A stretch of DNA of 64,000 nt from contig JAFLEH010000023.1 of the NCBI GenBank assembly GCA_017301995.1, forward strand, positions 1 to 64,000, read 5' to 3'. Position numbers and translations under genes: made by a program. This document shows, in pieces, positions 1 to 64,000 of this stretch; positions within the stretch are counted from its first letter, which is position 1; the number at the start of each line of letters is the position of its first letter. Under the pieces are notes generated by a model that saw nothing but the letters and a program-made list of their open reading frames with translations, had not been told where the DNA came from and ran no database searches. This stretch comes from Verrucomicrobiota bacterium (lineage in GTDB: Bacteria; Verrucomicrobiota; Verrucomicrobiia; Verrucomicrobiales; Akkermansiaceae).

Positions 1-122
1 GGCTCAACCGCTGGCGAAAGCTGCTGGTGAGCTTTGAGAAGACGGAGAAATCCTATTTGGGACTCCTGTCGCTGGCAGCCGCGCTGATCTGCTGGCGGAA
101 AACCATCATTATTTACGGATAA
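1..122 (+). CDS. IS5-family transposase, C-terminal fragment (cut by window edge)
   Basis: An open frame enters from the left edge and stops with TAA at 120-122, giving 39 residues. They read L-N-R-W-R-K-L-L, then F-E-K-T, S-Y-L-G-L-L, L-A-A-A-L-I-C-W-R and end I-I-I-Y-G. This is the conserved C-terminal helix of IS5/IS427-type DDE transposases, just after the catalytic glutamate region. Whether the rest of the element is intact cannot be seen. No second copy occurs in the window and no convincing terminal inverted repeat could be paired. A 9-base inverted repeat (AAGTTCTGA at 121-129, TCAGAACTT at 190-198) brackets the following spacer but is probably chance. Confidence 0.75.
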   Translation, partial: LNRWRKLLVSFEKTEKSYLGLLSLAAALICWRKTIIIYG

Positions 123-189
123 GTTCTGAGTTCCAATCCGCGGAATCGCGCGGCGGGGAATAGACTGCGCCAAGGGCTGTCCTCAGGGG

Positions 190-879
190 TCAGAACTTGT
201 TGGAAAAGTTCCCGATGGCACCGCCCAGGCCCTTGGCGGTTTCCGCTTTGAGAAAGGCGGCGCCGTTGGCGTAGATTCCGTCGTAGTCGGGGGCGTTGGC
301 GCGGTCGTTGCCTTGATAGACCTGGTATCCCTCCGCAACCACACGCCCGGTGGAGGATTCCATCAATTGCATCTTGGCCGCCACGATCAGGTTATACCTG
401 CCCAGGGAAAACGGGTAGTAAATGCCGGTCCAGCCCGTGACGAAGCAGTCGAGGACGTAGTCCGCGTGTTGGTTGGCGGCGGCGACCTTGGCCGGGTCGG
501 TCGGGTCCGTGGTGCCGCGTGGTGCCACCTGTCTTGCGCCGGTTCTGGCGGCGAGCGCTTTGGCAACCTCGCGGCTCAGGGTGTCATTCGGATTGGCGAT
601 GTTGTGCCGTTGGATCTGGGTCTTGCCTTCCGCCTCGGCGATCGTTCCGGCGATGGCGCCACCGACGGCCCCGCCAAGCATCGCCGCGCCCATCGCGCTC
701 TGCTTGAACACCGCATGTGACGGCATCCGGCGGGATGTGACGGTAAAGGTTTTGCCTTTCATCGCGGCACGGTCTGCGGCCGAGATCGGTGTATTCTGCG
801 TGCTGACGCAGGAAACGGAGAGACTCGCGACGATTACGGCGGCTGCGAGCCGCGCTGCGATGGTACGGATGGATTTCAT
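190..879 (-). CDS. putative lipoprotein with glycine-zipper segment
   Basis: This is a 229-residue exported protein of unknown function. The N-terminus is a classic lipoprotein signal: Lys/Arg, a hydrophobic stretch, and the lipobox L-S-V-S-C with the acylated Cys near residue 24. Residues about 63-82 form a Gly/Ala-rich hydrophobic segment (G-A-A-M-L-G-G-A-V-G-G-A-I-A-G) resembling a glycine zipper that could insert into or pack against the outer membrane. The rest is a soluble domain with an aromatic patch (W-T-G-I-Y-Y-P-F). It stands alone: the neighbours are the IS5 end and a divergent secreted protein. I do not recognise the family of the C-terminal domain. Confidence 0.7.
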   Translation of the reverse strand: MKSIRTIAARLAAAVIVASLSVSCVSTQNTPISAADRAAMKGKTFTVTSRRMPSHAVFKQSAMGAAMLGGAVGGAIAGTIAEAEGKTQIQRHNIANPNDTLSREVAKALAARTGARQVAPRGTTDPTDPAKVAAANQHADYVLDCFVTGWTGIYYPFSLGRYNLIVAAKMQLMESSTGRVVAEGYQVYQGNDRANAPDYDGIYANGAAFLKAETAKGLGGAIGNFSNKF

Positions 880-1265
880 GATATCAGGTGGTTAGGCGTG
901 GGCGGGCACTCATGGCCGTCACGCGGTCCTTCTATCAAACCAAGCCGCTGAACGCAACCGAAATCAAACCGGTTTTCCAAATCAACAGTTCCAGTCCGTG
1001 TCCGTGGATCCCACGTGAAAAAGTGGACAAGCACTTCATTATGGTCCAGGAGACACCCCTGCCGCCCTGTCATCCGGATCTGGAGGACACCTACGAGCTG
1101 CCGGGTAGGGTCAGTTCAGGACCGGGAAACAACGAGGACGCGGCAAAGTATGGGAATCCGATCATGCCCTCTTGCCGGCGTCCGGACGGACGGCGCGGTG
1201 GGATCGTAGCCACCCCGTGATCGGCAACTTTGAAAAACACCGGTGAATCCGCCGTTCTATATGCC
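880..1265. other. intergenic spacer between divergent genes, no gene supported
   Basis: These 386 bases separate the divergently transcribed lipoprotein and crystallin-domain genes and must hold both promoters. Short open frames exist on both strands, but none has a convincing start, protein-like composition or recognisable family. No tRNA, strong hairpin or repeat was seen. Confidence 0.5.
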
Positions 1266-3470
1266 ATGAGAAATCTCCGCTGGATCTGGATGCTCGCCGT
1301 CGCGCAGGTGGCCATCTGCCTGGCTTCCGTCGCCAGCGCTCGGCAGTCGGTGCTGTATGGCGGAGGTCCGCTATACACGAATGCGGCCGACCATCGCGAG
1401 CGCATCCGCAAGTCGGGATTCACCACGTTGGTTATCTGGACGCTGCACGTGCAAGCTGATGGCGATCTTGTCCTCAACAACCAAAAGATCATCGATGACG
1501 GCGTATATGTCGGCCGCGCAAACTGGCCATCGGAGGTGGCCGCGTTCAGGAGCGGCCCCACCTCGGTAAGCCGGATTGAGTTCGGCCTCAGCGGTCACGA
1601 ATCGGACACCTTTCTCAACATCCGCGACCTGACCTTCTCGCAGGGTAATGGTCCGGATGGCGCGCTCTATCGGAACTTCCAAGCGCTCAAAAACGTGCTG
1701 CCGATGGTCGATGGCATCAACTACGATGAGGAGAGCCACATGTACGACCAGAACGTACTCTACACGATGAAGCAGTTCTCGCTGATGCTCGCGGATCTCG
1801 GGTTCAATATCGAGCTTGATGTGTTCTGTTGCGCCGACTTTTGGCGGGACGTGTTCAACTTCGTCAACGGCGAGCGGCCCGGGACGATCGACCGGATCGA
1901 CCTGCAGTGCTACGCCGGAGGCGGCGGCAATGACCCGAGTTGGTGGAACGGACAGTTCGGCGGGCTGCGGGTGACGCCCGGACTCTGGGCGTATCCGGCG
2001 TCGGAAAGCGGCGGCTACTGGGCGCGCCGCCCCAACCAGGTGCTGAGCCAGATGGGCACCTGGAACTCGTCCAACAACATCGCCGGCGGCTTCATGTGGT
2101 ATCTGGACGACATGTTGCAGGCTCTCGACCAGCATTCCGTCGCCGACTACGGAAATGCGATCAATCAGGCGCTTGGCATCGATTCATCGCGGGGTATCGC
2201 AGCCACCGTTTATGAACACACCGCCTACCGGGGTTGGGGTGTCGAACTCGGCACCGGCCCGTACGGCGAAGTCGAACTCGGCGCCGCAGGCGGACAGATC
2301 ACCGGCATCTCCTCAATCAAGGTGCGACCGGGTTGGCGGGTGACCCTGTTTTCCGAGGCCAATTTCTGGGGAGACACGCTGGTGCTCACGGCCAACGACA
2401 ACTCATTGGTGGACAACGGCTGGAATGACCGCGCGAAGTCGATTCTCGTCACACCGGTCCGGCAGCCGGAGGTGAGGCTCTATCAACATTCGGATTATTG
2501 GGGGTGGTCCGCAGGGTTCGGTCTTGGCAGCTACACCTTGGCGCAGATCACCGCTGCCGGAGGAGTCAACGACGACCCGACGTCGCTCGAGGTGCCGCCG
2601 GGATTCAAGGTCACGCTCTATGAGCACGACCATTTCCAAGGTGAATCGCTTGTTCTGACAGCCGACGATCCGTCGCTGGTTGACAACGGCTGGAACGACA
2701 GGGCGAGCTCGATGATCGTTTCCGTCGATCCGGAGCGCGACCAGCCGGTCAGGATCTATCAGAATGCGGGCTACTGGGGCGGTTGGCAGGCGGCATTCGA
2801 TCCGGGTACCCACAACCTCGCGGCGATCGTGGCCGCAGGCGGGCGGAATGACGACATCACTTCGCTGAAGGTGGCACCGGGTTACGTGGTGCTGCTGTTC
2901 GAGCACGACAACTTCCAGGGCAGGGAAACCTTGTTCACGGGTGACGATCTTTGCCTGTTCGACGATGGTTGGAATGACCGCGCGTCCTCGCTGATTGTCA
3001 GCACCCCGGATCTGCTTCCGTATTACCGCTGGGTGATTGGGGCCGGCTTGGCAGCGGGTGGAAACGACGGCCCGGATGCGGATGCCGATGGTGACGGTCG
3101 CAGCAATCTGGTGGAGTTTGCGGAGAACACCGACCCGCTTTCAGGTGCGGGTGGGGGTGCTGTCGCGGCGGTGCGCGAGTTCGGAGGAAGCCGGCACATC
3201 ACACTCACGCTGGCGGTGCGCGAAGGTGCCGTGTTCGTTCCCGCGGGGAGCGGCGGTCTTCAAGCCGAGGTGGACGGTGTTCGATACACCATCGAGGGCT
3301 CGCTTGATCTGCGGACGTTTGACTCGCCGGTACAGGAAGTCACGCCGGCGCTGGCGGACGGACTGCCAGCGCTCGACCAAGGTTGGAAATACCGGAGTTT
3401 TCGTCTGGCGGTTCCGATTTCCACGGCGCCACGGGGGTTCATCCTCAGGAAGGTCGGTGCGGCGGATTGA
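1266..3470 (+). CDS. secreted protein: glycosidase-like domain, three beta/gamma-crystallin domains, Ca-binding tail
   Basis: The start chosen is ATG 1266 because a signal peptide (M-R-N-L-R, hydrophobic core, A-S-A cleavage site near 25) begins there; an in-frame TTG at 1230 would add an unlikely leader. Residues about 30-305 look like a TIM-barrel, GH18-like fold (D-G-I-N-Y-D-E-E strand, later G-G-F-M-W-Y-L-D-D), but function is not assured. Three crystallin domains follow at roughly 313-395, 401-487 and 493-580. Each has a Y-x-H/N..Y-W-G-W type strand and W-N-D-R-A-x-S. The second and third also have the Ca-site consensus N-D-D-x-T-S. A D-A-D-A-D-G-D-G-R-S-N-L-V-E-F calcium-binding segment (~605-622) precedes a C-terminal domain. 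It is monocistronic in appearance. Confidence 0.75.
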   Translation: MRNLRWIWMLAVAQVAICLASVASARQSVLYGGGPLYTNAADHRERIRKSGFTTLVIWTLHVQADGDLVLNNQKIIDDGVYVGRANWPSEVAAFRSGPTSVSRIEFGLSGHESDTFLNIRDLTFSQGNGPDGALYRNFQALKNVLPMVDGINYDEESHMYDQNVLYTMKQFSLMLADLGFNIELDVFCCADFWRDVFNFVNGERPGTIDRIDLQCYAGGGGNDPSWWNGQFGGLRVTPGLWAYPASESGGYWARRPNQVLSQMGTWNSSNNIAGGFMWYLDDMLQALDQHSVADYGNAINQALGIDSSRGIAATVYEHTAYRGWGVELGTGPYGEVELGAAGGQITGISSIKVRPGWRVTLFSEANFWGDTLVLTANDNSLVDNGWNDRAKSILVTPVRQPEVRLYQHSDYWGWSAGFGLGSYTLAQITAAGGVNDDPTSLEVPPGFKVTLYEHDHFQGESLVLTADDPSLVDNGWNDRASSMIVSVDPERDQPVRIYQNAGYWGGWQAAFDPGTHNLAAIVAAGGRNDDITSLKVAPGYVVLLFEHDNFQGRETLFTGDDLCLFDDGWNDRASSLIVSTPDLLPYYRWVIGAGLAAGGNDGPDADADGDGRSNLVEFAENTDPLSGAGGGAVAAVREFGGSRHITLTLAVREGAVFVPAGSGGLQAEVDGVRYTIEGSLDLRTFDSPVQEVTPALADGLPALDQGWKYRSFRLAVPISTAPRGFILRKVGAAD

Positions 3471-3502
3471 ATCGGTTCAATCTGCAAACGAGACAGCTAC
3501 TA

Positions 3503-3508
3503 TATAAT
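3503..3508 (+). promoter_or_regulatory. possible -10 element upstream of pduS
   Basis: A perfect TATAAT lies in a locally AT-rich stretch (TACTATATAATGG) in the 274-base gap before pduS. No good -35 is present at 16-18 bases; TTCAAT is 21 bases upstream. The resulting leader would be about 235 bases, so this is only a candidate. A second AT-rich tract at about 3650-3710 could hold the real promoter. Confidence 0.3.
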
Positions 3509-3744
3509 GGATGGTGAATAGAGGATGAAGTGGCGCAGGGAGCACCGACTCCGGCCGGAGCCTAACATATTATGGATTCCGGTCCATCTCTCCGGCGTTT
3601 CCATCTGGTCGGTTGGGGGCGGGCGCGTGCCCCGGAGCCTTGCTTGGCATCTTTGTTTTATCGCCCTATTTTTGGAAATTTCTGGATTTTTTTGCATTTC
3701 GGGCTTGCATTGGGGTGGCGGGTGGCGATTCTTTCCGCCGAATC

Positions 3745-5061
3745 ATGTCACTCGTCAACCAAGTGCGAAATGCCGGGGTGGTGGGGGCTGGCGGGGGTGG
3801 ATTTCCGGCCCATGTCAAGCTCGCCGCCAAGGCGGATACCATCATTGCCAATGGCGCGGAATGCGAGCCGTTGCTGCACAAGGACGCGGCCGTGCTCGAA
3901 CACCGCGCCAAGGATGTCGTGCGGGGGATTCTGCTCTGCGCCGACGCGTTGGGCGCCGGTGACGTGGTGATCGCGATCAAGGCCAAGAAAAAGGCCGCGG
4001 TCGCCGCCGCCACGGCCGCCTGCGAGGGAACGCGGGCGCGGGTTCATCTGTTAGGAGACTATTATCCGGCGGGCGACGAATACGATCTGGTCCACTCGGT
4101 GACCGGCCGGCTGATTCCGCCGGCGGGGATTCCGCTCAATGTGGGCGTGGTGGTGATGAATGTGGAGAGCCTCGCCAACGTGGCCGCCGCCGCGGATGGA
4201 AAACCGGTGACGCGGAAGATCATCACCATCGCCGGAGCGGTCGCCAATCCGGCGTCGTTCGAGGTGCCGATCGGGATTTCCCTGCGCGAATGTATCGCCG
4301 CCGCCGGTGGCGCCACCGTCCCTAACCCGGTGCTGGCGCTCGGCGGCATGATGATGGGCGAAACGATCACCGACCTCGACCGCCCGGTTACGAAAACGAC
4401 CGCGGGCGCCATTGTGCTGCCGGCCGACCATCCGGTGGTGATGCGCAAGCTCAAGCCGGCCACCCAGATGGCGGCGATCGGCAAGTCCGCCTGCGACCAA
4501 TGCCGCTATTGCACCGAGTTTTGTCCGCGCTATTTGCTAGGATATGCGGTCGAGCCGCACCAGGTGATGCGCTCGCTGGGGTTCACCGCCACCGGTGCCG
4601 AGCGGTTCAGCGAGTGGGCCGCGCTGTGCTGCTCCTGCGGACTCTGCACGCTCTACGCCTGCCCTGAAATGCTCTATCCGAAGGAGGCCTGCGACGATTC
4701 CAAGGCGGTGCTCCGCCAGATGAATTGGAAATGGACCGGCCCGAAGGAAGTGGAGGCCCATCCGATGCACGACGGCCGACGCGTTCCTATCAAAAACCTC
4801 ATGCGCCGCCTGGAGATCGACGCCTACGACCACCACGCGCCCCTCGCGGCCGCGCCGCTGAGCACCACCCGCGCGGTGCTACCGCTCAAGCAGCACGCCG
4901 GCGCTCCGGCCATCGCCTCGGTCAAGCCCGGCCAACGGGTCGCGGCCGGCGAGGTGCTCGCCGCGCCCGCGCCCGACGCGCTCGGCGCCCTGATCCACGC
5001 TCCATTCGCCGCGAGCGTCGAGTCGGTGGAGCCCACCCGCATCATTCTCACCGCAATCTAA
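3745..5061 (+). CDS. pduS: PduS-like iron-sulfur flavoprotein (cobalamin reductase / RnfC-related)
   Basis: ATG 3745 gives 438 residues, the usual PduS length; in-frame starts upstream would add an atypical leader. The Gly-rich motif G-A-G-G-G-G-F-P (residues about 13-20) and the N-G-A-E-C-E-P-L-L-H-K-D motif are hallmarks of the RnfC/PduS/NuoF-like flavin- and NAD-binding core. Two ferredoxin-type clusters follow: C250-x2-C253-x2-C256-x3-C260-P, and a second Cys group at C295/C296, C298, C301 and C305-P. The C-terminus has a lipoyl-like hairpin (K-P-G-Q-R-V-A-A-G-E-V). In the Salmonella pdu microcompartment PduS reduces cobalamin and partners PduT. It is followed 12 bases later by pduT, so the two form an operon without any other microcompartment gene here. 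Confidence 0.88.
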   Translation: MSLVNQVRNAGVVGAGGGGFPAHVKLAAKADTIIANGAECEPLLHKDAAVLEHRAKDVVRGILLCADALGAGDVVIAIKAKKKAAVAAATAACEGTRARVHLLGDYYPAGDEYDLVHSVTGRLIPPAGIPLNVGVVVMNVESLANVAAAADGKPVTRKIITIAGAVANPASFEVPIGISLRECIAAAGGATVPNPVLALGGMMMGETITDLDRPVTKTTAGAIVLPADHPVVMRKLKPATQMAAIGKSACDQCRYCTEFCPRYLLGYAVEPHQVMRSLGFTATGAERFSEWAALCCSCGLCTLYACPEMLYPKEACDDSKAVLRQMNWKWTGPKEVEAHPMHDGRRVPIKNLMRRLEIDAYDHHAPLAAAPLSTTRAVLPLKQHAGAPAIASVKPGQRVAAGEVLAAPAPDALGALIHAPFAASVESVEPTRIILTAI

Positions 5062-5073
5062 CTACCCAGACCC

Positions 5074-5625
5074 ATGCAAGACCGCGCCATCGGCCTCATC
5101 GAACTGACCAGCATCGCCGCCGGGTTCCTGGTGGCGGACACCATGCTGAAATCGTCCAACGTCAAGTTGCTGTTATCCCGTTCGATTTGTTCGGGAAAAT
5201 ATATGGTACTCATCGGTGGCGACGTGGCCGCGGTGGGTGCGGCGGTTCACGCGGGCTGCACGACGGCGAAGGGCTGCCTGATCGACCAGTTTGTCATCCC
5301 GAAAGTTCATCCGGACGTATTCGCCGCGCTATCGCGCTCGCGGCCGGTGGAGCCTAACGGAGCGCTCGGCATCCTCGAATCGTTCAACGTGGCCACGCTG
5401 ATCCAGGCGGCGGACACGGCGGTGAAGGCGGCCAATGTCACGCTGATGGAAATCCGCCTCGCGATGGCGCTGGGCGGCAAGGCGTTCGCCACCCTGACCG
5501 GAGACGTTTCCTCGGTGCAAGCCGCGATCGACGCCGGCCGCGCGGTCATCGCCGAGGCCGGATTGCTGGTCAACGCGGTGGTCATCCCGCGCCCGCATCC
5601 GAATGTCTATCGGGAGGTGCTGTAA
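5074..5625 (+). CDS. pduT: PduT-like tandem BMC-domain shell protein with Fe-S cysteine
   Basis: The 183-residue protein consists of two bacterial-microcompartment domains (about 1-90 and 95-183). Each opens with the typical A-I/L-G-x-I/L-E start, then K-A/S-x-N-V and a G-D-V/S segment. Length and arrangement match the PduT trimer. The pore loop of the first domain carries C39 in the setting I-C-S-G-K-Y. This matches the cysteine that binds a [4Fe-4S] cluster at the trimer axis in characterised PduT. It is 12 bases downstream of pduS and followed by a strong terminator, so this is a closed two-gene unit. The expected role is an electron conduit through a shell facet; no enclosing shell genes are visible in this window. 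Confidence 0.88.
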   Translation: MQDRAIGLIELTSIAAGFLVADTMLKSSNVKLLLSRSICSGKYMVLIGGDVAAVGAAVHAGCTTAKGCLIDQFVIPKVHPDVFAALSRSRPVEPNGALGILESFNVATLIQAADTAVKAANVTLMEIRLAMALGGKAFATLTGDVSSVQAAIDAGRAVIAEAGLLVNAVVIPRPHPNVYREVL

Positions 5626-5639
5626 GCCGGGTTAAAGCT

Positions 5640-5716
5640 ATTTGTTATTTGTTATTGGGTTCAGGCGCGGAGCATTTGCCGCGCGCGCGTCGAACCCGAA
5701 ATTGCTCATAACAAAT
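5640..5716. terminator. bidirectional terminator between pduT and DEAD-box gene
   Basis: Two nested inverted repeats are visible: ATTTGTTAT (5640-5648) with ATAACAAAT (5708-5716), and GGGTTC (5657-5662) with GAACCC (5692-5697). The loop between the latter is itself GC-complementary (GGCGCGG with CCGCGCG). T-rich flanks occur on both strands. It sits between convergent genes. Confidence 0.7.
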
Positions 5717-5740
5717 CACCAATAACACCCGGACCTATGG

Positions 5741-7507
5741 TCAATATTTTCCCGGGCCGCGGTCCACGTCGAGGCGGAAATTCTGGCCGCGGAGGCGGGA
5801 TCCGCGGGTGCGGTCCACAATCTGGCGGACCAGTTCGCGCGGGACATCGATCAGCGTGTGGCGCGGGAAAAGCGTGATGCGGCCGAGGCAGCCGTCCGGC
5901 AGACCGGCTTCGCGATAGCACATGCCGACGATGTCCTTGGGCAGGATGCCGTGGGATTTTCCGAGCGAAAGGAACATGCTGACCATGTCGCCATCGCCGC
6001 CGGAGCGTTCACGGCGCGGGCCGCGTTCGAAGCGTTCGCCGCCGGGTCCGTCTTCGCGGCGTGGCGGACGTTCCCTGAAGCCGCCCTCGTCTCCACGCGG
6101 CGGACGTTCGCGGTCGAATTGTTCCCGTTTGTCCTTCTTGTCCTTGCGCTTTTTGGCATCGCGCGGGTCGGGGCGTTCCGGTTCGCGGTCCTCCTCGATT
6201 TCCGAGCCTTCGCGGCCGCTTGCCTCGCGCAGCAGGGTGACCAGCGCGCCGGCGATGTCGGTGGGCGTGTGCCCCTGTTCCAACAAGCGGTCGATGTTAT
6301 CCTGATAGGCGTCGAATTTTCCGGACTCCAGCCGTTCGCGCAGCGATTCGAAAATGAGGTCGGCGCGGCGGCCTTCCACCTGTTCCTGGGAAGGAATCCG
6401 TTCGCGGCGGATCACCGACCGGGTATAACGCTCGATCGTTTGGAGCCGATAGATATCACGGCCGAACACGAAACTGACCGCCCGGCCGGAGCGTCCCGCG
6501 CGGCCGGTGCGGCCGATCCGGTGAACGTAGTCCTCGGGGTCGGCGGGCAGGTCGTAGTTGAAAACGATGTCGATCTCGTCGATGTCCAGGCCGCGCGCGG
6601 CCACGTCGGTGGCCACTAACAATTCCACGGTACCCTCGCGGAACCGCTTGAGCACGCGTTCGCGCATTTGCTGGGTCATGTCGCCGTGGAGGCGGTCGGC
6701 CGCGTAGCCGCGGTTGATGAGGTCCTCGGTGCATTCGTCCACCGAGCGTTTGGTGTTGCAGAAGACGATCGCCAGGCGCGGCGGGGTCATGTCGAGAATG
6801 CGTGAGAGCACTTCCACCTTCGAGCGCTGGCGGACTTCGAAATACGACTGCTCCACGGTGGAAACCGTGCGGGCTTTCTGTTGGACCTCGATCACCTCCG
6901 GGTTGCGGCCGAACCGTTGGATCAGCCGGGAGACCCCCGGGTTCATCGTGGCGGAGAAAAACAGCGTCTGGCGGTCGGCGGGCAGTGCGGCCAACAGCTC
7001 GTCCATTTCATCGCGGAAACCCATGTCGAGCATCCGGTCGGCCTCGTCGAGGATGGCCAGTTTGATCCCGGACGGGTCGAAACTGCCGCGGCGGAGATGG
7101 TCCAGCAGGCGGCCCGGCGTGCCGACGACGACCTGTGCCCCGGTGCGCAGCGCGCGGAGCTGGCGGTCCATCGGCGCGCCGCCATAAACCGGCGCGGCGT
7201 GGAGGTCTTCGAGTTCCGATCCCAGCCGGTGGACTTCCTCGCAAACCTGCACCGCGAGTTCGCGGGTGGGGCAGAGGATCAGCACCTGAGTGGCCTTGGC
7301 ATTGAGATCGATCATCGTCAGCGCCGGCAGCACGAAGGCCGCGGTTTTGCCGGATCCGGTGGCGGACAGGCCGACGATGTCATCGCCGCGCAATGCGGGC
7401 GGGATGCTCATCGCCTGGATGGGTGAGGGACGTTCGTAGCCAAGCTTTTCGATCGCCGCAAGCAGCGGCGCGGTCAGCCCGAGTTCGTTGAAGGGAGGTG
7501 TTTCCAT
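5741..7507 (-). CDS. DEAD-box ATP-dependent RNA helicase with DbpA-type RNA-binding domain
   Basis: ATG 7507 ([10 protein letters not shown]) places the Q-motif (P-S-P-I-Q, ~27-31) correctly and gives 588 residues; an in-frame start 48 bases upstream is less likely. All helicase motifs are visible: A-T-G-S-G-K-T (49-55), P-T-R-E-L-A, V-G-T-P-G-R, D-E-A-D (154-157), S-A-T (185-187), and H-R-I-G-R-T-G-R. A charged, R/D/E-rich linker (about 430-505) leads to a C-terminal domain of roughly 75 residues with the DbpA/CsdA RNA-binding pattern ([10 protein letters not shown]...I-D-V-P). It is expected to act as an RNA chaperone in ribosome assembly or cold adaptation. It is transcribed alone. Confidence 0.92.
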
Positions 7508-7704
7508 GAGGGAGGTGTTGATTTGGTAACGCGTATTCAGACGGGCAAAAACCAAGCTCCATCAGCGCAAGACGGGCGGCTTATGGACCCCGAAATCCGA
7601 AAAAACAAGCCCCGATGCGGAATTTTCAAAAAAATCATGCCGGTTTTGCACGAAAACCCGCCATTTTGGGCTGAAAATCCGCTCTCCGGGACCATCAAGC
7701 CAGG

Positions 7705-7875
7705 TCAGAACAGCTCCACCAGATAACTTTCCCGGACGCCGCCGCCGCTGACTTTCACCCAATAGATCCCGCGCCGGACCGGTTGGGCGGGCTCGAAATT
7801 GATCGCGTTCATGCCCAGCGAAACGTGGCCCACTTCGATCGGGCGATGACGGATGAATCCTGATCGATCCGGTTG
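7705..7875 (-). pseudogene. orphan C-terminal fragment of a secreted protein
   Basis: A 56-codon open frame without a plausible start encodes a protein-like tail (R-G-I-Y-W-V-K-V-S-G-G-G, ending Y-L-V-E-L-F). It follows a TAA at 7876-7878 and ends with TGA at 7705-7707. The style, a beta-strand after R/K-G-I/L-Y, is that of C-terminal domains of exported proteins. No upstream part of such a gene exists here, so this is interpreted as a deletion remnant. The rest of the gap (7508-7898) shows nothing else. Confidence 0.45.
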
Positions 7876-7898
7876 TTATGGTGACACCTTTCGCTCGC

Positions 7899-8423
7899 CT
7901 AACGTTCGATGCTTCCGCCTTTCGAGACCTTGACACGAAGTCCCGAACCATCGTCGAGTCGGCTCTCGACGACGCTCACCGTGGCGGAGGTACCATCTTC
8001 CGAAACCACAATCTCATGGATGGAACGATTGGCGCTGACCAGGGTTTCATAGTGCTTTTTCCCGGTGGCCGACTCCGTGACGAGCCTCCAGCCGCGCGGT
8101 TGACCCTTGATTTTCTTTTCGCTCAATGCGGCTTCAAACCGCTTTACCACCACCTGGGGAGGTGCCGAAACCGGCTCGCTCGTGCGAACCAGCGAACCGT
8201 CCGGCTGGATCTCAACCGACTTCGGATCACGGCCGGTAGCCGCCTGTCCAAGATAGTTTCCCTGCCCCAGCAGCCGGAATTCGAGCTTGCGGGCGTCGGG
8301 CAGCGCCTTGGTCGCTGCAGTCCGCACCACCTCGGGAACGGAACGCTCGGCAACGGGCTTTCCATCGCCACCCATCAGCGGCAGGGAGAGAATGATCGGC
8401 AGGAGCATGAATAACCAACGCAT
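7899..8423 (-). CDS. small exported protein of unknown function
   Basis: 174 residues. The N-terminus (M-R-W-L-F-M-L-L-P-I-I-L-S-L-P-L) is a signal peptide with probable cleavage near residue 19. The mature part is a mixed alpha/beta soluble domain rich in V/R/K with repeated S-V/V-S-V strands, vaguely like PepSY-type small periplasmic domains; no family is certain. It lies 49 bases downstream of the next minus-strand gene and may be cotranscribed with it. Confidence 0.6.
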   Translation of the reverse strand: MRWLFMLLPIILSLPLMGGDGKPVAERSVPEVVRTAATKALPDARKLEFRLLGQGNYLGQAATGRDPKSVEIQPDGSLVRTSEPVSAPPQVVVKRFEAALSEKKIKGQPRGWRLVTESATGKKHYETLVSANRSIHEIVVSEDGTSATVSVVESRLDDGSGLRVKVSKGGSIER

Positions 8424-8472
8424 GGCCGCAGTCTGCCACAGTGCGCGGTTGTGTCAAGAACCACCATCCGGA

Positions 8473-9891
8473 TCACCGGGCAGCGGCAGGTGGGAGATCC
8501 GCGAAATCCAGACGATAGAGAATCTGGTTGTAGTTGTATCGCGGGGTCGGTTGGGCGTGGTCGGCGAACTCGGCGGTGTAGGTGCCCTCGAACAGCACGA
8601 ACGGCGCGGTGGGGTCGGTTAGTTCGGGATGCAGCAGCGGGTTGTAGAAGGTGTAGTTGTCGTGGGTCACCACTTTGACCAGCCGGTCCCAGGGGCCGAA
8701 CGGAGAGTCGGCTTCGGCATACCAGATTTCTCCCACCGCCGACGGTATGCCGTTGGACTCGGTGAAAATGGCGAGCCAGCGGCGGCGGTTTTCGTTCCAT
8801 GCGATCGATCCGCGGTGGGGCGGCACCTTGCGCCCGTCGGCCGTGCGGGGTGTGGCGGGAGGCGGGATTTTTTCCCAAGTGGACGGGTTTCTCCACGCGT
8901 CGAAATCGTCCGGGCACTTCGCGGCGGGAAACGGATCGCCGAAAAGCAGCCATGCCTTGCCCGCCGGATCCTTCCAGCGGACGGGATGCCCCTGCAACAG
9001 GAGCGGCTTGGCTCCGTCCGACTTGGTCCAGATCACCTTTTCCCTGGCAAAATTTTGTTTGTTAGCATCCCACACGCACAGGCCGACTTCGTATTCCTCG
9101 AGAAACCCGCGGATTTTCGAGTAGGTGGCGCCCAACCGGCCGCCCGGCAGCGCGACCATGCCGGCGAGCCATGTGGGGCCGTCGCCGGGCATTTGCGCCA
9201 CGCCGCGCGGGGTGCCTTTGGCATCGCGGAAATAATCGTATGCCAGTGCCAGCGGCGGTTCGAATTTCGCCAGCGGGCGCTGCGGCGTGGTGGCGGCGCT
9301 GGAATGGAAGATACCTAACGGATAATGCGGCAGGGTGGTGTCGCCCCACAGCCAGAACAAGCGGTTTTCCACCACGGCGAGCTGCAATGAATCGCACCCG
9401 AACACGCCGGATTCCGGGATGGGAGGCTTCACGCCCAGTTTCCCGCCTTCGGCGAAAAGCCCCGCGCCGGTGAGGCGGCCGAGCCGTTTCGCGGGCAGCC
9501 TTCGCTCGACTTCCAGCCGGTGTGTGCCACCGGCTTTCAAGGTGACCCGCACGCCTTCGTAACCGAATCCATCCTTCGGCACGCCGTAGCCGTGCCCGCG
9601 CACGGTGAACCACACCTCGCGGCCTAGCAATTCCGGCGTGTCGATGGCGATCAGGCCGAGGTTGTCGGTCACGAAGCGCGCCTCGTGGGTGGTCCGCAGC
9701 TCGACCAGCGGCACCGGCCAGCCATTGGATTTGTCCACCACCTCGATCCGGCACGGCGCGGCGGCACCCAGTGCGGGCAACGACACAAACAAGGTTAGAA
9801 AGACCCGCGCGGCCGGAGGTGGCGGGCCGCCTAATGCTGATCCATCTGTTCTGAAAATCCGGAATATCATATATACAACCGCCCGTTTCAT
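8473..9891 (-). CDS. secreted beta-propeller-like protein (GH43/DUF4185-like) with N-terminal Ig-like domain
   Basis: 472 residues with a hydrophobic export segment (F-L-T-L-F-V-S-L-P-A-L-G-A-A-A, ~32-46). A downstream ATG (M-I-F-R-I-F-R) could be the true start. Residues about 50-135 resemble a carboxypeptidase-regulatory/PEGA-like beta-sandwich. From about 150 the W-L-W-G-D-T-T, G-P-T-W-L-A-G-M, W-L-L-F-G-D-P-F and R-G-S-I-A-W-N-E-N-R-R-R-W segments look like successive blades of a five-bladed propeller, as in glycosidase-related DUF4185/GH43-like proteins. W-Y-A-E-A-D-S-P-x-G-P-W is typical of such blades. Catalytic residues cannot be assigned, so substrate and activity are open. Confidence 0.6.
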   Translation of the reverse strand: MKRAVVYMIFRIFRTDGSALGGPPPPAARVFLTLFVSLPALGAAAPCRIEVVDKSNGWPVPLVELRTTHEARFVTDNLGLIAIDTPELLGREVWFTVRGHGYGVPKDGFGYEGVRVTLKAGGTHRLEVERRLPAKRLGRLTGAGLFAEGGKLGVKPPIPESGVFGCDSLQLAVVENRLFWLWGDTTLPHYPLGIFHSSAATTPQRPLAKFEPPLALAYDYFRDAKGTPRGVAQMPGDGPTWLAGMVALPGGRLGATYSKIRGFLEEYEVGLCVWDANKQNFAREKVIWTKSDGAKPLLLQGHPVRWKDPAGKAWLLFGDPFPAAKCPDDFDAWRNPSTWEKIPPPATPRTADGRKVPPHRGSIAWNENRRRWLAIFTESNGIPSAVGEIWYAEADSPFGPWDRLVKVVTHDNYTFYNPLLHPELTDPTAPFVLFEGTYTAEFADHAQPTPRYNYNQILYRLDFADLPPAAAR

Positions 9892-9936
9892 GTGGCGGAT
9901 TCTCCATACGCCGGCGAACGGGCGGATATTTCCGCG

Positions 9937-10359
9937 TCAGATTCTGGCGGCGGCGTTCCGGCCGGCCGCCGGCCGGTTCCGCGGTAGGAACGGCAGCCGC
10001 AGGGCGTCCTCGAGATCGAACGAACCGACGAAATCCTCCTTGCAGTCCGACTCCTGCTTTCCAAACACCTGCTCGTCGATCAGATTGAACACCATTTCCC
10101 CCACATCCGCGCATTTGCGGACGCCCCATTCGTTCATCAGCGTGGCGGCCATCGGCCCGAATTGTTGGAGCGCGTAATCCCGGAAGCCGTCGAGCAGTTC
10201 GGGACCGGACACGTGGCGCGGTTGGCCGCCGGACGACTCGGAAACCCGCTTGAGGGTGAAATCGAGCGCGTCCTTCAGAAAAAAGTACGCGTGGGGATCG
10301 TAGCGCTTGTCGCGCCGGAGAATCGCCCCAACCGATTGATCAAACTGCATGGCCTGCAT
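9937..10359 (-). CDS. Minf_1886 family protein
   Basis: ATG 10359 (M-Q-A-M-Q-F-D-Q-S) gives 140 residues, the normal size of this family; a second ATG nine bases inside is an alternative. The pattern Y-F-F-L-K-D-A-L-D-F-T, then H-V-S-G-x-E-L-L-D-G-x-R-D-Y-A-L-x-Q-F-G-P-M and W-G-V-R-x-x-x-D-V-G-E-M-V-F-N-L-I is diagnostic. The family is known mainly from Verrucomicrobia and Planctomycetes and has no established function. It is divergent from the RND adaptor gene. Confidence 0.85.
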   Translation of the reverse strand: MQAMQFDQSVGAILRRDKRYDPHAYFFLKDALDFTLKRVSESSGGQPRHVSGPELLDGFRDYALQQFGPMAATLMNEWGVRKCADVGEMVFNLIDEQVFGKQESDCKEDFVGSFDLEDALRLPFLPRNRPAAGRNAAARI

Positions 10360-10555
10360 GGGTGGAATGTTGGGCGGCGCGGCGGTGGATGTCAATCCGC
10401 GATGGCGGGGCATTTCACCTTGACTTTGGGGAAGGTGCGTCCAGTTTCGTTCCACCCGTGCCGGCATCGGCGGGCGCGGTGAAACCATCACACACCCAAT
10501 GAAACCAATCGGCTCCGGCGTCCGTTCCGCTGAGGGACGGGCCGCCACACATCGG

Positions 10556-11701
10556 ATGACACGGCTTTGCATGGCGGCTTTGCCCGCCGTTTTCATGCTT
10601 GCGGGCTGCAAGAAGCCTGTTCCCCAGACCCTCCCGCCACCGGTGGTCGGGATTCTCGAGATCAAGGAGTCGGAGATCTCCATGACCGCATCCATCATCG
10701 GCCAACTCGACTCCCCGCAGAATGTGGAGATCCGCGCGCGGGTGGAGGCGTTTGTGGAGAAAATCTGTTTTACCGAAGGTTACAACGTGAAACAGGGCGA
10801 CCTTTTGTTTGAGCTGGACAAGAAGCCATTCGTGGAGCGGCTTGCCGCCTCGAAAGCCGACCAGGCCAAGGCTGACGCCGGACTCAAGAAAGCCGAGGCC
10901 GATCTGGCAAGGATCAAGCCCCTTGCGGGAACCGGGGCGGTTTCCAAACAGGATCTCGACAACGCCACCGCGGCGGTCGATGCCGCCAAGGCCTCGCTGG
11001 AAGCGGCCAAGGCCAAGGTGGAGTCCTCGCAGATTGATTTGGGGTATTGCGACGTGCGCTCGCCAATCAACGGGCTGATCGGCGCCAAGGAGGTTTCGGT
11101 GGGCGATCTGGTGGGCAAGGGGCAGGCCACGCTGCTGGCCACCATGTCGTCTCTCAACCCGATCTGGTGCTATTGCAACATCGCGGAGGTGGATTTCATC
11201 AAGATCAAGAACCGCGCGTTGGAGTTGGGCTTGGATATTGGCAAGCTCCCGCTCACGCTGGTGCTGCCTAACGGCCAGGATCATCCGGAGCGCGGCAAGC
11301 TGGTGTTTTTCGATCGCGCCGTCTCAACGAAAACCGGCACGATGCGGGTGAGGGCGGAGTTTCCCAATCCGACGGAAATCCTCCGGCCCGGGATGTTTGT
11401 GAGAGTTAGATTCGAGGGGGGGACGCGGCCCGGCATCCAGATTCCGGAGCGCGCCGTGATGGAAATCCAGGGCAAGGCTTTCGTCTGGGTGGTGGATGAC
11501 AAACGGATCGCCACCCAGCGCCCGATCCGGTTGGGCGAGCAGAAGGATTCCCGTTTTGTCGTCCTCGAAGGACTGAAACCCGGCGAGCGGATCGTGGTCG
11601 AGGGCGTCAACAAAGTCCGCGAGGGGGCTCCCGTCATGACTCCCGCCGACCTGGCGGCCCACGCCGGTGGCGCAGCCGGCAAACAACCCGCCAAACCCTG
11701 A
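10556..11701 (+). CDS. RND efflux periplasmic adaptor (membrane fusion) lipoprotein
   Basis: From ATG 10556 the N-terminus is a compact lipoprotein signal with lipobox L-A-G-C (C18); an in-frame ATG at 10499 would prepend 19 unusual residues. The protein (381 residues) has the AcrA/MexA layout. First comes a barrel-sandwich half (V-E-I-R-A-R-V-E-A-F-V, G-D-L-L-F-E-L-D). An alpha-hairpin rich in K-A-D/K-A-E heptads follows (~100-165). The second lipoyl half is S-P-I-N-G-L-I-G, and the beta-barrel and membrane-proximal domain contain the R-P-G-M-F-V-R-V motif. It joins the inner-membrane pump to an outer-membrane channel, which is not encoded here. The pump gene follows after six bases. Confidence 0.92.
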   Translation: MTRLCMAALPAVFMLAGCKKPVPQTLPPPVVGILEIKESEISMTASIIGQLDSPQNVEIRARVEAFVEKICFTEGYNVKQGDLLFELDKKPFVERLAASKADQAKADAGLKKAEADLARIKPLAGTGAVSKQDLDNATAAVDAAKASLEAAKAKVESSQIDLGYCDVRSPINGLIGAKEVSVGDLVGKGQATLLATMSSLNPIWCYCNIAEVDFIKIKNRALELGLDIGKLPLTLVLPNGQDHPERGKLVFFDRAVSTKTGTMRVRAEFPNPTEILRPGMFVRVRFEGGTRPGIQIPERAVMEIQGKAFVWVVDDKRIATQRPIRLGEQKDSRFVVLEGLKPGERIVVEGVNKVREGAPVMTPADLAAHAGGAAGKQPAKP

Positions 11702-11707
11702 CCCGCC

Positions 11708-14700
11708 ATGGCCGACTTCTTCATCCGCCGCCCCATCGTGGCGATGGTCATTTCCATCGTCACCTGCATCGTGGGTCTGGTTTCACTCACGCGTTTGCCC
11801 ATCGCCGAGTATCCGACTGTTAGCCCCACGCTCATTCAGGTGACCTCCAGCTACCGCGGCGCGGCGGCCGAGGCGGTGATGGAATCCGTAGCCACCCCCA
11901 TCGAGTCCAAGGTCAACGGCGTGGACAAGCTGCTCTACATGCAGTCCACCAATTCCAACGACGGCAAGATGACCCTCAATGTCACCTTCGACGTCGGTAC
12001 CGATGTGGACATCATGCAGGTCAACACCTCCAACCGCGTGAGCCAGGCCCAAGCCCAGCTCCCGGACGCGGTGAAACGCGAGGGCGTGGTGGTCAACCGG
12101 TCCTCGCCCGACATTTTGTTAGCCATCGGGTTGTCGTCGCCCAAAGGGACCTACGACGGAGTCTTTCTGGGCAACTACGCGGATATCAACCTGGTGGACC
12201 AGATCAAGCGGGTTTCCGGGGTGGGCGATGTGAAGAATTTCACCGCTCAGGATTACTCGATGCGGATCTGGCTGATGCCGGACAAGCTCGCCTCGCTGGG
12301 AGTCACTCCCACCGACATCGCCAACGCGATCAAGGAGCAGAACGCGCAGTCGCCCGCTGGGCGGATCGGCGCCGAACCCGCTCCGCCGGGCCAGGAGAGT
12401 CAGTTCAACGTGCGAGCCCAGGGACTGCTCAAGGACCCGAAGGAATTCGCGGAAATCATCGTGCGCGCGGACCCGGACGGCTCCCAGGTCAAGATCAAGG
12501 ATGTGGCGCGGGTGGAACTCGGCGCGCAGACCTACGACCTCCGCGCGCGGCTGAACCACGCCCCCGCCGGCGCGCTAGCGGTCTATCTGGCTCCGGGCGC
12601 CAACGCCATCCGGACGGCCGACAGCGTGAAGAAAATCCTCGAGGAGGCCGCCGGACGGTTTCCGCCGGACATGAAGTATGAAATCACCCTGGACTCCACG
12701 CTGCCGATCAAGGCGTCGATGGAATCGATCGTCCACACGCTGCTGGAGGCGGTGGTGCTGGTGCTGATCGTGGTGTTCGTGTTCCTGCAGAGTTTCCGCG
12801 CGACGATCATCCCGATGCTGACGGTGCCGGTTTCTTTGTTAGGCGTGTTCATCGCGTTCCCGCTGTTAGGATTCAGTGTCAACACGCTGTCGATGTTCGG
12901 CCTGGTGCTGGCGATCGGCATCGTGGTGGACGACGCGATCGTGGTGGTGGAGGCCGTGCAGCATCACATCGAGCACGGGCTTTCACCGAAGGAGGCCACG
13001 CGCAAGGCGATGAAGGAGGTGTCGGGTCCGGTGGTGGCGATCGCGCTGATCCTGTGCGCGGTGTTCGTGCCGGTGGCGTTCATGGGTGGTGTGACCGGCC
13101 GGCTCTATCAACAATTTGCGATCACCATCGCGGTTTCGGTGGTGTTTTCCGCGATCAACGCGCTCACGCTCAGCCCGGCCCTATCCGCGATGCTGCTGCG
13201 CAAGCCGCAACCGGGCCGCGGGCCTTTGGCGTGGTTTTTCGGGAAGTTCAACGCGTTTTTCGACTGGATCATCGAGCGCTATGGCCGGGTGGTTGGCGGA
13301 CTCACGCGGAAGGCGACGGTTTCGCTGCTGCTGCTGGTGGTGGTCGGCGGCGGCATCGCCGGTCTCGGGACCGTTGTTCCCGGTGGCTTCATTCCGGATG
13401 AGGACAAAGGCTATCTGTTTGTGGCCGTGGAATTGCCGGAAGGCGCCTCGCTCCAGCGCTCCGACGAGGTTCTCAAGCAGGTGGAAAAGATCGTGGGCGA
13501 GACCAAAGGCGTGCGTTCCGCGCTGGCCATCGGAGGCATCAACATCCTCAACAACCTCAATGTGCCCAACGGAGCGCTGATGTTCGTCGGTTTGGACGAT
13601 TGGAAGGATCGCGCCGCTCCCGGGCTTCACGCCAAGGACATCGCGATGGCCTGGAACCGGAAGTTTTTCGCCATTCCGGGTGCCCGGGTGATGGCCTTCG
13701 GTCCTCCCGCCCTGCCCGGTTACGGCAATGTTTCCGGTTTCACCATGCAGCTTCAGGAGCGTTCGGGCGGCGGCGTGGCGGATCTCTCCGCGGCGGTCGC
13801 CCAGGTTCAGGCCGCGGCGGCGAAACGCCCGGAGATCGGCCGCCTGACAACCACCTTCAACCCGTCCACCCCGCAGGTGAAGGTGGAGTTGGACCGCGAG
13901 AAAGCCCGCACCCTCGGGGTGCCGGTGGACAGCGTGTTCCAGACGCTGCAGGCCTATCTGAGCGGGATGTATGTGAACGATTTCGTGAAATTCGGCCGCG
14001 TGTACAAGGTGTTTCTCCAGGCCGAACCGCAGTTCACGGGCACACCGCCGGACATCGGGCGGTTCTTCGTCCGCAACAATACCGGTGAAATGGTGCCGCT
14101 TTCCACCCTGGTCACCATCGGCAAGATGTCCGGCCCCAATTTCGCCAGCCGCTTCAACCTCTATCTGTCGGCGGAAATGATGGGCGCGCCCGCTCCCGGA
14201 TACAGCTCGTCCCAAGCCCTCAAGGCGATGGAGGAGGTGATGGCGGAAATGCCGTCCAACCTCGGCTACGAATGGTCCGGCCTCACCCTGCAGGAAAAGA
14301 AATCCGAGGGCCAGGCGCCGATCATCTTCGGCATGGCGGTCATTTTCGTGTTCCTTCTGCTGGCGGCCCAGTATGAAAGCTGGTCGCTGCCATTCGCGGT
14401 GCTCCTGTCCGTGCCAACGGTGATTCTGGGAACCTTGGTGGGACTTTTTGTTAGGAACTTCGAGTTGAATGTTTACGCGCAGGTCGGTCTGGTCATGCTC
14501 ATCGGTCTTTCGGCGAAGAACGCCATTCTGATCGTGGAGTTCGCCAAGATGAAACGCGACGAAGGGATGCCGACGCTGCAGGCGGCGCTCGAGGGAGCCA
14601 AGCTCCGACTGCGTCCGATCCTGATGACCTCGTTCGCCTTCATTCTCGGCTGTGTGCCCCTGATGCTCGCCACGGGATCCGGAGCCGCCTCACGCAGCAC

Positions 14701-14830
14701 CATGGGCACCGGCGTGGTCTTCGGCATGACCATCGCCACCCTCATCGGCGTTTTCCTCATTCCGGTCTGTTATGTGTTCGTCCAGCGTTTCACCGACCGT
14801 AGTGCCGGAAAACCCCAAACTCCCCCGTAG
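11708..14830 (+). CDS. RND multidrug efflux permease (AcrB/HAE1 type)
   Basis: 1040 residues, the normal AcrB length. It starts M-A-D-F-F-I-R-R-P, typical of HAE1 pumps, with TM1 following. Two large periplasmic loops and two six-helix clusters (about 335-540 and 860-1030) are visible. Proton-relay aspartates are present as D408-D409 in G-I-V-V-D-D-A-I, and the partner lysine lies in G-L-S-A-K-N-A-I-L. G-F-I-P-x-E-D-x-G-Y is the conserved porter-domain entry. It uses the proton motive force to export lipophilic compounds through the adaptor encoded six bases upstream. No TolC-like gene or local regulator is present. Confidence 0.95.
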   Translation: MADFFIRRPIVAMVISIVTCIVGLVSLTRLPIAEYPTVSPTLIQVTSSYRGAAAEAVMESVATPIESKVNGVDKLLYMQSTNSNDGKMTLNVTFDVGTDVDIMQVNTSNRVSQAQAQLPDAVKREGVVVNRSSPDILLAIGLSSPKGTYDGVFLGNYADINLVDQIKRVSGVGDVKNFTAQDYSMRIWLMPDKLASLGVTPTDIANAIKEQNAQSPAGRIGAEPAPPGQESQFNVRAQGLLKDPKEFAEIIVRADPDGSQVKIKDVARVELGAQTYDLRARLNHAPAGALAVYLAPGANAIRTADSVKKILEEAAGRFPPDMKYEITLDSTLPIKASMESIVHTLLEAVVLVLIVVFVFLQSFRATIIPMLTVPVSLLGVFIAFPLLGFSVNTLSMFGLVLAIGIVVDDAIVVVEAVQHHIEHGLSPKEATRKAMKEVSGPVVAIALILCAVFVPVAFMGGVTGRLYQQFAITIAVSVVFSAINALTLSPALSAMLLRKPQPGRGPLAWFFGKFNAFFDWIIERYGRVVGGLTRKATVSLLLLVVVGGGIAGLGTVVPGGFIPDEDKGYLFVAVELPEGASLQRSDEVLKQVEKIVGETKGVRSALAIGGINILNNLNVPNGALMFVGLDDWKDRAAPGLHAKDIAMAWNRKFFAIPGARVMAFGPPALPGYGNVSGFTMQLQERSGGGVADLSAAVAQVQAAAAKRPEIGRLTTTFNPSTPQVKVELDREKARTLGVPVDSVFQTLQAYLSGMYVNDFVKFGRVYKVFLQAEPQFTGTPPDIGRFFVRNNTGEMVPLSTLVTIGKMSGPNFASRFNLYLSAEMMGAPAPGYSSSQALKAMEEVMAEMPSNLGYEWSGLTLQEKKSEGQAPIIFGMAVIFVFLLLAAQYESWSLPFAVLLSVPTVILGTLVGLFVRNFELNVYAQVGLVMLIGLSAKNAILIVEFAKMKRDEGMPTLQAALEGAKLRLRPILMTSFAFILGCVPLMLATGSGAASRSTMGTGVVFGMTIATLIGVFLIPVCYVFVQRFTDRSAGKPQTPP

Positions 14831-14974
14831 CCGCTCCCGCGGAAGCTTCATCTCTCCGGCCGTCATCTCACGAAGACGCGGGCGGGCGTCCTCCGCCGAA
14901 TAACAAATCAACCGGTGGCCGTCGCCCCGGATTCGCTTGCCGGGTAGGGCGGGGGATGCGAGAATGCGCGGCGG

Positions 14975-16291
14975 ATGAGCGAAACGCAGGAAACGCGGGA
15001 CAAGGTGAAGTGGCTGCCTGCCACGGCGTTGGTCGTGGCGAGCATGGTGGGCACCGGGGTGTTCACGAGCCTGGGATTCCAGGTGGGAGCGGTGCCATCG
15101 GGTCCGGCGCTGATGCTTCTCTGGTTGTTAGGCGGGCTGATCGCGTTGTGCGGGGCGTTGTCGTATGCGGAGTTGGCGGCGGCGATCCCGCGGTCGGGAG
15201 GCGAATACCGGTTCCTCGGCGTGTTGTTTCATCCGTCGCTGGGTTGGGCGGCGGGGGTATTGTCGCTGGTCATCGGGTTTGCCGCGCCGGCGGCGTTGGC
15301 GGCACTGGCGCTGGGCGGCTACGCGCACAAGGTGGCGGATTGGCTGCCGCAACGCGGAGTGGCGGCGGCGGCGCTGTTGCTGGCGTTGGCGGCGCATTTG
15401 CGGAGCGTGCGGATCAGCGCGCGCTTCCAGACGGTCACCACGGTACTGAAGCTGGCATTGATCGTGGGCTTCATCGGCGCGGCGTTGGTTCTGCCTGGAA
15501 AGGGTGACGTGCGATGGACGCCGGAGTTCTCCACGGATTGGAAACTGGTGACGCAACCTGCCTTCGCGGTATCTCTGCTGTTTGTATTCTATGCCTATTC
15601 CGGATGGAACGCGGCGGTGTACATCGCCGAGGAGGTCGAACGCCCGAGACGTACCGTGGCGATGGCTCTGCTAGCGGGCACCGGCATGGTCACCGCTCTC
15701 TATCTGCTGGTGAACGCCGCGTTTCTGAAAGCCGCGCCGCTGAAGGAAATGGCCGGCGTGTTGGAAGTGGGGCACGTGGCGGCGGGAGCTGTGTTAGGGA
15801 CCAGGGGTGCCACGGTGTTCTCCGGCATGTTGTCGATCGGCCTGATGGCATCGGTGAGCGCGCTGGTGTGGGCGGGGCCGCGGGTGATGGCGGCCGTGGG
15901 CCGGGATCTGCCGGTGCTGGGGGGGCTGGCGCGGCTGAACGCGGGCGGCGTGCCGGTGCGGGCCACGCTTCTGGTCTCGGGGTTGGCGCTCGGGTTTGTG
16001 GCGGTGGGGGACTTCGGAAACATCCTCACCTACACCCAGTCCGGCCTAACGCTGTGCTCGACCCTAACCGTGGCGGGCGTTTTCCGGGCGCGGAAACTCG
16101 GGCTCGCGCCGGAAGGCGCGTTCCGCTGTCCGTGGTATCCATTGCCGCCGCTTGTGTTTGTGACGCTCTCGCTGGTCGCTCTGGCGTGGTCGTTCGCCGT
16201 TAGCCCGAAGCCAACCTCGGCGGGATTTTGCACCTGTTTGGCCGCATGGCTCTTGTATTTTCCGCTGGTGATGATTCGATCGCGCCCGTGA
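14975..16291 (+). CDS. APC-superfamily amino acid permease
   Basis: 438 residues with about 12 hydrophobic segments. The first helix carries the APC substrate-binding signature (S-M-V-G-T-G-V-F). Helix 3 and its loop contain A-E-L-A-A-A-I-P-R-S-G-G-E-Y-R-F, and helix 6 has F-Y-A-Y-S-G-W-N, both typical of LAT/AAT-like members. It probably imports or exchanges amino acids in the inner membrane; the specific substrate cannot be read. The stop TGA overlaps the GTG start of the next gene (GTGA), implying translational coupling. The 144 bases before it contain a weak GACGC/GCGTC hairpin that may terminate the RND operon. Confidence 0.88.
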   Translation: MSETQETRDKVKWLPATALVVASMVGTGVFTSLGFQVGAVPSGPALMLLWLLGGLIALCGALSYAELAAAIPRSGGEYRFLGVLFHPSLGWAAGVLSLVIGFAAPAALAALALGGYAHKVADWLPQRGVAAAALLLALAAHLRSVRISARFQTVTTVLKLALIVGFIGAALVLPGKGDVRWTPEFSTDWKLVTQPAFAVSLLFVFYAYSGWNAAVYIAEEVERPRRTVAMALLAGTGMVTALYLLVNAAFLKAAPLKEMAGVLEVGHVAAGAVLGTRGATVFSGMLSIGLMASVSALVWAGPRVMAAVGRDLPVLGGLARLNAGGVPVRATLLVSGLALGFVAVGDFGNILTYTQSGLTLCSTLTVAGVFRARKLGLAPEGAFRCPWYPLPPLVFVTLSLVALAWSFAVSPKPTSAGFCTCLAAWLLYFPLVMIRSRP

Positions 16292-17397
16292 AACGTCTTT
16301 TCTTCCGCTGGATACCGGCCCTCCTTGCCGGATGGCTGATGTCGTCGTGCGCGCCACAGAAGGAGGACGCGCGCAAGAACAACGACCCGGATGGTCCCCC
16401 CGTGTTCGTCCCGGTGGGTGGCGACGCCGGGCCGGATGACATGGCCCGTTTCCTCGCCGGACGGCCGGTGCGCCACGGGAAAACCGTGTCCGATCTCCAA
16501 CAGACGCCGGAATACGCCGCCCACGAGGCCGCCATGCGCGGCATGTGGACGGGACTCACCCGCCACCGTGTCGCCCGCATGTCGGAGTGGTCCGCGCTCA
16601 ACGTCCAGCCGTCCTTTTCATCCGACCGGGTTCTTTTCTATCCGTTTGGAGGTCCCGACCTGTTGCATGCGGAGGCGCTGTTCTCCAACATCCCCACCAA
16701 GATCCTGATGGGGTTGGAACCCGTGGGCTGGCTGCCAAACACCGCGCCGGTGAGCGCCACCGACCTGATGGCGGCCCTGCCCGCCTACCGCGAGGCCACA
16801 CGCACCCAGATGCAGATCGGATACTTCATCACCAAGGACATGAAAACCGATCTCGACGCCTCGGTGTTGCGCGGCGTCACGCCGGTCGTGCTCGCCACCG
16901 TCTCCCTGATGGGCGGCACCGTGCTGAACGTGAACGCGATGGCCGCCGGTCCCTATCAGGCCGTACGGGTGGACTACCGCAACGCCGCGGGCGACTCGAA
17001 CACGGTGATCTACGTGTGCGGTGATCTATCCAACGGAGGATTCAGGAACTACCGCGCGTTTCTCGATTCCTATGGACGCGGAACCACCTATTTCAAGGCG
17101 GCATCCTATCTGATGCACGACGACTACTTCTCCCAGGCCCGCGACTATTTTCTCTCGGCCTCCAACAATGTCATCGAGGACGATTCCGGTATTCCCTTCC
17201 GCTTCTTCGCGCCGGCCTTGTGGGATATCCACCCCTACGGAAACTACGAGGCTCCCATTCCCTTGTTTGCGAAGCACATGCAGAACGATCTGCGGGAGGC
17301 CTATCTGGCCGTTCCCAACCGGCCCCTGCTGCCGTTCGGGTCCGGCTATCATTACGGCACCGAAACCGCCAACCTAATCCACGCGGTCAGGAAGTGA
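16288..17397 (+). CDS. putative lipoprotein, unknown function, coupled to permease
   Basis: The GTG at 16288 is chosen because it overlaps the permease stop as GTGA and begins a clean lipoprotein signal (V-K-R-L-F-F-R-W-I-P, lipobox M-S-S-C with C21); a start 60 bases upstream would lie inside the permease. 369 residues. The mature protein is a soluble domain with many aromatic motifs (L-F-Y-P-F-G-G-P-D, Y-F-I-T-K-D-M-K, P-F-G-S-G-Y-H-Y-G) and no recognisable catalytic signature. Being coupled to a permease, it may act in the periplasm on or with the same substrate. Its 3' end overlaps the convergent GH3 gene by 11 bases. Confidence 0.65.
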   Translation: MKRLFFRWIPALLAGWLMSSCAPQKEDARKNNDPDGPPVFVPVGGDAGPDDMARFLAGRPVRHGKTVSDLQQTPEYAAHEAAMRGMWTGLTRHRVARMSEWSALNVQPSFSSDRVLFYPFGGPDLLHAEALFSNIPTKILMGLEPVGWLPNTAPVSATDLMAALPAYREATRTQMQIGYFITKDMKTDLDASVLRGVTPVVLATVSLMGGTVLNVNAMAAGPYQAVRVDYRNAAGDSNTVIYVCGDLSNGGFRNYRAFLDSYGRGTTYFKAASYLMHDDYFSQARDYFLSASNNVIEDDSGIPFRFFAPALWDIHPYGNYEAPIPLFAKHMQNDLREAYLAVPNRPLLPFGSGYHYGTETANLIHAVRK

Positions 17398-19027
17398 TCC
17401 GGGCGGCTTGCCTGCCGGTGTCCGGCGTCCGCGTAACCGCCGCATCGCCCGGATGCCCGGAAAACCGCGATCCCCATCCGGTCGAGGCGTCCAGTGGCGC
17501 CAATTTGATATCTCCGGCACGCATGCCGCGGGAAAGCATCACATCCTGATAGACCGCCGCGCCGCTCGTGGCGGCCGGATCGATCCAAAACACTGCGGAA
17601 TGCGCAAGCTGGCCCAACCGGCGGCAATGCGCATAGTGGAAATTGTCGGAAAGCGCGGTGTCCAGTTCATCGGCGAGCCCTTCCGGCGGTGGCGACCCGG
17701 TTTCGACAAACCAAACATACCGCGGGGGGCCGCCGGTATCTTCCGGTGCCAGCAGATGGAACCGCGCGCGGATGCCATGCCGCTCCAACAAGCCGGCCAA
17801 CACCTCGCCGACCACCGGGCCGTGGAGTTTTTCACCACACAGATCGGCCACGTTTCCCTCCCTCCCTACAAACCGGAAACACGGTGCGGGGCCGATCCGT
17901 CCGGTTACCCTAACCAAGTCACCGAGATCGTAGCGATACAACCCGCCGCCGGTGGTCACCACCACCCGATAGATCACGCCCACATCCAGCTCGTGCGCGA
18001 GCCTAACCACACCGGTCGCGGTTTCCACAAACTCGTAAAAATGGGAGTTTGCCGCCAGAACCGGATCCATGCCATCCGCCAGGGGCAGCGAGACAAACGC
18101 CTCGGTCGCGAGCAGTCCCTTGCCTTGCGTCACCACGCCCGGCAGCCGTTCCGCCAGGCGCGCGGCGGTGGTCTCACTCGGGCCGTGAGTCCAACAGCTC
18201 AGCACCCGCAGCCGCGGCCATATCCGCCTCCACCAACCCGCCGGATCCGTCTCCGCGATGATGCGGCGCAGGCTATCGGCACGTTTCGGGTGCCGGTTGG
18301 CCAGGTTGGAGATCAGCCGTTCGGGATCAGACTCGAAATGGTCCAGCAGCAACGAGAAAAACGTGGGGCTCCATACCGAAACCAGACCCAGATCCGGTTC
18401 TCCCAACAGCGCGAGCACCGTCCGGTCGCGAAACTCCATCGGATTCCGGCAGTTGGAAATCCCCTCCGGGATCACGCTCACCCGGCCGTAAACCCAGCGT
18501 CCGGCAAACCCCAGATAGGCGGAGTCGTCCTCAAACCCCACGGGTATCACGCTCTGGAGCCCGGACACCGGTCCCGGCGGTGAAATCGACCAATAGGCCT
18601 TGCTGTCCAGCAGACCCGGATGGCGGGTGTACAGCGCCGCGATCCACGGGTCGATCCCGCGCCTGAACTCGCGACCCAGCATGGCGGTCCACGGCACCAG
18701 TTTCGATCCGGAGGTCGATCCGCTGGTGGGCAGAAGGCGCGACACCGGATCGGTGGTTAGAACTCCGGTTGCGCCGCGCGCGATTTCCGCGACGCTCTCC
18801 GCATAGGCGGCGTGCCCGGATATCGGCACCCGCTCCTGGAAATCCCCAACCGTCCGGATATCGGAGAAGCCATGCGCACGACCGAACGCGGTGTCCGCGT
18901 TGCGCCGCACGTTTGCCAGCACGATGGAGTTTTGGACTTCCTCCAACCGTTGGAGCGCTTCCTCGAAGCGCCGCAATTCGCGCGCGCAAGCGGCGACCCA
19001 CACGCGGTTGACGATCCGGCGGATCAT
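17387..19027 (-). CDS. GH3-family acyl-adenylate/amide ligase (auxin-conjugating-enzyme-like)
   Basis: 546 residues, the size of plant GH3 enzymes and bacterial homologues. The adenylate-forming P-loop appears as L-L-P-T-S-G-S-T-S-G-S-K-L-V-P (~105-119), the GH3 version of motif A3. A second conserved block, Y-R-V-V-V-T-T-G-G-G-L-Y-R-Y-D-L-G-D (~355-372), is the GH3 ATP/AMP site; V-W-S-P-T-F-F and F-Y-E-F-V also fit. GH3 enzymes activate a carboxylate with ATP and join it to an amine, usually an amino acid. It is the last gene of a four-gene minus-strand run and its ATG overlaps the preceding stop (ATGA). Bacterial substrates of this family are mostly unknown. Confidence 0.85.
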   Translation of the reverse strand: MIRRIVNRVWVAACARELRRFEEALQRLEEVQNSIVLANVRRNADTAFGRAHGFSDIRTVGDFQERVPISGHAAYAESVAEIARGATGVLTTDPVSRLLPTSGSTSGSKLVPWTAMLGREFRRGIDPWIAALYTRHPGLLDSKAYWSISPPGPVSGLQSVIPVGFEDDSAYLGFAGRWVYGRVSVIPEGISNCRNPMEFRDRTVLALLGEPDLGLVSVWSPTFFSLLLDHFESDPERLISNLANRHPKRADSLRRIIAETDPAGWWRRIWPRLRVLSCWTHGPSETTAARLAERLPGVVTQGKGLLATEAFVSLPLADGMDPVLAANSHFYEFVETATGVVRLAHELDVGVIYRVVVTTGGGLYRYDLGDLVRVTGRIGPAPCFRFVGREGNVADLCGEKLHGPVVGEVLAGLLERHGIRARFHLLAPEDTGGPPRYVWFVETGSPPPEGLADELDTALSDNFHYAHCRRLGQLAHSAVFWIDPAATSGAAVYQDVMLSRGMRAGDIKLAPLDASTGWGSRFSGHPGDAAVTRTPDTGRQAARITS

Positions 19028-19737
19028 GACCCGTCCGCAAGCAGTTGGCGGAGAATGTACGGATGCAGGTTGTCCGGATGGAATCTCGCGAGGCAGACCA
19101 ATTCATCGCCGCGCGCATGGCCGGGGTTGAGTTGTTGGAAATGCCCGACCTGGAGGTCGCGCAACCGGCGCTCGTCGAGATCCGCCACGCCCTGGCGCAA
19201 GCGTTGGGCGCCGGGTTCGGCCCGCAAAATGCCCGTCGCGGCATCGTATCGGGGGCCGAAGCGATCGCCGGCGATGGCGTCTCTCAGGGCGGGAAGCCCG
19301 GTGTCCGTGGGTCCGCCAAGCTTCGGGACGAACTCCCGGAAGAAAACGGTTAGAAAGCGATAGGTTTTGTAGCCTTTGCTGGTGAGCAGCCAATACAGTC
19401 CGGCATCCGGATGTTCATCCAGCAACCCCAGCATCATCCGGCCCCATGCCACGGCGAGCGCGGGCGAGCCCCAGTCATGACGGTCGATGATGGTGTCGCC
19501 GGAAAAGACCACCCGTACCCGGTCGGGACCGGTGCCGTGCCAGAACCAGGTCTGGGTGGAGAATCCCCGCAGGGTGCCATCGCGCATGAGCAGGATCACC
19601 CGCTCCTTCGCGCGCAGATCCGCCAGTAGATCATCCCGGGTGACCCCTTCGTAGTGGGAGTCCATCAATTCCAGCATCTCCTCCACCCGGCTGGCACCGA
19701 GTTCCGGAATCGTGACGATGTGGGCTTCGAGTCGCAT
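19024..19737 (-). CDS. conserved protein, GNAT-like fold possible
   Basis: About 237 residues from ATG 19737, whose A is shared with the preceding TGA; a GTG one codon earlier is also possible. The N-terminal half (V-I-L-L-M-R-D-G-T-L-R-G-F, then V-V-F-S-G-D-T-I-I) has the strand pattern of the GNAT acetyltransferase core. The acetyl-CoA loop is poorly conserved, so catalysis is uncertain. Y-W-L-L-T-S-K-G-Y-K-T-Y-R-F-L is a striking conserved-looking block. It lies third in the radical SAM/GNAT/GH3 operon and is coupled on both sides, which argues for a dedicated role in the same pathway, either acyl transfer or substrate tailoring. Confidence 0.6.
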   Translation of the reverse strand: MRLEAHIVTIPELGASRVEEMLELMDSHYEGVTRDDLLADLRAKERVILLMRDGTLRGFSTQTWFWHGTGPDRVRVVFSGDTIIDRHDWGSPALAVAWGRMMLGLLDEHPDAGLYWLLTSKGYKTYRFLTVFFREFVPKLGGPTDTGLPALRDAIAGDRFGPRYDAATGILRAEPGAQRLRQGVADLDERRLRDLQVGHFQQLNPGHARGDELVCLARFHPDNLHPYILRQLLADGS

Positions 19738-20870
19738 CACAGGGAACCGAGTTCGAGATAGGGAACCATCCGGGGATCAAGGCCGGCGACCACGTCCGCA
19801 TGATCCGGCCACGCGACGAGATGAAGCCGGGCGGGCAGCGGCACATGGGGCAGCGCGGCCAGCACCGGCAGCAGCGGATCGGTCTCGTGAAGGCCGGCGA
19901 GGAAAAAATCATAACTCGCGCGACGGAGGTCGATCAGATAGGCCAGCGAACATGCGTAAACCGCCGGATCGTCACGCTCCACGCAATTGAGCGCGAGGGT
20001 GAAATAGCGGAGCGGCTCGCCGATGGCGGGCAACCGGGGAAGTTTTCTGAGCGCGGCCACGCAGTTCAGCGCTCCGCGGAACAGCCGCAGCGGTGTCGCA
20101 TAGCCGGTGACGCGCCATTGGCGGTAGCGGCGCTGGTCCCAGGCGCCAACCACCCCCACGAGCCGGCCGGACCGGAACGCAAGCGCGATGTCACTCCATG
20201 CCAGTCCATATAACAATCGCCCGTCTTCACCGAAATCTCCGGAGCCGTAGGCCGGATAGAACTGCCGCCGCGGACCCTCGGCGGATAGAAAATCCAGGAT
20301 CATTCCGGCGTCCGATGCGTTGGCGGACCGCACTTCCAGCGAGCGATCCGCGACCGCGGGTGGCTTTTCCATGCCGACCGCCATCGCGTTGAATCTCCCG
20401 CGGTCGTGATAGACCGGCAGTCCCGCCTTGCCGGATGACAGCACCGCCAGCGCGGCGCGGTTTTCCTCCATGATGGAAGTCAGATGGAATGGAACGCGTT
20501 CCTCGCGGTCGAGTTCCCGCAGGTAGCGGAACGCCCTGGCGAGAATCCGCCCCCCTCGCCAGCGCTCTTCCAGGCGCAATCCACCGAGGTAGCCGACTTC
20601 CGAGGCAGCGCCGTTCAGATAGACCGTCCTGACGCAGCGGTGGGCGCATCCGACGATCCCGCCCGTTTCCGCATCACGGCAAACATGGGCGGTGGCGTCG
20701 TTTCCCTCGACACGCAGCGCGTTGAAGTAATCGGGATCGCGCCCGAACACGAAACGGATCTTTCCGGGCATGGCGATGCGGTGGTCCAGGTCCTTTAGCG
20801 CGGGCGCGTCGCCGGGGCCGGCACGTTCGATGCGGAACCGCCCCGTCCTGTGTGTTAGGCCGGACTCCAT
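19737..20870 (-). CDS. GNAT-family N-acetyltransferase-like protein
   Basis: ATG 20870 (M-E-S-G-L-T-H-R-T) gives 377 residues; a longer frame exists but would overlap the upstream gene by more than 200 bases. The first half has GNAT features: I-E-R-A-G-P-G-D, the strand V-G-Y-L-G-G-L-R-L, then E-E-R-W-R-G-G-R-I-L, an acetyl-CoA loop of R-x-x-G-x-G/A type. A second GNAT-like copy (L-E-V-R-S-A-N-A-S-D-A, ~185 onward) suggests a tandem-domain transferase. The start overlaps the radical SAM stop by 16 bases and the stop touches the next start. The substrate is unknown; the context points to acylation of a product made by the radical SAM enzyme. Confidence 0.7.
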   Translation of the reverse strand: MESGLTHRTGRFRIERAGPGDAPALKDLDHRIAMPGKIRFVFGRDPDYFNALRVEGNDATAHVCRDAETGGIVGCAHRCVRTVYLNGAASEVGYLGGLRLEERWRGGRILARAFRYLRELDREERVPFHLTSIMEENRAALAVLSSGKAGLPVYHDRGRFNAMAVGMEKPPAVADRSLEVRSANASDAGMILDFLSAEGPRRQFYPAYGSGDFGEDGRLLYGLAWSDIALAFRSGRLVGVVGAWDQRRYRQWRVTGYATPLRLFRGALNCVAALRKLPRLPAIGEPLRYFTLALNCVERDDPAVYACSLAYLIDLRRASYDFFLAGLHETDPLLPVLAALPHVPLPARLHLVAWPDHADVVAGLDPRMVPYLELGSL

Positions 20871-22249
20871 GGCGCGTGCTCCATTTCCGCCGGCACGCTC
20901 CAATGCTCCGGCGGGGGCGGGGTTCCCGGATTGGCGAGGCTGTAGGGTGTGGCGAAACGTGGTTCGCCGTACAGGCGTCTCACAAAAATCCGATAGGCGA
21001 GGTTGCCGACGAAATTGATTCCGCTGCGGATGTCCGGCCGGCTGATCCGTCGCAGCGCGCGGTGCAGGCGGAAGGTTTCCCGGTAGGCCCATTTGAAGCC
21101 GTCGTAGAGTTCCTCCGGAGTCATCCGTTCCGGCCGGATCACCACATGCATGGTGTCGTAGTCGTTCCAGTTATAGCTGAGAATCCGCCCGGCATCCATC
21201 ATCCGTTTGAACAGCGTGGTGCCCGGATAGGGAGTGTAAAGCGAGAACCTCGGGATATCCACGCGCAGGTCCTGGACCAGTTGGACCGTTTTGGCGAACA
21301 CGTCCTTTTCATCATGATCGAAGCCGAACACGAAGCATCCCTGCACCGAAATCCCGCGGCGCTGGAGGCCGGTGATCAGCTCGCGGTAGTCGAGGGTTTT
21401 GTTGAATCCCTTGTGGATGCCGCGGAGGGTTTCCTGATTGCCGGACTCGAAGCCCACCAACAGATAGACGCATCCGCTGCGGGCCATCAGATCCAACAGT
21501 TCGGTGTTGTGAAGGGAGTCCGCGGTGACCAGGCCACCCCACTTTTTCCGCAGTGGCGTGATGGCGGTGAACAGTTCCCTCGCATACTCCACGTCGTCCA
21601 CCAGGCTGACATCGTTGAAACCGAAGCGATTGCCCTTGATCGCTCGGATGTCCCGCACGACGTCCGCCACGGGACGTTTCAAATAGCGCGGCCACACCGC
21701 GTTGACGCTGCAGAAGTCGCAGATGCGTTTGCAACCCCGGGTGGCCTGAACGGTGTTAGGCAGCATGTATCCGCTCCGCCTCTGGAGATCGCGCCGGGGC
21801 ACGGGAACACCGGTTAGCACGTGGTCGGGCAGGTCCTCCTCCCGGTATACCCGGCGCATGCGGCCGGCACGGAAATCCTCTATCAAGCGCGGCCAGGCGT
21901 GCTCGCCGCGGCCGATCACGATGGCGTCCGCGTGGGGCAGCGCCTCGCCGGGCAGGATCGTCACGTGAACGCCGCCCAGCACCACCGGAATCCCCCGGCC
22001 GCGGTAGTGGCGGGCCAGCTCGTATGCCGCCGGCGCGCAGCCGGTGATCGCGCTGATCCCCACCAAATCCGCGTCCTCGTCCAGCGGAATCCGGTCCACG
22101 CTGCCATCCACGAGTTTCACTTCCACATCCTCCGGCACCATCGCCGCCAGGGTGGTTAGAGTGAGAGGAGCCTCCCGCATCGAACGTGTGAACGGACCGA
22201 CGCGCAGCTTGTGCATGTGCGCATCGGGCATGATCAGGAGGATTTTCAT
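20855..22249 (-). CDS. B12-binding radical SAM protein (class B methyltransferase-like)
   Basis: 464 residues. The N-terminal ~130 residues are a Rossmann-type cobalamin-binding domain (M-K-I-L-L-I-M-P-D, L-T-L-T-T-L-A-A-M, V-V-L-G-G-V-H-V-T). The radical SAM cluster motif is C173-x3-C177-x2-C180 in C-K-R-I-C-D-F-C. Later motifs (V-G-F-E-S-G-N-Q-E-T-L, F-V-F-G-F-D-H-D, R-F-S-L-Y-T-P-Y-P-G-T) are standard for BchE/HpnP-like enzymes. It should use cobalamin and SAM for a methylation, cyclisation or hydroxylation at an unreactive carbon. It is the first gene of the four-gene operon. A strong hairpin lies about 25 bases upstream of its start, so its promoter must be very close or read-through occurs. 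Confidence 0.87.
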   Translation of the reverse strand: MKILLIMPDAHMHKLRVGPFTRSMREAPLTLTTLAAMVPEDVEVKLVDGSVDRIPLDEDADLVGISAITGCAPAAYELARHYRGRGIPVVLGGVHVTILPGEALPHADAIVIGRGEHAWPRLIEDFRAGRMRRVYREEDLPDHVLTGVPVPRRDLQRRSGYMLPNTVQATRGCKRICDFCSVNAVWPRYLKRPVADVVRDIRAIKGNRFGFNDVSLVDDVEYARELFTAITPLRKKWGGLVTADSLHNTELLDLMARSGCVYLLVGFESGNQETLRGIHKGFNKTLDYRELITGLQRRGISVQGCFVFGFDHDEKDVFAKTVQLVQDLRVDIPRFSLYTPYPGTTLFKRMMDAGRILSYNWNDYDTMHVVIRPERMTPEELYDGFKWAYRETFRLHRALRRISRPDIRSGINFVGNLAYRIFVRRLYGEPRFATPYSLANPGTPPPPEHWSVPAEMEHAPWSPA

Positions 22250-22272
22250 GGGAGTGCTGTCACTCCGGAAGG

Positions 22273-22313
22273 CCGACCGGACGGAAAACCGCGCGGGTTT
22301 TCCGTTAGGTCGG
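22273..22313 (-). terminator. intrinsic-terminator-like hairpin
   Basis: A perfect 10-base stem, ACGGAAAACC (22281-22290) with GGTTTTCCGT (22296-22305) and a five-base loop, is extended by CCGACC (22273-22278) with GGTCGG (22308-22313). It spans the stop codon of the upstream minus-strand gene and separates it from the radical SAM operon. There is no clean T-tract after it. Confidence 0.6.
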
Positions 22314-24170
22314 GTCCGTGGATTCGGCGGGCTTTTCCTCAGCCGCTTCGGCTGGAGTCTCGGTCACGGGCTCGGGGAGGGTTTCCACGGCCTGTTCCGG
22401 TGTTTCCATAACAGTTTCCGGCGTTTCCGGTGTTTCCGGTGTTTCCGGTGTTTTCACCGACAGCGGAGCGGGTTCGCTCACGGAGGGTTCCTCCGCGATG
22501 GCTTCCGGCGCGGGCGCTTCGTCCACGACGGGTTCCGTGGCTTCCTCAGCGAGAATCGTCTCGTCGGCCGGGACGGACTCTAACGGCTCACCTCCGGATA
22601 CCGCTTCCGGAGCGGATTCCGGGGTTTCCTCGACCGCTTCGGCGGGTGTTTCGACGGTCTCGGAGGTTTCCGGGGCGGGTTCGCCAGGTGTTTCTTCCGC
22701 TGGAGCGTCGGAGTTTTCCGCGGTGGCCGCGGGCTGGTCCTTGGTGCGTCGGTCGCGTTTTCCTTCCTTGGGCACCTTCTGCGGCTTGGGCTGTTTCTGC
22801 GGCTTCGGCGCCTCGGGTTCGCGGGCGCCGGCGAGAACCAGCGAGTCGTCGGAAAACAACAGAACGTGGCCCTGGTTGAGCAGCCAGAACAGGTCGTTGA
22901 CGTATTCGAGGCACGGTTCGGTGCCTCCGGTCGGATGGACCGCTTGCCAGAGACCGGCCAGGTTTGCCGGTGTGTTGGAACGGACCCACTCGATGATCCG
23001 GCTCGGGCGTTCGGCGAGCGGCACACCTTCCGGCAGCGGATGCGGACGCGACGGTCCGGTGTAGAGTTTGCCACCGCGTTTGAAAACCGGGAGGTGTTCG
23101 GACTCGAGCGCCGCGCAGATCGCGGGGATCAGCACGGCGGGGTTGTGCTTCAGATGGAAACCGGCATGCCGCAGGCTGACCCACAGCGACGGCGAAAGGC
23201 TGTCGCTGGCAAGACCCGCGGAAACCTCCACGCTACGCACCTCGGTGAATACCTGCTCGTAGCAACGTGTGGCCACCGCGTTTTCGGCCGTGGCCTTGTC
23301 TTCCATCCATGCATCGTCGGCATCGCCGATGAAACGCCAGCGCTGTTTGGTCTTCATCGATTCCATCCACGCGGCCACCGCTTCCTCGCTGCGCTCGGTA
23401 CGGACTTTGCTGGAAAAGAAATCAAACGGGATATGGCTGAAGCACTCGCGGTGCAGGCGGCGCAGGTTGGTTTGATAGGAATGGTGGTTGGGCGGTCCCA
23501 GCCACACGCCGGAGAAACCGCAGCGCGCCACCGCGTTGAATTTGCCAGTCGGCGGGTCCACCTCCACGGTTTCCACCTCGAGCACCTGCGCGATCAGTTC
23601 CGGTTTCCACAGATGGCGCAACGCCTCTTCCTTGGTGAGAAACAGCGCCTGATCCAGCTTGCATTGGAGCAGCGGCGGACGGTTGGCGGCCACTTCGAAA
23701 CGGGCCTTGCAGCGGCCGCGCTCGGCTAACAAAATCTGTGCCACATCGAACAGCGAGTAAACCCGCGCCACCTGATGGACTTCCTTTCCGATCAGCCGGA
23801 CCGCCTGCGGATCCGGCATCAGCGTGACCCTAACACCCGGCGCGGGCTCGATCTCCTGCCTCTGCGGCCGGTCGTCGCGCCGGTCCTGGAACCTTCCACG
23901 ACGGTCACCACCGCCACCGCCGCCCCGGCGGTCGCCACGATCCCCCCGGTCCCTGCCGTCTCCGCCACGACCACCGCGTTCACGGCGGTCGTCGCCACCC
24001 CGCGAGTCCTTGGCACGCTCGAAGCGCCGCTCCGGCGCCTCACGGCTAACCGGCGCGGATTCGCCTTGGGCAGGTGAAGCCGGGGACCCCTTGTTGGAAC
24101 GGGCCCACGATGGTCCCAGCACAAGCCCGGACAGAAAGTTTGGGTTGGATTCGTTTTCGGATGCGCTCAC
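22305..24170 (-). CDS. RG-rich / acidic low-complexity protein with conserved central domain, unknown function
   Basis: GTG 24170 (V-S-A-S-E-N-E-S) is preferred because residues encoded further upstream look non-coding; this gives 621 residues. There are three parts. The N-terminus up to ~107 is very rich in R-G-G, R-D-R and G-G-D-R runs, like RNA-binding RGG tails. The central globular region (~115-440) contains W-K-P-E-L-I-A-Q-V-L, F-S-G-V-W-L-G-P-P-N-H-H-S-Y and repeated W-M-E motifs. The C-terminal tail (~450-621) is almost entirely E/P/T/A with E-T-P-E-T-P-E repeats. I do not recognise the central domain. RNA or nucleoid association is an inference from composition only. Confidence 0.6.
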   Translation of the reverse strand: MSASENESNPNFLSGLVLGPSWARSNKGSPASPAQGESAPVSREAPERRFERAKDSRGGDDRRERGGRGGDGRDRGDRGDRRGGGGGGDRRGRFQDRRDDRPQRQEIEPAPGVRVTLMPDPQAVRLIGKEVHQVARVYSLFDVAQILLAERGRCKARFEVAANRPPLLQCKLDQALFLTKEEALRHLWKPELIAQVLEVETVEVDPPTGKFNAVARCGFSGVWLGPPNHHSYQTNLRRLHRECFSHIPFDFFSSKVRTERSEEAVAAWMESMKTKQRWRFIGDADDAWMEDKATAENAVATRCYEQVFTEVRSVEVSAGLASDSLSPSLWVSLRHAGFHLKHNPAVLIPAICAALESEHLPVFKRGGKLYTGPSRPHPLPEGVPLAERPSRIIEWVRSNTPANLAGLWQAVHPTGGTEPCLEYVNDLFWLLNQGHVLLFSDDSLVLAGAREPEAPKPQKQPKPQKVPKEGKRDRRTKDQPAATAENSDAPAEETPGEPAPETSETVETPAEAVEETPESAPEAVSGGEPLESVPADETILAEEATEPVVDEAPAPEAIAEEPSVSEPAPLSVKTPETPETPETPETVMETPEQAVETLPEPVTETPAEAAEEKPAESTDPT

Positions 24171-24384
24171 GGCGCTGTAGGTACCACGGATTTCCGCGGC
24201 TGAGAAGCAAGAATTCGATCTCCCGGATGGAAGCCGGAAAATGAACCGCGGCCGAGAGGACCGTTCCGGCATGGCCAAACGGGGGCCCGGATGGGCATCG
24301 TGCGGCCCGCGGATCTCCCGGATGGGCGATTTCCCCCGGATTTACCGCTTTTCACCCCGGCGGTCGGGCGCTACCGTCCGGCCC

Positions 24385-25446
24385 GTGATCCCCACTTCCG
24401 ACCTTCGCATTTCCGGTACCCATCCGCTCGTTTCGCCCGCGATTCTCGAGTACGATTTCCCCGTTCCCAACGCCGTGGGGCAGATGATTTACGAGGCGCG
24501 GACCGCCAGCGCGAATATCCTGGCCGGCCGCGACGACCGCCTGCTGGTGGTGGTGGGTCCATGCTCAATCCATGATCCCGCCGCGGCGATCGAATACGGT
24601 GAGGCCCTGAAACGCGAGGCCGACCGGTTCGCGGGCGATCTGTTGATCCTGATGCGCGTCTATTTCGAGAAACCGCGGACCACGGTGGGATGGAAGGGTC
24701 TCATCAACGATCCGCACCTGGATGATTCCTTCGACATCAACCACGGCCTTCGCCTCGCGCGGCGGCTGCTGCTGGATCTGGCGAAACTCGGATTGCCCGC
24801 GGGAACCGAGTTTCTCGATACCATTTCCCCGCAATTCATCGCCGACCTGATCTCCTGGGGGGCGATTGGCGCGCGCACCACCGAGAGCCAGCTCCACCGG
24901 GAACTCGCCTCCGGCCTATCCATGCCGGTGGGTTTCAAAAACGGCACCGGCGGATCGGTACAAATGGCGGTGGACGCGATCATCTCCGCCTCGCGGCCGC
25001 ACCATTTCCTTGGCGTCACCAAACAAGGGGTGTCCGCCATCCTTTCCACCACGGGCAACCAGACCTGCCACCTCATCCTCCGCGGCGGCAGCAACGGCAC
25101 CAACTACGACGCCGATAGTATTTCCGCCGCCGCCGCCCTGCTGGAGGCCCGCGAACTCCCGCCGCACCTCATGGTGGACTGTTCCCACGGCAATTCGCTC
25201 AAGGATTTCCGCAACCAGCCGAAGGTCGCCGCCGATATCGGCGCGCAGATCGCCGCCGGCTCCCGCACCATCGCCGCGGTGATGATCGAATCCAACCTCG
25301 TCGAGGGCAACCAACCGCTCGGCTCCGACCTCGTCCACGGCCAATCCGTCACCGACGCCTGCATCGGCTGGGACACCACCGTCGAAGTCCTCGAATCCCT
25401 CGCCACCGCCGTTAGAAACCGGCGGAAAGGGAAAGCGGGGAGGTGA
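24385..25446 (+). CDS. 3-deoxy-7-phosphoheptulonate (DAHP) synthase, class I
   Basis: GTG 24385 (V-I-P-T-S-D-L-R-I) yields 353 residues, matching AroF/G/H-type enzymes; earlier in-frame starts add a non-conserved leader. Signature blocks: V-V-G-P-C-S-I-H-D, M-R-V-Y-F-E-K-P-R-T-T-V-G-W-K-G, G-A-I-G-A-R-T-T-E-S-Q, F-K-N-G-T-G-G, and the metal/PEP motif D-C-S-H-G-N-S. It condenses PEP with erythrose 4-phosphate, the first step of the shikimate pathway, in the cytoplasm. It is monocistronic and divergent from the RG-rich gene. Feedback specificity for Phe, Tyr or Trp cannot be read reliably. Confidence 0.95.
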   Translation: MIPTSDLRISGTHPLVSPAILEYDFPVPNAVGQMIYEARTASANILAGRDDRLLVVVGPCSIHDPAAAIEYGEALKREADRFAGDLLILMRVYFEKPRTTVGWKGLINDPHLDDSFDINHGLRLARRLLLDLAKLGLPAGTEFLDTISPQFIADLISWGAIGARTTESQLHRELASGLSMPVGFKNGTGGSVQMAVDAIISASRPHHFLGVTKQGVSAILSTTGNQTCHLILRGGSNGTNYDADSISAAAALLEARELPPHLMVDCSHGNSLKDFRNQPKVAADIGAQIAAGSRTIAAVMIESNLVEGNQPLGSDLVHGQSVTDACIGWDTTVEVLESLATAVRNRRKGKAGR

Positions 25447-25546
25447 GGGGTTCCGCATTGCCACCGCACGGATTCCATGGATCATCCGCCCATCCGATGG
25501 CTCCCGGAGAATTGGATTCCATCACCGACCAACTCCACAACCTCTC

Positions 25547-25580
25547 CCCCAAAAACCAAAAACTCCGCAGCGGCGCTGCG
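25547..25580 (-). terminator. Rho-independent terminator of the NPCBM glycosidase gene
   Basis: CGCAGC-GGC-GCTGCG (25566-25580) is a perfect six-base stem. Read on the minus strand it is followed by AGTTTTTGGTTTTTGGGG, a T-rich tail. It lies about 65 bases beyond the minus-strand stop at 25644. Confidence 0.75.
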
Positions 25581-25643
25581 CATGGTTGGCCGTGGTTGGC
25601 CGCGCGCTCAAGCGAACGCTTCGAGCAAAACCGCTATGTCGCA

Positions 25644-28310
25644 TTATTTTCGCAAATTGGTATCAAACCGGATCGACCACGCGGTGGAAGCGGTTTCCGC
25701 GCGCCTGATCGAAAGCGTTAGAATATCGCCGCTGACGGTTGTCGGGACCGGCTTGCGGTCCACGGACGCCCCGGAGGGCTGATATCCGGCGGGAACCCGG
25801 ACGAGAATCCGGTAGTCATCGTTGGCGATCACCCGGCTGCGGCCTTCCAGCGTGTTGGCCGCCGGATTCCATGCGAGCAGCTCGATTTCCGCGGCACCTT
25901 GGGACAGGTGGCGGTTGGTGGAAACGACCTGCGGACGATCCAGCGCCTCGCGGATCGCGAACGATTGCAGACCCATCGGGTCGATGGCGGCCAGATCGAA
26001 CGATCCCTTCACCGCGCCAAGGGTCTTCCCGGACCAGAACTCGTGGACCAGATAGGTTCTGGCGGGATCGAGTCCGAGGTCGGCGAAGGCCACTTTGGCG
26101 GCCGGCATCGGATTTTTCGTCCAGTTCAGCCGGTGAAGGACATTCCAGTGGTCGAAGCCGGTGTCGAACTCGTTGAGCCAATACGGACACACGTCGCCGA
26201 ATTGGTCGGCGTCGATCGGCGATGGGGCCGATCCCGATTGGATGGAGCCGCGCTCCGTTTCCCGAAGGGTGTTGGTTTTCTGCGGATCGAAGTCGTAGAG
26301 CTGGCCGGGCACCGACCAGACCACCGGTGAGGAAGCGCGCAGGCCGCGGAGATTGCGGTCGTCCTGATAGACCTGGGGCGAATCGCTGAGCATGAGCATC
26401 GACCCCGCGATGGACGCGAGCGCCGGGCGGATCAGTGTGTCGTTGGGAACGGCGGCGATGTCCTTGGTGGAGCGGACGTTTCCGGCCTCCGCCGCGGCTT
26501 TCTTCGGCAGCACGTCGCAGTGGTCGGGATCGTTGATCCAAACGAGGCCGTTGAACGAGTTGTATTGTTGGAGCGTGACCGGCCCATAGCCGTCGCCGCC
26601 GATGCGGCAGGCGTCCGCGAGGCCGATGGACTCCGGCAGCACACCCCAGCACGAGAGGATGAACGTGTCCTTGCCCAGCTCCTCGCGGGCGATCCGGAGG
26701 TAGTTGCGGAACAGCTCGGCCGGCGTTATGCCCCGTGCCGCGAACCATTGCGGATTGCGGTGGAAGTTATCATATAACATGTGGCGGAGTTGGTCGATTT
26801 TCACATAGTCCATGCCGGCGGCGCGCAGGCCGCGGAACGTGGGACGGATCAGAGCGTCCACCGCCTCGGGCCGGGTGGTGTCCACGCCATAGCTGGCCCA
26901 CGCCGCGGGAAACGGCTTGCCGTCCGTTCCGGTGACGAACCAGTCCGGATGGGCTTGTGCGGTGGCGTTGTCCGAGAAGAAACATCCCATCCACAGCGCC
27001 GGGAGGAAACCGGCTTTCCTAACCGAGTTGCAATACCCATCCAGTCCGCCGGGAAAGCGGTCCAGCCGCCAATCCAGCCAGGTATCGGGCAGTCCGCCGA
27101 TGTAGCCCGAACTATGGGGCGCATGGCCGCGCGCGTCGTCGTGGCGCCCCTGATAGACGTCGTCGAGCTGGATGTAGCGGTAGCCGTAATCGGCGAACCG
27201 TTTTTCCTGCCAGACCTTCAGCGTGTCGTCGATGTGGCTCTGGCGGCAGTTGCGCATGTAGGCCCACCAGCTCGACCAACCGGTGATCGAGTCGCGTCGG
27301 ACCTGATAGGTCCATGGCCGGTAGTGGGCGAGGTTGCGGTGTTTCTGATAGAAACGGGGGCGGAAGTTCACCGTCAGCTCGCCGCCCGCCGCGGTGATGG
27401 CGAACTCGCGGCCGTCGGCGGAAGCGCGCGAAGGAGAAACCAAGGTCCCGGCGGGAAACTCGAGCATCCAATCGGCGGTCCGATCATAAACCGCGTTGTT
27501 GCGGAGGTTTTCCGAAGCGCCATGGCTGGTGCGGATCAGCGGGAATTTCTTCTGCACCGGACCGTAGGTTTCCGCGGCGATGGCTTCGGCTCCGGCGGAA
27601 ACCCGCAGGCGGGATTCGCCGGACAAGCGGATCCTGAGGGTCTGGGTGATACCGCCGTGTGGCCCGGTCTGTTCCGATAGACCAACCGTGGCCCCCTGCG
27701 GCAATGTTAGAACCGGCGACCCGGCGTAGGTGAGCGTGCCGGATCCCGCGGCGCGCGCGAGGCCGGCGTTCGGCGGCGAAAGCGGCGGGTCCGGCGGCGC
27801 GGGCGGCGTCCATTCGGTGGGAACGGAGCCACCATAGACTATCACGGGCTTCAGCCAATCCGCGTGATCGGAATCATTGCTGTCGCCGCCGTTGGTGACG
27901 GCAAGCATGAGCGACCGCACGCCGGTTAGAGCGACATCACAGACCGTGGCCTCTTTTCCCGGCTTGAGGATGCCGCTGGTCCATAGCTCGCGCCCGTCGC
28001 CGATCAGCTTGAACTCGACGCTGGCGGGGCCGGCGGCAGATTCGTCGTCCACCCCGACTTTCGCGGTGAACTGGGTGGCTTTGCCGTCCAGCGAAAGCAG
28101 CAGCACACTCGGCGCGTGAGTGCCGATCCCGCGGGCAAACGCTTTTCCTCCGACCCGCAGCGGCGCGCCGCCGATGGATCTGTTTGGCACCGGTTTCCCC
28201 CATCCGGTTGATAGAGTCCTCAGTGGCAGGGTTTCAACCTGCAATTCCGCCGCATTGATAGACGCGGCGCAGGCAAGAAGGGCGAGGAAGGAAAATCGGA
28301 ACGTTTTCAT
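25644..28310 (-). CDS. secreted NPCBM-domain glycosidase, clan GH-D (alpha-galactosidase-like)
   Basis: ATG 28310 starts a clear signal peptide (M-K-T-F-R-F-S-F-L-A-L-L-A; cleavage near 21), giving 888 residues. Residues ~22-165 form an NPCBM-type beta-sandwich (G-K-A-F-A-R-G-I-G-T-H-A-P-S, V-G-V-D-D-E). The catalytic barrel is about 330-730. G-M-D-Y-V-K-I-D-Q (~500) matches the GH27/GH36 nucleophile strand Y-x-K-x-D, and C-R-I-G-G-D-G-Y-G (~568) matches the R-x-x-x-D acid/base motif. W-W-A-Y-M-R-N-C-R and Y-R-Y-I-Q-L-D-D are further barrel strands. It is expected to release alpha-galactosyl or related residues outside the cytoplasm. It ends at a clear terminator. Confidence 0.78.
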   Translation of the reverse strand: MKTFRFSFLALLACAASINAAELQVETLPLRTLSTGWGKPVPNRSIGGAPLRVGGKAFARGIGTHAPSVLLLSLDGKATQFTAKVGVDDESAAGPASVEFKLIGDGRELWTSGILKPGKEATVCDVALTGVRSLMLAVTNGGDSNDSDHADWLKPVIVYGGSVPTEWTPPAPPDPPLSPPNAGLARAAGSGTLTYAGSPVLTLPQGATVGLSEQTGPHGGITQTLRIRLSGESRLRVSAGAEAIAAETYGPVQKKFPLIRTSHGASENLRNNAVYDRTADWMLEFPAGTLVSPSRASADGREFAITAAGGELTVNFRPRFYQKHRNLAHYRPWTYQVRRDSITGWSSWWAYMRNCRQSHIDDTLKVWQEKRFADYGYRYIQLDDVYQGRHDDARGHAPHSSGYIGGLPDTWLDWRLDRFPGGLDGYCNSVRKAGFLPALWMGCFFSDNATAQAHPDWFVTGTDGKPFPAAWASYGVDTTRPEAVDALIRPTFRGLRAAGMDYVKIDQLRHMLYDNFHRNPQWFAARGITPAELFRNYLRIAREELGKDTFILSCWGVLPESIGLADACRIGGDGYGPVTLQQYNSFNGLVWINDPDHCDVLPKKAAAEAGNVRSTKDIAAVPNDTLIRPALASIAGSMLMLSDSPQVYQDDRNLRGLRASSPVVWSVPGQLYDFDPQKTNTLRETERGSIQSGSAPSPIDADQFGDVCPYWLNEFDTGFDHWNVLHRLNWTKNPMPAAKVAFADLGLDPARTYLVHEFWSGKTLGAVKGSFDLAAIDPMGLQSFAIREALDRPQVVSTNRHLSQGAAEIELLAWNPAANTLEGRSRVIANDDYRILVRVPAGYQPSGASVDRKPVPTTVSGDILTLSIRRAETASTAWSIRFDTNLRK

Positions 28311-28387
28311 GGCAACCGGATGATTCAAAAGCACGCGGCCATTGTCTCAAACGGAATGACGGCTGGCAATCCGGATTTCGGCGGGGT

Positions 28388-29161
28388 TCATCTCCCGTCC
28401 CACGCGCCGAGGTCCACCAACTGGCGGGTGGCCGCCGCCGCCCATCCGCGGTTGGCGGCGGGCGAAGCGGGTGACGGATGGAGAACCCGCCCGACCTTCG
28501 CCTTGCTGCCCGCGGCCTCCGCGGCGCGCGTCAGCCGGACCTCGGCGAAACCGCCGACTCCAACGAGAAACTCCGGCCGCAGGACGCGGATCATGTCGGT
28601 TAGATGGACGAGGCAGGCTTCCTCCACCGGCGCCATTTCGCCGGAAGGGAGCTTATCGGGTGTTAGATTCGCGCCGGACGCTCCCATCCAAACCAGCGGG
28701 CAGAAATTGTGGACGAAATGCCCCGCGAAAAACGCCTCAGGGGTTCCGAATTTCTCCGCGAACAGGCCCCACAACCGCCGACCGCTCACCTCCGACCGCG
28801 CGCACGCGAAGCCTTCCACGGGACGCTTCGGATGCTCCACGGCCGGGCGGTCCACCGGTTCCTCGATCCGCAGCCATTCCTTCACCGCGGCCACCTCGCC
28901 GAACGGCACGCCGGTTTGCGCCATGCCGAATGGACCCGGATTCATGCCGAGCAGCAGCACCCGTTTGCGGCCTTTGCCGTAGCGTTCCAGATAATGCTCG
29001 TGCGCGCGCCGGGCGTAGTCCAGCGGCAGATAGACATGGGTCACCGGCGCGGAAAACCTGAGGTCCCGCAGCGCCGCCGCCAGTTCACGTGAGGATTCGA
29101 TCAGTCGGTTCACCGGGCCAGCCAATCCGATCCGCCGCCACCGCGCAACCCTCCGCTGCAT
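28388..29161 (-). CDS. smug1: single-strand-selective uracil-DNA glycosylase, SMUG1 type
   Basis: 257 residues with the full SMUG1 signature. G-M-N-P-G-P-F-G-M-A-Q-T-G-V-P-F-G (72-88) is the water-activating and uracil-binding loop with the catalytic Asn in position 2 of M-N-P-G. H-N-F-C-P-L-V-W-M holds N152, which reads the uracil face. H228-P-S-P-x-x-P-x-A-N is the DNA-intercalating, leucine-loop-side motif. It excises uracil and oxidised pyrimidines such as 5-hydroxymethyluracil in base-excision repair. Bacterial SMUG1 is scattered but known in Verrucomicrobia. It is divergent from the CBS gene and may share transcription with the downstream glycosidase 77 bases away. Confidence 0.92.
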   Translation of the reverse strand: MQRRVARWRRIGLAGPVNRLIESSRELAAALRDLRFSAPVTHVYLPLDYARRAHEHYLERYGKGRKRVLLLGMNPGPFGMAQTGVPFGEVAAVKEWLRIEEPVDRPAVEHPKRPVEGFACARSEVSGRRLWGLFAEKFGTPEAFFAGHFVHNFCPLVWMGASGANLTPDKLPSGEMAPVEEACLVHLTDMIRVLRPEFLVGVGGFAEVRLTRAAEAAGSKAKVGRVLHPSPASPAANRGWAAAATRQLVDLGAWDGR

Positions 29162-29241
29162 CGTTGCGCGGATTTTCCGATTCCTTCCTTGCGGAACCGG
29201 GGTTCTTCCCTATGGTGCGAGTGTAACAACCTCATCACTCC

Positions 29242-29694
29242 ATGGAAATCTCAGGCACGATCCGACAAATCCTCGCGGCGAAAAACAGCAATTCGGTCAT
29301 CGCGACCCATCCCGGCGCGCTGGTGTTCGACGCGCTCACCCTCATGGGCGCCCACAACATCGGAGCCCTCGTCGTGACCGAAAACGATGCCGTCGTCGGA
29401 ATGTTTTCCGAGCGCGACTACAGCCGCAAAGTGATCCTCCAGGGCAGAACCTCCCGCGATACCCGCGTCGGCGAAATCCTCTCCCAACCCGCCATCACCA
29501 TCGCGCCCGACGAAACGATCGAAGCCTGCATGGAACGCATGACCGTCCACCGCATCCGCCACCTGCCGGTCGTGGACGGCGAGAAACTCGTCGGCGTCGT
29601 TTCCATCGGCGACGTGGTGAACTGGATCATGCACGCCCAGCGCCACGCGATCCAACAACTCAGCGGCTACATCAGCGGCGGGTATCCGGGATGA
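29242..29694 (+). CDS. tandem CBS-domain protein
   Basis: 150 residues made of a single Bateman module. CBS1 (about 12-65) contains L-V-V-T-E-N-D-A-V-V-G-M-F-S-E-R-D-Y-S-R-K, and CBS2 (about 78-133) contains M-T-V-H-R-I-R-H-L-P-V-V-D-G-E-K-L-V-G-V-V-S-I-G-D. The S-E-R-D-Y and S-I-G-D-V positions match adenosine-ligand sites. Stand-alone CBS pairs sense AMP, ATP or SAM and regulate partner proteins; no partner is evident. The stop codon falls inside a segment duplicated from the tail of the metallophosphoesterase gene at 30270, so the last residues may be acquired. Confidence 0.88.
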   Translation: MEISGTIRQILAAKNSNSVIATHPGALVFDALTLMGAHNIGALVVTENDAVVGMFSERDYSRKVILQGRTSRDTRVGEILSQPAITIAPDETIEACMERMTVHRIRHLPVVDGEKLVGVVSIGDVVNWIMHAQRHAIQQLSGYISGGYPG

Positions 29695-29737
29695 TCCGCG
29701 GATCGGTGAAGAAACCGGTCGCGTTGTGGCCGCCGGA
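29687..29737 (-). pseudogene. duplicated tail of the metallophosphoesterase gene
   Basis: The plus-strand sequence here aligns with 30277-30325, the 3' end of the metallophosphoesterase gene, with four mismatches over the first 47 bases by eye. Read on the minus strand it encodes G-G-H-N-A-T-G-F-F-T-D-P-R-I-I-P-D, against G-G-H-N-A-T-G-F-F-T-D-L-R-I-I-P-H in the intact gene. It overlaps the CBS stop codon. The rest of the phosphoesterase is absent. Confidence 0.7.
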
Positions 29738-29778
29738 CCGGCCATGTTGTTGGACCCGGGACTACGTCCCGATAGGCT

Positions 29779-30213
29779 TTACATTGGCTCCCCGCCTTCC
29801 AGCCGTTCGAGTTTCCCAAGCAACCGCTGGCGGGATCCCTCGTAGCGGTTACGGGCGGCTGCGTAGTCCTTCGCATCGGCCAGACGGCGGGCCACAATGT
29901 AAAAGCCGCCCGCCAAGCCGATCAGTCCGGGCACGCAGGTAGCAAGACCTCCATTCAGCGGAGATCCGGGAGTTAGAACAAGCGCCCCAAGAGCCACAAA
30001 AACGCCTCCATTCCAGAGTGCCCATCCGACCGTCGGCTCATGGAGTCCGCCATACTTGCCCCGGATCAGCATGGATTGTTTCGTTTTGGTCCATTCATGT
30101 TCCAACATTTCCAGCTGGAGTTTCAGCCGCAACACAGGAGCCTCATCCGTGTTCTCCGCCGGCCCGGAAATGTCAGAATCTTCGCGAATCGAGCGGTTTG
30201 TCTCCGCAGTCAT
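29779..30213 (-). CDS. small inner-membrane protein, unknown function
   Basis: ATG 30213 (M-T-A-E-T-N-R-S) gives 144 residues; a longer frame runs antisense into the metallophosphoesterase and is not credible. A polar N-terminus with a helical segment (L-R-L-K-L-Q-L-E-M-L-E-H-E-W) precedes two hydrophobic helices, about 66-85 and 93-110 (G-G-V-F-V-A-L-G-A-L-V-L; G-L-I-G-L-A-G-G-F-Y-I-V). The tail is a basic coiled helix (R-Y-E-G-S-R-Q-R-L-L-G-K-L-E-R-L). No family was recognised. The gene sits between the duplicated fragment and its parent, so it may have been inserted or retained during that rearrangement. Confidence 0.6.
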   Translation of the reverse strand: MTAETNRSIREDSDISGPAENTDEAPVLRLKLQLEMLEHEWTKTKQSMLIRGKYGGLHEPTVGWALWNGGVFVALGALVLTPGSPLNGGLATCVPGLIGLAGGFYIVARRLADAKDYAAARNRYEGSRQRLLGKLERLEGGEPM

Positions 30214-30269
30214 GAGTGGATAGTTGGCCGACCCTGACGACAAGTCAAGCAAACGGCGGCGGACTCCGG

Positions 30270-31259
30270 TTAATGCGGGATGATCCGCAGATCCGTGAAG
30301 AATCCGGTGGCGTTGTGGCCGCCGACCCATTGAGGGATGTTGTTTTTCACATCGAGGGCCTGGCGGTGGGTGTGGCCGGCGAGGATGGCTAACAAATTTG
30401 GCGCGGCGAACACGGCCCGGTGGAAAGCGAGCGTGGCCTCGGTTTGCCCGCCGGCGTGCCACGGTGGGCGGCGTTCGAGTTTGAAGTCCTTGTCCGTTTC
30501 CGGTCCCCAATCCGGGTGGCCGCAGCCATAACCGATAGGCCGGCCGGGGATATACAACGGGATGTGGATCAGCAGCACCAACGGCATTCCGGACGCCACC
30601 TGTACGTTGAAAAACTCCAACTGCTGCGGAAGAACCTCGTAAACCGAGTTGTCGATGGCCACGAAACGGACGCCGTTCACGTCATAGCTCGCGAACAGCG
30701 GGTTGTTTCCCTGATAGAACGGCTCGAGCCGTTTCTCCAGCCAGGTTTCGCGCAACTCCACCGAACTCCCCGGCATGCCCTCGTAGTGCCAATCGTGGTT
30801 GCCCGCGATGTAGGCGAAGGGGATCCCGGTTTCCCCGAGCTTCTCCATCACCCGCTCAACCCCGGCTTCGGACGGGAAACTCAGAATATCGCCGGTTAGG
30901 GCGAGGAAATCGGGCTTTTCCCGCATCGCGAGGTCCAGCGTCCGATCGAACGCCTCCTCGGCGGAAATCGTCTCGTTGGTTAGAAAATGCCGGTTCGCCC
31001 GATAGCCTCCGGCCATGCGGTCGCTGTATTGCCGGAACGGATCCTCGCGCCCGTCGCGGATCGCGAGATGCGTGTCGGTTAGCTGAAACACCCGCAGCGG
31101 TTTCACGGAGGCCGCCGTCCGGATGGTGGCTCGGTTTCCATCGGAGGAAAACACGTTCCCGCCACCGGCGGGTGAGGACGGTTTCACGGAATCCCCGCGC
31201 GCGCCGGACGCGGCGCAGGCGGACAGGGCGGTGGCTTGAATGAAGGCGCGGCGGTCCAT
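30270..31259 (-). CDS. exported calcineurin-like metallophosphoesterase
   Basis: 329 residues. The N-terminus (M-D-R-R-A-F-I-Q-A-T-A-L-S-A-C) resembles a Tat or lipoprotein leader: twin arginines followed by a hydrophobic stretch. The metal-binding signature is complete: T-D62-T-H64, L-T-G-D-I (~121), G-N-H-D-W-H (~150), a histidine in L-L-I-H-I-P-L, and A-G-H-T-H-R near residue 300. It should hydrolyse a phosphomono- or diester in the periplasm, folding around a two-metal centre. It is transcribed away from the repeat array upstream of its start and looks monocistronic. A short degenerate copy of its 3' end lies at 29687. Confidence 0.88.
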   Translation of the reverse strand: MDRRAFIQATALSACAASGARGDSVKPSSPAGGGNVFSSDGNRATIRTAASVKPLRVFQLTDTHLAIRDGREDPFRQYSDRMAGGYRANRHFLTNETISAEEAFDRTLDLAMREKPDFLALTGDILSFPSEAGVERVMEKLGETGIPFAYIAGNHDWHYEGMPGSSVELRETWLEKRLEPFYQGNNPLFASYDVNGVRFVAIDNSVYEVLPQQLEFFNVQVASGMPLVLLIHIPLYIPGRPIGYGCGHPDWGPETDKDFKLERRPPWHAGGQTEATLAFHRAVFAAPNLLAILAGHTHRQALDVKNNIPQWVGGHNATGFFTDLRIIPH

Positions 31260-31389
31260 GGATTGCTTGAGGGGTGCCTCCTATACGATGGAAACCCGCC
31301 TTTATTGCACAACGGACGCGGCGGCGGATTCCAACGCCGGAGGATCCCAACCTATCAATGAACCCGACCGAAATCATTGATGCTCGGTT

Positions 31390-32224
31390 TGTCCCCCATC
31401 ACCGGCTTTCCCACAGGCTTTCCGGGCCTCAGGGCCGAAGTGCGACGGTCATAGACGCGCCGCTACAGGTGGCGAAAGGGCAAGCCTGTAGCGGCGCTCT
31501 GCGAGCGTCGGAGCGAAAGATCGATAGCGCCTTGGAATCGGCCTTTGATTGACGAATGACGATTGTTGATCTCAACATCCAATCACCGGCTTTTCCACAG
31601 ACTTCCCAGGCCTCAGGGCCGAAGTGCGACGGTCATAGACGCGCCGCTACAGTTGGCGAAAGGGCAAGCCTGTAGCGGCGCTCTGCGAGCGTCGGAGCGA
31701 AAGATTGATAGCGCCTTGGAAACGGCCTTTGATTGACGAATGACGATTGTTGATCTCAACGTCCAATCACCGGCTTTTCCACAGGCTTCCCGGGCCTCGG
31801 GGCCGAAGTGCGACGGTCATAGACGCGCCGCTACAGGTGGCGAAAGGGCAAGCCTGTAGCGGCGCTCTGCGAGCGTCGGAGCGAAAGATCGATAGCGCCT
31901 TGGAAACGGCCTTTGATTGACCAATGACGATTGTTGGTTTCTGATTGTTGATCTCAATATCCAATCATCGGCTTTTGCACAGACTTCCCGGGCCTCGGGG
32001 CCGAAGTGCGACGGTCATAGACGCGCCGCTACAGGTGGCGAAAGGGCAAGCCTGTAGCGGCGCTCTGCGAGCGTCGGAGCGAAAGATCGATAGCGCCTTG
32101 GAAGCGGCCTTTGATTGACGAATGACGATTGTTGATCTCAACATCCAATCATCGGCTTTTCCACAGGCTTTCCCGGGCCTCGGGGCTGAAGTGCGACGGT
32201 CATAGACGCGCCGCTACAGGTGGC
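31390..32224. repeat. 184-bp tandem repeat array, about 4.5 copies, each with a GC hairpin
   Basis: Units can be registered on the core TGCGACGG at 31441, 31625, 31809, 32007 and 32192, so spacings are 184, 184, 198 and 185 bases. The longer spacing comes from an extra run containing TTGTTGGTTTCTGA. Each full unit contains the inverted repeat GCGCCGCTACAG...CTGTAGCGGCGC (12 of 12 pairing, 17-base loop), then a CTTTGATTGA segment, an A/T-richer link, and CTTTTCCACAG followed by GGCCTCGGGGCC. The last copy is truncated and ends exactly where pheT stops (32225). No coding frame is conserved across units. Confidence 0.92.
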
Positions 32225-34624
32225 CTACCGGAACTTCACGCCGAGCTTCGCGGTTAGGGCGTCGAGGACCTTCTTGTGGACCGTGTCGAATTCGGCGGCG
32301 GTTAGGGTGGCGGTGGCGGAGCGGTAGTGGAAACGGTAGGCCACGGATTTGCGGTCGGCGGGGAGCTTTTGGCCGGTGGGGTCGGTGAAGACGTCGAAGC
32401 ACTCGTAGGACACCAGGAGCGGCTCGGCGAGGTTGGCGAGGACCTTCTCGATGTCGGCGTTGGGAGTGGAGATCGGGAGTTCCATGGCGGCGTCGCGGGA
32501 GGAGCCGGGGAACTGCGGGAGGTCGGCCACCTGGCTGATGCCGACGAGCAGCTTGCGCATTTTAGTTAGATCGAGTTCGGCGATGTAAACCGGGTGGGTT
32601 AGATCGAGTTCGCGTTCGCGGGCAGGGGTGAGGCGGGCGAAGACGCCGATGTTCTGGTCGTCGGCCTTGATATCGGCGGCGAGGACGAAGCCGTCGCGGT
32701 CGCGCGGGGCGAGCTGGACGGTTCGGCCGCCCAACAGAGCGGACAGCGCGCCCTTGAGGTCGTAGAGGTCGGCGACGCGTTCGGGGGCGGTCCAACCGGC
32801 CGGTTGGGCGGGGCCGGCGACGAGGATGGCGAGGGTTTCGCTTTCCTGGTCCTTGGCCTTGCCTCCGCCGGCGTTGCGGAACACGCGGCCCATTTCGAAT
32901 AGGCGGAGGGATTTCGCCTGCTGGCGGGCGTTTCTAACCGCCGAGGCGACCAGGCCGGGCACGATGCTGGGGCGCATCACCGCGTGGTCCTCGCTGAGCG
33001 GGAGTTTCACGCGGATCACATCGCCGTCCTGCAAGGGCCGCAGCGGCAGGGCGTCGGGCAACTGGTTGTCGGCGATGAGTTTGATCGTCTGGCACTCGTG
33101 GAAACCGAGGGCGGCGAGGCGGCGGCGCAGCACCATGTCCGCGTCGTAGGCCGCGTCCACCGGGCTGGCGGGGACGAAGGAGCCTTGGGCGCGCGACGGC
33201 ACGCGGTCGAGGCCGTGGACTCGGGCGATTTCCTCGACGAGGTCGATGTGGCGTTGGAGGTCGGCGCGGAACGACGGGACCCGCCAGCGCGAGCCGGCGC
33301 CGGACTCGTCGGCCAGCTTGGTCAGGCCGAGCCGGGTGAGGATCGCCTCCGCATCGGTTAGGGAAACCGAGCCGCCCATGAGTTGGTTGAGCTTGGCGTG
33401 GTCGAGAGCCACCGTGTCGGTTAGGCTAGGCGGAGAACCTGCCGCGAGGGTGATGTTTTCGGCGGTGCCGCCGGCGGTTTCGAGGATGAGTTTGACGGCC
33501 AGGTGGGACGCGGGAAGCACGCCTTCCGGGTCCGCGCCGCGCTCGAAGCGGTAGGACGAATCCGACGAAAGCGCGGTGCGCCGCGAGGTGCGGCGGATGC
33601 CCTGCGGGGTGAACCACGCGGACTCCAACAAAATGTCCGTGGTGCCCGCGGTGACACCGCTGTCGAGACCGCCCATGACTCCGCCGAGCGCCAGCGCCGC
33701 GCCGGATTCGTCGGAAATGAGCAGGTCGTCGGGTGTTAGGACGTGGACCGATTCGTCGAGCGCGGTGAACGTCTCGCCCTCGGCGGCCTGGCGGACCACG
33801 ATGGCTCCAGTGAGTTTCGCCGCATCGAACGCGTGGAGCGGCTGGCCGAGTTCGTGGAGGACGAAGTTGGTGACATCGACGATGTTGTTGATCGGGCGCA
33901 GGCCGATGGCTTCGAGGCGTTGTTTGAGCCAGGCCGGGCTTTCCTTCACGGTGACGCCGGAGATTCTAACCGCGGTGTAAAGCGGGCAGGCGTCCGGCGC
34001 GTCGATGCGGATCCGGTCAGTGGGCGAGACGCCCACGCTCCTTGACGGGATGTCCAGCGGCAGCAGCGGAGTTTCCAACAGCGTCGCCAGTTCGCGGGCC
34101 ATGCCGCGGTGGCTGAGCAGGTCGGGTCGGTTAGGAGTGACTTCAAGCTCCAGCAACGTGTCCGAATCGAACATTTCCTTGACCGGCTTGCCGATCTCGG
34201 CATCGGCCGGGAGGATCAGCAGCCCGTCCACATCCGGCGGCAGGCCGATTTCCACCGCGGACGCGAGCATCCCGCGCGACTCCACGCCGCGCATCTTGGT
34301 TTCGCCGATGGTGAACCCGCCGGGCAGTTCCGCGCCGGGCAGGCAGCACGGGACCAAGTCGCCCACCTGATAGTTTTTCGCGCCGCAAACGATCTGGCGG
34401 AGCGCGCCCTCGCCGGCGTCCACCTGGGTGACCTTCAGCTTGTCGGCGTTCGGGTGCTGCACCGCCTCGACGATCTTCGCGACGACGATTTTGCCGGAGG
34501 CGATGCCTTTGGTGGCGATGCCCTCCACCTCCACGCCGGCGAAGGTGAGGAGACTGTCGATCTCGGCAACGGACTTGCCGGTTAGGTCGAGATGGGAGGA
34601 GAGCCAGTTGAGGGAGATGTTCAT
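32225..34624 (-). CDS. pheT: phenylalanine--tRNA ligase beta subunit
   Basis: 799 residues, full length for bacterial PheT. It opens M-N-I-S-L-N-W-L. The EMAP/tRNA-binding domain (~40-150) contains H-P-N-A-D-K-L-K-V-T-Q-V-D. The B3/B4 editing domain (~205-375) has R-P-I-N-N-I-V-D-V-T-N-F-V. The B5 domain follows (~400-475), then a catalytic-like core with R-R-L-A-A-L-G-F-H-E-C-Q. The C-terminal FDX-anticodon-binding domain ends F-D-T-V-H-K-K-V-L-D-A-L. With PheS it forms the heterotetramer that charges tRNA-Phe. It lies 105 bases after pheS; that gap contains short CTTGTGT repeats and no terminator. Its last codon abuts the 184-bp repeat array. Confidence 0.97.
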   Translation of the reverse strand: MNISLNWLSSHLDLTGKSVAEIDSLLTFAGVEVEGIATKGIASGKIVVAKIVEAVQHPNADKLKVTQVDAGEGALRQIVCGAKNYQVGDLVPCCLPGAELPGGFTIGETKMRGVESRGMLASAVEIGLPPDVDGLLILPADAEIGKPVKEMFDSDTLLELEVTPNRPDLLSHRGMARELATLLETPLLPLDIPSRSVGVSPTDRIRIDAPDACPLYTAVRISGVTVKESPAWLKQRLEAIGLRPINNIVDVTNFVLHELGQPLHAFDAAKLTGAIVVRQAAEGETFTALDESVHVLTPDDLLISDESGAALALGGVMGGLDSGVTAGTTDILLESAWFTPQGIRRTSRRTALSSDSSYRFERGADPEGVLPASHLAVKLILETAGGTAENITLAAGSPPSLTDTVALDHAKLNQLMGGSVSLTDAEAILTRLGLTKLADESGAGSRWRVPSFRADLQRHIDLVEEIARVHGLDRVPSRAQGSFVPASPVDAAYDADMVLRRRLAALGFHECQTIKLIADNQLPDALPLRPLQDGDVIRVKLPLSEDHAVMRPSIVPGLVASAVRNARQQAKSLRLFEMGRVFRNAGGGKAKDQESETLAILVAGPAQPAGWTAPERVADLYDLKGALSALLGGRTVQLAPRDRDGFVLAADIKADDQNIGVFARLTPARERELDLTHPVYIAELDLTKMRKLLVGISQVADLPQFPGSSRDAAMELPISTPNADIEKVLANLAEPLLVSYECFDVFTDPTGQKLPADRKSVAYRFHYRSATATLTAAEFDTVHKKVLDALTAKLGVKFR

Positions 34625-34729
34625 GGTGGAAATCGGAGGATAAGCCGGACGGGTCGGATAGGTCTGACAGATCGGACGGATGCGTGCGTCTTGTGTCTTG
34701 TGTCTTGAAGCGAAGCGGTCTTGTGTCTT

Positions 34730-35746
34730 TCAGGCGAACTGCCTGAGGAAACGGGTGTCGTTTTCGATGAGGAGGCGGATGTCCTTGATGCCCCAGCGGA
34801 TCATGGCGAGGCGGTCGAGGCCCATGCCGAAGGCGAAGCCAGTGACTTTGTCGGGATCATAGGCGTTGTCCTTGCGGGAGCGGTTCACCGCATCGAACAC
34901 GGCGGGGTCCACCATGCCGCAGCCGGCGACCTCGATCCAACGCGGGGCCTGGCCTTTCACGGTGAGTTTCACGTCGATTTCGAAACTCGGCTCGGTGAAC
35001 GGGAAGAAATGCGGGCGGAACCGGACCTCGGTTTTGGTACCGAACAATTCGCGCAGGAAATACTCCAGGGTGCCCTTGAGGTCGGGCAGCGAGATGTCCG
35101 GTCCCACGGCGAGGCCTTCGAGCTGGTTGAAGGCGGATAGATGGGTGGCGTCGATCTCATCGCGGCGGTAGGCCGAACCTGGGGCGATGATGCGCACCGG
35201 CGGCGGCTGGGTTTCCATGGTGCGGATCTGCACGCTGGAAGTATGGGTGCGCAGGAGCTTTCCGGATTCGAAATAGAACGTGTCCTTTTCGTTGCGCGCC
35301 GGGTGGTCGGCCGGGGTATTGAGGGCGTCGAAACAATGGAACTCGTCCTCGATTTCCGGACCGTCGGCGAGGGCGAAGCCCATCCGGCGAAGGATGCCGA
35401 TCGCCTGGTCGCGGATCAGCGTGAGCGGATGCAGGCTGCCGACGGGGAGCGCGCGGGCCGGCAAGGTGGAGTCGATGCCGGCGAGCGCCGCGCGGTCGGC
35501 CGCCTCGCGCAGGGCGAGTTGTTTTTCGGTCAGGGCGGCGGTTATGGCGGTGCGGGCGGCGTTGAGGGATTGGCCGAAAGCCGCTTTCTCGGCGGGCGGA
35601 ACATCCTTGATGGCGGCGCCGGCCAGGGTGAGGGTGCCTTTTTTTCCGAGAACCGCCACGCGGGCGTCCTCGAGCGCGCGCTCGCAGGCGGCGGCGGCGA
35701 TTTGGGCAAGGGCTGCGGTTTGGATGGTTCCGATCGACTCGTTCAT
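34730..35746 (-). CDS. pheS: phenylalanine--tRNA ligase alpha subunit
   Basis: ATG 35746 (M-N-E-S-I-G-T-I-Q) gives 338 residues, normal for PheS. The N-terminal coiled-coil arm (1-~90) is followed by the class II catalytic core. Motif 2 region: H-T-S-S-V-Q-I-R-T-M and A-P-G-S-A-Y-R-R-D-E-I-D-A-T-H. Phe pocket and motif 3: V-A-G-C-G-M-V-D-P and F-G-M-G-L-D-R-L-A-M. It activates phenylalanine with ATP. It is the first gene of the pheS-pheT operon. The 142 bases between it and the divergent lipoprotein gene should contain its promoter; no T-box or attenuator peptide was seen. Confidence 0.97.
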   Translation of the reverse strand: MNESIGTIQTAALAQIAAAACERALEDARVAVLGKKGTLTLAGAAIKDVPPAEKAAFGQSLNAARTAITAALTEKQLALREAADRAALAGIDSTLPARALPVGSLHPLTLIRDQAIGILRRMGFALADGPEIEDEFHCFDALNTPADHPARNEKDTFYFESGKLLRTHTSSVQIRTMETQPPPVRIIAPGSAYRRDEIDATHLSAFNQLEGLAVGPDISLPDLKGTLEYFLRELFGTKTEVRFRPHFFPFTEPSFEIDVKLTVKGQAPRWIEVAGCGMVDPAVFDAVNRSRKDNAYDPDKVTGFAFGMGLDRLAMIRWGIKDIRLLIENDTRFLRQFA

Positions 35747-35888
35747 GGGGCCGCCCGACATAGCGGGAAATCCGCGCGAGGTCAAAGGGAACCGCAGCCC
35801 CCCCGGGTGATTGGCCAAATGAATGGGTTGCAGGATTATTTTTGAATACGAAACAAATCCGCCGCGTCCCAGCGGTATCCATCCAGAT

Positions 35889-36197
35889 ATGAAAACCATC
35901 CGATTGATGACGGCGACCGCTGCGGCGGCGGTATTGGCGACCTCCTGTGCGGTGCCTCCCGGCAATGAGAACGCCCAACAAGGAGCGCTCGGCGGGGCGG
36001 TGTTGGGCGGGTTGGTCGGTGGCGTGATCGGTCATCAATCCGGCCATACCGGCACGGGCGCGGCATTGGGCGCGGCCGCCGGGGCGGCGGCGGGTGGCGC
36101 CTACGGGCACTCGAAAGACCGCCAGCGCAACCAAGGATACGGCCAGGACTCCAATCAGGAATACTACGAAGACAACGGCTATCAGCCCGGATACTGA
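35889..36197 (+). CDS. glycine-zipper lipoprotein
   Basis: 102 residues from ATG 35889. Lipoprotein signal with lipobox A-T-S-C near residue 20, followed by a glycine-zipper block (about 33-71) of G-A-L-G-G-A-V-L-G-G-L-V-G-G-V-I-G and G-A-A-L-G-A-A-A-G-A-A-A-G-G-A. The tail is hydrophilic and Q/N/Y-rich. This is the YMGG/OsmB-like class of small envelope lipoproteins linked to outer-membrane stability or stress. It is 40 bases upstream of the next gene on the same strand. Confidence 0.8.
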   Translation: MKTIRLMTATAAAAVLATSCAVPPGNENAQQGALGGAVLGGLVGGVIGHQSGHTGTGAALGAAAGAAAGGAYGHSKDRQRNQGYGQDSNQEYYEDNGYQPGY

Positions 36198-36237
36198 CAT
36201 TGGGCCCCATCACCCGCTCCAACCGAAATACCCAACC

Positions 36238-37050
36238 ATGAAACCCCTGATCCGCGCGATTTTCATCGCCGCGCTTGCCGTCGGCCCGCTCAACGCCCAG
36301 GTTTATACGCCCAAGAACGACGGCGGGGCCGAGGAAAACCAGGAGGAAGAGGATACGCCTCCGCCGACGGTTTCGGTCTGTTGCGAAACGTTTTCGCTCG
36401 ATCTAACGACCGCGGCCGCCCTGCAGCGCGAGGGCTTGGGCGATTCCGCGCTTTACGCCCGGCTGGTGGCGATGGTCGGCAAGAAGGACGCGCGGCAGGA
36501 GTCGCTTACCGTGATCCGCACCATTTTTGGCAACAAAGTCAAAAGCGATAGCGTGGCGGAGGTAACCCATGCCATCGAGTTCGAACCCCCGGAGCTTCCC
36601 AACACGGTCGGAGTGAGCATCGTGCCGCCCAAAAGCGGTCCCGACGACAAATCCCCACCCGCGGTTCCGGATGCGAAAAAACTCGAAAACGCGCCCACCC
36701 TGACCGATCTTCCCGCCCTACAAACCCCGGCGATGCCATCCGCCTGGAAGACCCGCGACACGGGAATCACGCTGGAAGCCGAGGCGACGGAAGCGGTTGG
36801 CGACGCGATCAGCCTCAACCTCATGATCCAGCGGGTGGCGAAGACCGGTGATTCCGAGATTGGCCAAGGACTCTCAAAATGCACCGTTCCGGATTTTGAA
36901 AAACAATCCCTCGGCTGCACGCTGGTGGTCCGGCCCAACCAAGCCGCCCTCGCCGGCACCTTCAACCGTCCCCCCGTTTCCAAAGCCGACCCGGACTCGG
37001 CCAACCGCGTGTGGTTCGCCTTCGTAACCGCGAATCCGGTGAAACCGTGA
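36238..37050 (+). CDS. exported protein of unknown function
   Basis: 270 residues. The signal peptide (M-K-P-L-I-R-A-I-F-I-A-A-L-A-V) cleaves near L-N-A-Q. An acidic linker (E-E-N-Q-E-E-E-D-T-P-P-P-T) precedes a region with C-C-E-T-F-S-L-D-L-T-T-A-A-A-L-Q-R-E and a proline-rich middle. The end half (I-T-L-E-A-E-A-T, W-F-A-F-V-T-A-N) looks like a beta domain of the secretin/pilus-accessory type, but I cannot assign it. Following the glycine-zipper lipoprotein by 40 bases, it could belong to the same envelope unit. Confidence 0.6.
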   Translation: MKPLIRAIFIAALAVGPLNAQVYTPKNDGGAEENQEEEDTPPPTVSVCCETFSLDLTTAAALQREGLGDSALYARLVAMVGKKDARQESLTVIRTIFGNKVKSDSVAEVTHAIEFEPPELPNTVGVSIVPPKSGPDDKSPPAVPDAKKLENAPTLTDLPALQTPAMPSAWKTRDTGITLEAEATEAVGDAISLNLMIQRVAKTGDSEIGQGLSKCTVPDFEKQSLGCTLVVRPNQAALAGTFNRPPVSKADPDSANRVWFAFVTANPVKP

Positions 37051-37251
37051 CGCCTTGCCTCCTGTAGAGGGGGCGGCTGGCTTGTAATTCGCCGCGTTGA
37101 GGCCCACAAACGGCCGCTCCAGGCCATTTGAGGCATCGGAACGGGATTGACGTGGATTCCGCGACCGTGGTTCGGGAATTCGCAAATGGGGCAACATTTT
37201 CCGAACCCTCGTGCCCGAGGCGACATCTGGATGACTGACCCGCCAAGCCTC

Positions 37252-40200
37252 ATGAGTCCACGAATTCCCGCCTTTTTCGCTTCCGGAGCGTTGCTGACCG
37301 GTTCCGCCGCCATCGGCCAGACCGTCCATGTCTCGCGCTTCTGGCACAACCACCAGCCGACGTATTGGCCGGAGTGGAACGCCTCCGATCCCGACGGGCA
37401 GAACAGCCGCGTCCAATACGCCGCGGACTCGATCCGGTTGAAATCCGGGCAAAATTACGGAGGTCTCAGCCCGAACTACCACCCGCAGAACAACCTGGAG
37501 GAGATCTTCGGCACCCAGGACCGGGTGAATTCCTATCAAAGCGGGCCGCGCAACTCGCTCGCCGGCCTGGCAAGCGAAGCGGGCTTCGCCGTTAGCTACT
37601 CGGGGTCGCTGATCGATGGCGTCCGCCAGCTTGGCGCGAAGGGCATGCTCGGCTACGGAAACGGCTGGGCCAACGGCTACCGCGAGGCGCGCGGTTGGTA
37701 CACGCCGTCCGGCTCAAGGCGGATGGATCTGGTCGGATTCACCTATCATCACTCGCTCGCGCCGCTGCTGCCGAAGTCGGTGTTCCGCAAGGAGGTCCAG
37801 ATTTTCAAGCAGGCGTATTGGAAGGCATGGAACGGAAACGGGGATCTATCCGACCACTCGAAGGGCTTCTTCCCCACCGAAATGGCGTTCTCCCGGCACA
37901 TCGTGGATGTGCTGGCGGACGAAGGCTACCAATGGGTCATCGTGCCAAGCCACCACATCAGCCGGACTTGCCCCACCTACAACACCAAGGCAAATCCGGA
38001 AGGCACCTATCAGATTTATTCCAGTCCGCCAAACCGCGCCGACCAGATCGGACCCTCGCCGGAGTCCGGATGGTGGCACAGCGAGCCAAACCCCGGCAAC
38101 GCGGCGTGGAATGTCTCACCCTACGCCTATCAGCTCCACAAGGTGAAATACGTGAACCCGGAAACCGGCGCGGAGAAAACCATGATCGCCGTGCCGTCGG
38201 ATGACGTGCTGAGCTATCGGTTCGGCTATGCGGCGGAGGGAATCGGCAAAATCCAACAATTCATCGCGCCCCACGCGACCGATCCGTCGCATCCGGTGAT
38301 CGTGATGCCCGCCACCGACGGCGACAACGCCTGGGGCGGAGGGTCGAGTTCGTGGTTCGAGGCGACACCGCAGTTTTTCAACGATGCCAACAACGCGGGC
38401 TACCGCCGCAACACGCCGCAGGATTTCGTCAATGCCTACGGTGCCGCCGCCGAGCCGGCCCACATCGAGGACGGCGCATGGATATTCCCGGAAATGTGCT
38501 ATGGCTCGCCGTATTTCCTCAAGTGGATCGAGCCGCCGGTGGCCAACACCGTGATCGGCGCGACCAACCGCTATCCGGGCACCAACATCGATCTGGAAAC
38601 ACCGGGATTCGCGCTGAAATTCTACAGCTACGCGCCGCTGATGGCCGGGGCGAATTGGTGCGAGACCGCGGAACAAATCCTCCGCGACGAAGGCGGAAGC
38701 GTGGCGGCATGGAAAATCCAGGCACCCTACGATTGGAACGGAGCGTGGACCTCGCCCAACGACGTGGAGTTGGCATGGCACATCTATCTGCATGGACTCG
38801 ATTCCGGATTCAATTACTATGGCGGCCTTGGCAACGACGACGAGGTGAAACCCGGACTTGCCACCCGACGCGCCGTGGAAAAACTCCAACCGTGGATGAC
38901 CACCGCGCGCCGCGCGAACGACCGCACGCCGCCCACCGTGCTCAAGCCCCAGAGGTTTCCCCACAATCCGGGCGGCTACACGTTCGGATGGTTCAACCGC
39001 GTGCCGGGAGTGGACGAGCGGTTCCTCAAGAAAATGCCCTCGGATTTCTATCTGTGGACCCACGCCTATGATCTATCGGGAATTCCCAACAACGGCGTGA
39101 CCGCCAAGGTCCGCATCGACGCGGACGGCGTCAACCCGCTCGCCTCCAACCAGAATGAAACCTACGCCGGCGGAACGGAGGTCGGCTCCTGGATCTCCAT
39201 CCCAATGACCAAACGCGAGCTGCCGAAAACCCGCGAGGCGCTCAACGCCGCCGCGTCCAACTCGCAGATCGACTACTTTCTCCCCACCAACGAGGTCGCC
39301 GACTACTATTTCGCGAAGATCAGCAATGCCAATGTGCCGTCGTTCCGCGGCAAATTGTTGGATTACCACATCGAGGCGGTGGATTCGCTCGGCAACGTCC
39401 ACAAATCGGAGATCCAGCACGTCTATGTGGCGGACGACAACGGCGGCGGCACCGTCGAGCCCACGCCGGTGGTTTCCATCAATCCGGCCACGCCCACCGA
39501 CGCGCAGGCGGTCACCATCACCTACGATCCTTCCGGCAGAAACCTCGCCGGGGCTTCGCGGGTCTATCTGCACGTCGGCCGCAACGGCTGGCAAAACCGT
39601 GTCACACCGCGCCCGGCGATGACGCTCGTGAACGGCAAGTGGCAATACACCCTCGCCGCATGGCCGGGCGCCACCACGCTCGACGTCGTATTCACCAACA
39701 ATCCCGAGGGAGGATCCAACTCCACCTGGGACAACAACGGAGGCCAGGACTGGCATTTCACCGTGACTCCGGCGGGAACCCTCGATCCGCCGGACGCTCC
39801 CACCGGATTGGCCGCCACCGCTACAAGCCCGACCGCCGTGCTCGTTTCGTGGCAGGCCGCGTCCGGAGCGACCGATTACCTGATCTATCGGAATGGCGAG
39901 GAAATCGGTTCGGCAGCCGGCCTGAGTTGGTCGGATGGCGGATTGGTGCCTTCCACCACTTACTCCTATGCGGTGGCCGCCCGCAACAGCGCCGGAACCA
40001 CGGTTTCCACATCCACGGTTCAGGCCACCACGCCCTCCGCGCCGCCCGTGGTGCCGGAACCGGTGCCGTTTGTGATGGACGGAGCGGCGGACTCCGCCGC
40101 CTACCGAATCTCCAATCCTGGCATGACCATTCACGCCGCGATCCGTGGAGATTTGTTATATGTTTCCACCTGGGCGCCGGGCGGCTTCGGCAATGACCAT

Positions 40201-40845
40201 TTCATCATGGTCGGTTCGTCCGCCACCGCCACCGCGGCAACACCCGCGCCATGGGCCAAGGCAGGATTCGTCGCGCTGCCGACGGGCTCCCCCTATCTGG
40301 CGGGCGAAAGTTCCAACACCTATGCCGGATGGTTCAACACCAATGGCGCCACCACCCAACTCGCACGAGCCGCCGGCCAGCAGTTGGAGGGCGTCATCAA
40401 TCTGAAGGAAGCGTTCGGATCGCTACCGTCCACACTCTATCTGGCGTCGCTCGCCTATCAGACCGCAGACGCCGGACTGCTCGGCTCACAGGCTCCCGCG
40501 ATGGTTTCCGACAATGGCAACGTGGATCCCGACGAATTGCTGGCGATCCCGCTGGAAGCGCTGCGCGACGAGGACGCCAACGGCGTTTTCGACCGGCTTG
40601 AACCCAACCATGGCTTCGTGTTGACCCAATCCGGCCGCACCGGCGACCAGTTCAACCTAACATGGAACTGTTTCCCCGGCCGGTCCTACAAGATCCAATC
40701 CAGCGACACGCTGGCCGGTGGTTCGTGGACCGATGTTCCGGGCGCCACGGTCACCGCCGGCGCAACCGACCTCTCCGCCAGTATTGGTGTTCCGATCAAT
40801 CCCGCCGACCCCCGCCGTTTCTATCGGGTGTTTCTTATTCCCTAA
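37252..40845 (+). CDS. large secreted GH57-type alpha-glucan enzyme with CBM25-like and FN3 domains
   Basis: ATG 37252 begins a signal peptide (M-S-P-R-I-P-A-F-F-A-S-G; cleavage near A-I-G-Q) and gives 1197 residues; ATG 37231 is an alternative. W-H-N-H-Q-P-T-Y-W-P-E just after cleavage is the GH57 first motif H-N-H-Q-P. G-F-F-P-T-E-M-A-F-S and P-A-T-D-G-D-N-A-W-G-G-G fit later GH57 motifs carrying catalytic acids. Accessory domains: CBM25-like (~738-841, Y-L-H-V-G-R-N-G-W and W-D-N-N-G-G-Q-D-W-H-F), fibronectin III (~845-927), a module shared with the next gene (~938-1103), and a C-terminal domain ending R-R-F-Y-R-V-F. It probably degrades starch or glycogen outside the cell. The next gene starts 12 bases later. 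Confidence 0.82.
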   Translation: MSPRIPAFFASGALLTGSAAIGQTVHVSRFWHNHQPTYWPEWNASDPDGQNSRVQYAADSIRLKSGQNYGGLSPNYHPQNNLEEIFGTQDRVNSYQSGPRNSLAGLASEAGFAVSYSGSLIDGVRQLGAKGMLGYGNGWANGYREARGWYTPSGSRRMDLVGFTYHHSLAPLLPKSVFRKEVQIFKQAYWKAWNGNGDLSDHSKGFFPTEMAFSRHIVDVLADEGYQWVIVPSHHISRTCPTYNTKANPEGTYQIYSSPPNRADQIGPSPESGWWHSEPNPGNAAWNVSPYAYQLHKVKYVNPETGAEKTMIAVPSDDVLSYRFGYAAEGIGKIQQFIAPHATDPSHPVIVMPATDGDNAWGGGSSSWFEATPQFFNDANNAGYRRNTPQDFVNAYGAAAEPAHIEDGAWIFPEMCYGSPYFLKWIEPPVANTVIGATNRYPGTNIDLETPGFALKFYSYAPLMAGANWCETAEQILRDEGGSVAAWKIQAPYDWNGAWTSPNDVELAWHIYLHGLDSGFNYYGGLGNDDEVKPGLATRRAVEKLQPWMTTARRANDRTPPTVLKPQRFPHNPGGYTFGWFNRVPGVDERFLKKMPSDFYLWTHAYDLSGIPNNGVTAKVRIDADGVNPLASNQNETYAGGTEVGSWISIPMTKRELPKTREALNAAASNSQIDYFLPTNEVADYYFAKISNANVPSFRGKLLDYHIEAVDSLGNVHKSEIQHVYVADDNGGGTVEPTPVVSINPATPTDAQAVTITYDPSGRNLAGASRVYLHVGRNGWQNRVTPRPAMTLVNGKWQYTLAAWPGATTLDVVFTNNPEGGSNSTWDNNGGQDWHFTVTPAGTLDPPDAPTGLAATATSPTAVLVSWQAASGATDYLIYRNGEEIGSAAGLSWSDGGLVPSTTYSYAVAARNSAGTTVSTSTVQATTPSAPPVVPEPVPFVMDGAADSAAYRISNPGMTIHAAIRGDLLYVSTWAPGGFGNDHFIMVGSSATATAATPAPWAKAGFVALPTGSPYLAGESSNTYAGWFNTNGATTQLARAAGQQLEGVINLKEAFGSLPSTLYLASLAYQTADAGLLGSQAPAMVSDNGNVDPDELLAIPLEALRDEDANGVFDRLEPNHGFVLTQSGRTGDQFNLTWNCFPGRSYKIQSSDTLAGGSWTDVPGATVTAGATDLSASIGVPINPADPRRFYRVFLIP

Positions 40846-40857
40846 CCCACCACTCCC

Positions 40858-43800
40858 ATGCGTCCGCTGCTGTTGCTCGCGCTCCTTCCGTCCCTCGCCC
40901 GCGCCGAGGTGATCCTCCAGTATTTCGAGGCCGATTGGAACGAAATCTACCTGCGCACGCCCGAGATTTCCGAAATCGGCTACGACGCGCTGTGGATCCC
41001 ATCGCCGTGCAAATCGCCGATGGCGGGCACCATCAAATGGGCCAATGTCGGCTACTCGCTCTATGATCGATTCGACCTCGGCGACATCCCGCAGCGCGGC
41101 ACGGTGGCCACCCGCTACGGCAACCGCGGCCAACTCCGCAACATGGTGGACCACCTGCATTTCGGCGATGTGAAGGTCTATCCGGACATCGTGTTCAACC
41201 ACAACGGCAACGGGCCGAACTTCCTCGAATATCCGGGCATGAAACCGAACGACTTCCATGTTTGGGCGGACGGCTCGCAACCCGGCGGATGGAAACGCGC
41301 GCCGCGGATGTCCGGCTACGACGATATCGGCGGCGGCTACGGCGCCACTTTCAAGGAGGAACTCGTCTCTCTGATCGACATCGTCACCGAGCCGGACGGC
41401 CGCTTCACCAACAACTCGCCCTACGCGCCCGAGCCCTCGCCCTTCGTGCGGCATCCGGGCCAGTATGACAAATACCCGTTCCACAATCCCGGCGACACCC
41501 TGCCTAACGAAAATGTCCGCCAGATGCTCAGCCGATGGGCGCACTGGCTGGGCAACGCGATGGATTACGACGGTTTCCGCCTCGACGCGGGAAAACATGT
41601 GGTGCGCGAGTTCTACGGCGGCCCTGGCCAAACGGGAACCTTCCTGCACGAGGCGCAGTGGAATTTCGACCAGCGCCGCGGCAATGCCTACGATGGCAAT
41701 GTGCCGGACCTCTATAAGAACGAAACCCGCCGCAAGGACATGCTGATGTTCAACGAGATCTTCGCGGGCGGATCGGCGAACTTCGATTACTGGCGGCAGG
41801 GCAATGTGAAAATGCGCTATCTCGATTTTCCCGCCAAGCAGCAGATCGTCGGCAGCGCGTTCAGCGGCGGCAATCTAACGGCATTGGCGTCGCTTGGCGT
41901 GGGCCTCGATCCCACCGAGGGCGTGTCGTTCGTCCATAGCCACGACCAGCCGGGACCGAACAAAATGGACCTCGCCTACGCGTGGTTGCTCACCAAGGCC
42001 GGCGTGCCGATCGTCTATTTCTCCGGCAACAACATTTCATGGGACGACAAGAACGCCGGACGCACCTGGGTGCTGCCCGGCACCGGCAATGCGCTGGGCG
42101 ATTATAACAATGTGGTGCCGAATCTCGTTTATATCCACAACCAGTTCGCCCGCGGCCGCGAGTGGAACCGCTGGTCGGACAACGATTTCCACGCACACGA
42201 ACGCTATGTGGACGGCAATGGCAACGCTTCGCCCGACAGCGGCGAGGGCGTTTTGTTAGTCGCGCTCAATGATGGCGGCTACGACCAGACCAAGACCTTG
42301 CAAACGGCGTTTCCGTCCGGCACGGTGCTGAAGGACTACACCGGAAACCAAGCGGCCAACGCCACCGTCAACGGCTCCGGCCAGGTCACCATCACCGTGC
42401 CCGCGCGAAGCGGCCAGGGATTCGTTTGTTATGCGCCATTGGTGGCCGAAGGCCCGGCCAGCGGTGCCGCGCTGCGTTTTACCCAGAGCGGAAACGCCGT
42501 GGGCACCATGGCGTGGCAAGTGCCCGGCGGACGCGATGCGGCGGCCAAAAACCGCAGCATCCCGCGCATCACCGGAAACTCGGTGGACATCGAGGTCCAC
42601 TACACCGATCCCGCGGGCGGCACGGTCAACAACACGCTCGTCAAGTGGGGCCAGGGACGCAACCTGAACGCATCCGCCGCGGATTTCACCGGTTCCGATA
42701 TGGTCAGCGGTGGCTTCGAACAGGCGACCTACGGCGGCGGCATCTGGAAACTCACCGCCGATCTAACCGGGGTGCCCGAAGGGCTGCATACGGTGAAGGC
42801 GCGGTTGTTCAACACCCGCGCCGCCGGCCTGCCCGCGCTCTATCAGACATTCGCCGCCACGGTCTATGTGGACCGCACCGGGCCGGATCTAACCATCGAG
42901 TCGCCCGCCGCCTCCGCGACAGTCGCGGGTGAGGCGCTCGCCGTGATCCGCAATGGCGACCGCACCGCGGCGCGGGTGGAGTGCCGCGTGGATGCGGGCA
43001 CATGGGCCGATGCCACGCAGACGCAGCAAGGCGTTTGGCAGGCGAGTCTATCCGGCTTGTCCGCGGGATCGCACACGCTTGAGGTCCGCTCGACCGAACG
43101 CGACCAAGGCGCCACGCCGGCCACGATCAACACCTCCACCGAGACCCGCACCTTCACGGTCACCCAGCCGACGCTGGCGTTTTACATCAATCACGCCGAA
43201 GGTGCGGAAATCCGTGTGCCGTTTTTCACCACCAACCTAACCGTCCCGGCGGGAACCACCGCCGGCCAGATCAAGCTGCGCTGGGACGGCTACGAACTCG
43301 CGGGCGTGGCGGTCAACGGCACCACCGGCACGCATGTGTTCGACGGCAGATATGTTTCCGGCGGCGTGATCCAACGGCTGTCGGGCGCGTTTGTCAATGG
43401 CACGCACTTTTTCGAAGCGGAGCTGACATCCGGTGGGGAAACCATGCGCCTTACCCGGCGGGTGGTGTTCAATCTCTACGGGCAGAATCTAACCGACTCA
43501 GACGGCGACGGCCTGCCCGATGATGTGGAGCTTCCCGGTTTCACTTCCGGCGCCTACGCCACCCAGAAATTTCCCGGAGACAACAGCGAGGACACCATCC
43601 CCAACTTCGGCGAAACCTGGACCCGCACCAATCCGCTCAATGAAAACACCGACTACGGCGGCAGTTGGGACGGCGACGAGGACTGGGACAACGACGGCGC
43701 CTCGAACCTGCAGGAAGTCCTGCGCGGCTACACCGATTTCGGCGACGCTTTCCACTACAATATCTACAACGGCGCCTCGGTGCCTCCCGCCAACCAGGCG

Positions 43801-46800
43801 TCTTCCGCGACTTGGACACTGGCGTCCTCCGGTGGCGGCGCGCAGCAAATGGCGGCTTCCTATCGGCCTAACAACGGAACGCTGGCCTCGGCCACCCAAA
43901 TCGAATTGAAACTCGTGGTCAATGGCGGCACCCCGCAGTATTTCGCGATGACGAATGCCGGCGATGGCCTTTGGACCTACACCGCCACCCTGCCCGCGGG
44001 CAGCACCAGCGCCACGCTGACCTTCCAAACGCCGGGTGGCGGCACCACAGACACCAACACCGCTTGGAACAATGTGGATGTCACGCTGCAAACCGAGGCG
44101 TTTGTCATGAACGGCCTGCTGGATAGCCCCCACTATCTGGTCGCCGACAACGGCATGCGGATCTGGGCGGCGGTGAAAGGCAACAAACTGTACTTCGCGA
44201 CCTGGTCGTCGCAGGCCGGCACCAACGACCATTTCCTGCTTCTAACCAAGAACTTCGGCAATCCCGAGACCCATCCGTGGGCCAAGACCGGGCAGTCGAA
44301 TTTCTGGTTCGGCGGTTGGCCGTGGCTGGCGGCCGAGGGCGATCCCGGCGCGTCTCCCTACTCGGCGCTCAATCACGGCGGCGCGTCCGGACGCAAGGCG
44401 ATGGGATCCGGCGGCAATGTGCTGGAAGGCGAAGTGGATCTCGTGGAGGTCTTCGGCAGCGTGCCCAAGGTGGTCTATCTGGCGGCACTCGCCTATGGCG
44501 ACAATGATGGCGCTGGCATCGCCTCGCAATGCCCGGTGGCATGGTCGGCCGATAACAACCTGACCTCGCCCGAATTCCTCGCGGTGCGGGTGGACTCGAT
44601 CCGCGATGAAAACTCCGACGGGTATCACGATGCGGGCGCGCCGGAGATGAAATCGGAGGTGGATGGCGCCGCCGCCGATGCCAACTACGGCTTGCGGCGG
44701 TTCTTCATCGACGAGGCGGCGGGTGGCACGGCTTCTCTAACACTCCGGTTCGCTCCTAACGGCAACCCCACGCTGCCCGTCACGAATGTCGAAGTGGTCA
44801 CCAACCTCAATCGCCGCGAGCAGGCCGCCATCCAGGAAAACCGGGACACCGCCACCGCCACATCCGCCACCTACTACCGGGCCTATCCGATGAGTGAAAG
44901 CGGCGGGGTTTGGTCGGCCACGCTGCCCGTGAACCAATGCGGCGCCTACCGCGCCACCGTCCGCTATTTCATCGGCGGTCAAGGTCCGTTCTATTTCACC
45001 GACGGCGGCCAGCGCCGCGATCTGGCGGTCGTGGTTTCACCGAAGAGCGCGCTGGATCTCAATATGTATGAGGTCAATCCGGCGATCGTCGAGGCCACCT
45101 CCGACACCAAATCCGGCCGTTCCACCTTCCGCGACCTGTGGATGGCCAACACCGACCGCCCGGACATCGTCAATATCGATCATTTCACCCATCTTGGCGT
45201 AAACATGCTGTGGCTTCAGCCGATCCACCCGATCGGCGTGGAAGCGCGCGGCACCGATCCGGCCACATCCGCACCTTACGATCCGGGCTCGCCCTATGCG
45301 GTGCGCGATTATTGGAAAGTGGCGGGATCGTTGGGCGCGGACGATACCGAATCCGGTGCTCTAACCGAGTTCCAGACGGCGGTGTCTCAGTTTGATAACG
45401 CGGGCGTGGGCATCATGATGGACGGCACTTTCAATCACTCCGCGCCGGATGCGGTGCTGGGCCAGGGCGCCGCCGACTTGTTCTCGTGGGCGACCAATCC
45501 CACCTCGGAAATCCGTAACACGAAACCCGGATGGTTTTCCAAAACCGACAACTATCTGCTACCGGCGGCAAGCGCGGCGGAGATCGCGGTGGCTCCGGAC
45601 CGTTCGGACTTCGGCAAGTGGGACGATGTGCGCGATCTCTATTTCGGGAACTACGACGCGCTGGTGAAATATCCGTCCGCTTCCCATCGCGAGGAGTTTT
45701 TGCTGGAGCGCGATTCGGTGGAGCCTCTATCCGCCACCACCCGTGAGCTGTGGGAGTATTTCGCCTACTATCCAATCTACTGGCTGGCCAAGACCGGCCA
45801 TCCGGCGGGCACGCCCGCGTCCCAGGCCTACAAGGGGATCGACGGTCTACGCTGCGACTTCGCGCAGGGCCTGCCGTCGGAGTTCTGGGAATACTGCATC
45901 AACAAGACACGCAGCGTGAAATGGAACTTCGTTTTCATGGCCGAATCGCTCGACGGATACCGCGAGGTGGACGGCTCGAAGCGCCACGGCGTGGGCTATC
46001 GCTCCGCGCGGCACTTCGATGTGCTCAATGAGAATATCGTCTTTCACTGGCGCGACACGCACTTCGGCTATCCCGCGAATGGGGAAGGCAGCGGCAGTGC
46101 CGGCAACCGGGCAACCTCGGCGACTTTCAACGCCTACAACCAGCGTCGGCAGGCCTACGAAGGCGTGGTGCTGCTGAATAATCTAACCTCCCACGACGAG
46201 GTATTTCCATCCAACGACCCCTACGAGCTGATCCAGGCTTACGCCCAGTTGGGCGCGCTCGATGGCATCCCGATGCTGCTGTATGGCCAGGAAGCCGGCG
46301 CGCAGAACGACTTCACCGCCTACGGGTTTTCCGGAATCGCCAACAGCAACCGCAACTGGACCCGCTACGAGACGAACTTCGGAAAATCGATTCCCAACTT
46401 CAAGCGGTGGAATTCGATGACCAAGGTCTGGCAGAACCGCGATTGGGCGGCGCAGGATCTCTACGGCCGGATCAACCGCGCCCGGCTGGCAAACCCGGCC
46501 CTGCGCGGAAAAGGCGAGTATTTCCTCTATCGGACCGGCGGACTCGGCATTGACCCGGGCATCTTCGCGGTCGCGAAGTTCGAAGCCGCGGGCACTCCGG
46601 TGGCCTCGCAGAATGTCGTGCTGTGTTTTGCCAACACCAACTACGCGGCGTCCGCCACCCGCACCGCGACCTTCGATCTGTCCGCCACCGTGCCCGGCGG
46701 CGCGAATTGGTTCGGCATTGAACCGGGAAAATCCTATAACCTAACCAACGAACTGGCCGCCAATCCGGACGCTCCCGTATGGACCACCGACCGCACCGGC

Positions 46801-47295
46801 GCGGATCTCATCGCCAACGGCCTGACCGTCTCTCTAACCGGGGCGGCCAATGCCGTCAATCAGGCCCAATACCTCCGCCTCGTGGACACCAGTTCCCCGG
46901 CCGATACCGACCACGACGGCATGCCGGACGCCTGGGAACTCGCCCACGGACTGAATCCCAACAACCCGACCGACGCCACCAGCGACGCCGATGCCGACGG
47001 CCAATCGAACCTCGCCGAATTCGTCGCCGGCACCCATCCGGGCCAGGCCACATCACGCCTCGCGATCATCGCCCTCGCCAAATCGCCAACCGCGGTCGAT
47101 TTGACCTGGTCGAGCGTCGCGGGCAAGGCCTACACCATCCAGTGGAGTTCCGATCTAACCACATGGAACACCTTGGAGTCCGCCCCCGGCGTGCCGATGG
47201 AAGTCGCGGCCGCTTCCGGTCCATCCACCGCCACCACCGTTCCCGTTCCCGCCGGCAACGCCGCCCGCTTCTTCCGCGTCGGCGTGGCACCGTAG
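40858..47295 (+). CDS. giant secreted amylase with two GH13 catalytic domains
   Basis: 2145 residues; signal peptide 1-16 (R-P-L-L-L-L-A-L-L-P). GH13-I (~17-520): Y-D-G-F-R-L-D-A-G-K-H (~237, nucleophile Asp), L-M-F-N-E-I-F (~298, acid Glu), V-H-S-H-D-Q-P-G (~361). Middle: beta domains, D-S-D-G-D-G-L-P-D-D calcium segment, a carbohydrate-binding-like domain, and the F-V-M-N-G module (~1080-1258) also found in the upstream protein. GH13-II (~1400-1960): I-D-G-L-R-C-D-F (~1661), F-M-A-E-S-L-D-G (~1692), T-S-H-D-E-V-F (~1778). C-terminus: D-T-D-H-D-G-M-P-D-A-W-E and D-A-D-A-D-G-Q-S calcium segments, then a closing domain. Both active sites look intact. It likely forms an extracellular starch-degrading pair with the GH57 protein. 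Confidence 0.9.
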   Translation: MRPLLLLALLPSLARAEVILQYFEADWNEIYLRTPEISEIGYDALWIPSPCKSPMAGTIKWANVGYSLYDRFDLGDIPQRGTVATRYGNRGQLRNMVDHLHFGDVKVYPDIVFNHNGNGPNFLEYPGMKPNDFHVWADGSQPGGWKRAPRMSGYDDIGGGYGATFKEELVSLIDIVTEPDGRFTNNSPYAPEPSPFVRHPGQYDKYPFHNPGDTLPNENVRQMLSRWAHWLGNAMDYDGFRLDAGKHVVREFYGGPGQTGTFLHEAQWNFDQRRGNAYDGNVPDLYKNETRRKDMLMFNEIFAGGSANFDYWRQGNVKMRYLDFPAKQQIVGSAFSGGNLTALASLGVGLDPTEGVSFVHSHDQPGPNKMDLAYAWLLTKAGVPIVYFSGNNISWDDKNAGRTWVLPGTGNALGDYNNVVPNLVYIHNQFARGREWNRWSDNDFHAHERYVDGNGNASPDSGEGVLLVALNDGGYDQTKTLQTAFPSGTVLKDYTGNQAANATVNGSGQVTITVPARSGQGFVCYAPLVAEGPASGAALRFTQSGNAVGTMAWQVPGGRDAAAKNRSIPRITGNSVDIEVHYTDPAGGTVNNTLVKWGQGRNLNASAADFTGSDMVSGGFEQATYGGGIWKLTADLTGVPEGLHTVKARLFNTRAAGLPALYQTFAATVYVDRTGPDLTIESPAASATVAGEALAVIRNGDRTAARVECRVDAGTWADATQTQQGVWQASLSGLSAGSHTLEVRSTERDQGATPATINTSTETRTFTVTQPTLAFYINHAEGAEIRVPFFTTNLTVPAGTTAGQIKLRWDGYELAGVAVNGTTGTHVFDGRYVSGGVIQRLSGAFVNGTHFFEAELTSGGETMRLTRRVVFNLYGQNLTDSDGDGLPDDVELPGFTSGAYATQKFPGDNSEDTIPNFGETWTRTNPLNENTDYGGSWDGDEDWDNDGASNLQEVLRGYTDFGDAFHYNIYNGASVPPANQASSATWTLASSGGGAQQMAASYRPNNGTLASATQIELKLVVNGGTPQYFAMTNAGDGLWTYTATLPAGSTSATLTFQTPGGGTTDTNTAWNNVDVTLQTEAFVMNGLLDSPHYLVADNGMRIWAAVKGNKLYFATWSSQAGTNDHFLLLTKNFGNPETHPWAKTGQSNFWFGGWPWLAAEGDPGASPYSALNHGGASGRKAMGSGGNVLEGEVDLVEVFGSVPKVVYLAALAYGDNDGAGIASQCPVAWSADNNLTSPEFLAVRVDSIRDENSDGYHDAGAPEMKSEVDGAAADANYGLRRFFIDEAAGGTASLTLRFAPNGNPTLPVTNVEVVTNLNRREQAAIQENRDTATATSATYYRAYPMSESGGVWSATLPVNQCGAYRATVRYFIGGQGPFYFTDGGQRRDLAVVVSPKSALDLNMYEVNPAIVEATSDTKSGRSTFRDLWMANTDRPDIVNIDHFTHLGVNMLWLQPIHPIGVEARGTDPATSAPYDPGSPYAVRDYWKVAGSLGADDTESGALTEFQTAVSQFDNAGVGIMMDGTFNHSAPDAVLGQGAADLFSWATNPTSEIRNTKPGWFSKTDNYLLPAASAAEIAVAPDRSDFGKWDDVRDLYFGNYDALVKYPSASHREEFLLERDSVEPLSATTRELWEYFAYYPIYWLAKTGHPAGTPASQAYKGIDGLRCDFAQGLPSEFWEYCINKTRSVKWNFVFMAESLDGYREVDGSKRHGVGYRSARHFDVLNENIVFHWRDTHFGYPANGEGSGSAGNRATSATFNAYNQRRQAYEGVVLLNNLTSHDEVFPSNDPYELIQAYAQLGALDGIPMLLYGQEAGAQNDFTAYGFSGIANSNRNWTRYETNFGKSIPNFKRWNSMTKVWQNRDWAAQDLYGRINRARLANPALRGKGEYFLYRTGGLGIDPGIFAVAKFEAAGTPVASQNVVLCFANTNYAASATRTATFDLSATVPGGANWFGIEPGKSYNLTNELAANPDAPVWTTDRTGADLIANGLTVSLTGAANAVNQAQYLRLVDTSSPADTDHDGMPDAWELAHGLNPNNPTDATSDADADGQSNLAEFVAGTHPGQATSRLAIIALAKSPTAVDLTWSSVAGKAYTIQWSSDLTTWNTLESAPGVPMEVAAASGPSTATTVPVPAGNAARFFRVGVAP

Positions 47296-47313
47296 AGGGA
47301 TCGCGATCCCTCT
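47294..47313. terminator. perfect 20-base palindrome overlapping the amylase stop
   Basis: AGAGGGATCGCGATCCCTCT is self-complementary end to end and begins within the amylase TAG stop. It may act as a terminator hairpin, though no T-tract follows. Alternatively it marks the junction where the adjacent hsdM remnant was joined. Confidence 0.45.
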
Positions 47314-47322
47314 CTAGCTGTC

Positions 47323-47712
47323 TTCGATGACGAGCTGAACCGCATCGCCAAGGAAGTCGGCTCGCGGAAAAAGGCCTGCCAACTCGCCAAGGTGAACCAC
47401 AAACTCGTCCGCTTCTACCTGCCCCTCGTGCCGGACGATCCCGAGCAGCCCGTCTGGTCCGTCATCCGCTAGCTCTCCAACAAGATCGGCGAAGGCGTCA
47501 CCACCCACATGCGGGCCATCGCCCGAGAAAATCCGCTCCTGCAGGGCATCATCGACCGCGTGGACTTCAACGCCACCACCCATGGCCAGCGCGACCTCGA
47601 CGACGATCGCCTCTCCAACCTCATCGAGGCCATCAGCACCAAGCGCCTCGGGCTCGACGACGTCGAGGCCGACATCATTGGCAAGAGCTACGAATACCTG
47701 ATAAGAAAATAA
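47323..47712 (+). pseudogene. hsdM: type I restriction-modification methyltransferase (hsdM) N-terminal remnant
   Basis: A 130-codon stretch encodes the HsdM N-terminal helical domain. It reads L-V-R-F-Y-L-P-L-V-P-D-D-P-E-Q, then an in-frame TAG at about 47470-47472, then K-I-G-E-G-V-T-T-H-M-R-A-I-A-R-E-N, the family block R-V-D-F-N-A-T-T-H-G-Q-R-D-L-D-D-D-R-L, and D-I-I-G-K-S-Y-E-Y-L-I-R-K. It stops exactly where intact HsdM would continue with the SAM-binding F-A-E-G..G-E-F-Y-T-P region. With no catalytic domain, hsdS or hsdR nearby, it is a dead fragment. The first part lacks a start codon. Confidence 0.85.
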
Positions 47713-47715
47713 TTT

Positions 47716-47759
47716 GAACCTGAATCCGCAAACGAAACTGCGGATTTCAGGAGGGGTTC
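47716..47759 (-). terminator. Rho-independent terminator of the exbB-exbD operon
   Basis: GAACC (47716-47720) pairs with GGTTC (47755-47759), and CCTGAATCCGCA pairs with TGCGGATTTCAGG (one bulged base) around a loop AACGAAAC. Read on the minus strand, T-rich sequence (TTCAAATTATTTTC) follows. It lies directly after the minus-strand stop at 47763. Confidence 0.8.
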
Positions 47760-47762
47760 GGA

Positions 47763-50093
47763 CTATTTGAGATGGAGCACCACCGAGAACTCGGTGCGGC
47801 TGTTGCCGTTCTCGATGCGGCAGAGGACGCGGTTCACTCCCTGTTTGAACCGGACCTTGCGGCGTCCTTCGCTGATTTTCCAAGCCTTGAGATTGCGACC
47901 GCTGGCCCAGACGGGTTGATCGTTGATCCAGATTCTCGAGTGGTCGTCGCTGCCAATGGAGATCCACAGGTCGGTGTCCTGTTCGAACCGAACCTCGGTG
48001 TAGGCGTAGTAGATGACATATTCCAGGTTGCGGCGGAAATTCTGTTCGGCATCGAGGCCGGGGTGTTTGCTCGCGGCGTTGAAGGCGGCGAACCGCGGCA
48101 TGATATTGGGGGAGCCGGATTGCTGGAACTCCCAGCGGATGGGCACGCCGTTCTTGCCCGGATAGACCGCGTTGAGGTCAATGGTGGATTCCGGCGGAAA
48201 CTTCTTGTCCACGTTGGCCCGGCGGGTGTTGTCGAAGGGGCCGATGACATACCAACTGTCCAGATAGAACCAGGGGACCGAGACGCCTCCCGCGGGGATC
48301 ACCTTGCGGGCCGGCCAGCCGGTGATCGCGCCCGAACCCGCCGCCACACCGGGACCGCCTTCGGAACCCCAGCTTTCCGCGCCGCCGCCATCGCCGCCGA
48401 ATCCGTTTCCCTCACCCGGCGCCCCGCTGTTTCCGCCGGGCGGTCCTTCGCCGAATCCATCCCTATCCCCGCTCATCGCACCGGTCAGATCGACAGAGCC
48501 GATCCCCTCCGACTCCGCCGCCAGATTCTCCAACCGTTCGGTGCGGGCAAGCATCGCCTGGTAATCGTCCATCGAAATCGTCGCCCCGTTTTCACGCGCG
48601 GAGTCGGCGGCCTGATCCAACAGCATTTGGGCGAGTTGGACCATCGATGTGATCTCGTCCCGCGCGGTTTCCACCGCTTCGCGCACGGCCACGGCGGCCG
48701 GCCCGCCATCAACCGGTTGCCGCAACGCGCCATCCAGATCGGGCCGCATCGGGCGGCTGACGTCCGTGAGCGCCAGCGCGCGGTCCAGCGGAATCTGCCG
48801 GAGCATGGCGAGTTCGGTGGCGCGCTTCCGCCGGAAGGATTCGGTTAGCTCGCGCTCGGTGGCGCGGGCAAGTTGATAGAGAGCGGCGACATTCTTTCTG
48901 GCCAGATCGCTCTCGGGGGTGACTTCAGGCACGGGCGGATCGGTGCTCTCCGGCGTTGCGGAAGGAGGCGGCACGGGGCGCTCCGAGGCCTCTTCGCACA
49001 GTTTGGATACCGCACGCTGAAGATCCGCGGCATCGCGCTGAATGCCAAGCGCCTTGCGCAGGGCGGCCATGGCCTCCACATCATCCGTGGTGGGCAGGGG
49101 GTGGCCGGGATCCTCCTGCCTGGACAGTTCGGCGAGTTTCAACTCCAGTGACGGATATTCGGATTTCGCGTCGGCTATGTCTTTGACGAGGGCGTCATGC
49201 TTGCGTCTGGCGGATGCGAGATTCTTTCCGGCCCACAGGCCCGCTTCAGAGTCGGCGCTGGCGCGCGCCGATTCCGATTCGGCCGCCGCGACCTTGCCAG
49301 CGGACTCGGCGAGCAGTTTTTCCTCGTCGCGGATCAGTCGCGACGTCCGCCTCACATGATAGGCATAGTGCTCCATCTCCCGCTCGTGCTTGCTAGCCGG
49401 GCGGGACCAGCGGGCCCGGTCCCTGACTTCCTCTGCCGCCACCAGCGCGTCGGATGCGGCCGCCTGCGCCTCGGCGGCATGCCGCTGGAGCAGGAGAGCC
49501 TCGCCGAAACGCGCATCGGTGATCGAAAGCAGCGCTTCTATCCGCTCCTGCGTGTTGGCTGCGGCCACTTGGAAGCCGCGGCACGCGCGCTGTGCTTCCG
49601 CCGCTTCATCAAAGCTCACGCTGGTCCGGTGTTCCCGCCACCCGCTGAATGCCCTTTCCGCCGCCTCCAGCGAAGCCAGCGCATTTTTGTGGGCGATTCC
49701 GATTTGTGAGAACAATGCGTCCAACCGGGCCGGAGCGTCCCCGGCGAGGCCGCGTGACACGCTGCGGTAATCCTCCCGCGCCACACGCTCCGTCTCGGCG
49801 AGCTTCCGGGCGATCTCCTGCAATTCGTGGACACTCCGCGCGAACGGCACCGCCTGTTGCTCCCGGATGCGTCCGGCCATCTCCCGCGCGCGGCCCGCCC
49901 CCACCTGGCGGCTGGCACGGTCCGTTCCACGTCCGATTTCACGCTCCGGCGACAACCCTAACAACCACCCTAGCAAAACAGCGTGGAATCCGAATGATAA
50001 CAACCACCAGCGCCCGGAACGCGCGCGCCGGTCGCCGGTCTTGCCTGCGACCGCTCCCTCAGCGGCCATCGGCTTTGGTGTGGAGTCCGACAT
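47763..50093 (-). CDS. membrane-anchored coiled-coil protein with C-terminal carbohydrate-binding-like domain (ExbBD partner)
   Basis: 776 residues. A cytoplasmic N-terminus rich in K/R is followed by one transmembrane helix (~29-47: W-W-L-L-S-F-G-F-H-A-V-L-L-G-W-L), the topology of TonB. Then comes a very long A/E/R-rich coiled coil (~55-440), a Pro/Ser linker, more helices, and a Gly-rich hinge (~545-590). The C-terminal beta domain (~600-776) contains W-F-Y-L-D-S-W-Y-V-I-G-P-F-D-N and I-G-S-D-D-H-S-R-I-W-I-N-D-Q-P-V-W, typical of jelly-roll sugar-binding domains. No TonB C-terminal fold is visible. It overlaps exbD by 35 bases, so it is the expected third subunit of the energising complex. 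Confidence 0.7.
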   Translation of the reverse strand: MSDSTPKPMAAEGAVAGKTGDRRARSGRWWLLSFGFHAVLLGWLLGLSPEREIGRGTDRASRQVGAGRAREMAGRIREQQAVPFARSVHELQEIARKLAETERVAREDYRSVSRGLAGDAPARLDALFSQIGIAHKNALASLEAAERAFSGWREHRTSVSFDEAAEAQRACRGFQVAAANTQERIEALLSITDARFGEALLLQRHAAEAQAAASDALVAAEEVRDRARWSRPASKHEREMEHYAYHVRRTSRLIRDEEKLLAESAGKVAAAESESARASADSEAGLWAGKNLASARRKHDALVKDIADAKSEYPSLELKLAELSRQEDPGHPLPTTDDVEAMAALRKALGIQRDAADLQRAVSKLCEEASERPVPPPSATPESTDPPVPEVTPESDLARKNVAALYQLARATERELTESFRRKRATELAMLRQIPLDRALALTDVSRPMRPDLDGALRQPVDGGPAAVAVREAVETARDEITSMVQLAQMLLDQAADSARENGATISMDDYQAMLARTERLENLAAESEGIGSVDLTGAMSGDRDGFGEGPPGGNSGAPGEGNGFGGDGGGAESWGSEGGPGVAAGSGAITGWPARKVIPAGGVSVPWFYLDSWYVIGPFDNTRRANVDKKFPPESTIDLNAVYPGKNGVPIRWEFQQSGSPNIMPRFAAFNAASKHPGLDAEQNFRRNLEYVIYYAYTEVRFEQDTDLWISIGSDDHSRIWINDQPVWASGRNLKAWKISEGRRKVRFKQGVNRVLCRIENGNSRTEFSVVLHLK

Positions 50094-50484
50094 TTTTCAA
50101 GCCCTCGAACTGGCACAGGTCCACGATGCGGACGATGCTCTCGTAGCGGGTGTCGCGGTCGCCGTCGATCCGCACCCTCCGGTTGGGTGTGGCCGCGGCG
50201 ACCTCGCGGATCCGCTGATGGAGAAACGTGTTGTCAACCGGCCGGAGAATGCCGTCGGTGTTCATATAGGTACGCCCCTGGCTGTCCACACCGATGATGA
50301 GCAGCTCCGGCTCCTGTTCCACGCTTACGGAAGCGGCGGATTCGGGGAGTTGCAACGGAAGCTCGCTCTGGCGGTTCTTCATGGTGGTGGCCACCAGGAA
50401 GAAGATGATAATCACCAGCATGATGTCGATCATCGGGATCAGCATGATCTCGAACGGCTCGTCTTCCGGTTTGCGGACTTTCAT
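50059..50484 (-). CDS. exbD: ExbD/TolR biopolymer transport protein
   Basis: 141 residues: short basic cytoplasmic N-terminus, one transmembrane helix containing the conserved proton-channel aspartate (L-I-P-M-I-D-I-M-L-V-I-I-I-F-F), and a periplasmic ExbD domain ending with a run of positively charged strands (R-V-R-I-D-G-D-R-D-T-R-Y). It works with ExbB as a proton-driven motor in the inner membrane. The start lies 13 bases after exbB and its end overlaps the coiled-coil gene. Confidence 0.93.
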   Translation of the reverse strand: MKVRKPEDEPFEIMLIPMIDIMLVIIIFFLVATTMKNRQSELPLQLPESAASVSVEQEPELLIIGVDSQGRTYMNTDGILRPVDNTFLHQRIREVAAATPNRRVRIDGDRDTRYESIVRIVDLCQFEGLKNVGLHTKADGR

Positions 50485-50497
50485 CGGGTGTTTCCGT

Positions 50498-51247
50498 TCA
50501 TTCGGGCGTGGCAGAACGCCGCATCAGCCAGGTGGTGAGCAGATCGGTGACCTCCTCTTCGAGCGTGATGCCGAACCCGGCCGTGCGGTGTTTGAAAGTG
50601 TGATAGAGCGCGAGGAACGGGATCGCCACCGCAATTCCAAGACCGGTGGTGACCAGGGCCTCCGAAATGCCGCCGGCCAATTGGGTGGCATCACCCAGGG
50701 ATCCCGCGAGCGAAACCGTCTCAAAGGTTTCGATCATTCCCAGAATCATGCCCAGCAATCCCAACAGCGGTGCGAGGGTGGCCACGATTCCCAACGGATA
50801 GGCGCGCTGGTAGTGCCCGGCCAGTTCGCGGCTGACGAGATCCCCGCAGATGGCGGACACCTCCGTCATTGGAGCGGTGCGGTTCCGGGCGATGAACGCG
50901 ATCACTCGCCCGAGCGTACTCGGCTCCGACTCGCCGAAACGCTCGAGGCTGGAAAAATCGCCATCCGCCCACAATTCGCGGGCGCGCTGGGAAAGTCCGA
51001 CAGGTGCCAGATATTTGCGACGCAGACGGAACACGCGTTCGAACGCAAAGCCCGCGCCGAACATGGACAGCGCGAGTTGTACGAGGGCGGTGTTGCCACC
51101 GGCCTTGAGCTTCCCGGCCCAACCTGTGCTGTGGATCGCGACGGATGCCGGGGCCGGTGGGTCGGCTGCCGGCTCCGTCCCGGCGGAGACCAGCGGATTC
51201 ACCGCGATTAATGTTAGGACGGATAGCAACGCAAATCGCCGGCGCAT
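50498..51247 (-). CDS. exbB: ExbB/TolQ/MotA-family proton channel
   Basis: 249 residues. An N-terminal signal-like segment (L-L-S-V-L-T-L-I-A-V-N-P-L-V-S-A) and a Pro/Ala linker precede TM1 (V-Q-L-A-L-S-M-F-G-A-G-F-A-F). The MotA_ExbB domain follows with G-I-V-A-T-L-A-P-L-L-G-L-L-G-M-I-L-G-M-I and G-G-I-S-E-A-L-V-T-T-G-L-G-I-A-V-A-I-P, the channel-lining helices with their conserved Thr residues. An extended periplasmic N-terminus is common in Bacteroidota/Verrucomicrobiota ExbB. It is the first motor gene, 43 bases downstream of a giant secreted protein gene with which it may be cotranscribed. Confidence 0.93.
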   Translation of the reverse strand: MRRRFALLSVLTLIAVNPLVSAGTEPAADPPAPASVAIHSTGWAGKLKAGGNTALVQLALSMFGAGFAFERVFRLRRKYLAPVGLSQRARELWADGDFSSLERFGESEPSTLGRVIAFIARNRTAPMTEVSAICGDLVSRELAGHYQRAYPLGIVATLAPLLGLLGMILGMIETFETVSLAGSLGDATQLAGGISEALVTTGLGIAVAIPFLALYHTFKHRTAGFGITLEEEVTDLLTTWLMRRSATPE

Positions 51248-51290
51248 GTCGGGTCGGATCGGGTGGAGTGGTTCAGCCGCTGTCTGGCGA

Positions 51291-54200
51291 TCAGGGATTC
51301 AGCTCGACCCGATAGAACGCCTTGCCTGCGGGTGGGGACGGATCGGTGTATTGCGTGGAACCGCCGGATCCGGCGGGCAGGGTGGCGGTTAGCGTGGTCC
51401 AGGTGGCCATGTCCGTGGTGCGTTTCACCGTGAATGTCACGCCGGCCGCGCTCGGCCAGGCGATGGTGAAGCCGTCGGCCGGATTGGTATCGGTGGTGGC
51501 GATGCCGAAACGGGAGGCGCTGCTGTTAGGATCGAGTCCCAGACGGAACTCGGTCAGGTTGTCGGTTCCATCCGCGTCCGGGTCGGCGGCGGCGGTTTGG
51601 GCGAGATTGCCGAAGTGGGTCGTTTCCCACGCGTCCAGCATGCCGTCGTTGTCGCTATCCGAGTTGGCGACCACCGAGAGAACGCCGGTGGTTTGCTCAA
51701 ACTGATAGACCCGGGCGGCGTCGATGGTTTTCTTCCATGCCGTGCCGGACCGGCTGAAGCCGGAGATGGAAAACGTGGACCCGTAGTTCTTCGCGCCGGT
51801 GTTGGCGACGAGGTTCCATGTGTCGCCGATGGTGGAGCCCGCGCCCGTGGTGTCGATGTTCACCGTGCCATCGAGGGTCACGGCCTTCGATCCGGTGATC
51901 GCGTTGTTCACGCCGGAGGCGCCGCAAACGAAGTTGAACGCGCCCGTCGCGCCGAGGGCGAACGGCGACTCGGCGGCAAGGCTGCCCGTCCAGGTGTTGG
52001 CGCCGGTGAATGTGACGTTTCCATTGGCGGCCACGAGGCTCAGATTGCCGACTCCGGAAACAAGCGAGTTTACGGTTAGGCTGCCGTTCTGGGCGTACAT
52101 TTCCGAAGCGCCGCGCACCAGGATGTTGCCACCGACAGTGACGAGTCCGTTGCCGTTGGAGCCATTGTGGATGCGTCCGCCGTCAAGCACGAGGTTGCCG
52201 ATGGTGTGATTGCTGTTCGATTTGAACAGCAGGTTGCCGCCGGTGGCCATCACCAGCCGCGCGCCGGCGAACGTGTAATCACCGCCAGCCGTGTAGGGCG
52301 CGCGCAAGCTGTTCACCGCCACATAGTAGTTGATGCCGGCGAGCGGGGCGAAATGGTCGCTCCAGTTGGTGGCGGCATCGTAGGAGATGGTGGTGGCGCT
52401 GTTGGCATCGCCGACGAGCAATTTGGCACCATCCGCGATGCCGTCACCATTCGCGTCCGCGAAACTCGCGGCGCTCTTCGGGTCGGTCAGATCTACCGCC
52501 ATCTCCTGCTTGTTGGTTGCGCCGTCGCCATCGGCGTCGGTCCACGGGGCCTGTGCCAGGTCGGCGGGTTCCACGACTCCGTCATTATCGCCGAAGGTGG
52601 CGTCTTCAATGGTTAGATCGTCCCATCCGTCGCCGTCGTTGTCGTAGGCTGTGGCAGTGGTCAGATTGCCGAAGGTGGCGGTTTCCCAACCGTCGTTCAG
52701 GTTGTCGCCGTCGCTGTCCGGCCAGGAGTTGGCATCATCCGGTTCGGTGCCGGCGAGGAACTCCGCGAGGTCGGTGTTGTGGTCGGAATCATAGTCGCCG
52801 GTGCCATCGCGGGAAGTGCCGCCGAAGTTGGCGACCTCCCAACTGTCAGACATGCCGTCGCCGTCGAGGTCGGGATTGATGACCAGCAGGGCACCGGTAC
52901 TTTCGTAGAACACGAGGTCCACGGCACCGAGACTCTTGGTCCATGTACGGCTGCCTGCGGTGCCTGCGGAAACGATGAACCCGGGGATGTTGAAGGTCGC
53001 GCCGTAGGTTTTCGTGCCGGTGGATGCGACGAGATTCCAGGTATTGCCAACCGTCAGATCGGTGCCGGAGGTATTGATATTGAAATCGCCGTGGAAAGTG
53101 ACGGCGCCCGCGCCGGTGATGTTGTTGGACGTGCCATTCAACGTGGGGAGGAAGTTGAACGAGCCCGGATCCTCGACGACGAACGGATTGGCGGTGCTCA
53201 GGCTTCCGGTCCAGGTATTGGTGGAGTTGAAACGGATGGTGCCGGTGCCGGTGAATGTCAGATTGCCGGTTCCGCCAAGCGCGGAGTCGATGGTGATGGT
53301 GCGAGCCGCATTGGGGCTGTCGAAGGTGGACGGAGCGGTCACGGTTAGGGTTCCCGCGAGTGTGACCGGTGTGTTGTTGCCGGTCCCGTTCTCCACTTTG
53401 CCGCCGGCGACGCGAAGATTGGCGGTGGTGCTTCCGTTGCCGTTCTTCAGTGTCAGGATTCCGGTCGGGGCTATGGTCAGACGGTCGCCGGCGAATGTGA
53501 AATCGCTGGAGCCCGCCGTGGTAATGTCCGGGGTGCGGATCCGCTTGTTTGCCAGATAAATGCTGCCTGCGATCGGGGCTTGTCCGTTTTCCCAATTCAT
53601 GCCGCCGGTAAACGAGGTGGTAGCAGGCGGTGTGGCGTTCACATCGTCAGCGAGCAGAATGTGTCCGTCGCCCGATCCATCCCCGTCGAGATCCGGAAAC
53701 TGGCTGTTGTCGGTAGGACTGGTGAAAGAGACCGATTCCTGATAGTTGAGGGCGCCGTCGCCGTCGCCATCGGCGGCGAGATTGTTTTGGGCGGTTAGGT
53801 CGGAGGGTTCCACGGTTCCGCTGTTGTCGCCGTAAAACGCATCCTCCCACAGGTCCGCGAGTTTGTCGCCGTCGTGGTCGGTGGCGGTCGCGGTGGTTAG
53901 GTTGGAGAATGTGAACATCTCCCATCCGTCATTCACGCCGTCGGCATCCGAGTCGGGCCATGAGTTCCCATCGATCGGGTTTGTTCCGGCAAGGGATTCC
54001 GCGCCGTTGGTGTTGTGGTCGGAGTCGTCGTCAGCGGCGGCGTTGTTCTGGACGGCCAGATCGGACGGCTCCACGGTTCCGCTGTTGTCGCCGTAGTGAA
54101 GGTCCTCCCACAGGTCGGCGAGGCCGTCGCCATCGGTGTCATCGACTGTCGCGGTGGTCAGATTGCCGAAGGTGGCCATTTCCCAACCGTCGTTGAGGCC

Positions 54201-55856
54201 GTCGGAATCGCTGTCCGGCCAGGAGTTGGCGTTCTTCGGGTCAGTGCCCGCGATGAATTCCGCAAGGTCCTTGTTCTGATCGGAATCGTAGTCACTTGCG
54301 GCGGTGGCGGTGGTTAGGTTGCCGAAGGTGGCGATTTCCCAGGCGTCCTCCATGCCGTCGGCGTCGCTGTCGTGGCTGACGAGCGTGCTGTTGGAGGTGG
54401 TGAATACCCATCCGCCGCCCTTCCAGACGCCCGGTGTGTCTTCGACCCACCCGGTGATCGAGAAGGTGGGGCCGTAGGTCACTGATGCCGCGTCAGCGAG
54501 CACATAGGACGCGGCGGGGGAGGTTACCGCTGAGGTGTCTATGGCAAAGTCACCGTCAATCATCGCGGTGCCGGACCCGGTGATCTTGTTGGATGCGGTG
54601 TTGGTTACCTTGAAGGTGAGTTTGGCGTTGTCGGCGAGTGTCAGGATTCCCGAGTTGATTGTGGTGGTGCCGGTGTAGGTGTTGACTCCCGATAGGGTGG
54701 TGGTACCGGAACCGGCGAAGGTGAGGCCCGCCGTGCCGCCCATTGCCTGGCCGATACCGATGTTGAACCCGTTGTTGTCGATCGTGCTGTTGGAGTTGAC
54801 GTTCACCGTGGCGCCGGTGAGGCCGGTCATGAATGAGGCCTGGGTGGCGTTGGCCTTGAGCGTGCCGCCGGTGAAGTTGAACGTCGCGGTGGACGCCAGG
54901 CTGATGACTTTTGGCGCGGTCAGGGTGCCGGCCAGGTTGAGGGTCGAGGCCGGGCCGGCGTTGCGGGTGAGTCCGAAGGAGGTGGTGGTATTGAGCACGG
55001 ACACAGCGCCGCCCGACTCGATGGTGAGCGTGTTGTTGCCGGATCCGGTGCCCGCTGATCCGCCGGCTACCCACAATGAGGCTCCGCTTTCATTGCCCGC
55101 GGTGGTGTTGACGTTGATGACGCCGCCGCTTTTGACATTGAAGGAAATCGTATCGCCGTCCCGTTCGGAGATGCGGATGCCGTCGTTGCCCTGCAACAGG
55201 GACAGGGTGCCGTAGAGATTCACCGTGCCGTTTCCGACGAAGCGGATACCTCCATTGGCCGGACTGTTGTCACGCACGACGGAGGCTCCGGCGTTGATGT
55301 TCAAAACCGCACCCGCACCGAGAAACGTCTGCGCGGAATAGCCGGTGTTGGAAATGTTCATCTTAAGGACCGTTGTGTCGCTTCCGCTCCCGATATTGAA
55401 CGTTTTTCCCGCCGCGAGATAGAGTGCCGAATTCGTGTCGGTGGTGGAGGATCCGGTCGAGTTGGCGTAGCTCAGGGATAGGATGTTGGAGCCGTTGTTC
55501 GTCAGGGTGAACCCTGTATTGTTGACAAACAAGCTGGTTGCGGTGATGGCTGCGCCGGTGGTGACCGGCCACACTCCGTCTGTGCCGTCGGTGCCCGCAT
55601 TGGTGTTCACGGCGGACGATGCCGTGGCACCGGTGCCGGCGAGAACGGCCACGCTGCCGGACGTCCACGCCGCCAGAGTCGTGCCGTCGGCGGTCCAGAA
55701 GTTGTTCGTGCCCCATGTGCCGGCTGCGGGTTGGACGTTCGAGGTGATAGTGCTGTCCCAATACTGGGTGGCGGCCTCCGCGGTCCGGATACCAAGTGAC
55801 GACAAAGCGGCGGTGAGTCCGAGGCTGGAGAATAGCAAGGGGGTTTTCGGTTTCAT
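51291..55856 (-). CDS. giant secreted beta-strand-repeat protein with calcium-binding spacers
   Basis: ATG 55856 (M-K-P-K-T-P-L-L-F-S-S-L-G) starts a signal peptide; in-frame codons upstream overlap the regulatory motif. 1521 residues in three rounds. Each has a T/N/G/V-rich beta-helix block of the autotransporter-associated repeat type (T-T-L-S-G-V-N-T-Y-T-G-T-T), a Y-V/W-N-L-V-A-x-T strand, then D-rich spacers (D-S-D-A-D-G-x-x-D-A/G-W-E with F-G-N-L-T-T-A-T). Y-G-D-N-S-G-T-V-E-P-S-D-L occurs twice. There is no autotransporter barrel and no clear PEP-CTERM; it ends in the same kind of F-Y-R-V-E-L-N-P tail as the amylases. It is probably an adhesin or surface-layer protein. It shares a near-identical 554-base segment with the next gene upstream. 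Confidence 0.8.
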   Translation of the reverse strand: MKPKTPLLFSSLGLTAALSSLGIRTAEAATQYWDSTITSNVQPAAGTWGTNNFWTADGTTLAAWTSGSVAVLAGTGATASSAVNTNAGTDGTDGVWPVTTGAAITATSLFVNNTGFTLTNNGSNILSLSYANSTGSSTTDTNSALYLAAGKTFNIGSGSDTTVLKMNISNTGYSAQTFLGAGAVLNINAGASVVRDNSPANGGIRFVGNGTVNLYGTLSLLQGNDGIRISERDGDTISFNVKSGGVINVNTTAGNESGASLWVAGGSAGTGSGNNTLTIESGGAVSVLNTTTSFGLTRNAGPASTLNLAGTLTAPKVISLASTATFNFTGGTLKANATQASFMTGLTGATVNVNSNSTIDNNGFNIGIGQAMGGTAGLTFAGSGTTTLSGVNTYTGTTTINSGILTLADNAKLTFKVTNTASNKITGSGTAMIDGDFAIDTSAVTSPAASYVLADAASVTYGPTFSITGWVEDTPGVWKGGGWVFTTSNSTLVSHDSDADGMEDAWEIATFGNLTTATAASDYDSDQNKDLAEFIAGTDPKNANSWPDSDSDGLNDGWEMATFGNLTTATVDDTDGDGLADLWEDLHYGDNSGTVEPSDLAVQNNAAADDDSDHNTNGAESLAGTNPIDGNSWPDSDADGVNDGWEMFTFSNLTTATATDHDGDKLADLWEDAFYGDNSGTVEPSDLTAQNNLAADGDGDGALNYQESVSFTSPTDNSQFPDLDGDGSGDGHILLADDVNATPPATTSFTGGMNWENGQAPIAGSIYLANKRIRTPDITTAGSSDFTFAGDRLTIAPTGILTLKNGNGSTTANLRVAGGKVENGTGNNTPVTLAGTLTVTAPSTFDSPNAARTITIDSALGGTGNLTFTGTGTIRFNSTNTWTGSLSTANPFVVEDPGSFNFLPTLNGTSNNITGAGAVTFHGDFNINTSGTDLTVGNTWNLVASTGTKTYGATFNIPGFIVSAGTAGSRTWTKSLGAVDLVFYESTGALLVINPDLDGDGMSDSWEVANFGGTSRDGTGDYDSDHNTDLAEFLAGTEPDDANSWPDSDGDNLNDGWETATFGNLTTATAYDNDGDGWDDLTIEDATFGDNDGVVEPADLAQAPWTDADGDGATNKQEMAVDLTDPKSAASFADANGDGIADGAKLLVGDANSATTISYDAATNWSDHFAPLAGINYYVAVNSLRAPYTAGGDYTFAGARLVMATGGNLLFKSNSNHTIGNLVLDGGRIHNGSNGNGLVTVGGNILVRGASEMYAQNGSLTVNSLVSGVGNLSLVAANGNVTFTGANTWTGSLAAESPFALGATGAFNFVCGASGVNNAITGSKAVTLDGTVNIDTTGAGSTIGDTWNLVANTGAKNYGSTFSISGFSRSGTAWKKTIDAARVYQFEQTTGVLSVVANSDSDNDGMLDAWETTHFGNLAQTAAADPDADGTDNLTEFRLGLDPNSSASRFGIATTDTNPADGFTIAWPSAAGVTFTVKRTTDMATWTTLTATLPAGSGGSTQYTDPSPPAGKAFYRVELNP
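54733..55286 (-). repeat. 554-bp duplicated segment, copy 1
   Basis: This segment is nearly identical to 58438-58991, without gaps, at a constant offset of 3705 bases; about 15 substitutions were counted by eye. It encodes the beta-helix stretch running from N-I-N-A-G-A-S-V-V-R-D-N-S-P through the R-I-S-E-R-D-G-D-T-I-S-F block to G-Q-A-M-G-G-T-A. Confidence 0.9.
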
Positions 55857-55971
55857 GCTGATAGGTTTCAATGAGGTTGGTATGGCGGAAGGCTTGATTT
55901 CGTTGGTTGGCCGGAATTCGTCCGACCCTTGAAAGGTTGAGTCCATTCGACCAAACTCCGGCAGATCGCAA

Positions 55972-56006
55972 CAAGGCTGAAATGGCGCGCTCCCCCTAAA
56001 TGGGGA
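55972..56006 (-). promoter_or_regulatory. shared regulatory element, copy 1
   Basis: On the plus strand CAAGGCTGAAAT (55972-55983) is followed at the same register as in copy 2 by TCCCCCTAAATGGGGA (55991-56006), an imperfect inverted repeat TCCCC/GGGGA. The element starts 116 bases upstream of the giant-protein ATG, exactly the distance seen for copy 2 at 59641. Confidence 0.65.
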
Positions 56007-56075
56007 CCGTCTGGACACAGTCGTGCGGCGCTCCGCAACAAGACGCAGGGACGCATCAGGAACCCGCGCCGCGAG

Positions 56076-59000
56076 TCACCTGCGGCGGCGCAGCACACCT
56101 ACGGCCCCGAAGGCCACTAGCAGCGCGGCGGAGGTTTCCGGAATCACTACGAGTCTGAGGCTGCCCTGTTCGAAGTAAGCCGAACGTCCGCCGCCGATGT
56201 CGTAAGCGTTCGCAGCACCGAAATTGTCCAGTCCGGCCAACGAAAAATCAGTGGCCGTGCCGTCGATCAGGGTGTAGCTGCCGTCCGCAACGGAGGACCA
56301 GGACACTCCGGTTAGGTTATCAATACCAAATCCCGTTCCGAAGGTGACGGTGCCGTTCACCGTGAGCGGGTCGGCAATTGCCTGGGCGATGTCGAAGAGC
56401 CCGCCCGCCGCGAAGGCAAGGTTGCCGCCCAGAGTCCCGTTGCCGCCAATATTGGCACCCGAGTTGACGGTGACCGCGGTGGCTCCGAGCGCGCCGGTGA
56501 CCAACAGCGTGCCGGCGGAGACCGTGGTGGCTCCGGTGTAGGTGCTGGTTCCGGATAGGGTCCAAACGCTGTTGCCGCTCTTGACGATGGCGACGCTGTT
56601 AGCGCCGGTGGCCGCGCCGTTGCTGATCTCGCCGGTCACCTGGTGGGAGCCGTCCGCACCCGCGAGTTCCAGGGTCTGGGAGACATTGTTGTTCGACTTG
56701 GTGGCCGATCCGATGGAAACCGTCACACCTGTGCCCGGATTGATAACCGTGTTGGTTCCGGTGGATCCGGCACCCATGTTGAAGGTATCGAACTGGAGCG
56801 TTCCCGCCGTAACGGCACCGCCGAGGGAGATGTTCACCGTGCCACGGCCCACGCCATTGGTTGTTCCCGTGCTGAGAGAGTGGGTGACGGCGGTTGCTCC
56901 CGCGCTGTCCAGCACCACATTGAAATTGGTGGTGCCCGACCCGAATGAGATATCATAAGGAGTGAGGCTGCCGTCGGTCTTGAATGTCACCGTGCCGGTG
57001 GTGTTGCTGGCCAGCGTGATCACGCTTGCGGTGCCGAGCGCCTGGGTGTTTCCGATGATCAGTCCGGTGTTGTTTCCAAGAGTGACGTTGGTGCCAGATC
57101 CGGTATTCGCCCCCAAGATGGCGAGAGGACCGGCGCCCGCGTCGAGCGTCGTGGGATCGGTGTAGGAGTTGGTGCCAGTGAGAGTCATCGCGCCGGCACC
57201 GGCCTTGCGAAAGCCCAATCTTCCGGCGCCTCCGTCGGTTAGAGCGCCGGAGAACGTGTTGTCGGTGGCGTTGGTGACGATCAGCCAGCGGGTTGTGGCG
57301 CTGCCATTCTGGATGGTTCCCGATCCCGCGAGTCCGGTGGCGGTTAGATCGTTCAAACCGATCCCGAGCGTTCCCGCGCTGACCGTGAGCGTTCCGGTGA
57401 GCGTGGAGTTGCCGCCCGCGGGATTGAGTTGGAGCGTTCCAGCCCCGTTCTTGGTCAAGCCGCCGCCCGCGTTGGTGATCCGCCCTGTGGTCAGGGTGCC
57501 TGCGGCGACCGTGACGGTTCGGTCGCCGCCGCTGAGTGTCACCGCGCCAGTGCCGAGGCTGAGGTTGCTGGTGCCGGTGAAGGCGAAATCGCCGGACACA
57601 TTGACAGCGTTGTTGGTGGAAAGGGTGGTGGAGTTGGTGGAATCCAGCGCGCCTCCGGCAAGGGTGAGCGCACCTGCACCGATCGCCGAGGCGTTGTTGA
57701 GGGTGAGCGTGCCCGCGTTGAGGGTGGTTCCGCCCGAATAGCTGTTCGCGGTGGAGATGGTTAGGCCGGCCGCGCCGCCCTTGGTCAGTGATCCGCTGCC
57801 GGAAATCCCGCCCGTTCCAGTCCAGGCGTGGTTGTAGGTCGGGTTGTTGACCGTCATGCTGGCGGGGGTCACGGTTCCGGTGACCGTCGCGGCGGCATCC
57901 GCTCCAGGCGTGTCATCGAATATCACCGTGTCGCTGTTCCAGAATTCATTGTCGCCTCCGTTGGTCCATGGAGTGGTGGTGCCCACGCGCCAGATTCCGC
58001 TGGTGGCGTTCCAGGTATCGGTGGAAGCCGACCCGGCGGTGAATTGGAGCATGGTGCCCGAAGTGCTGAACACCCCGCGGCTGGTTTTCACCAGATTGGT
58101 GTATCCGCTGGTCAGGCCGCCGGCTCCGAAGTCGATCACATCATAGGTGTTTCCGCCGGTCAGACCGCTGGAAAAACTTAGCGTCGTGGCACCGGAGAAA
58201 TTCACGCCGTTGGCGGCGAACTCGTCCGCCGGATCGACGGTTAGGGATGATCCTGCGGAGAAAGTGGCCGACCCGGTGGTGCCGCCAGTGCCTTTCAGAG
58301 TGCCGCTGACCGTTATGGCGGAAGCGAGCGATCCGTTCACTTCGAGCGTGCTGCCTGCATCGACGGCGGTGGCGCCACCATAGCCGTGGGTTCCGGTTAG
58401 AGTAGTGGTGCCCGCGCCTTTGAAGGTAAGGCCCGCGGTGCCGCCCATTGCCTGGCCGATACCGATGTTGAACCCGTTGTTGTCGATCGTGCTGTTGGAG
58501 TTGACGTTCACCGTGGTGCCGGTGAGGCCGGTCATGAACGAGGCCTGGGTGGCGTTGGCCTTGAGCGTGCCGCCGGTGAAGTTGAACGTCGCGGTGGACG
58601 CCAGGCTGATGACTTTGGGCGCGGTCAGGGTGCCGGCCAGATTGAGGGTCGAGGTCGGGCCGGCGTTGCGGGTGAGGCCGAAGGAGGTGGTGGTGTTGAG
58701 CACGGACACAGCGCCGCCCGACTCGATGGTGAGCGTGTTGTTGCCGGATCCGGTGCCCGCTGCCCCCCCGGCGACCCACAATGAGGCTCCGCTTTCATTG
58801 CCCGCGGTGGTGTTGACGTTGATGACGCCGCCGCTTTTGACATTGAAGGAAATCGTATCGCCGTCCCGTTCGGAGATGCGGATGCCGTCGTTGCCCTGCA
58901 ACAGGGACAGGGTGCCGTAGAGATTCACCGTGCCGTTTCCGATGAAGCGGATCCCGCCGTTGGCCGGACTGTTGTCACGCACGACGGAGGCGCCGGAGTT

Positions 59001-59525
59001 GATATTGAGCGTCGAACCGCTGCCCACGAACAGTTGGGCGCTGTATCCGGTATTGGTGATATTGAGTTTAACCACGGTGGAATCGGCTCCGGAACCGATG
59101 TTCAGTGTTTTTCCGGCCGCCAGCCACAGGGCGCCGTTGTTGTCGGTGGTGGAGGATCCGGTGGTGTTGGCGTAGCCCAGTGTGATGGAATTCGTGCCGT
59201 TGTTGGCGAGCGTATAGCCGCCCGTGCCGACCAGCAAGCGGCCCGCGCTCACGGCTGCGTCGTTTGTCAGGGTATAGGTTCCATCCGAACCGCCTAAGGT
59301 GGCATCAAAGCCGCTGTTGGCGGTGCCATTGACCCACGATGCGTTCGCCGATCCCGTCCACCAGTTGGTGTTGGAAGTGTTCCATGTGCCCGATCCGGCT
59401 TGCGCGCCGGATGTTCCGGTATCGGCATCCCAGGTGAGACTGGCACCGGTCGCGCTGATGGCGGTGGCGATTGTGACGGCGGCGAGGCCGAGCGGGCGGA
59501 TGGCGGTGTGGGGTTTGGGCTTCAT
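56076..59525 (-). CDS. giant secreted beta-strand-repeat protein with PEP-CTERM-like sorting tail
   Basis: ATG 59525 (M-K-P-K-P-H-T-A-I-R-P-L-G) begins the signal peptide; 1149 residues. The body is a continuous beta-helix of autotransporter-associated repeats, G/T/N/L-rich with N-T-Y-S-G-G-T-T-L-N-A-G-T-L and S-T-Y-T-G-A-T-T-V-S-A-G-T-L-L-V motifs about every 40 residues. The C-terminus reads I-P-E-T-S-A-A-L-L-V-A-F-G-A-V-G-V-L-R-R-R: a P-E dipeptide, transmembrane stretch and Arg cluster, the PEP-CTERM signal for exosortase-dependent surface sorting. No exosortase is present in this window. It lies downstream of the two-component genes, preceded by the conserved hairpin motif. Confidence 0.85.
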   Translation of the reverse strand: MKPKPHTAIRPLGLAAVTIATAISATGASLTWDADTGTSGAQAGSGTWNTSNTNWWTGSANASWVNGTANSGFDATLGGSDGTYTLTNDAAVSAGRLLVGTGGYTLANNGTNSITLGYANTTGSSTTDNNGALWLAAGKTLNIGSGADSTVVKLNITNTGYSAQLFVGSGSTLNINSGASVVRDNSPANGGIRFIGNGTVNLYGTLSLLQGNDGIRISERDGDTISFNVKSGGVINVNTTAGNESGASLWVAGGAAGTGSGNNTLTIESGGAVSVLNTTTSFGLTRNAGPTSTLNLAGTLTAPKVISLASTATFNFTGGTLKANATQASFMTGLTGTTVNVNSNSTIDNNGFNIGIGQAMGGTAGLTFKGAGTTTLTGTHGYGGATAVDAGSTLEVNGSLASAITVSGTLKGTGGTTGSATFSAGSSLTVDPADEFAANGVNFSGATTLSFSSGLTGGNTYDVIDFGAGGLTSGYTNLVKTSRGVFSTSGTMLQFTAGSASTDTWNATSGIWRVGTTTPWTNGGDNEFWNSDTVIFDDTPGADAAATVTGTVTPASMTVNNPTYNHAWTGTGGISGSGSLTKGGAAGLTISTANSYSGGTTLNAGTLTLNNASAIGAGALTLAGGALDSTNSTTLSTNNAVNVSGDFAFTGTSNLSLGTGAVTLSGGDRTVTVAAGTLTTGRITNAGGGLTKNGAGTLQLNPAGGNSTLTGTLTVSAGTLGIGLNDLTATGLAGSGTIQNGSATTRWLIVTNATDNTFSGALTDGGAGRLGFRKAGAGAMTLTGTNSYTDPTTLDAGAGPLAILGANTGSGTNVTLGNNTGLIIGNTQALGTASVITLASNTTGTVTFKTDGSLTPYDISFGSGTTNFNVVLDSAGATAVTHSLSTGTTNGVGRGTVNISLGGAVTAGTLQFDTFNMGAGSTGTNTVINPGTGVTVSIGSATKSNNNVSQTLELAGADGSHQVTGEISNGAATGANSVAIVKSGNSVWTLSGTSTYTGATTVSAGTLLVTGALGATAVTVNSGANIGGNGTLGGNLAFAAGGLFDIAQAIADPLTVNGTVTFGTGFGIDNLTGVSWSSVADGSYTLIDGTATDFSLAGLDNFGAANAYDIGGGRSAYFEQGSLRLVVIPETSAALLVAFGAVGVLRRRR
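58438..58991 (-). repeat. 554-bp duplicated segment, copy 2
   Basis: Partner of 54733-55286 at constant offset 3705 with no gaps; flanks on either side diverge quickly at DNA level although protein similarity continues for some 60 residues towards the N-terminus. Confidence 0.9.
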
Positions 59526-59640
59526 TGGCTGAGGTGGACTCGGTTTTGGTGGGTTAGGGGAAAGCGCGCGGAAGCGATTCCGCATGCGCGGGATCGAATG
59601 CCGGAAAAGGGTACACTCCCACCCAATTACCCTTGTAAAA

Positions 59641-59678
59641 CAAGGCTCAAATCGAAGCATCCCCAAAAATGGGGATGC
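59641..59678 (-). promoter_or_regulatory. shared regulatory element, copy 2 (perfect hairpin/operator)
   Basis: CAAGGCTCAAAT (59641-59652) is followed by GCATCCCCA-AAA-ATGGGGATGC-type dyad symmetry at 59657-59678, nine of nine bases pairing. It begins 116 bases upstream of the PEP-CTERM gene ATG and 17 bases after the response-regulator stop. It could be an operator, part of the promoter, or a terminator reused as a leader. Confidence 0.7.
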
Positions 59679-59694
59679 GCGTTCCCCCGCCCCG

Positions 59695-60330
59695 CTACTG
59701 CGGTCCGAGGAATTTCACCACCGCTTCCGTGCGGGTTCTCACATGGAGTTTCTTGTATATTTTGTCGATATGGGTGCGCACCGTTTCAAAACCGATACCC
59801 AACTCCGCAGCGATTTCCTTGTAGAGGCTGCCCTTGGCCAGCATCCCGAGGATTTGGGCCTCGCGCGGGGTCAGGTTGTGGTCGGTGTCCGGGGCGGATG
59901 GCAGTTTTTGGAAATGCTGGACCACCTTGCGTGCGATCGCACCGGACATCGGAGATCCGCCCGTCACCAGATCCTCCAGCGCCTCGACCAACTTCGCCGG
60001 CACATCGCGTTTGAGCAAATACCCGGACGCCCCTGCGGCCAACGCGTCGAAAATCCGCTCGCTGTTGTCGTAAACCGTAACCATCATCACATGCGTGGCG
60101 GGGTGCAGAGCCTTGAGCCGGGCGACACACCCGATGCCGGACATGCCGGGGAGTTGGATGTCCATCAGCACCACCGGCGGGCAGGATTTCGCCAGATCCG
60201 CGAGCGCGGACTCCGCGTCCGGATAATGCGATTTCACCCGCCACCGCGAGGAGCCGAGGATTTCCCGCATCAGCGATGAAAGGTTGGGGTCGTCCTCGAC
60301 GATGGCGATTTCGTTCGGTGGTTCGTTCAT
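59695..60330 (-). CDS. NarL/LuxR-family response regulator
   Basis: ATG 60330 overlaps the kinase stop as ATGA; 211 residues. Receiver domain 1-~120: acidic pocket E12/D13/D14, phosphoacceptor D57 in V-V-L-M-D-I-Q-L-P-G, the conserved T in M-V-T-V-Y-D, and K in L-L-K-R-D. The C-terminal LuxR helix-turn-helix (~145-205) reads L-T-P-R-E-A-Q-I-L, then K-E-I-A-A-E-L-G-I-G-F-E-T-V-R-T-H-I-D-K-I-Y-K-K-L. It is phosphorylated by the adjacent kinase and binds inverted-repeat operators. The palindrome at 59657-59678, just downstream, is an obvious candidate site. Confidence 0.95.
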   Translation of the reverse strand: MNEPPNEIAIVEDDPNLSSLMREILGSSRWRVKSHYPDAESALADLAKSCPPVVLMDIQLPGMSGIGCVARLKALHPATHVMMVTVYDNSERIFDALAAGASGYLLKRDVPAKLVEALEDLVTGGSPMSGAIARKVVQHFQKLPSAPDTDHNLTPREAQILGMLAKGSLYKEIAAELGIGFETVRTHIDKIYKKLHVRTRTEAVVKFLGPQ

Positions 60331-62873
60331 GGTTTGCCGGATCGCGTGTTGGTTGATAGACGGCAAACCAGCCTCACGGTGGCGCCGTTTCCGGGTGAGG
60401 ATTCGATTTCGGCCGTCCCGCCGATTTCCTCCAAGCGGCCGCGGATATTGGTTAGTCCGTGGCCGCCGCCAGCCGCCGCGGAATCAAACCCCGTCCCATT
60501 GTCCCGCACCGTGATGCGGATCCACCCGTCGGCGAATTCCATACCGAGGCCGACTTCCGTGCATCCCGAATGTCTCAGGGCGTTGTGCAAAGCCTCCTTG
60601 GTAGCCATCGCCAGATGGTGGCGCATTTCCGCGCCCAGTGCCACCTGCGGAAGTTCCAGAGGGATGTCCAGACGGCAGCGCACCCCGGGTTCGCGGAACA
60701 AATGGTCGGCAAGCTGCGCCAGATGCTCGCCGAGGTGATTGATCGTGTCGAATCCGGGGTCCACCGCCCAAACCAAGCCCTCCATCGCCTCGACCATCTC
60801 GCGGTTTTTTTCCCGAAGGCTGGCCAAATGGGCGGCCGCACGTTCCGGGGTCAGGGCCAGATCGCGTTCCGCGAGCGCGGCGGCCATACCGATCACCGTC
60901 ACGCGGGTGCCAAGGTCATCGTGCATGTCGCGGGCGATCCGGCTGCGTTCGCGAGCCAGGGCGTTTTGCAGGCGCAGTCCACTGACTTTGCGATGGGCGC
61001 GGTGGCGGATCATGGTGACGATACCGACTCCAAGCGAACCGACGACAACCGCCGCCACAAGCGCCCAAAACCATGGTCTCCCGGTTATCGGCGCGCGGAT
61101 TGTGAAGGGAAACCGAACATAATCCGTAGTGCGGTCGCCGCTGGCCGCCACTGCAGCCACTTCGAACACATAATTTCCGGGCGGCACATTGGCGAAAGTC
61201 GCCTGCTGGCGGTTCCCGCCGATCACATGGAACATCTCCCTGCCCCGCAGCACCAGCGTCCCGCCCTCCCTTGGCAAAGCCGGCAACGGCAGCGAGATCG
61301 TCCACTCGCCCGATCCCGTCTGATCTCCGTCCACCAACGCAAGCGCCGGATTGTTTTCCAACAGCACCATGCAGGCTACCGTGGGCGCGGATCCCCCGCG
61401 ACTCCAACCCGCCGGCACCCCGTGGGCGAACTGGATGTCCGCGCCCCGCTCAAATCCGGAATTCGCCAGCAACGAAACCGTCCGACCCTGCCCGGGACGG
61501 TAAAGCAGCTCCAGATCGTCCAGAATCCCAACCCCCACCGTATCATCCGTGCCCGACGAAAACCGGATTCTAACCATCTTGCCGGTGCCCGGAATGTGCA
61601 GCGGCTCGCTCCATTCGGCCAGTTTCGAGTCCTCTATACCCGTCATCCACCGCGCGCTGGCGCCGATCATCGGACGGCTGACCCACGAAACCACACCTCC
61701 CTCGGCGTCCAACACCTCTATGGTTAGGGCCATGCCTCTGACGCTCTCGGTCCATTGGTCGTCGAGACCGCCCAGCCGGCACCGGAAGCTCACCCGCGAC
61801 TGCCGGACCGTCGGTTCCGCACCAAAATCGAATTCCAACCGATGGGTTCCGGCCGGAAGGATCAGGGATTCTCCGGAGGGCGCGGGCGCGCCGTTCACCA
61901 GCACCCTCGCCAAATCAACCCGCAGCGGTTCCTCGCGTTTCAGGGTCGCGGCCACCATTTCCGGAGATTTTCTAGCTGAAACCGGCACGAAGATGAAATC
62001 GGTGGGATCCCGCGCGACCGAGCTGATCCTGACCTCGTCGAGCCGCCCCACGAACGGCTCCGATGCCAAAGCCGCGCCCGCCTCGTTGCCGATGGCAAAA
62101 TCCGAGATGCCGGAAAGGTCCTCCTGCAACAGCCCCTGGCCGATGAGATTGGCCCGTTCGCGCGGGCCATCAAGCCGGGTCCAATAAAGTTTCAGGCTGT
62201 TGGCGGCCCCTTCGTTTCCGTCATAGGTTACGGCCAGATGGAACCAGTCGGTGGTGTTGATCGCGTCCGGCCCGGAGATCGGAATCACCGCCAGCGCGCC
62301 AGCCCCGCGATTCCGTTCGGTTAGGGGAATGAATGACAGGAAACCGGACTTTTCCACCCGCCAGTTGAATTCACGGTGGCCGCCCTCGCCGTCCATCGAA
62401 ACAATCACGGCCGCCCAGCCCAAACCATCCGATGGCGGTGCGTCGAACCGCGCCAGCGCCTCGATGGTGAACGCGCCGTCCTTACCCGTGTAGCGGAAAT
62501 CCGCCGGAGCATTGTCGCCGGGGCCATTGTCCAGCGCCGGGGTGGACAGAAGGATCCCGCCGTTGGTTCGGTGAAAGCCCGGTTCGGTGCTCGCGTTGTG
62601 ATGGAAAAATACCGAAGCTCCCATCCCCGGAGCCGCAGGCCTCCCGGCGGCGGCTCCGTTCAGCAATCCCTGGAGTTTCAAGCCGCCAGTCACCGCGTCC
62701 GCGAAGGGAGCCGCCTTCTCGTCCAAGTGCCAAAGATGCAGCGTTTGGTGATCCCCCTGATAGGGCGCGAGTTCCGGCACGGCGTACGCCATCATCGGGA
62801 TCGCCACGGATGCGGCGATCCACGCGGCCAACCCGCCTGAATTCTCCCAAACGCGATAATTCCGGAAAAACAT
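60327..62873 (-). CDS. hybrid-architecture sensor histidine kinase with LamG-like extracellular domain
   Basis: 848 residues. N-terminal export/TM segment (A-A-W-I-A-A-S-V-A-I-P-M-M-A). Residues ~40-275 are a LamG/concanavalin-like lectin fold (L-H-L-W-H-L-D-E, F-T-I-E-A-L-A-R-F, W-F-H-L-A-V-T-Y-D-G-N, G-R-L-D-E-V-R-I-S). Further beta domains and a Y_Y_Y-like domain (~555-600, F-E-V-A-A-V-A) lead to TM at ~602-622. The cytoplasmic kinase is HisKA_3: R-I-A-R-D-M-H651-D-D-L-G, N-box region E-A-L-H-N-A-L-R-H-S, G-box D-N-G-T-G-F-D and G-H-G-L-T-N-I-R-G-R. It probably senses a polysaccharide or surface ligand. The start lies 294 bases from the divergent secreted enzyme gene. Confidence 0.9.
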   Translation of the reverse strand: MFFRNYRVWENSGGLAAWIAASVAIPMMAYAVPELAPYQGDHQTLHLWHLDEKAAPFADAVTGGLKLQGLLNGAAAGRPAAPGMGASVFFHHNASTEPGFHRTNGGILLSTPALDNGPGDNAPADFRYTGKDGAFTIEALARFDAPPSDGLGWAAVIVSMDGEGGHREFNWRVEKSGFLSFIPLTERNRGAGALAVIPISGPDAINTTDWFHLAVTYDGNEGAANSLKLYWTRLDGPRERANLIGQGLLQEDLSGISDFAIGNEAGAALASEPFVGRLDEVRISSVARDPTDFIFVPVSARKSPEMVAATLKREEPLRVDLARVLVNGAPAPSGESLILPAGTHRLEFDFGAEPTVRQSRVSFRCRLGGLDDQWTESVRGMALTIEVLDAEGGVVSWVSRPMIGASARWMTGIEDSKLAEWSEPLHIPGTGKMVRIRFSSGTDDTVGVGILDDLELLYRPGQGRTVSLLANSGFERGADIQFAHGVPAGWSRGGSAPTVACMVLLENNPALALVDGDQTGSGEWTISLPLPALPREGGTLVLRGREMFHVIGGNRQQATFANVPPGNYVFEVAAVAASGDRTTDYVRFPFTIRAPITGRPWFWALVAAVVVGSLGVGIVTMIRHRAHRKVSGLRLQNALARERSRIARDMHDDLGTRVTVIGMAAALAERDLALTPERAAAHLASLREKNREMVEAMEGLVWAVDPGFDTINHLGEHLAQLADHLFREPGVRCRLDIPLELPQVALGAEMRHHLAMATKEALHNALRHSGCTEVGLGMEFADGWIRITVRDNGTGFDSAAAGGGHGLTNIRGRLEEIGGTAEIESSPGNGATVRLVCRLSTNTRSGKP

Positions 62874-63167
62874 AATCCATCCGCCGCAGGTCTCGCGGCT
62901 CCTCCCCGAAACGGACTATGCGGTCCGGCCCCTGTCCGGCGCAAGCAAAACCAATCCCATCGCGCGCGCGCAGATCCCGCACTCGCCACCTCGCGATCAT
63001 CGGGCTAACCAAATCACCGCCCGCGATCAGCCCCATCGGGTCGAACGTCGGGAACAACTTCCACATCATGCAGTGGATCGCCGTTCTAACCACATGAACC
63101 AAGGTGGAATCGTCCCCCGGCGTACCGATGGAGATTTTCCAGCAAGAATCCGCCACCTGCGCCGCGT

Positions 63168-64000
63168 ATGGATGCGGAGTCCATGCAGCCATTTTTCGAA
63201 CGTATTATCCCTATTTTCCTCGGTGGGGCGGCCTCTCTTGCCGTTGCTCTGCCAGTGTGTGCAGAACCCGCCAAAGAGACCCCTTTCGATCTCCGGAAGA
63301 TCGCCGATGCGAATCCCGGAATCGCCACCCTGGGCGCCGGTGCCGGCGGCAACCGCGAGGCGATCATCGTGAAGCCCAACGGTTCCAACCAGGCGCTCGC
63401 CATCTGGAAACGCGGCGACGCCGGTGATTGGACAGCCGCGCGGTTTCTCGTCGTCGAGATCTACGGGCGGGAAACCTACAGCGGCCGGGTATCCATCGAG
63501 TTATTCCGGGACGGCGAAACCGGCGGGCCGGTTGACCTCCAGAGCGGGCGTCGGGAAAAGGCGGAGCAGCCGCGGTTGCTGAGCCTGCAGGGCATCCTTC
63601 CGCGGGTGCCCACCAAGCTGGTGTTTCCGCTCGACCATCTCGATGCGCAACGGATCTTCCTGCCGAGATTTCCGCGGCAACTGAAAGGCACCCTAACCGG
63701 AAGCAGGCTCGATCCCAAGGAAATCGCGGCGGTCAAACTGCGCTTCGGTCCGTATGCGGAACCGCACTTCACGCCCGTTTTCGAGATCGCTTCCATTTCA
63801 TTGAGGACGGAGCGGCCCGATCCCTATCCGGCGTTGGCGTCGCACGTGGTGGACAAGTTCGGCCAGTGGAAACCCAAGGATTGGCCGGGAAAGATCGCCT
63901 CCGAGGAAGAACTGGTTAGAAAAAACGGGAATCTGCTCAAGTCGGTGGAAGCCGCCCGGTTTCCCGACTCATGGAGCGCCTACGGCGGATGGAAGGAGAT
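63168..64000 (+). CDS. secreted glycosidase-like protein, possibly beta-agarase-related (GH50-like), cut by window edge
   Basis: ATG 63168 (M-D-A-E-S-M-Q-P-F-F) or ATG 63183 starts a signal peptide with cleavage near V-C-A-E. At least 277 residues are present and the frame runs off the edge. The first ~190 residues are a beta-sandwich typical of accessory domains (F-L-V-V-E-I-Y, K-L-V-F-P-L-D-H-L, V-K-L-R-F-G-P). Then V-D-K-F-G-Q-W-K-P-K-D-W-P-G-K-I and S-W-S-A-Y-G-G-W-K-E resemble the linker leading into GH50-type agarase barrels. The catalytic part is outside the window, so this call is tentative. It is divergent from the LamG kinase. Confidence 0.55.
   Translation, partial: MDAESMQPFFERIIPIFLGGAASLAVALPVCAEPAKETPFDLRKIADANPGIATLGAGAGGNREAIIVKPNGSNQALAIWKRGDAGDWTAARFLVVEIYGRETYSGRVSIELFRDGETGGPVDLQSGRREKAEQPRLLSLQGILPRVPTKLVFPLDHLDAQRIFLPRFPRQLKGTLTGSRLDPKEIAAVKLRFGPYAEPHFTPVFEIASISLRTERPDPYPALASHVVDKFGQWKPKDWPGKIASEEELVRKNGNLLKSVEAARFPDSWSAYGGWKE

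What the first reader, a model, noticed from the sequence alone, without database searches (positions are those of the whole stretch)
55972..59678. Same hairpin element at exactly 116 bases before two giant surface-protein genes
CAAGGCT[C/G]AAAT, then TCCCC at +19, A/T spacer and GGGGA, occurs before both beta-repeat genes. The element edge is 116 bases from the ATG in each case (55972 to 55856; 59641 to 59525), although the sequence in between differs. Copy 2 is a perfect nine-base dyad. Fixed spacing argues for a promoter-linked operator or leader element and against mere terminators. The LuxR-type regulator gene ends 17 bases from copy 2. Its natural reading is coordinated control of a surface-protein regulon by the adjacent two-component system.
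Basis: partly seen in the sequence, partly recalled or inferred. Interest (0 to 1): 0.72.

Follow-up and report, generated by a model that had tools for sequence, protein, structure and literature searches.

The report
Regulator-binding switch before two surface-protein genes
Two neighbouring giant surface-protein genes in a Luteolibacter/Haloferula-like (Verrucomicrobiota) bacterium carry the same inverted DNA repeat followed by a promoter, and the repeat recurs at the same place before surface-protein genes in related species that carry the adjacent two-component regulator, so it is most likely that regulator's landing site.

Summary
On the minus strand, a 16-bp dyad (TCCCCATTTTTGGGGA; TCCCCATTTAGGGGGA), a spacer and ATTT[G/C]AGCCTTG precede both beta-repeat (PATR) genes, and each element edge is 116 bases from the ATG. 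The composite occurs nowhere else in the 7.04-Mb genome. The same dyad lies 68-128 nt before secreted surface-protein genes in six related genomes that carry close orthologues of the adjacent LuxR-type response regulator. The conserved spacing is not 116. It is dyad to a -35-like TTG, 16-17 nt in all 11 aligned sites, with the best -10 at an 18-bp spacer. That puts the dyad near -61, a usual activator position. A swapped-dyad control gave 0 of 11 hits before secreted-protein starts; the real patterns gave 10 of 18 and 13 of 27. A paralogous regulator group with another recognition helix has a different 16-bp dyad at the same position. Terminator or leader-RNA readings fit poorly. In this genome the regulon found is only these two genes, out of about 75 PATR genes examined. 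The operator is of the known NarL 7-2-7 type. Binding and activation are inferred, not shown.

The parts
59660..59675 (-). Operator copy 2: 16-bp dyad TCCCCATTTTTGGGGA (7-2-7 layout), core of a 9-bp inverted repeat 59657-59678
55991..56006 (-). Operator copy 1: 16-bp dyad TCCCCATTTAGGGGGA
   Evidence: shares CCCCATTTAGGGGG with sites in G061 and G013
59638..59643 (-). -35-like hexamer TTGTTT, 17 nt after the 14-mer dyad core (TTG is the end of the ATTTGAGCCTTG box)
   Evidence: inferred promoter element
55969..55974 (-). -35-like hexamer TTGTTG, 17 nt after the 14-mer dyad core
   Evidence: inferred
55945..55950 (-). -10-like TCGAAT at spacer 18 (copy 1); the equivalent position in copy 2, 59614-59619 GGAGTG, is poor
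   Evidence: inferred
59641..59652 (-). ATTTGAGCCTTG box (copy 2)
55972..55983 (-). ATTTCAGCCTTG box (copy 1)
56076..59525 (-). Target gene B2: 1149-aa PATR/TIGR02601 beta-strand-repeat protein with a PEP-CTERM-like C terminus
51291..55856 (-). Target gene B1: 1521-aa PATR/TIGR02601 protein; first 380 aa 73% identical to B2
59695..60330 (-). Response regulator (Response_reg + GerE/LuxR-type HTH, NarL/FixJ class), proposed binder
60327..62873 (-). Sensor histidine kinase (Laminin_G_3 + Y_Y_Y + HisKA_3 + HATPase_c), presumed cognate partner

Best explanation
Each element is the regulatory half of a promoter. A 16-bp 7-2-7 inverted repeat (YCCCCATTWANGGGGR) is bound by a dimer of the LuxR/NarL-type response regulator encoded next door. 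A -35-like TTG follows at a fixed 16-17 nt and a weak -10 at an 18-bp spacer, so the dyad is centred near -61. From there the phosphorylated regulator most likely recruits RNA polymerase and switches on the two tandem giant beta-repeat surface-protein genes when the laminin-G/Y_Y_Y histidine kinase senses its signal. Shown: the element, its position, its conservation, its co-occurrence with the regulator and its pairing with the recognition helix. Inferred: binding, phosphorylation dependence, activation rather than repression, and the transcript start.
For: Same gene order HK-RR-PATR with the dyad before the PATR gene in G061. The dyad precedes PATR genes located upstream of HK-RR in G165 and G013. 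Newly found sites before secreted genes in G026 (two), G013:C50, G061:C8 and G172:C20, and in Haloferula sp. BvORR071. Regulator orthologues of at least 64% identity exist in only 7 of 73 genus genomes, with the next at 55%. The composite pattern hits 7/7 of those against 9/66 others, Fisher P=7e-6; the exact dyad hits 5/7 against 8/66, P=0.0015. TTG sits at 16-17 nt in 11/11 sites, 9 of them found without requiring it; the -10 score peaks at spacer 18, 30 against about 15. Swapped-dyad control 0/11 before signal-peptide starts, real patterns 10/18 and 13/27. PWM on 1.02 Mb of this genome: 29.9 and 28.8, next independent hit 17.1. Group-B regulators (helix IDTVAFH instead of ETVRTH) pair with a different dyad, CTCCATAAACGTGGAG, 53-109 nt before their targets, including a paralogous locus in this genome. 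NarL dimers bind 7-2-7 inverted repeats and activate from positions such as -44.5, -67.5 and -77.5 (PMC7419079).
Against: No binding, expression or 5'-end data. Copy 2 lacks a good -10, and the sigma-70 consensus scan found no promoter. G171 (regulator 65% identical) and Roseibacillus persicicus (66%) show no site at the PWM threshold near the regulator. The TTG spacing was noticed by inspecting the sites, and the composite-pattern test is partly circular because some sites defined the pattern; G171's only composite hit is in low-complexity sequence. The dyad also turns up sporadically in genomes without the regulator.
Confidence: 0.77

Rival explanations
1. The hairpins are intrinsic terminators of the preceding genes (the regulator gene before copy 2, B2 before copy 1), conserved by chance or through duplication.
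For: Copy 2 is a stable 9-bp GC-rich stem just after the regulator stop, RNA fold z = -3.1, and is on the terminator-like list.
Against: No U-tract follows (TTCGATTT). Copy 1 folds no better than shuffles (z = -0.6). In relatives the same sequence follows unrelated genes and keeps a fixed distance to TTG. Its base sequence is conserved rather than only the pairing.
Confidence: 0.1
2. The element is only a remnant of a tandem duplication that made the two genes, with no function of its own.
For: The two proteins share 73% identity over the first ~380 aa and the same 116-base spacing.
Against: Upstream DNA between element and ATG has diverged to about background while the element stays about 79% identical, and the element is found at non-paralogous surface genes in other genomes.
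Confidence: 0.05
3. A promoter operator, but bound by a regulator other than the adjacent one (for example a repressor).
For: No binding data; some relatives with the regulator lack a recognisable site.
Against: Genome-level co-occurrence with this regulator's close orthologues and helix/dyad pairing across two regulator groups.
Confidence: 0.06
4. A 5' leader RNA element (riboswitch-like hairpin) in the mRNA of the surface genes.
For: Hairpin potential in copy 2; position within 160 nt of the ATG.
Against: No Rfam match; copy 1 folds weakly; a promoter-like -35/-10 lies downstream of the dyad; half-site sequence is kept instead of compensatory changes.
Confidence: 0.02

Closest known systems
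NarL/NarP 7-2-7 operators of Escherichia coli (e.g. ogt, yeaR-yoaG promoters; PMC7419079)
   Same: 16-bp inverted repeat of two 7-base half-sites with a 2-bp gap, upstream of the -35 box, bound by a LuxR-type (GerE) response regulator dimer; NarL can activate from several upstream positions including -67.5.
   Different: Half-sites are CCCCATT/NNGGGG-like, not the NarL consensus; the regulator falls far below NarL, NarP and other equivalog cut-offs; targets are giant surface proteins in Verrucomicrobiota; no nitrate-type sensor.
PEP-CTERM / PATR (TIGR02601) surface proteins
   Same: The target proteins carry these repeats, and B2 has a PEP-CTERM-like tail.
   Different: My library searches found no published description of their transcriptional control by an adjacent two-component system in Verrucomicrobiota.

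Membership tests
NarL/FixJ-class response regulator | N-terminal receiver domain plus C-terminal GerE (LuxR-type) HTH | tested here: met
   PF00072 8.4e-22 and PF00196 3.1e-16
NarL/FixJ-class response regulator | Member of a named equivalog (NarL, NarP, MctR and others) | tested here: not met
   All below curated cut-offs, e.g. NarL 107.6 against 250, MctR 114 against 300
7-2-7 operator of a LuxR-type response regulator | Inverted repeat of 7-bp half-sites with 2-bp gap | tested here: met
   Own copies and orthologous sites
7-2-7 operator of a LuxR-type response regulator | Bound by the cognate phosphorylated regulator | not testable with these tools
   Only co-occurrence and helix/dyad pairing
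Activator site upstream of a sigma-70-type promoter | Fixed position upstream of a -35/-10 pair | tested here: met
   TTG at 16-17 nt in 11/11 sites; -10 peak at spacer 18 over the set; weak -10 in copy 2
Intrinsic terminator | GC-rich stem followed by a U-tract | tested here: not met
   Stem in copy 2 but no uninterrupted run of T; copy 1 stem not better than shuffles
Known structured RNA (Rfam) | Covariance-model match | tested here: not met
   No match at gathering score in 51000-63000

The most novel reading that the evidence does not exclude
These bacteria carry dozens of giant PATR surface-protein genes (about 75 examined here), and a subset of them are run by private two-component systems, each with its own regulator recognition helix and its own 16-bp operator at a fixed place in front of the surface gene: a set of parallel, insulated switches for changing the cell coat. 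Two such helix/operator pairs are documented here in one genome.
Probability: 0.4. Interest if true: 0.65.

Novelty: new member of a known kind. Interest (0 to 1): 0.5.

Why it matters
It offers a specific, testable operator and promoter architecture for giant beta-repeat surface proteins in Verrucomicrobiota, whose control I found undescribed in the papers searched. It also gives two regulator groups whose recognition helix and DNA half-site change together, a natural test set for LuxR-type specificity, and suggests how a genome with some 75 such proteins could express a few at a time.

Tried and rejected
The 12-base ATTTSAGCCTTG box as a stand-alone genome-wide motif: 56 one-mismatch hits against 16 in the control, but the examined hits read as coding or are unrelated to surface genes at this spacing. 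Family-wide composite search: sporadic hits; an apparent burst in G122 and G090 is an unrelated interspersed repeat. Downstream neighbours of regulator homologues taken without sub-grouping showed no common target, resolved once regulators were split by identity and helix. Dyads upstream of about 75 other PATR genes in this genome: no clear enrichment of 16-bp dyads over shuffles, 32 against 27.5. Rfam: nothing.

Full report
OBSERVATION. The finding is exact. Read on the minus strand, copy 2 is TCCCCATTTTTGGGGA-TGCTTCG-ATTTGAGCCTTG-TTT and copy 1 is TCCCCATTTAGGGGGA-GCGCGCC-ATTTCAGCCTTG-TTG. Both lie in front of PATR/TIGR02601 beta-strand-repeat genes with the same 116-base distance from the box edge to the ATG. 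The composite pattern occurs only at these two places in the 7.04-Mb genome. The two proteins are 73% identical over their first 380 residues, but their upstream DNA is at background identity except for this element, so the element has been kept while its surroundings drifted.

THE 12-BASE BOX ALONE. ATTTSAGCCTTG has two further exact copies in the genome, neither in front of a surface gene. It is best read as spacer plus the start of a -35 box, not as an independent signal.

RELATIVES. The adjacent sensor kinase (laminin-G, Y_Y_Y, HisKA_3, HATPase_c) and LuxR-type response regulator have close orthologues (regulator at least 64% identical) in only seven of 73 genomes of the genus, this one included, with a clear gap to the next at 55%. 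In G061 the order kinase-regulator-PATR-PATR is the same as here; in G165 and G013 a PATR gene lies upstream of the kinase. In these loci a CCCC-ATTWAN-GGGG dyad precedes the PATR gene. In G165 and G013 the gene before the dyad is unrelated, so it cannot be the regulator's terminator.

GENUS-WIDE SEARCH. CCCCATTWWNGGGG has 18 places in 73 genomes and CCCCNTTNNNGGGGN{16,17}TTG has 27 listed, one of them an overlapping duplicate. Most of those in regulator-bearing genomes lie about 70-135 nt before secreted PATR, PEP-CTERM or laminin-like proteins. A composition-matched control with the half-sites swapped gave 11 places, none 50-190 nt before a signal-peptide start, against 10 of 18 and 13 of 27 for the real patterns. 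At genome level the composite pattern is present in 7/7 regulator-bearing genomes against 9/66 others (P=7e-6; partly circular) and the plain dyad in 5/7 against 8/66 (P=0.0015). A site also lies before a secreted gene next to the kinase in Haloferula sp. BvORR071, and G172 has a second, tandem dyad.

PROMOTER GEOMETRY. Aligning 11 sites, a TTG begins 16-17 nt after the 14-mer core in every one, including nine sites found without asking for it. The match to TATAAT, summed over sites, peaks at a spacer of 18 (30 against about 15 on average), e.g. TCGAAT in copy 1, TAGTTT in two G061 sites, TAATCC in G013. This puts the dyad centre near -61, within the range of positions (-44.5, -67.5, -77.5) from which NarL activates the ogt promoter and its derivatives (PMC7419079). 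Distances from dyad to ATG vary (68-128 nt in relatives), so the shared 116 in this window is a feature of this duplicated pair; what is constant is dyad to -35. Copy 2 has a weak -10.

RECOGNITION HELIX. Group A regulators (ETVRTH/ETVRSH in the recognition helix) go with CCCC/GGGG half-sites. A second regulator group (DTVAFH) goes with a different 16-bp dyad, CTCCATAAACGTGGAG and variants, 53-109 nt before its targets, including very large surface proteins; one such locus is in this same genome (contig C2, 83 nt before a 1528-aa PATR protein). That the dyad changes with the helix while the layout stays the same is the strongest indirect evidence that these regulators bind these dyads.

EXTENT OF THE REGULON. 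A PWM scan of 1.02 Mb of this genome, covering about 75 PATR genes, scores the two sites 29.9 and 28.8 and the next independent hit 17.1. So the regulon found here is the two tandem genes. Regulators of this subfamily tend to lie near PATR genes: 7 of 10 within 10 kb, where 15% of the genome qualifies (P about 1e-4). This suggests several private kinase/regulator/surface-protein cassettes.

ALTERNATIVES. Terminators: no U-tract, copy 1 not a stable hairpin, and the recurrence after unrelated upstream genes argues against. Leader RNA: no Rfam match and a promoter-like pair lies downstream of the dyad. Duplication remnant: excluded as sole explanation by cross-genome conservation. Another regulator: possible but less likely given co-occurrence and helix pairing.

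LIMITS. No binding, expression or 5'-end data exist here. The TTG spacing was noticed by eye before being tested, and part of the composite test is circular. G171 and Roseibacillus persicicus carry the regulator but no site was found near it. Activation rather than repression is inferred from position only.

Noticed in passing
L042, L043, L056, L057 (genomes G090, G122): A high-copy interspersed repeat CCCCAACGGGGATACGGATTTCAGCCCAGGGTTG..., over 50 places in G122, with tandem runs at about 85-base spacing. Looks like a dispersed repeat family unrelated to the operator.
   Followed up: no
own genome, contigs throughout: Very large PATR/TIGR02601 expansion: 150 repeat matches listed and about 75 gene frames in the fetched regions.
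   Followed up: partly
L313 (G000:C32), about 99 nt before the PATR gene starting at locus position 11465: Perfect 16-bp dyad TGACTAGTTCTAGTCA before a PATR gene next to another kinase/regulator pair; possibly a third private operator.
   Followed up: partly
L225, L235 (G179) and L038 (G144): Repeats with CCCCCTTCACGGGGGGCGCGGATTGAAAC and GTTTCAACCCGCGCCCCTGTGAAGGGGCGAC that look like CRISPR repeats.
   Followed up: no
window 50498-51247, minus strand: TolQ/ExbB-like proton channel gene directly downstream of B1.
   Followed up: no
window 51291 and 56076 (C termini of B1 and B2): B2 ends in a PEP-CTERM-like tail (VIPETSAALLVAFGAVGVLRRRR) while its paralogue B1 does not, so the two may be anchored differently.
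   Followed up: no
L336 (G172:C20), about 25 bp upstream of the main dyad: A second dyad TCCCACTTAAAGGGGA in tandem with TCCCCGTTTGGGGGGA.
   Followed up: no
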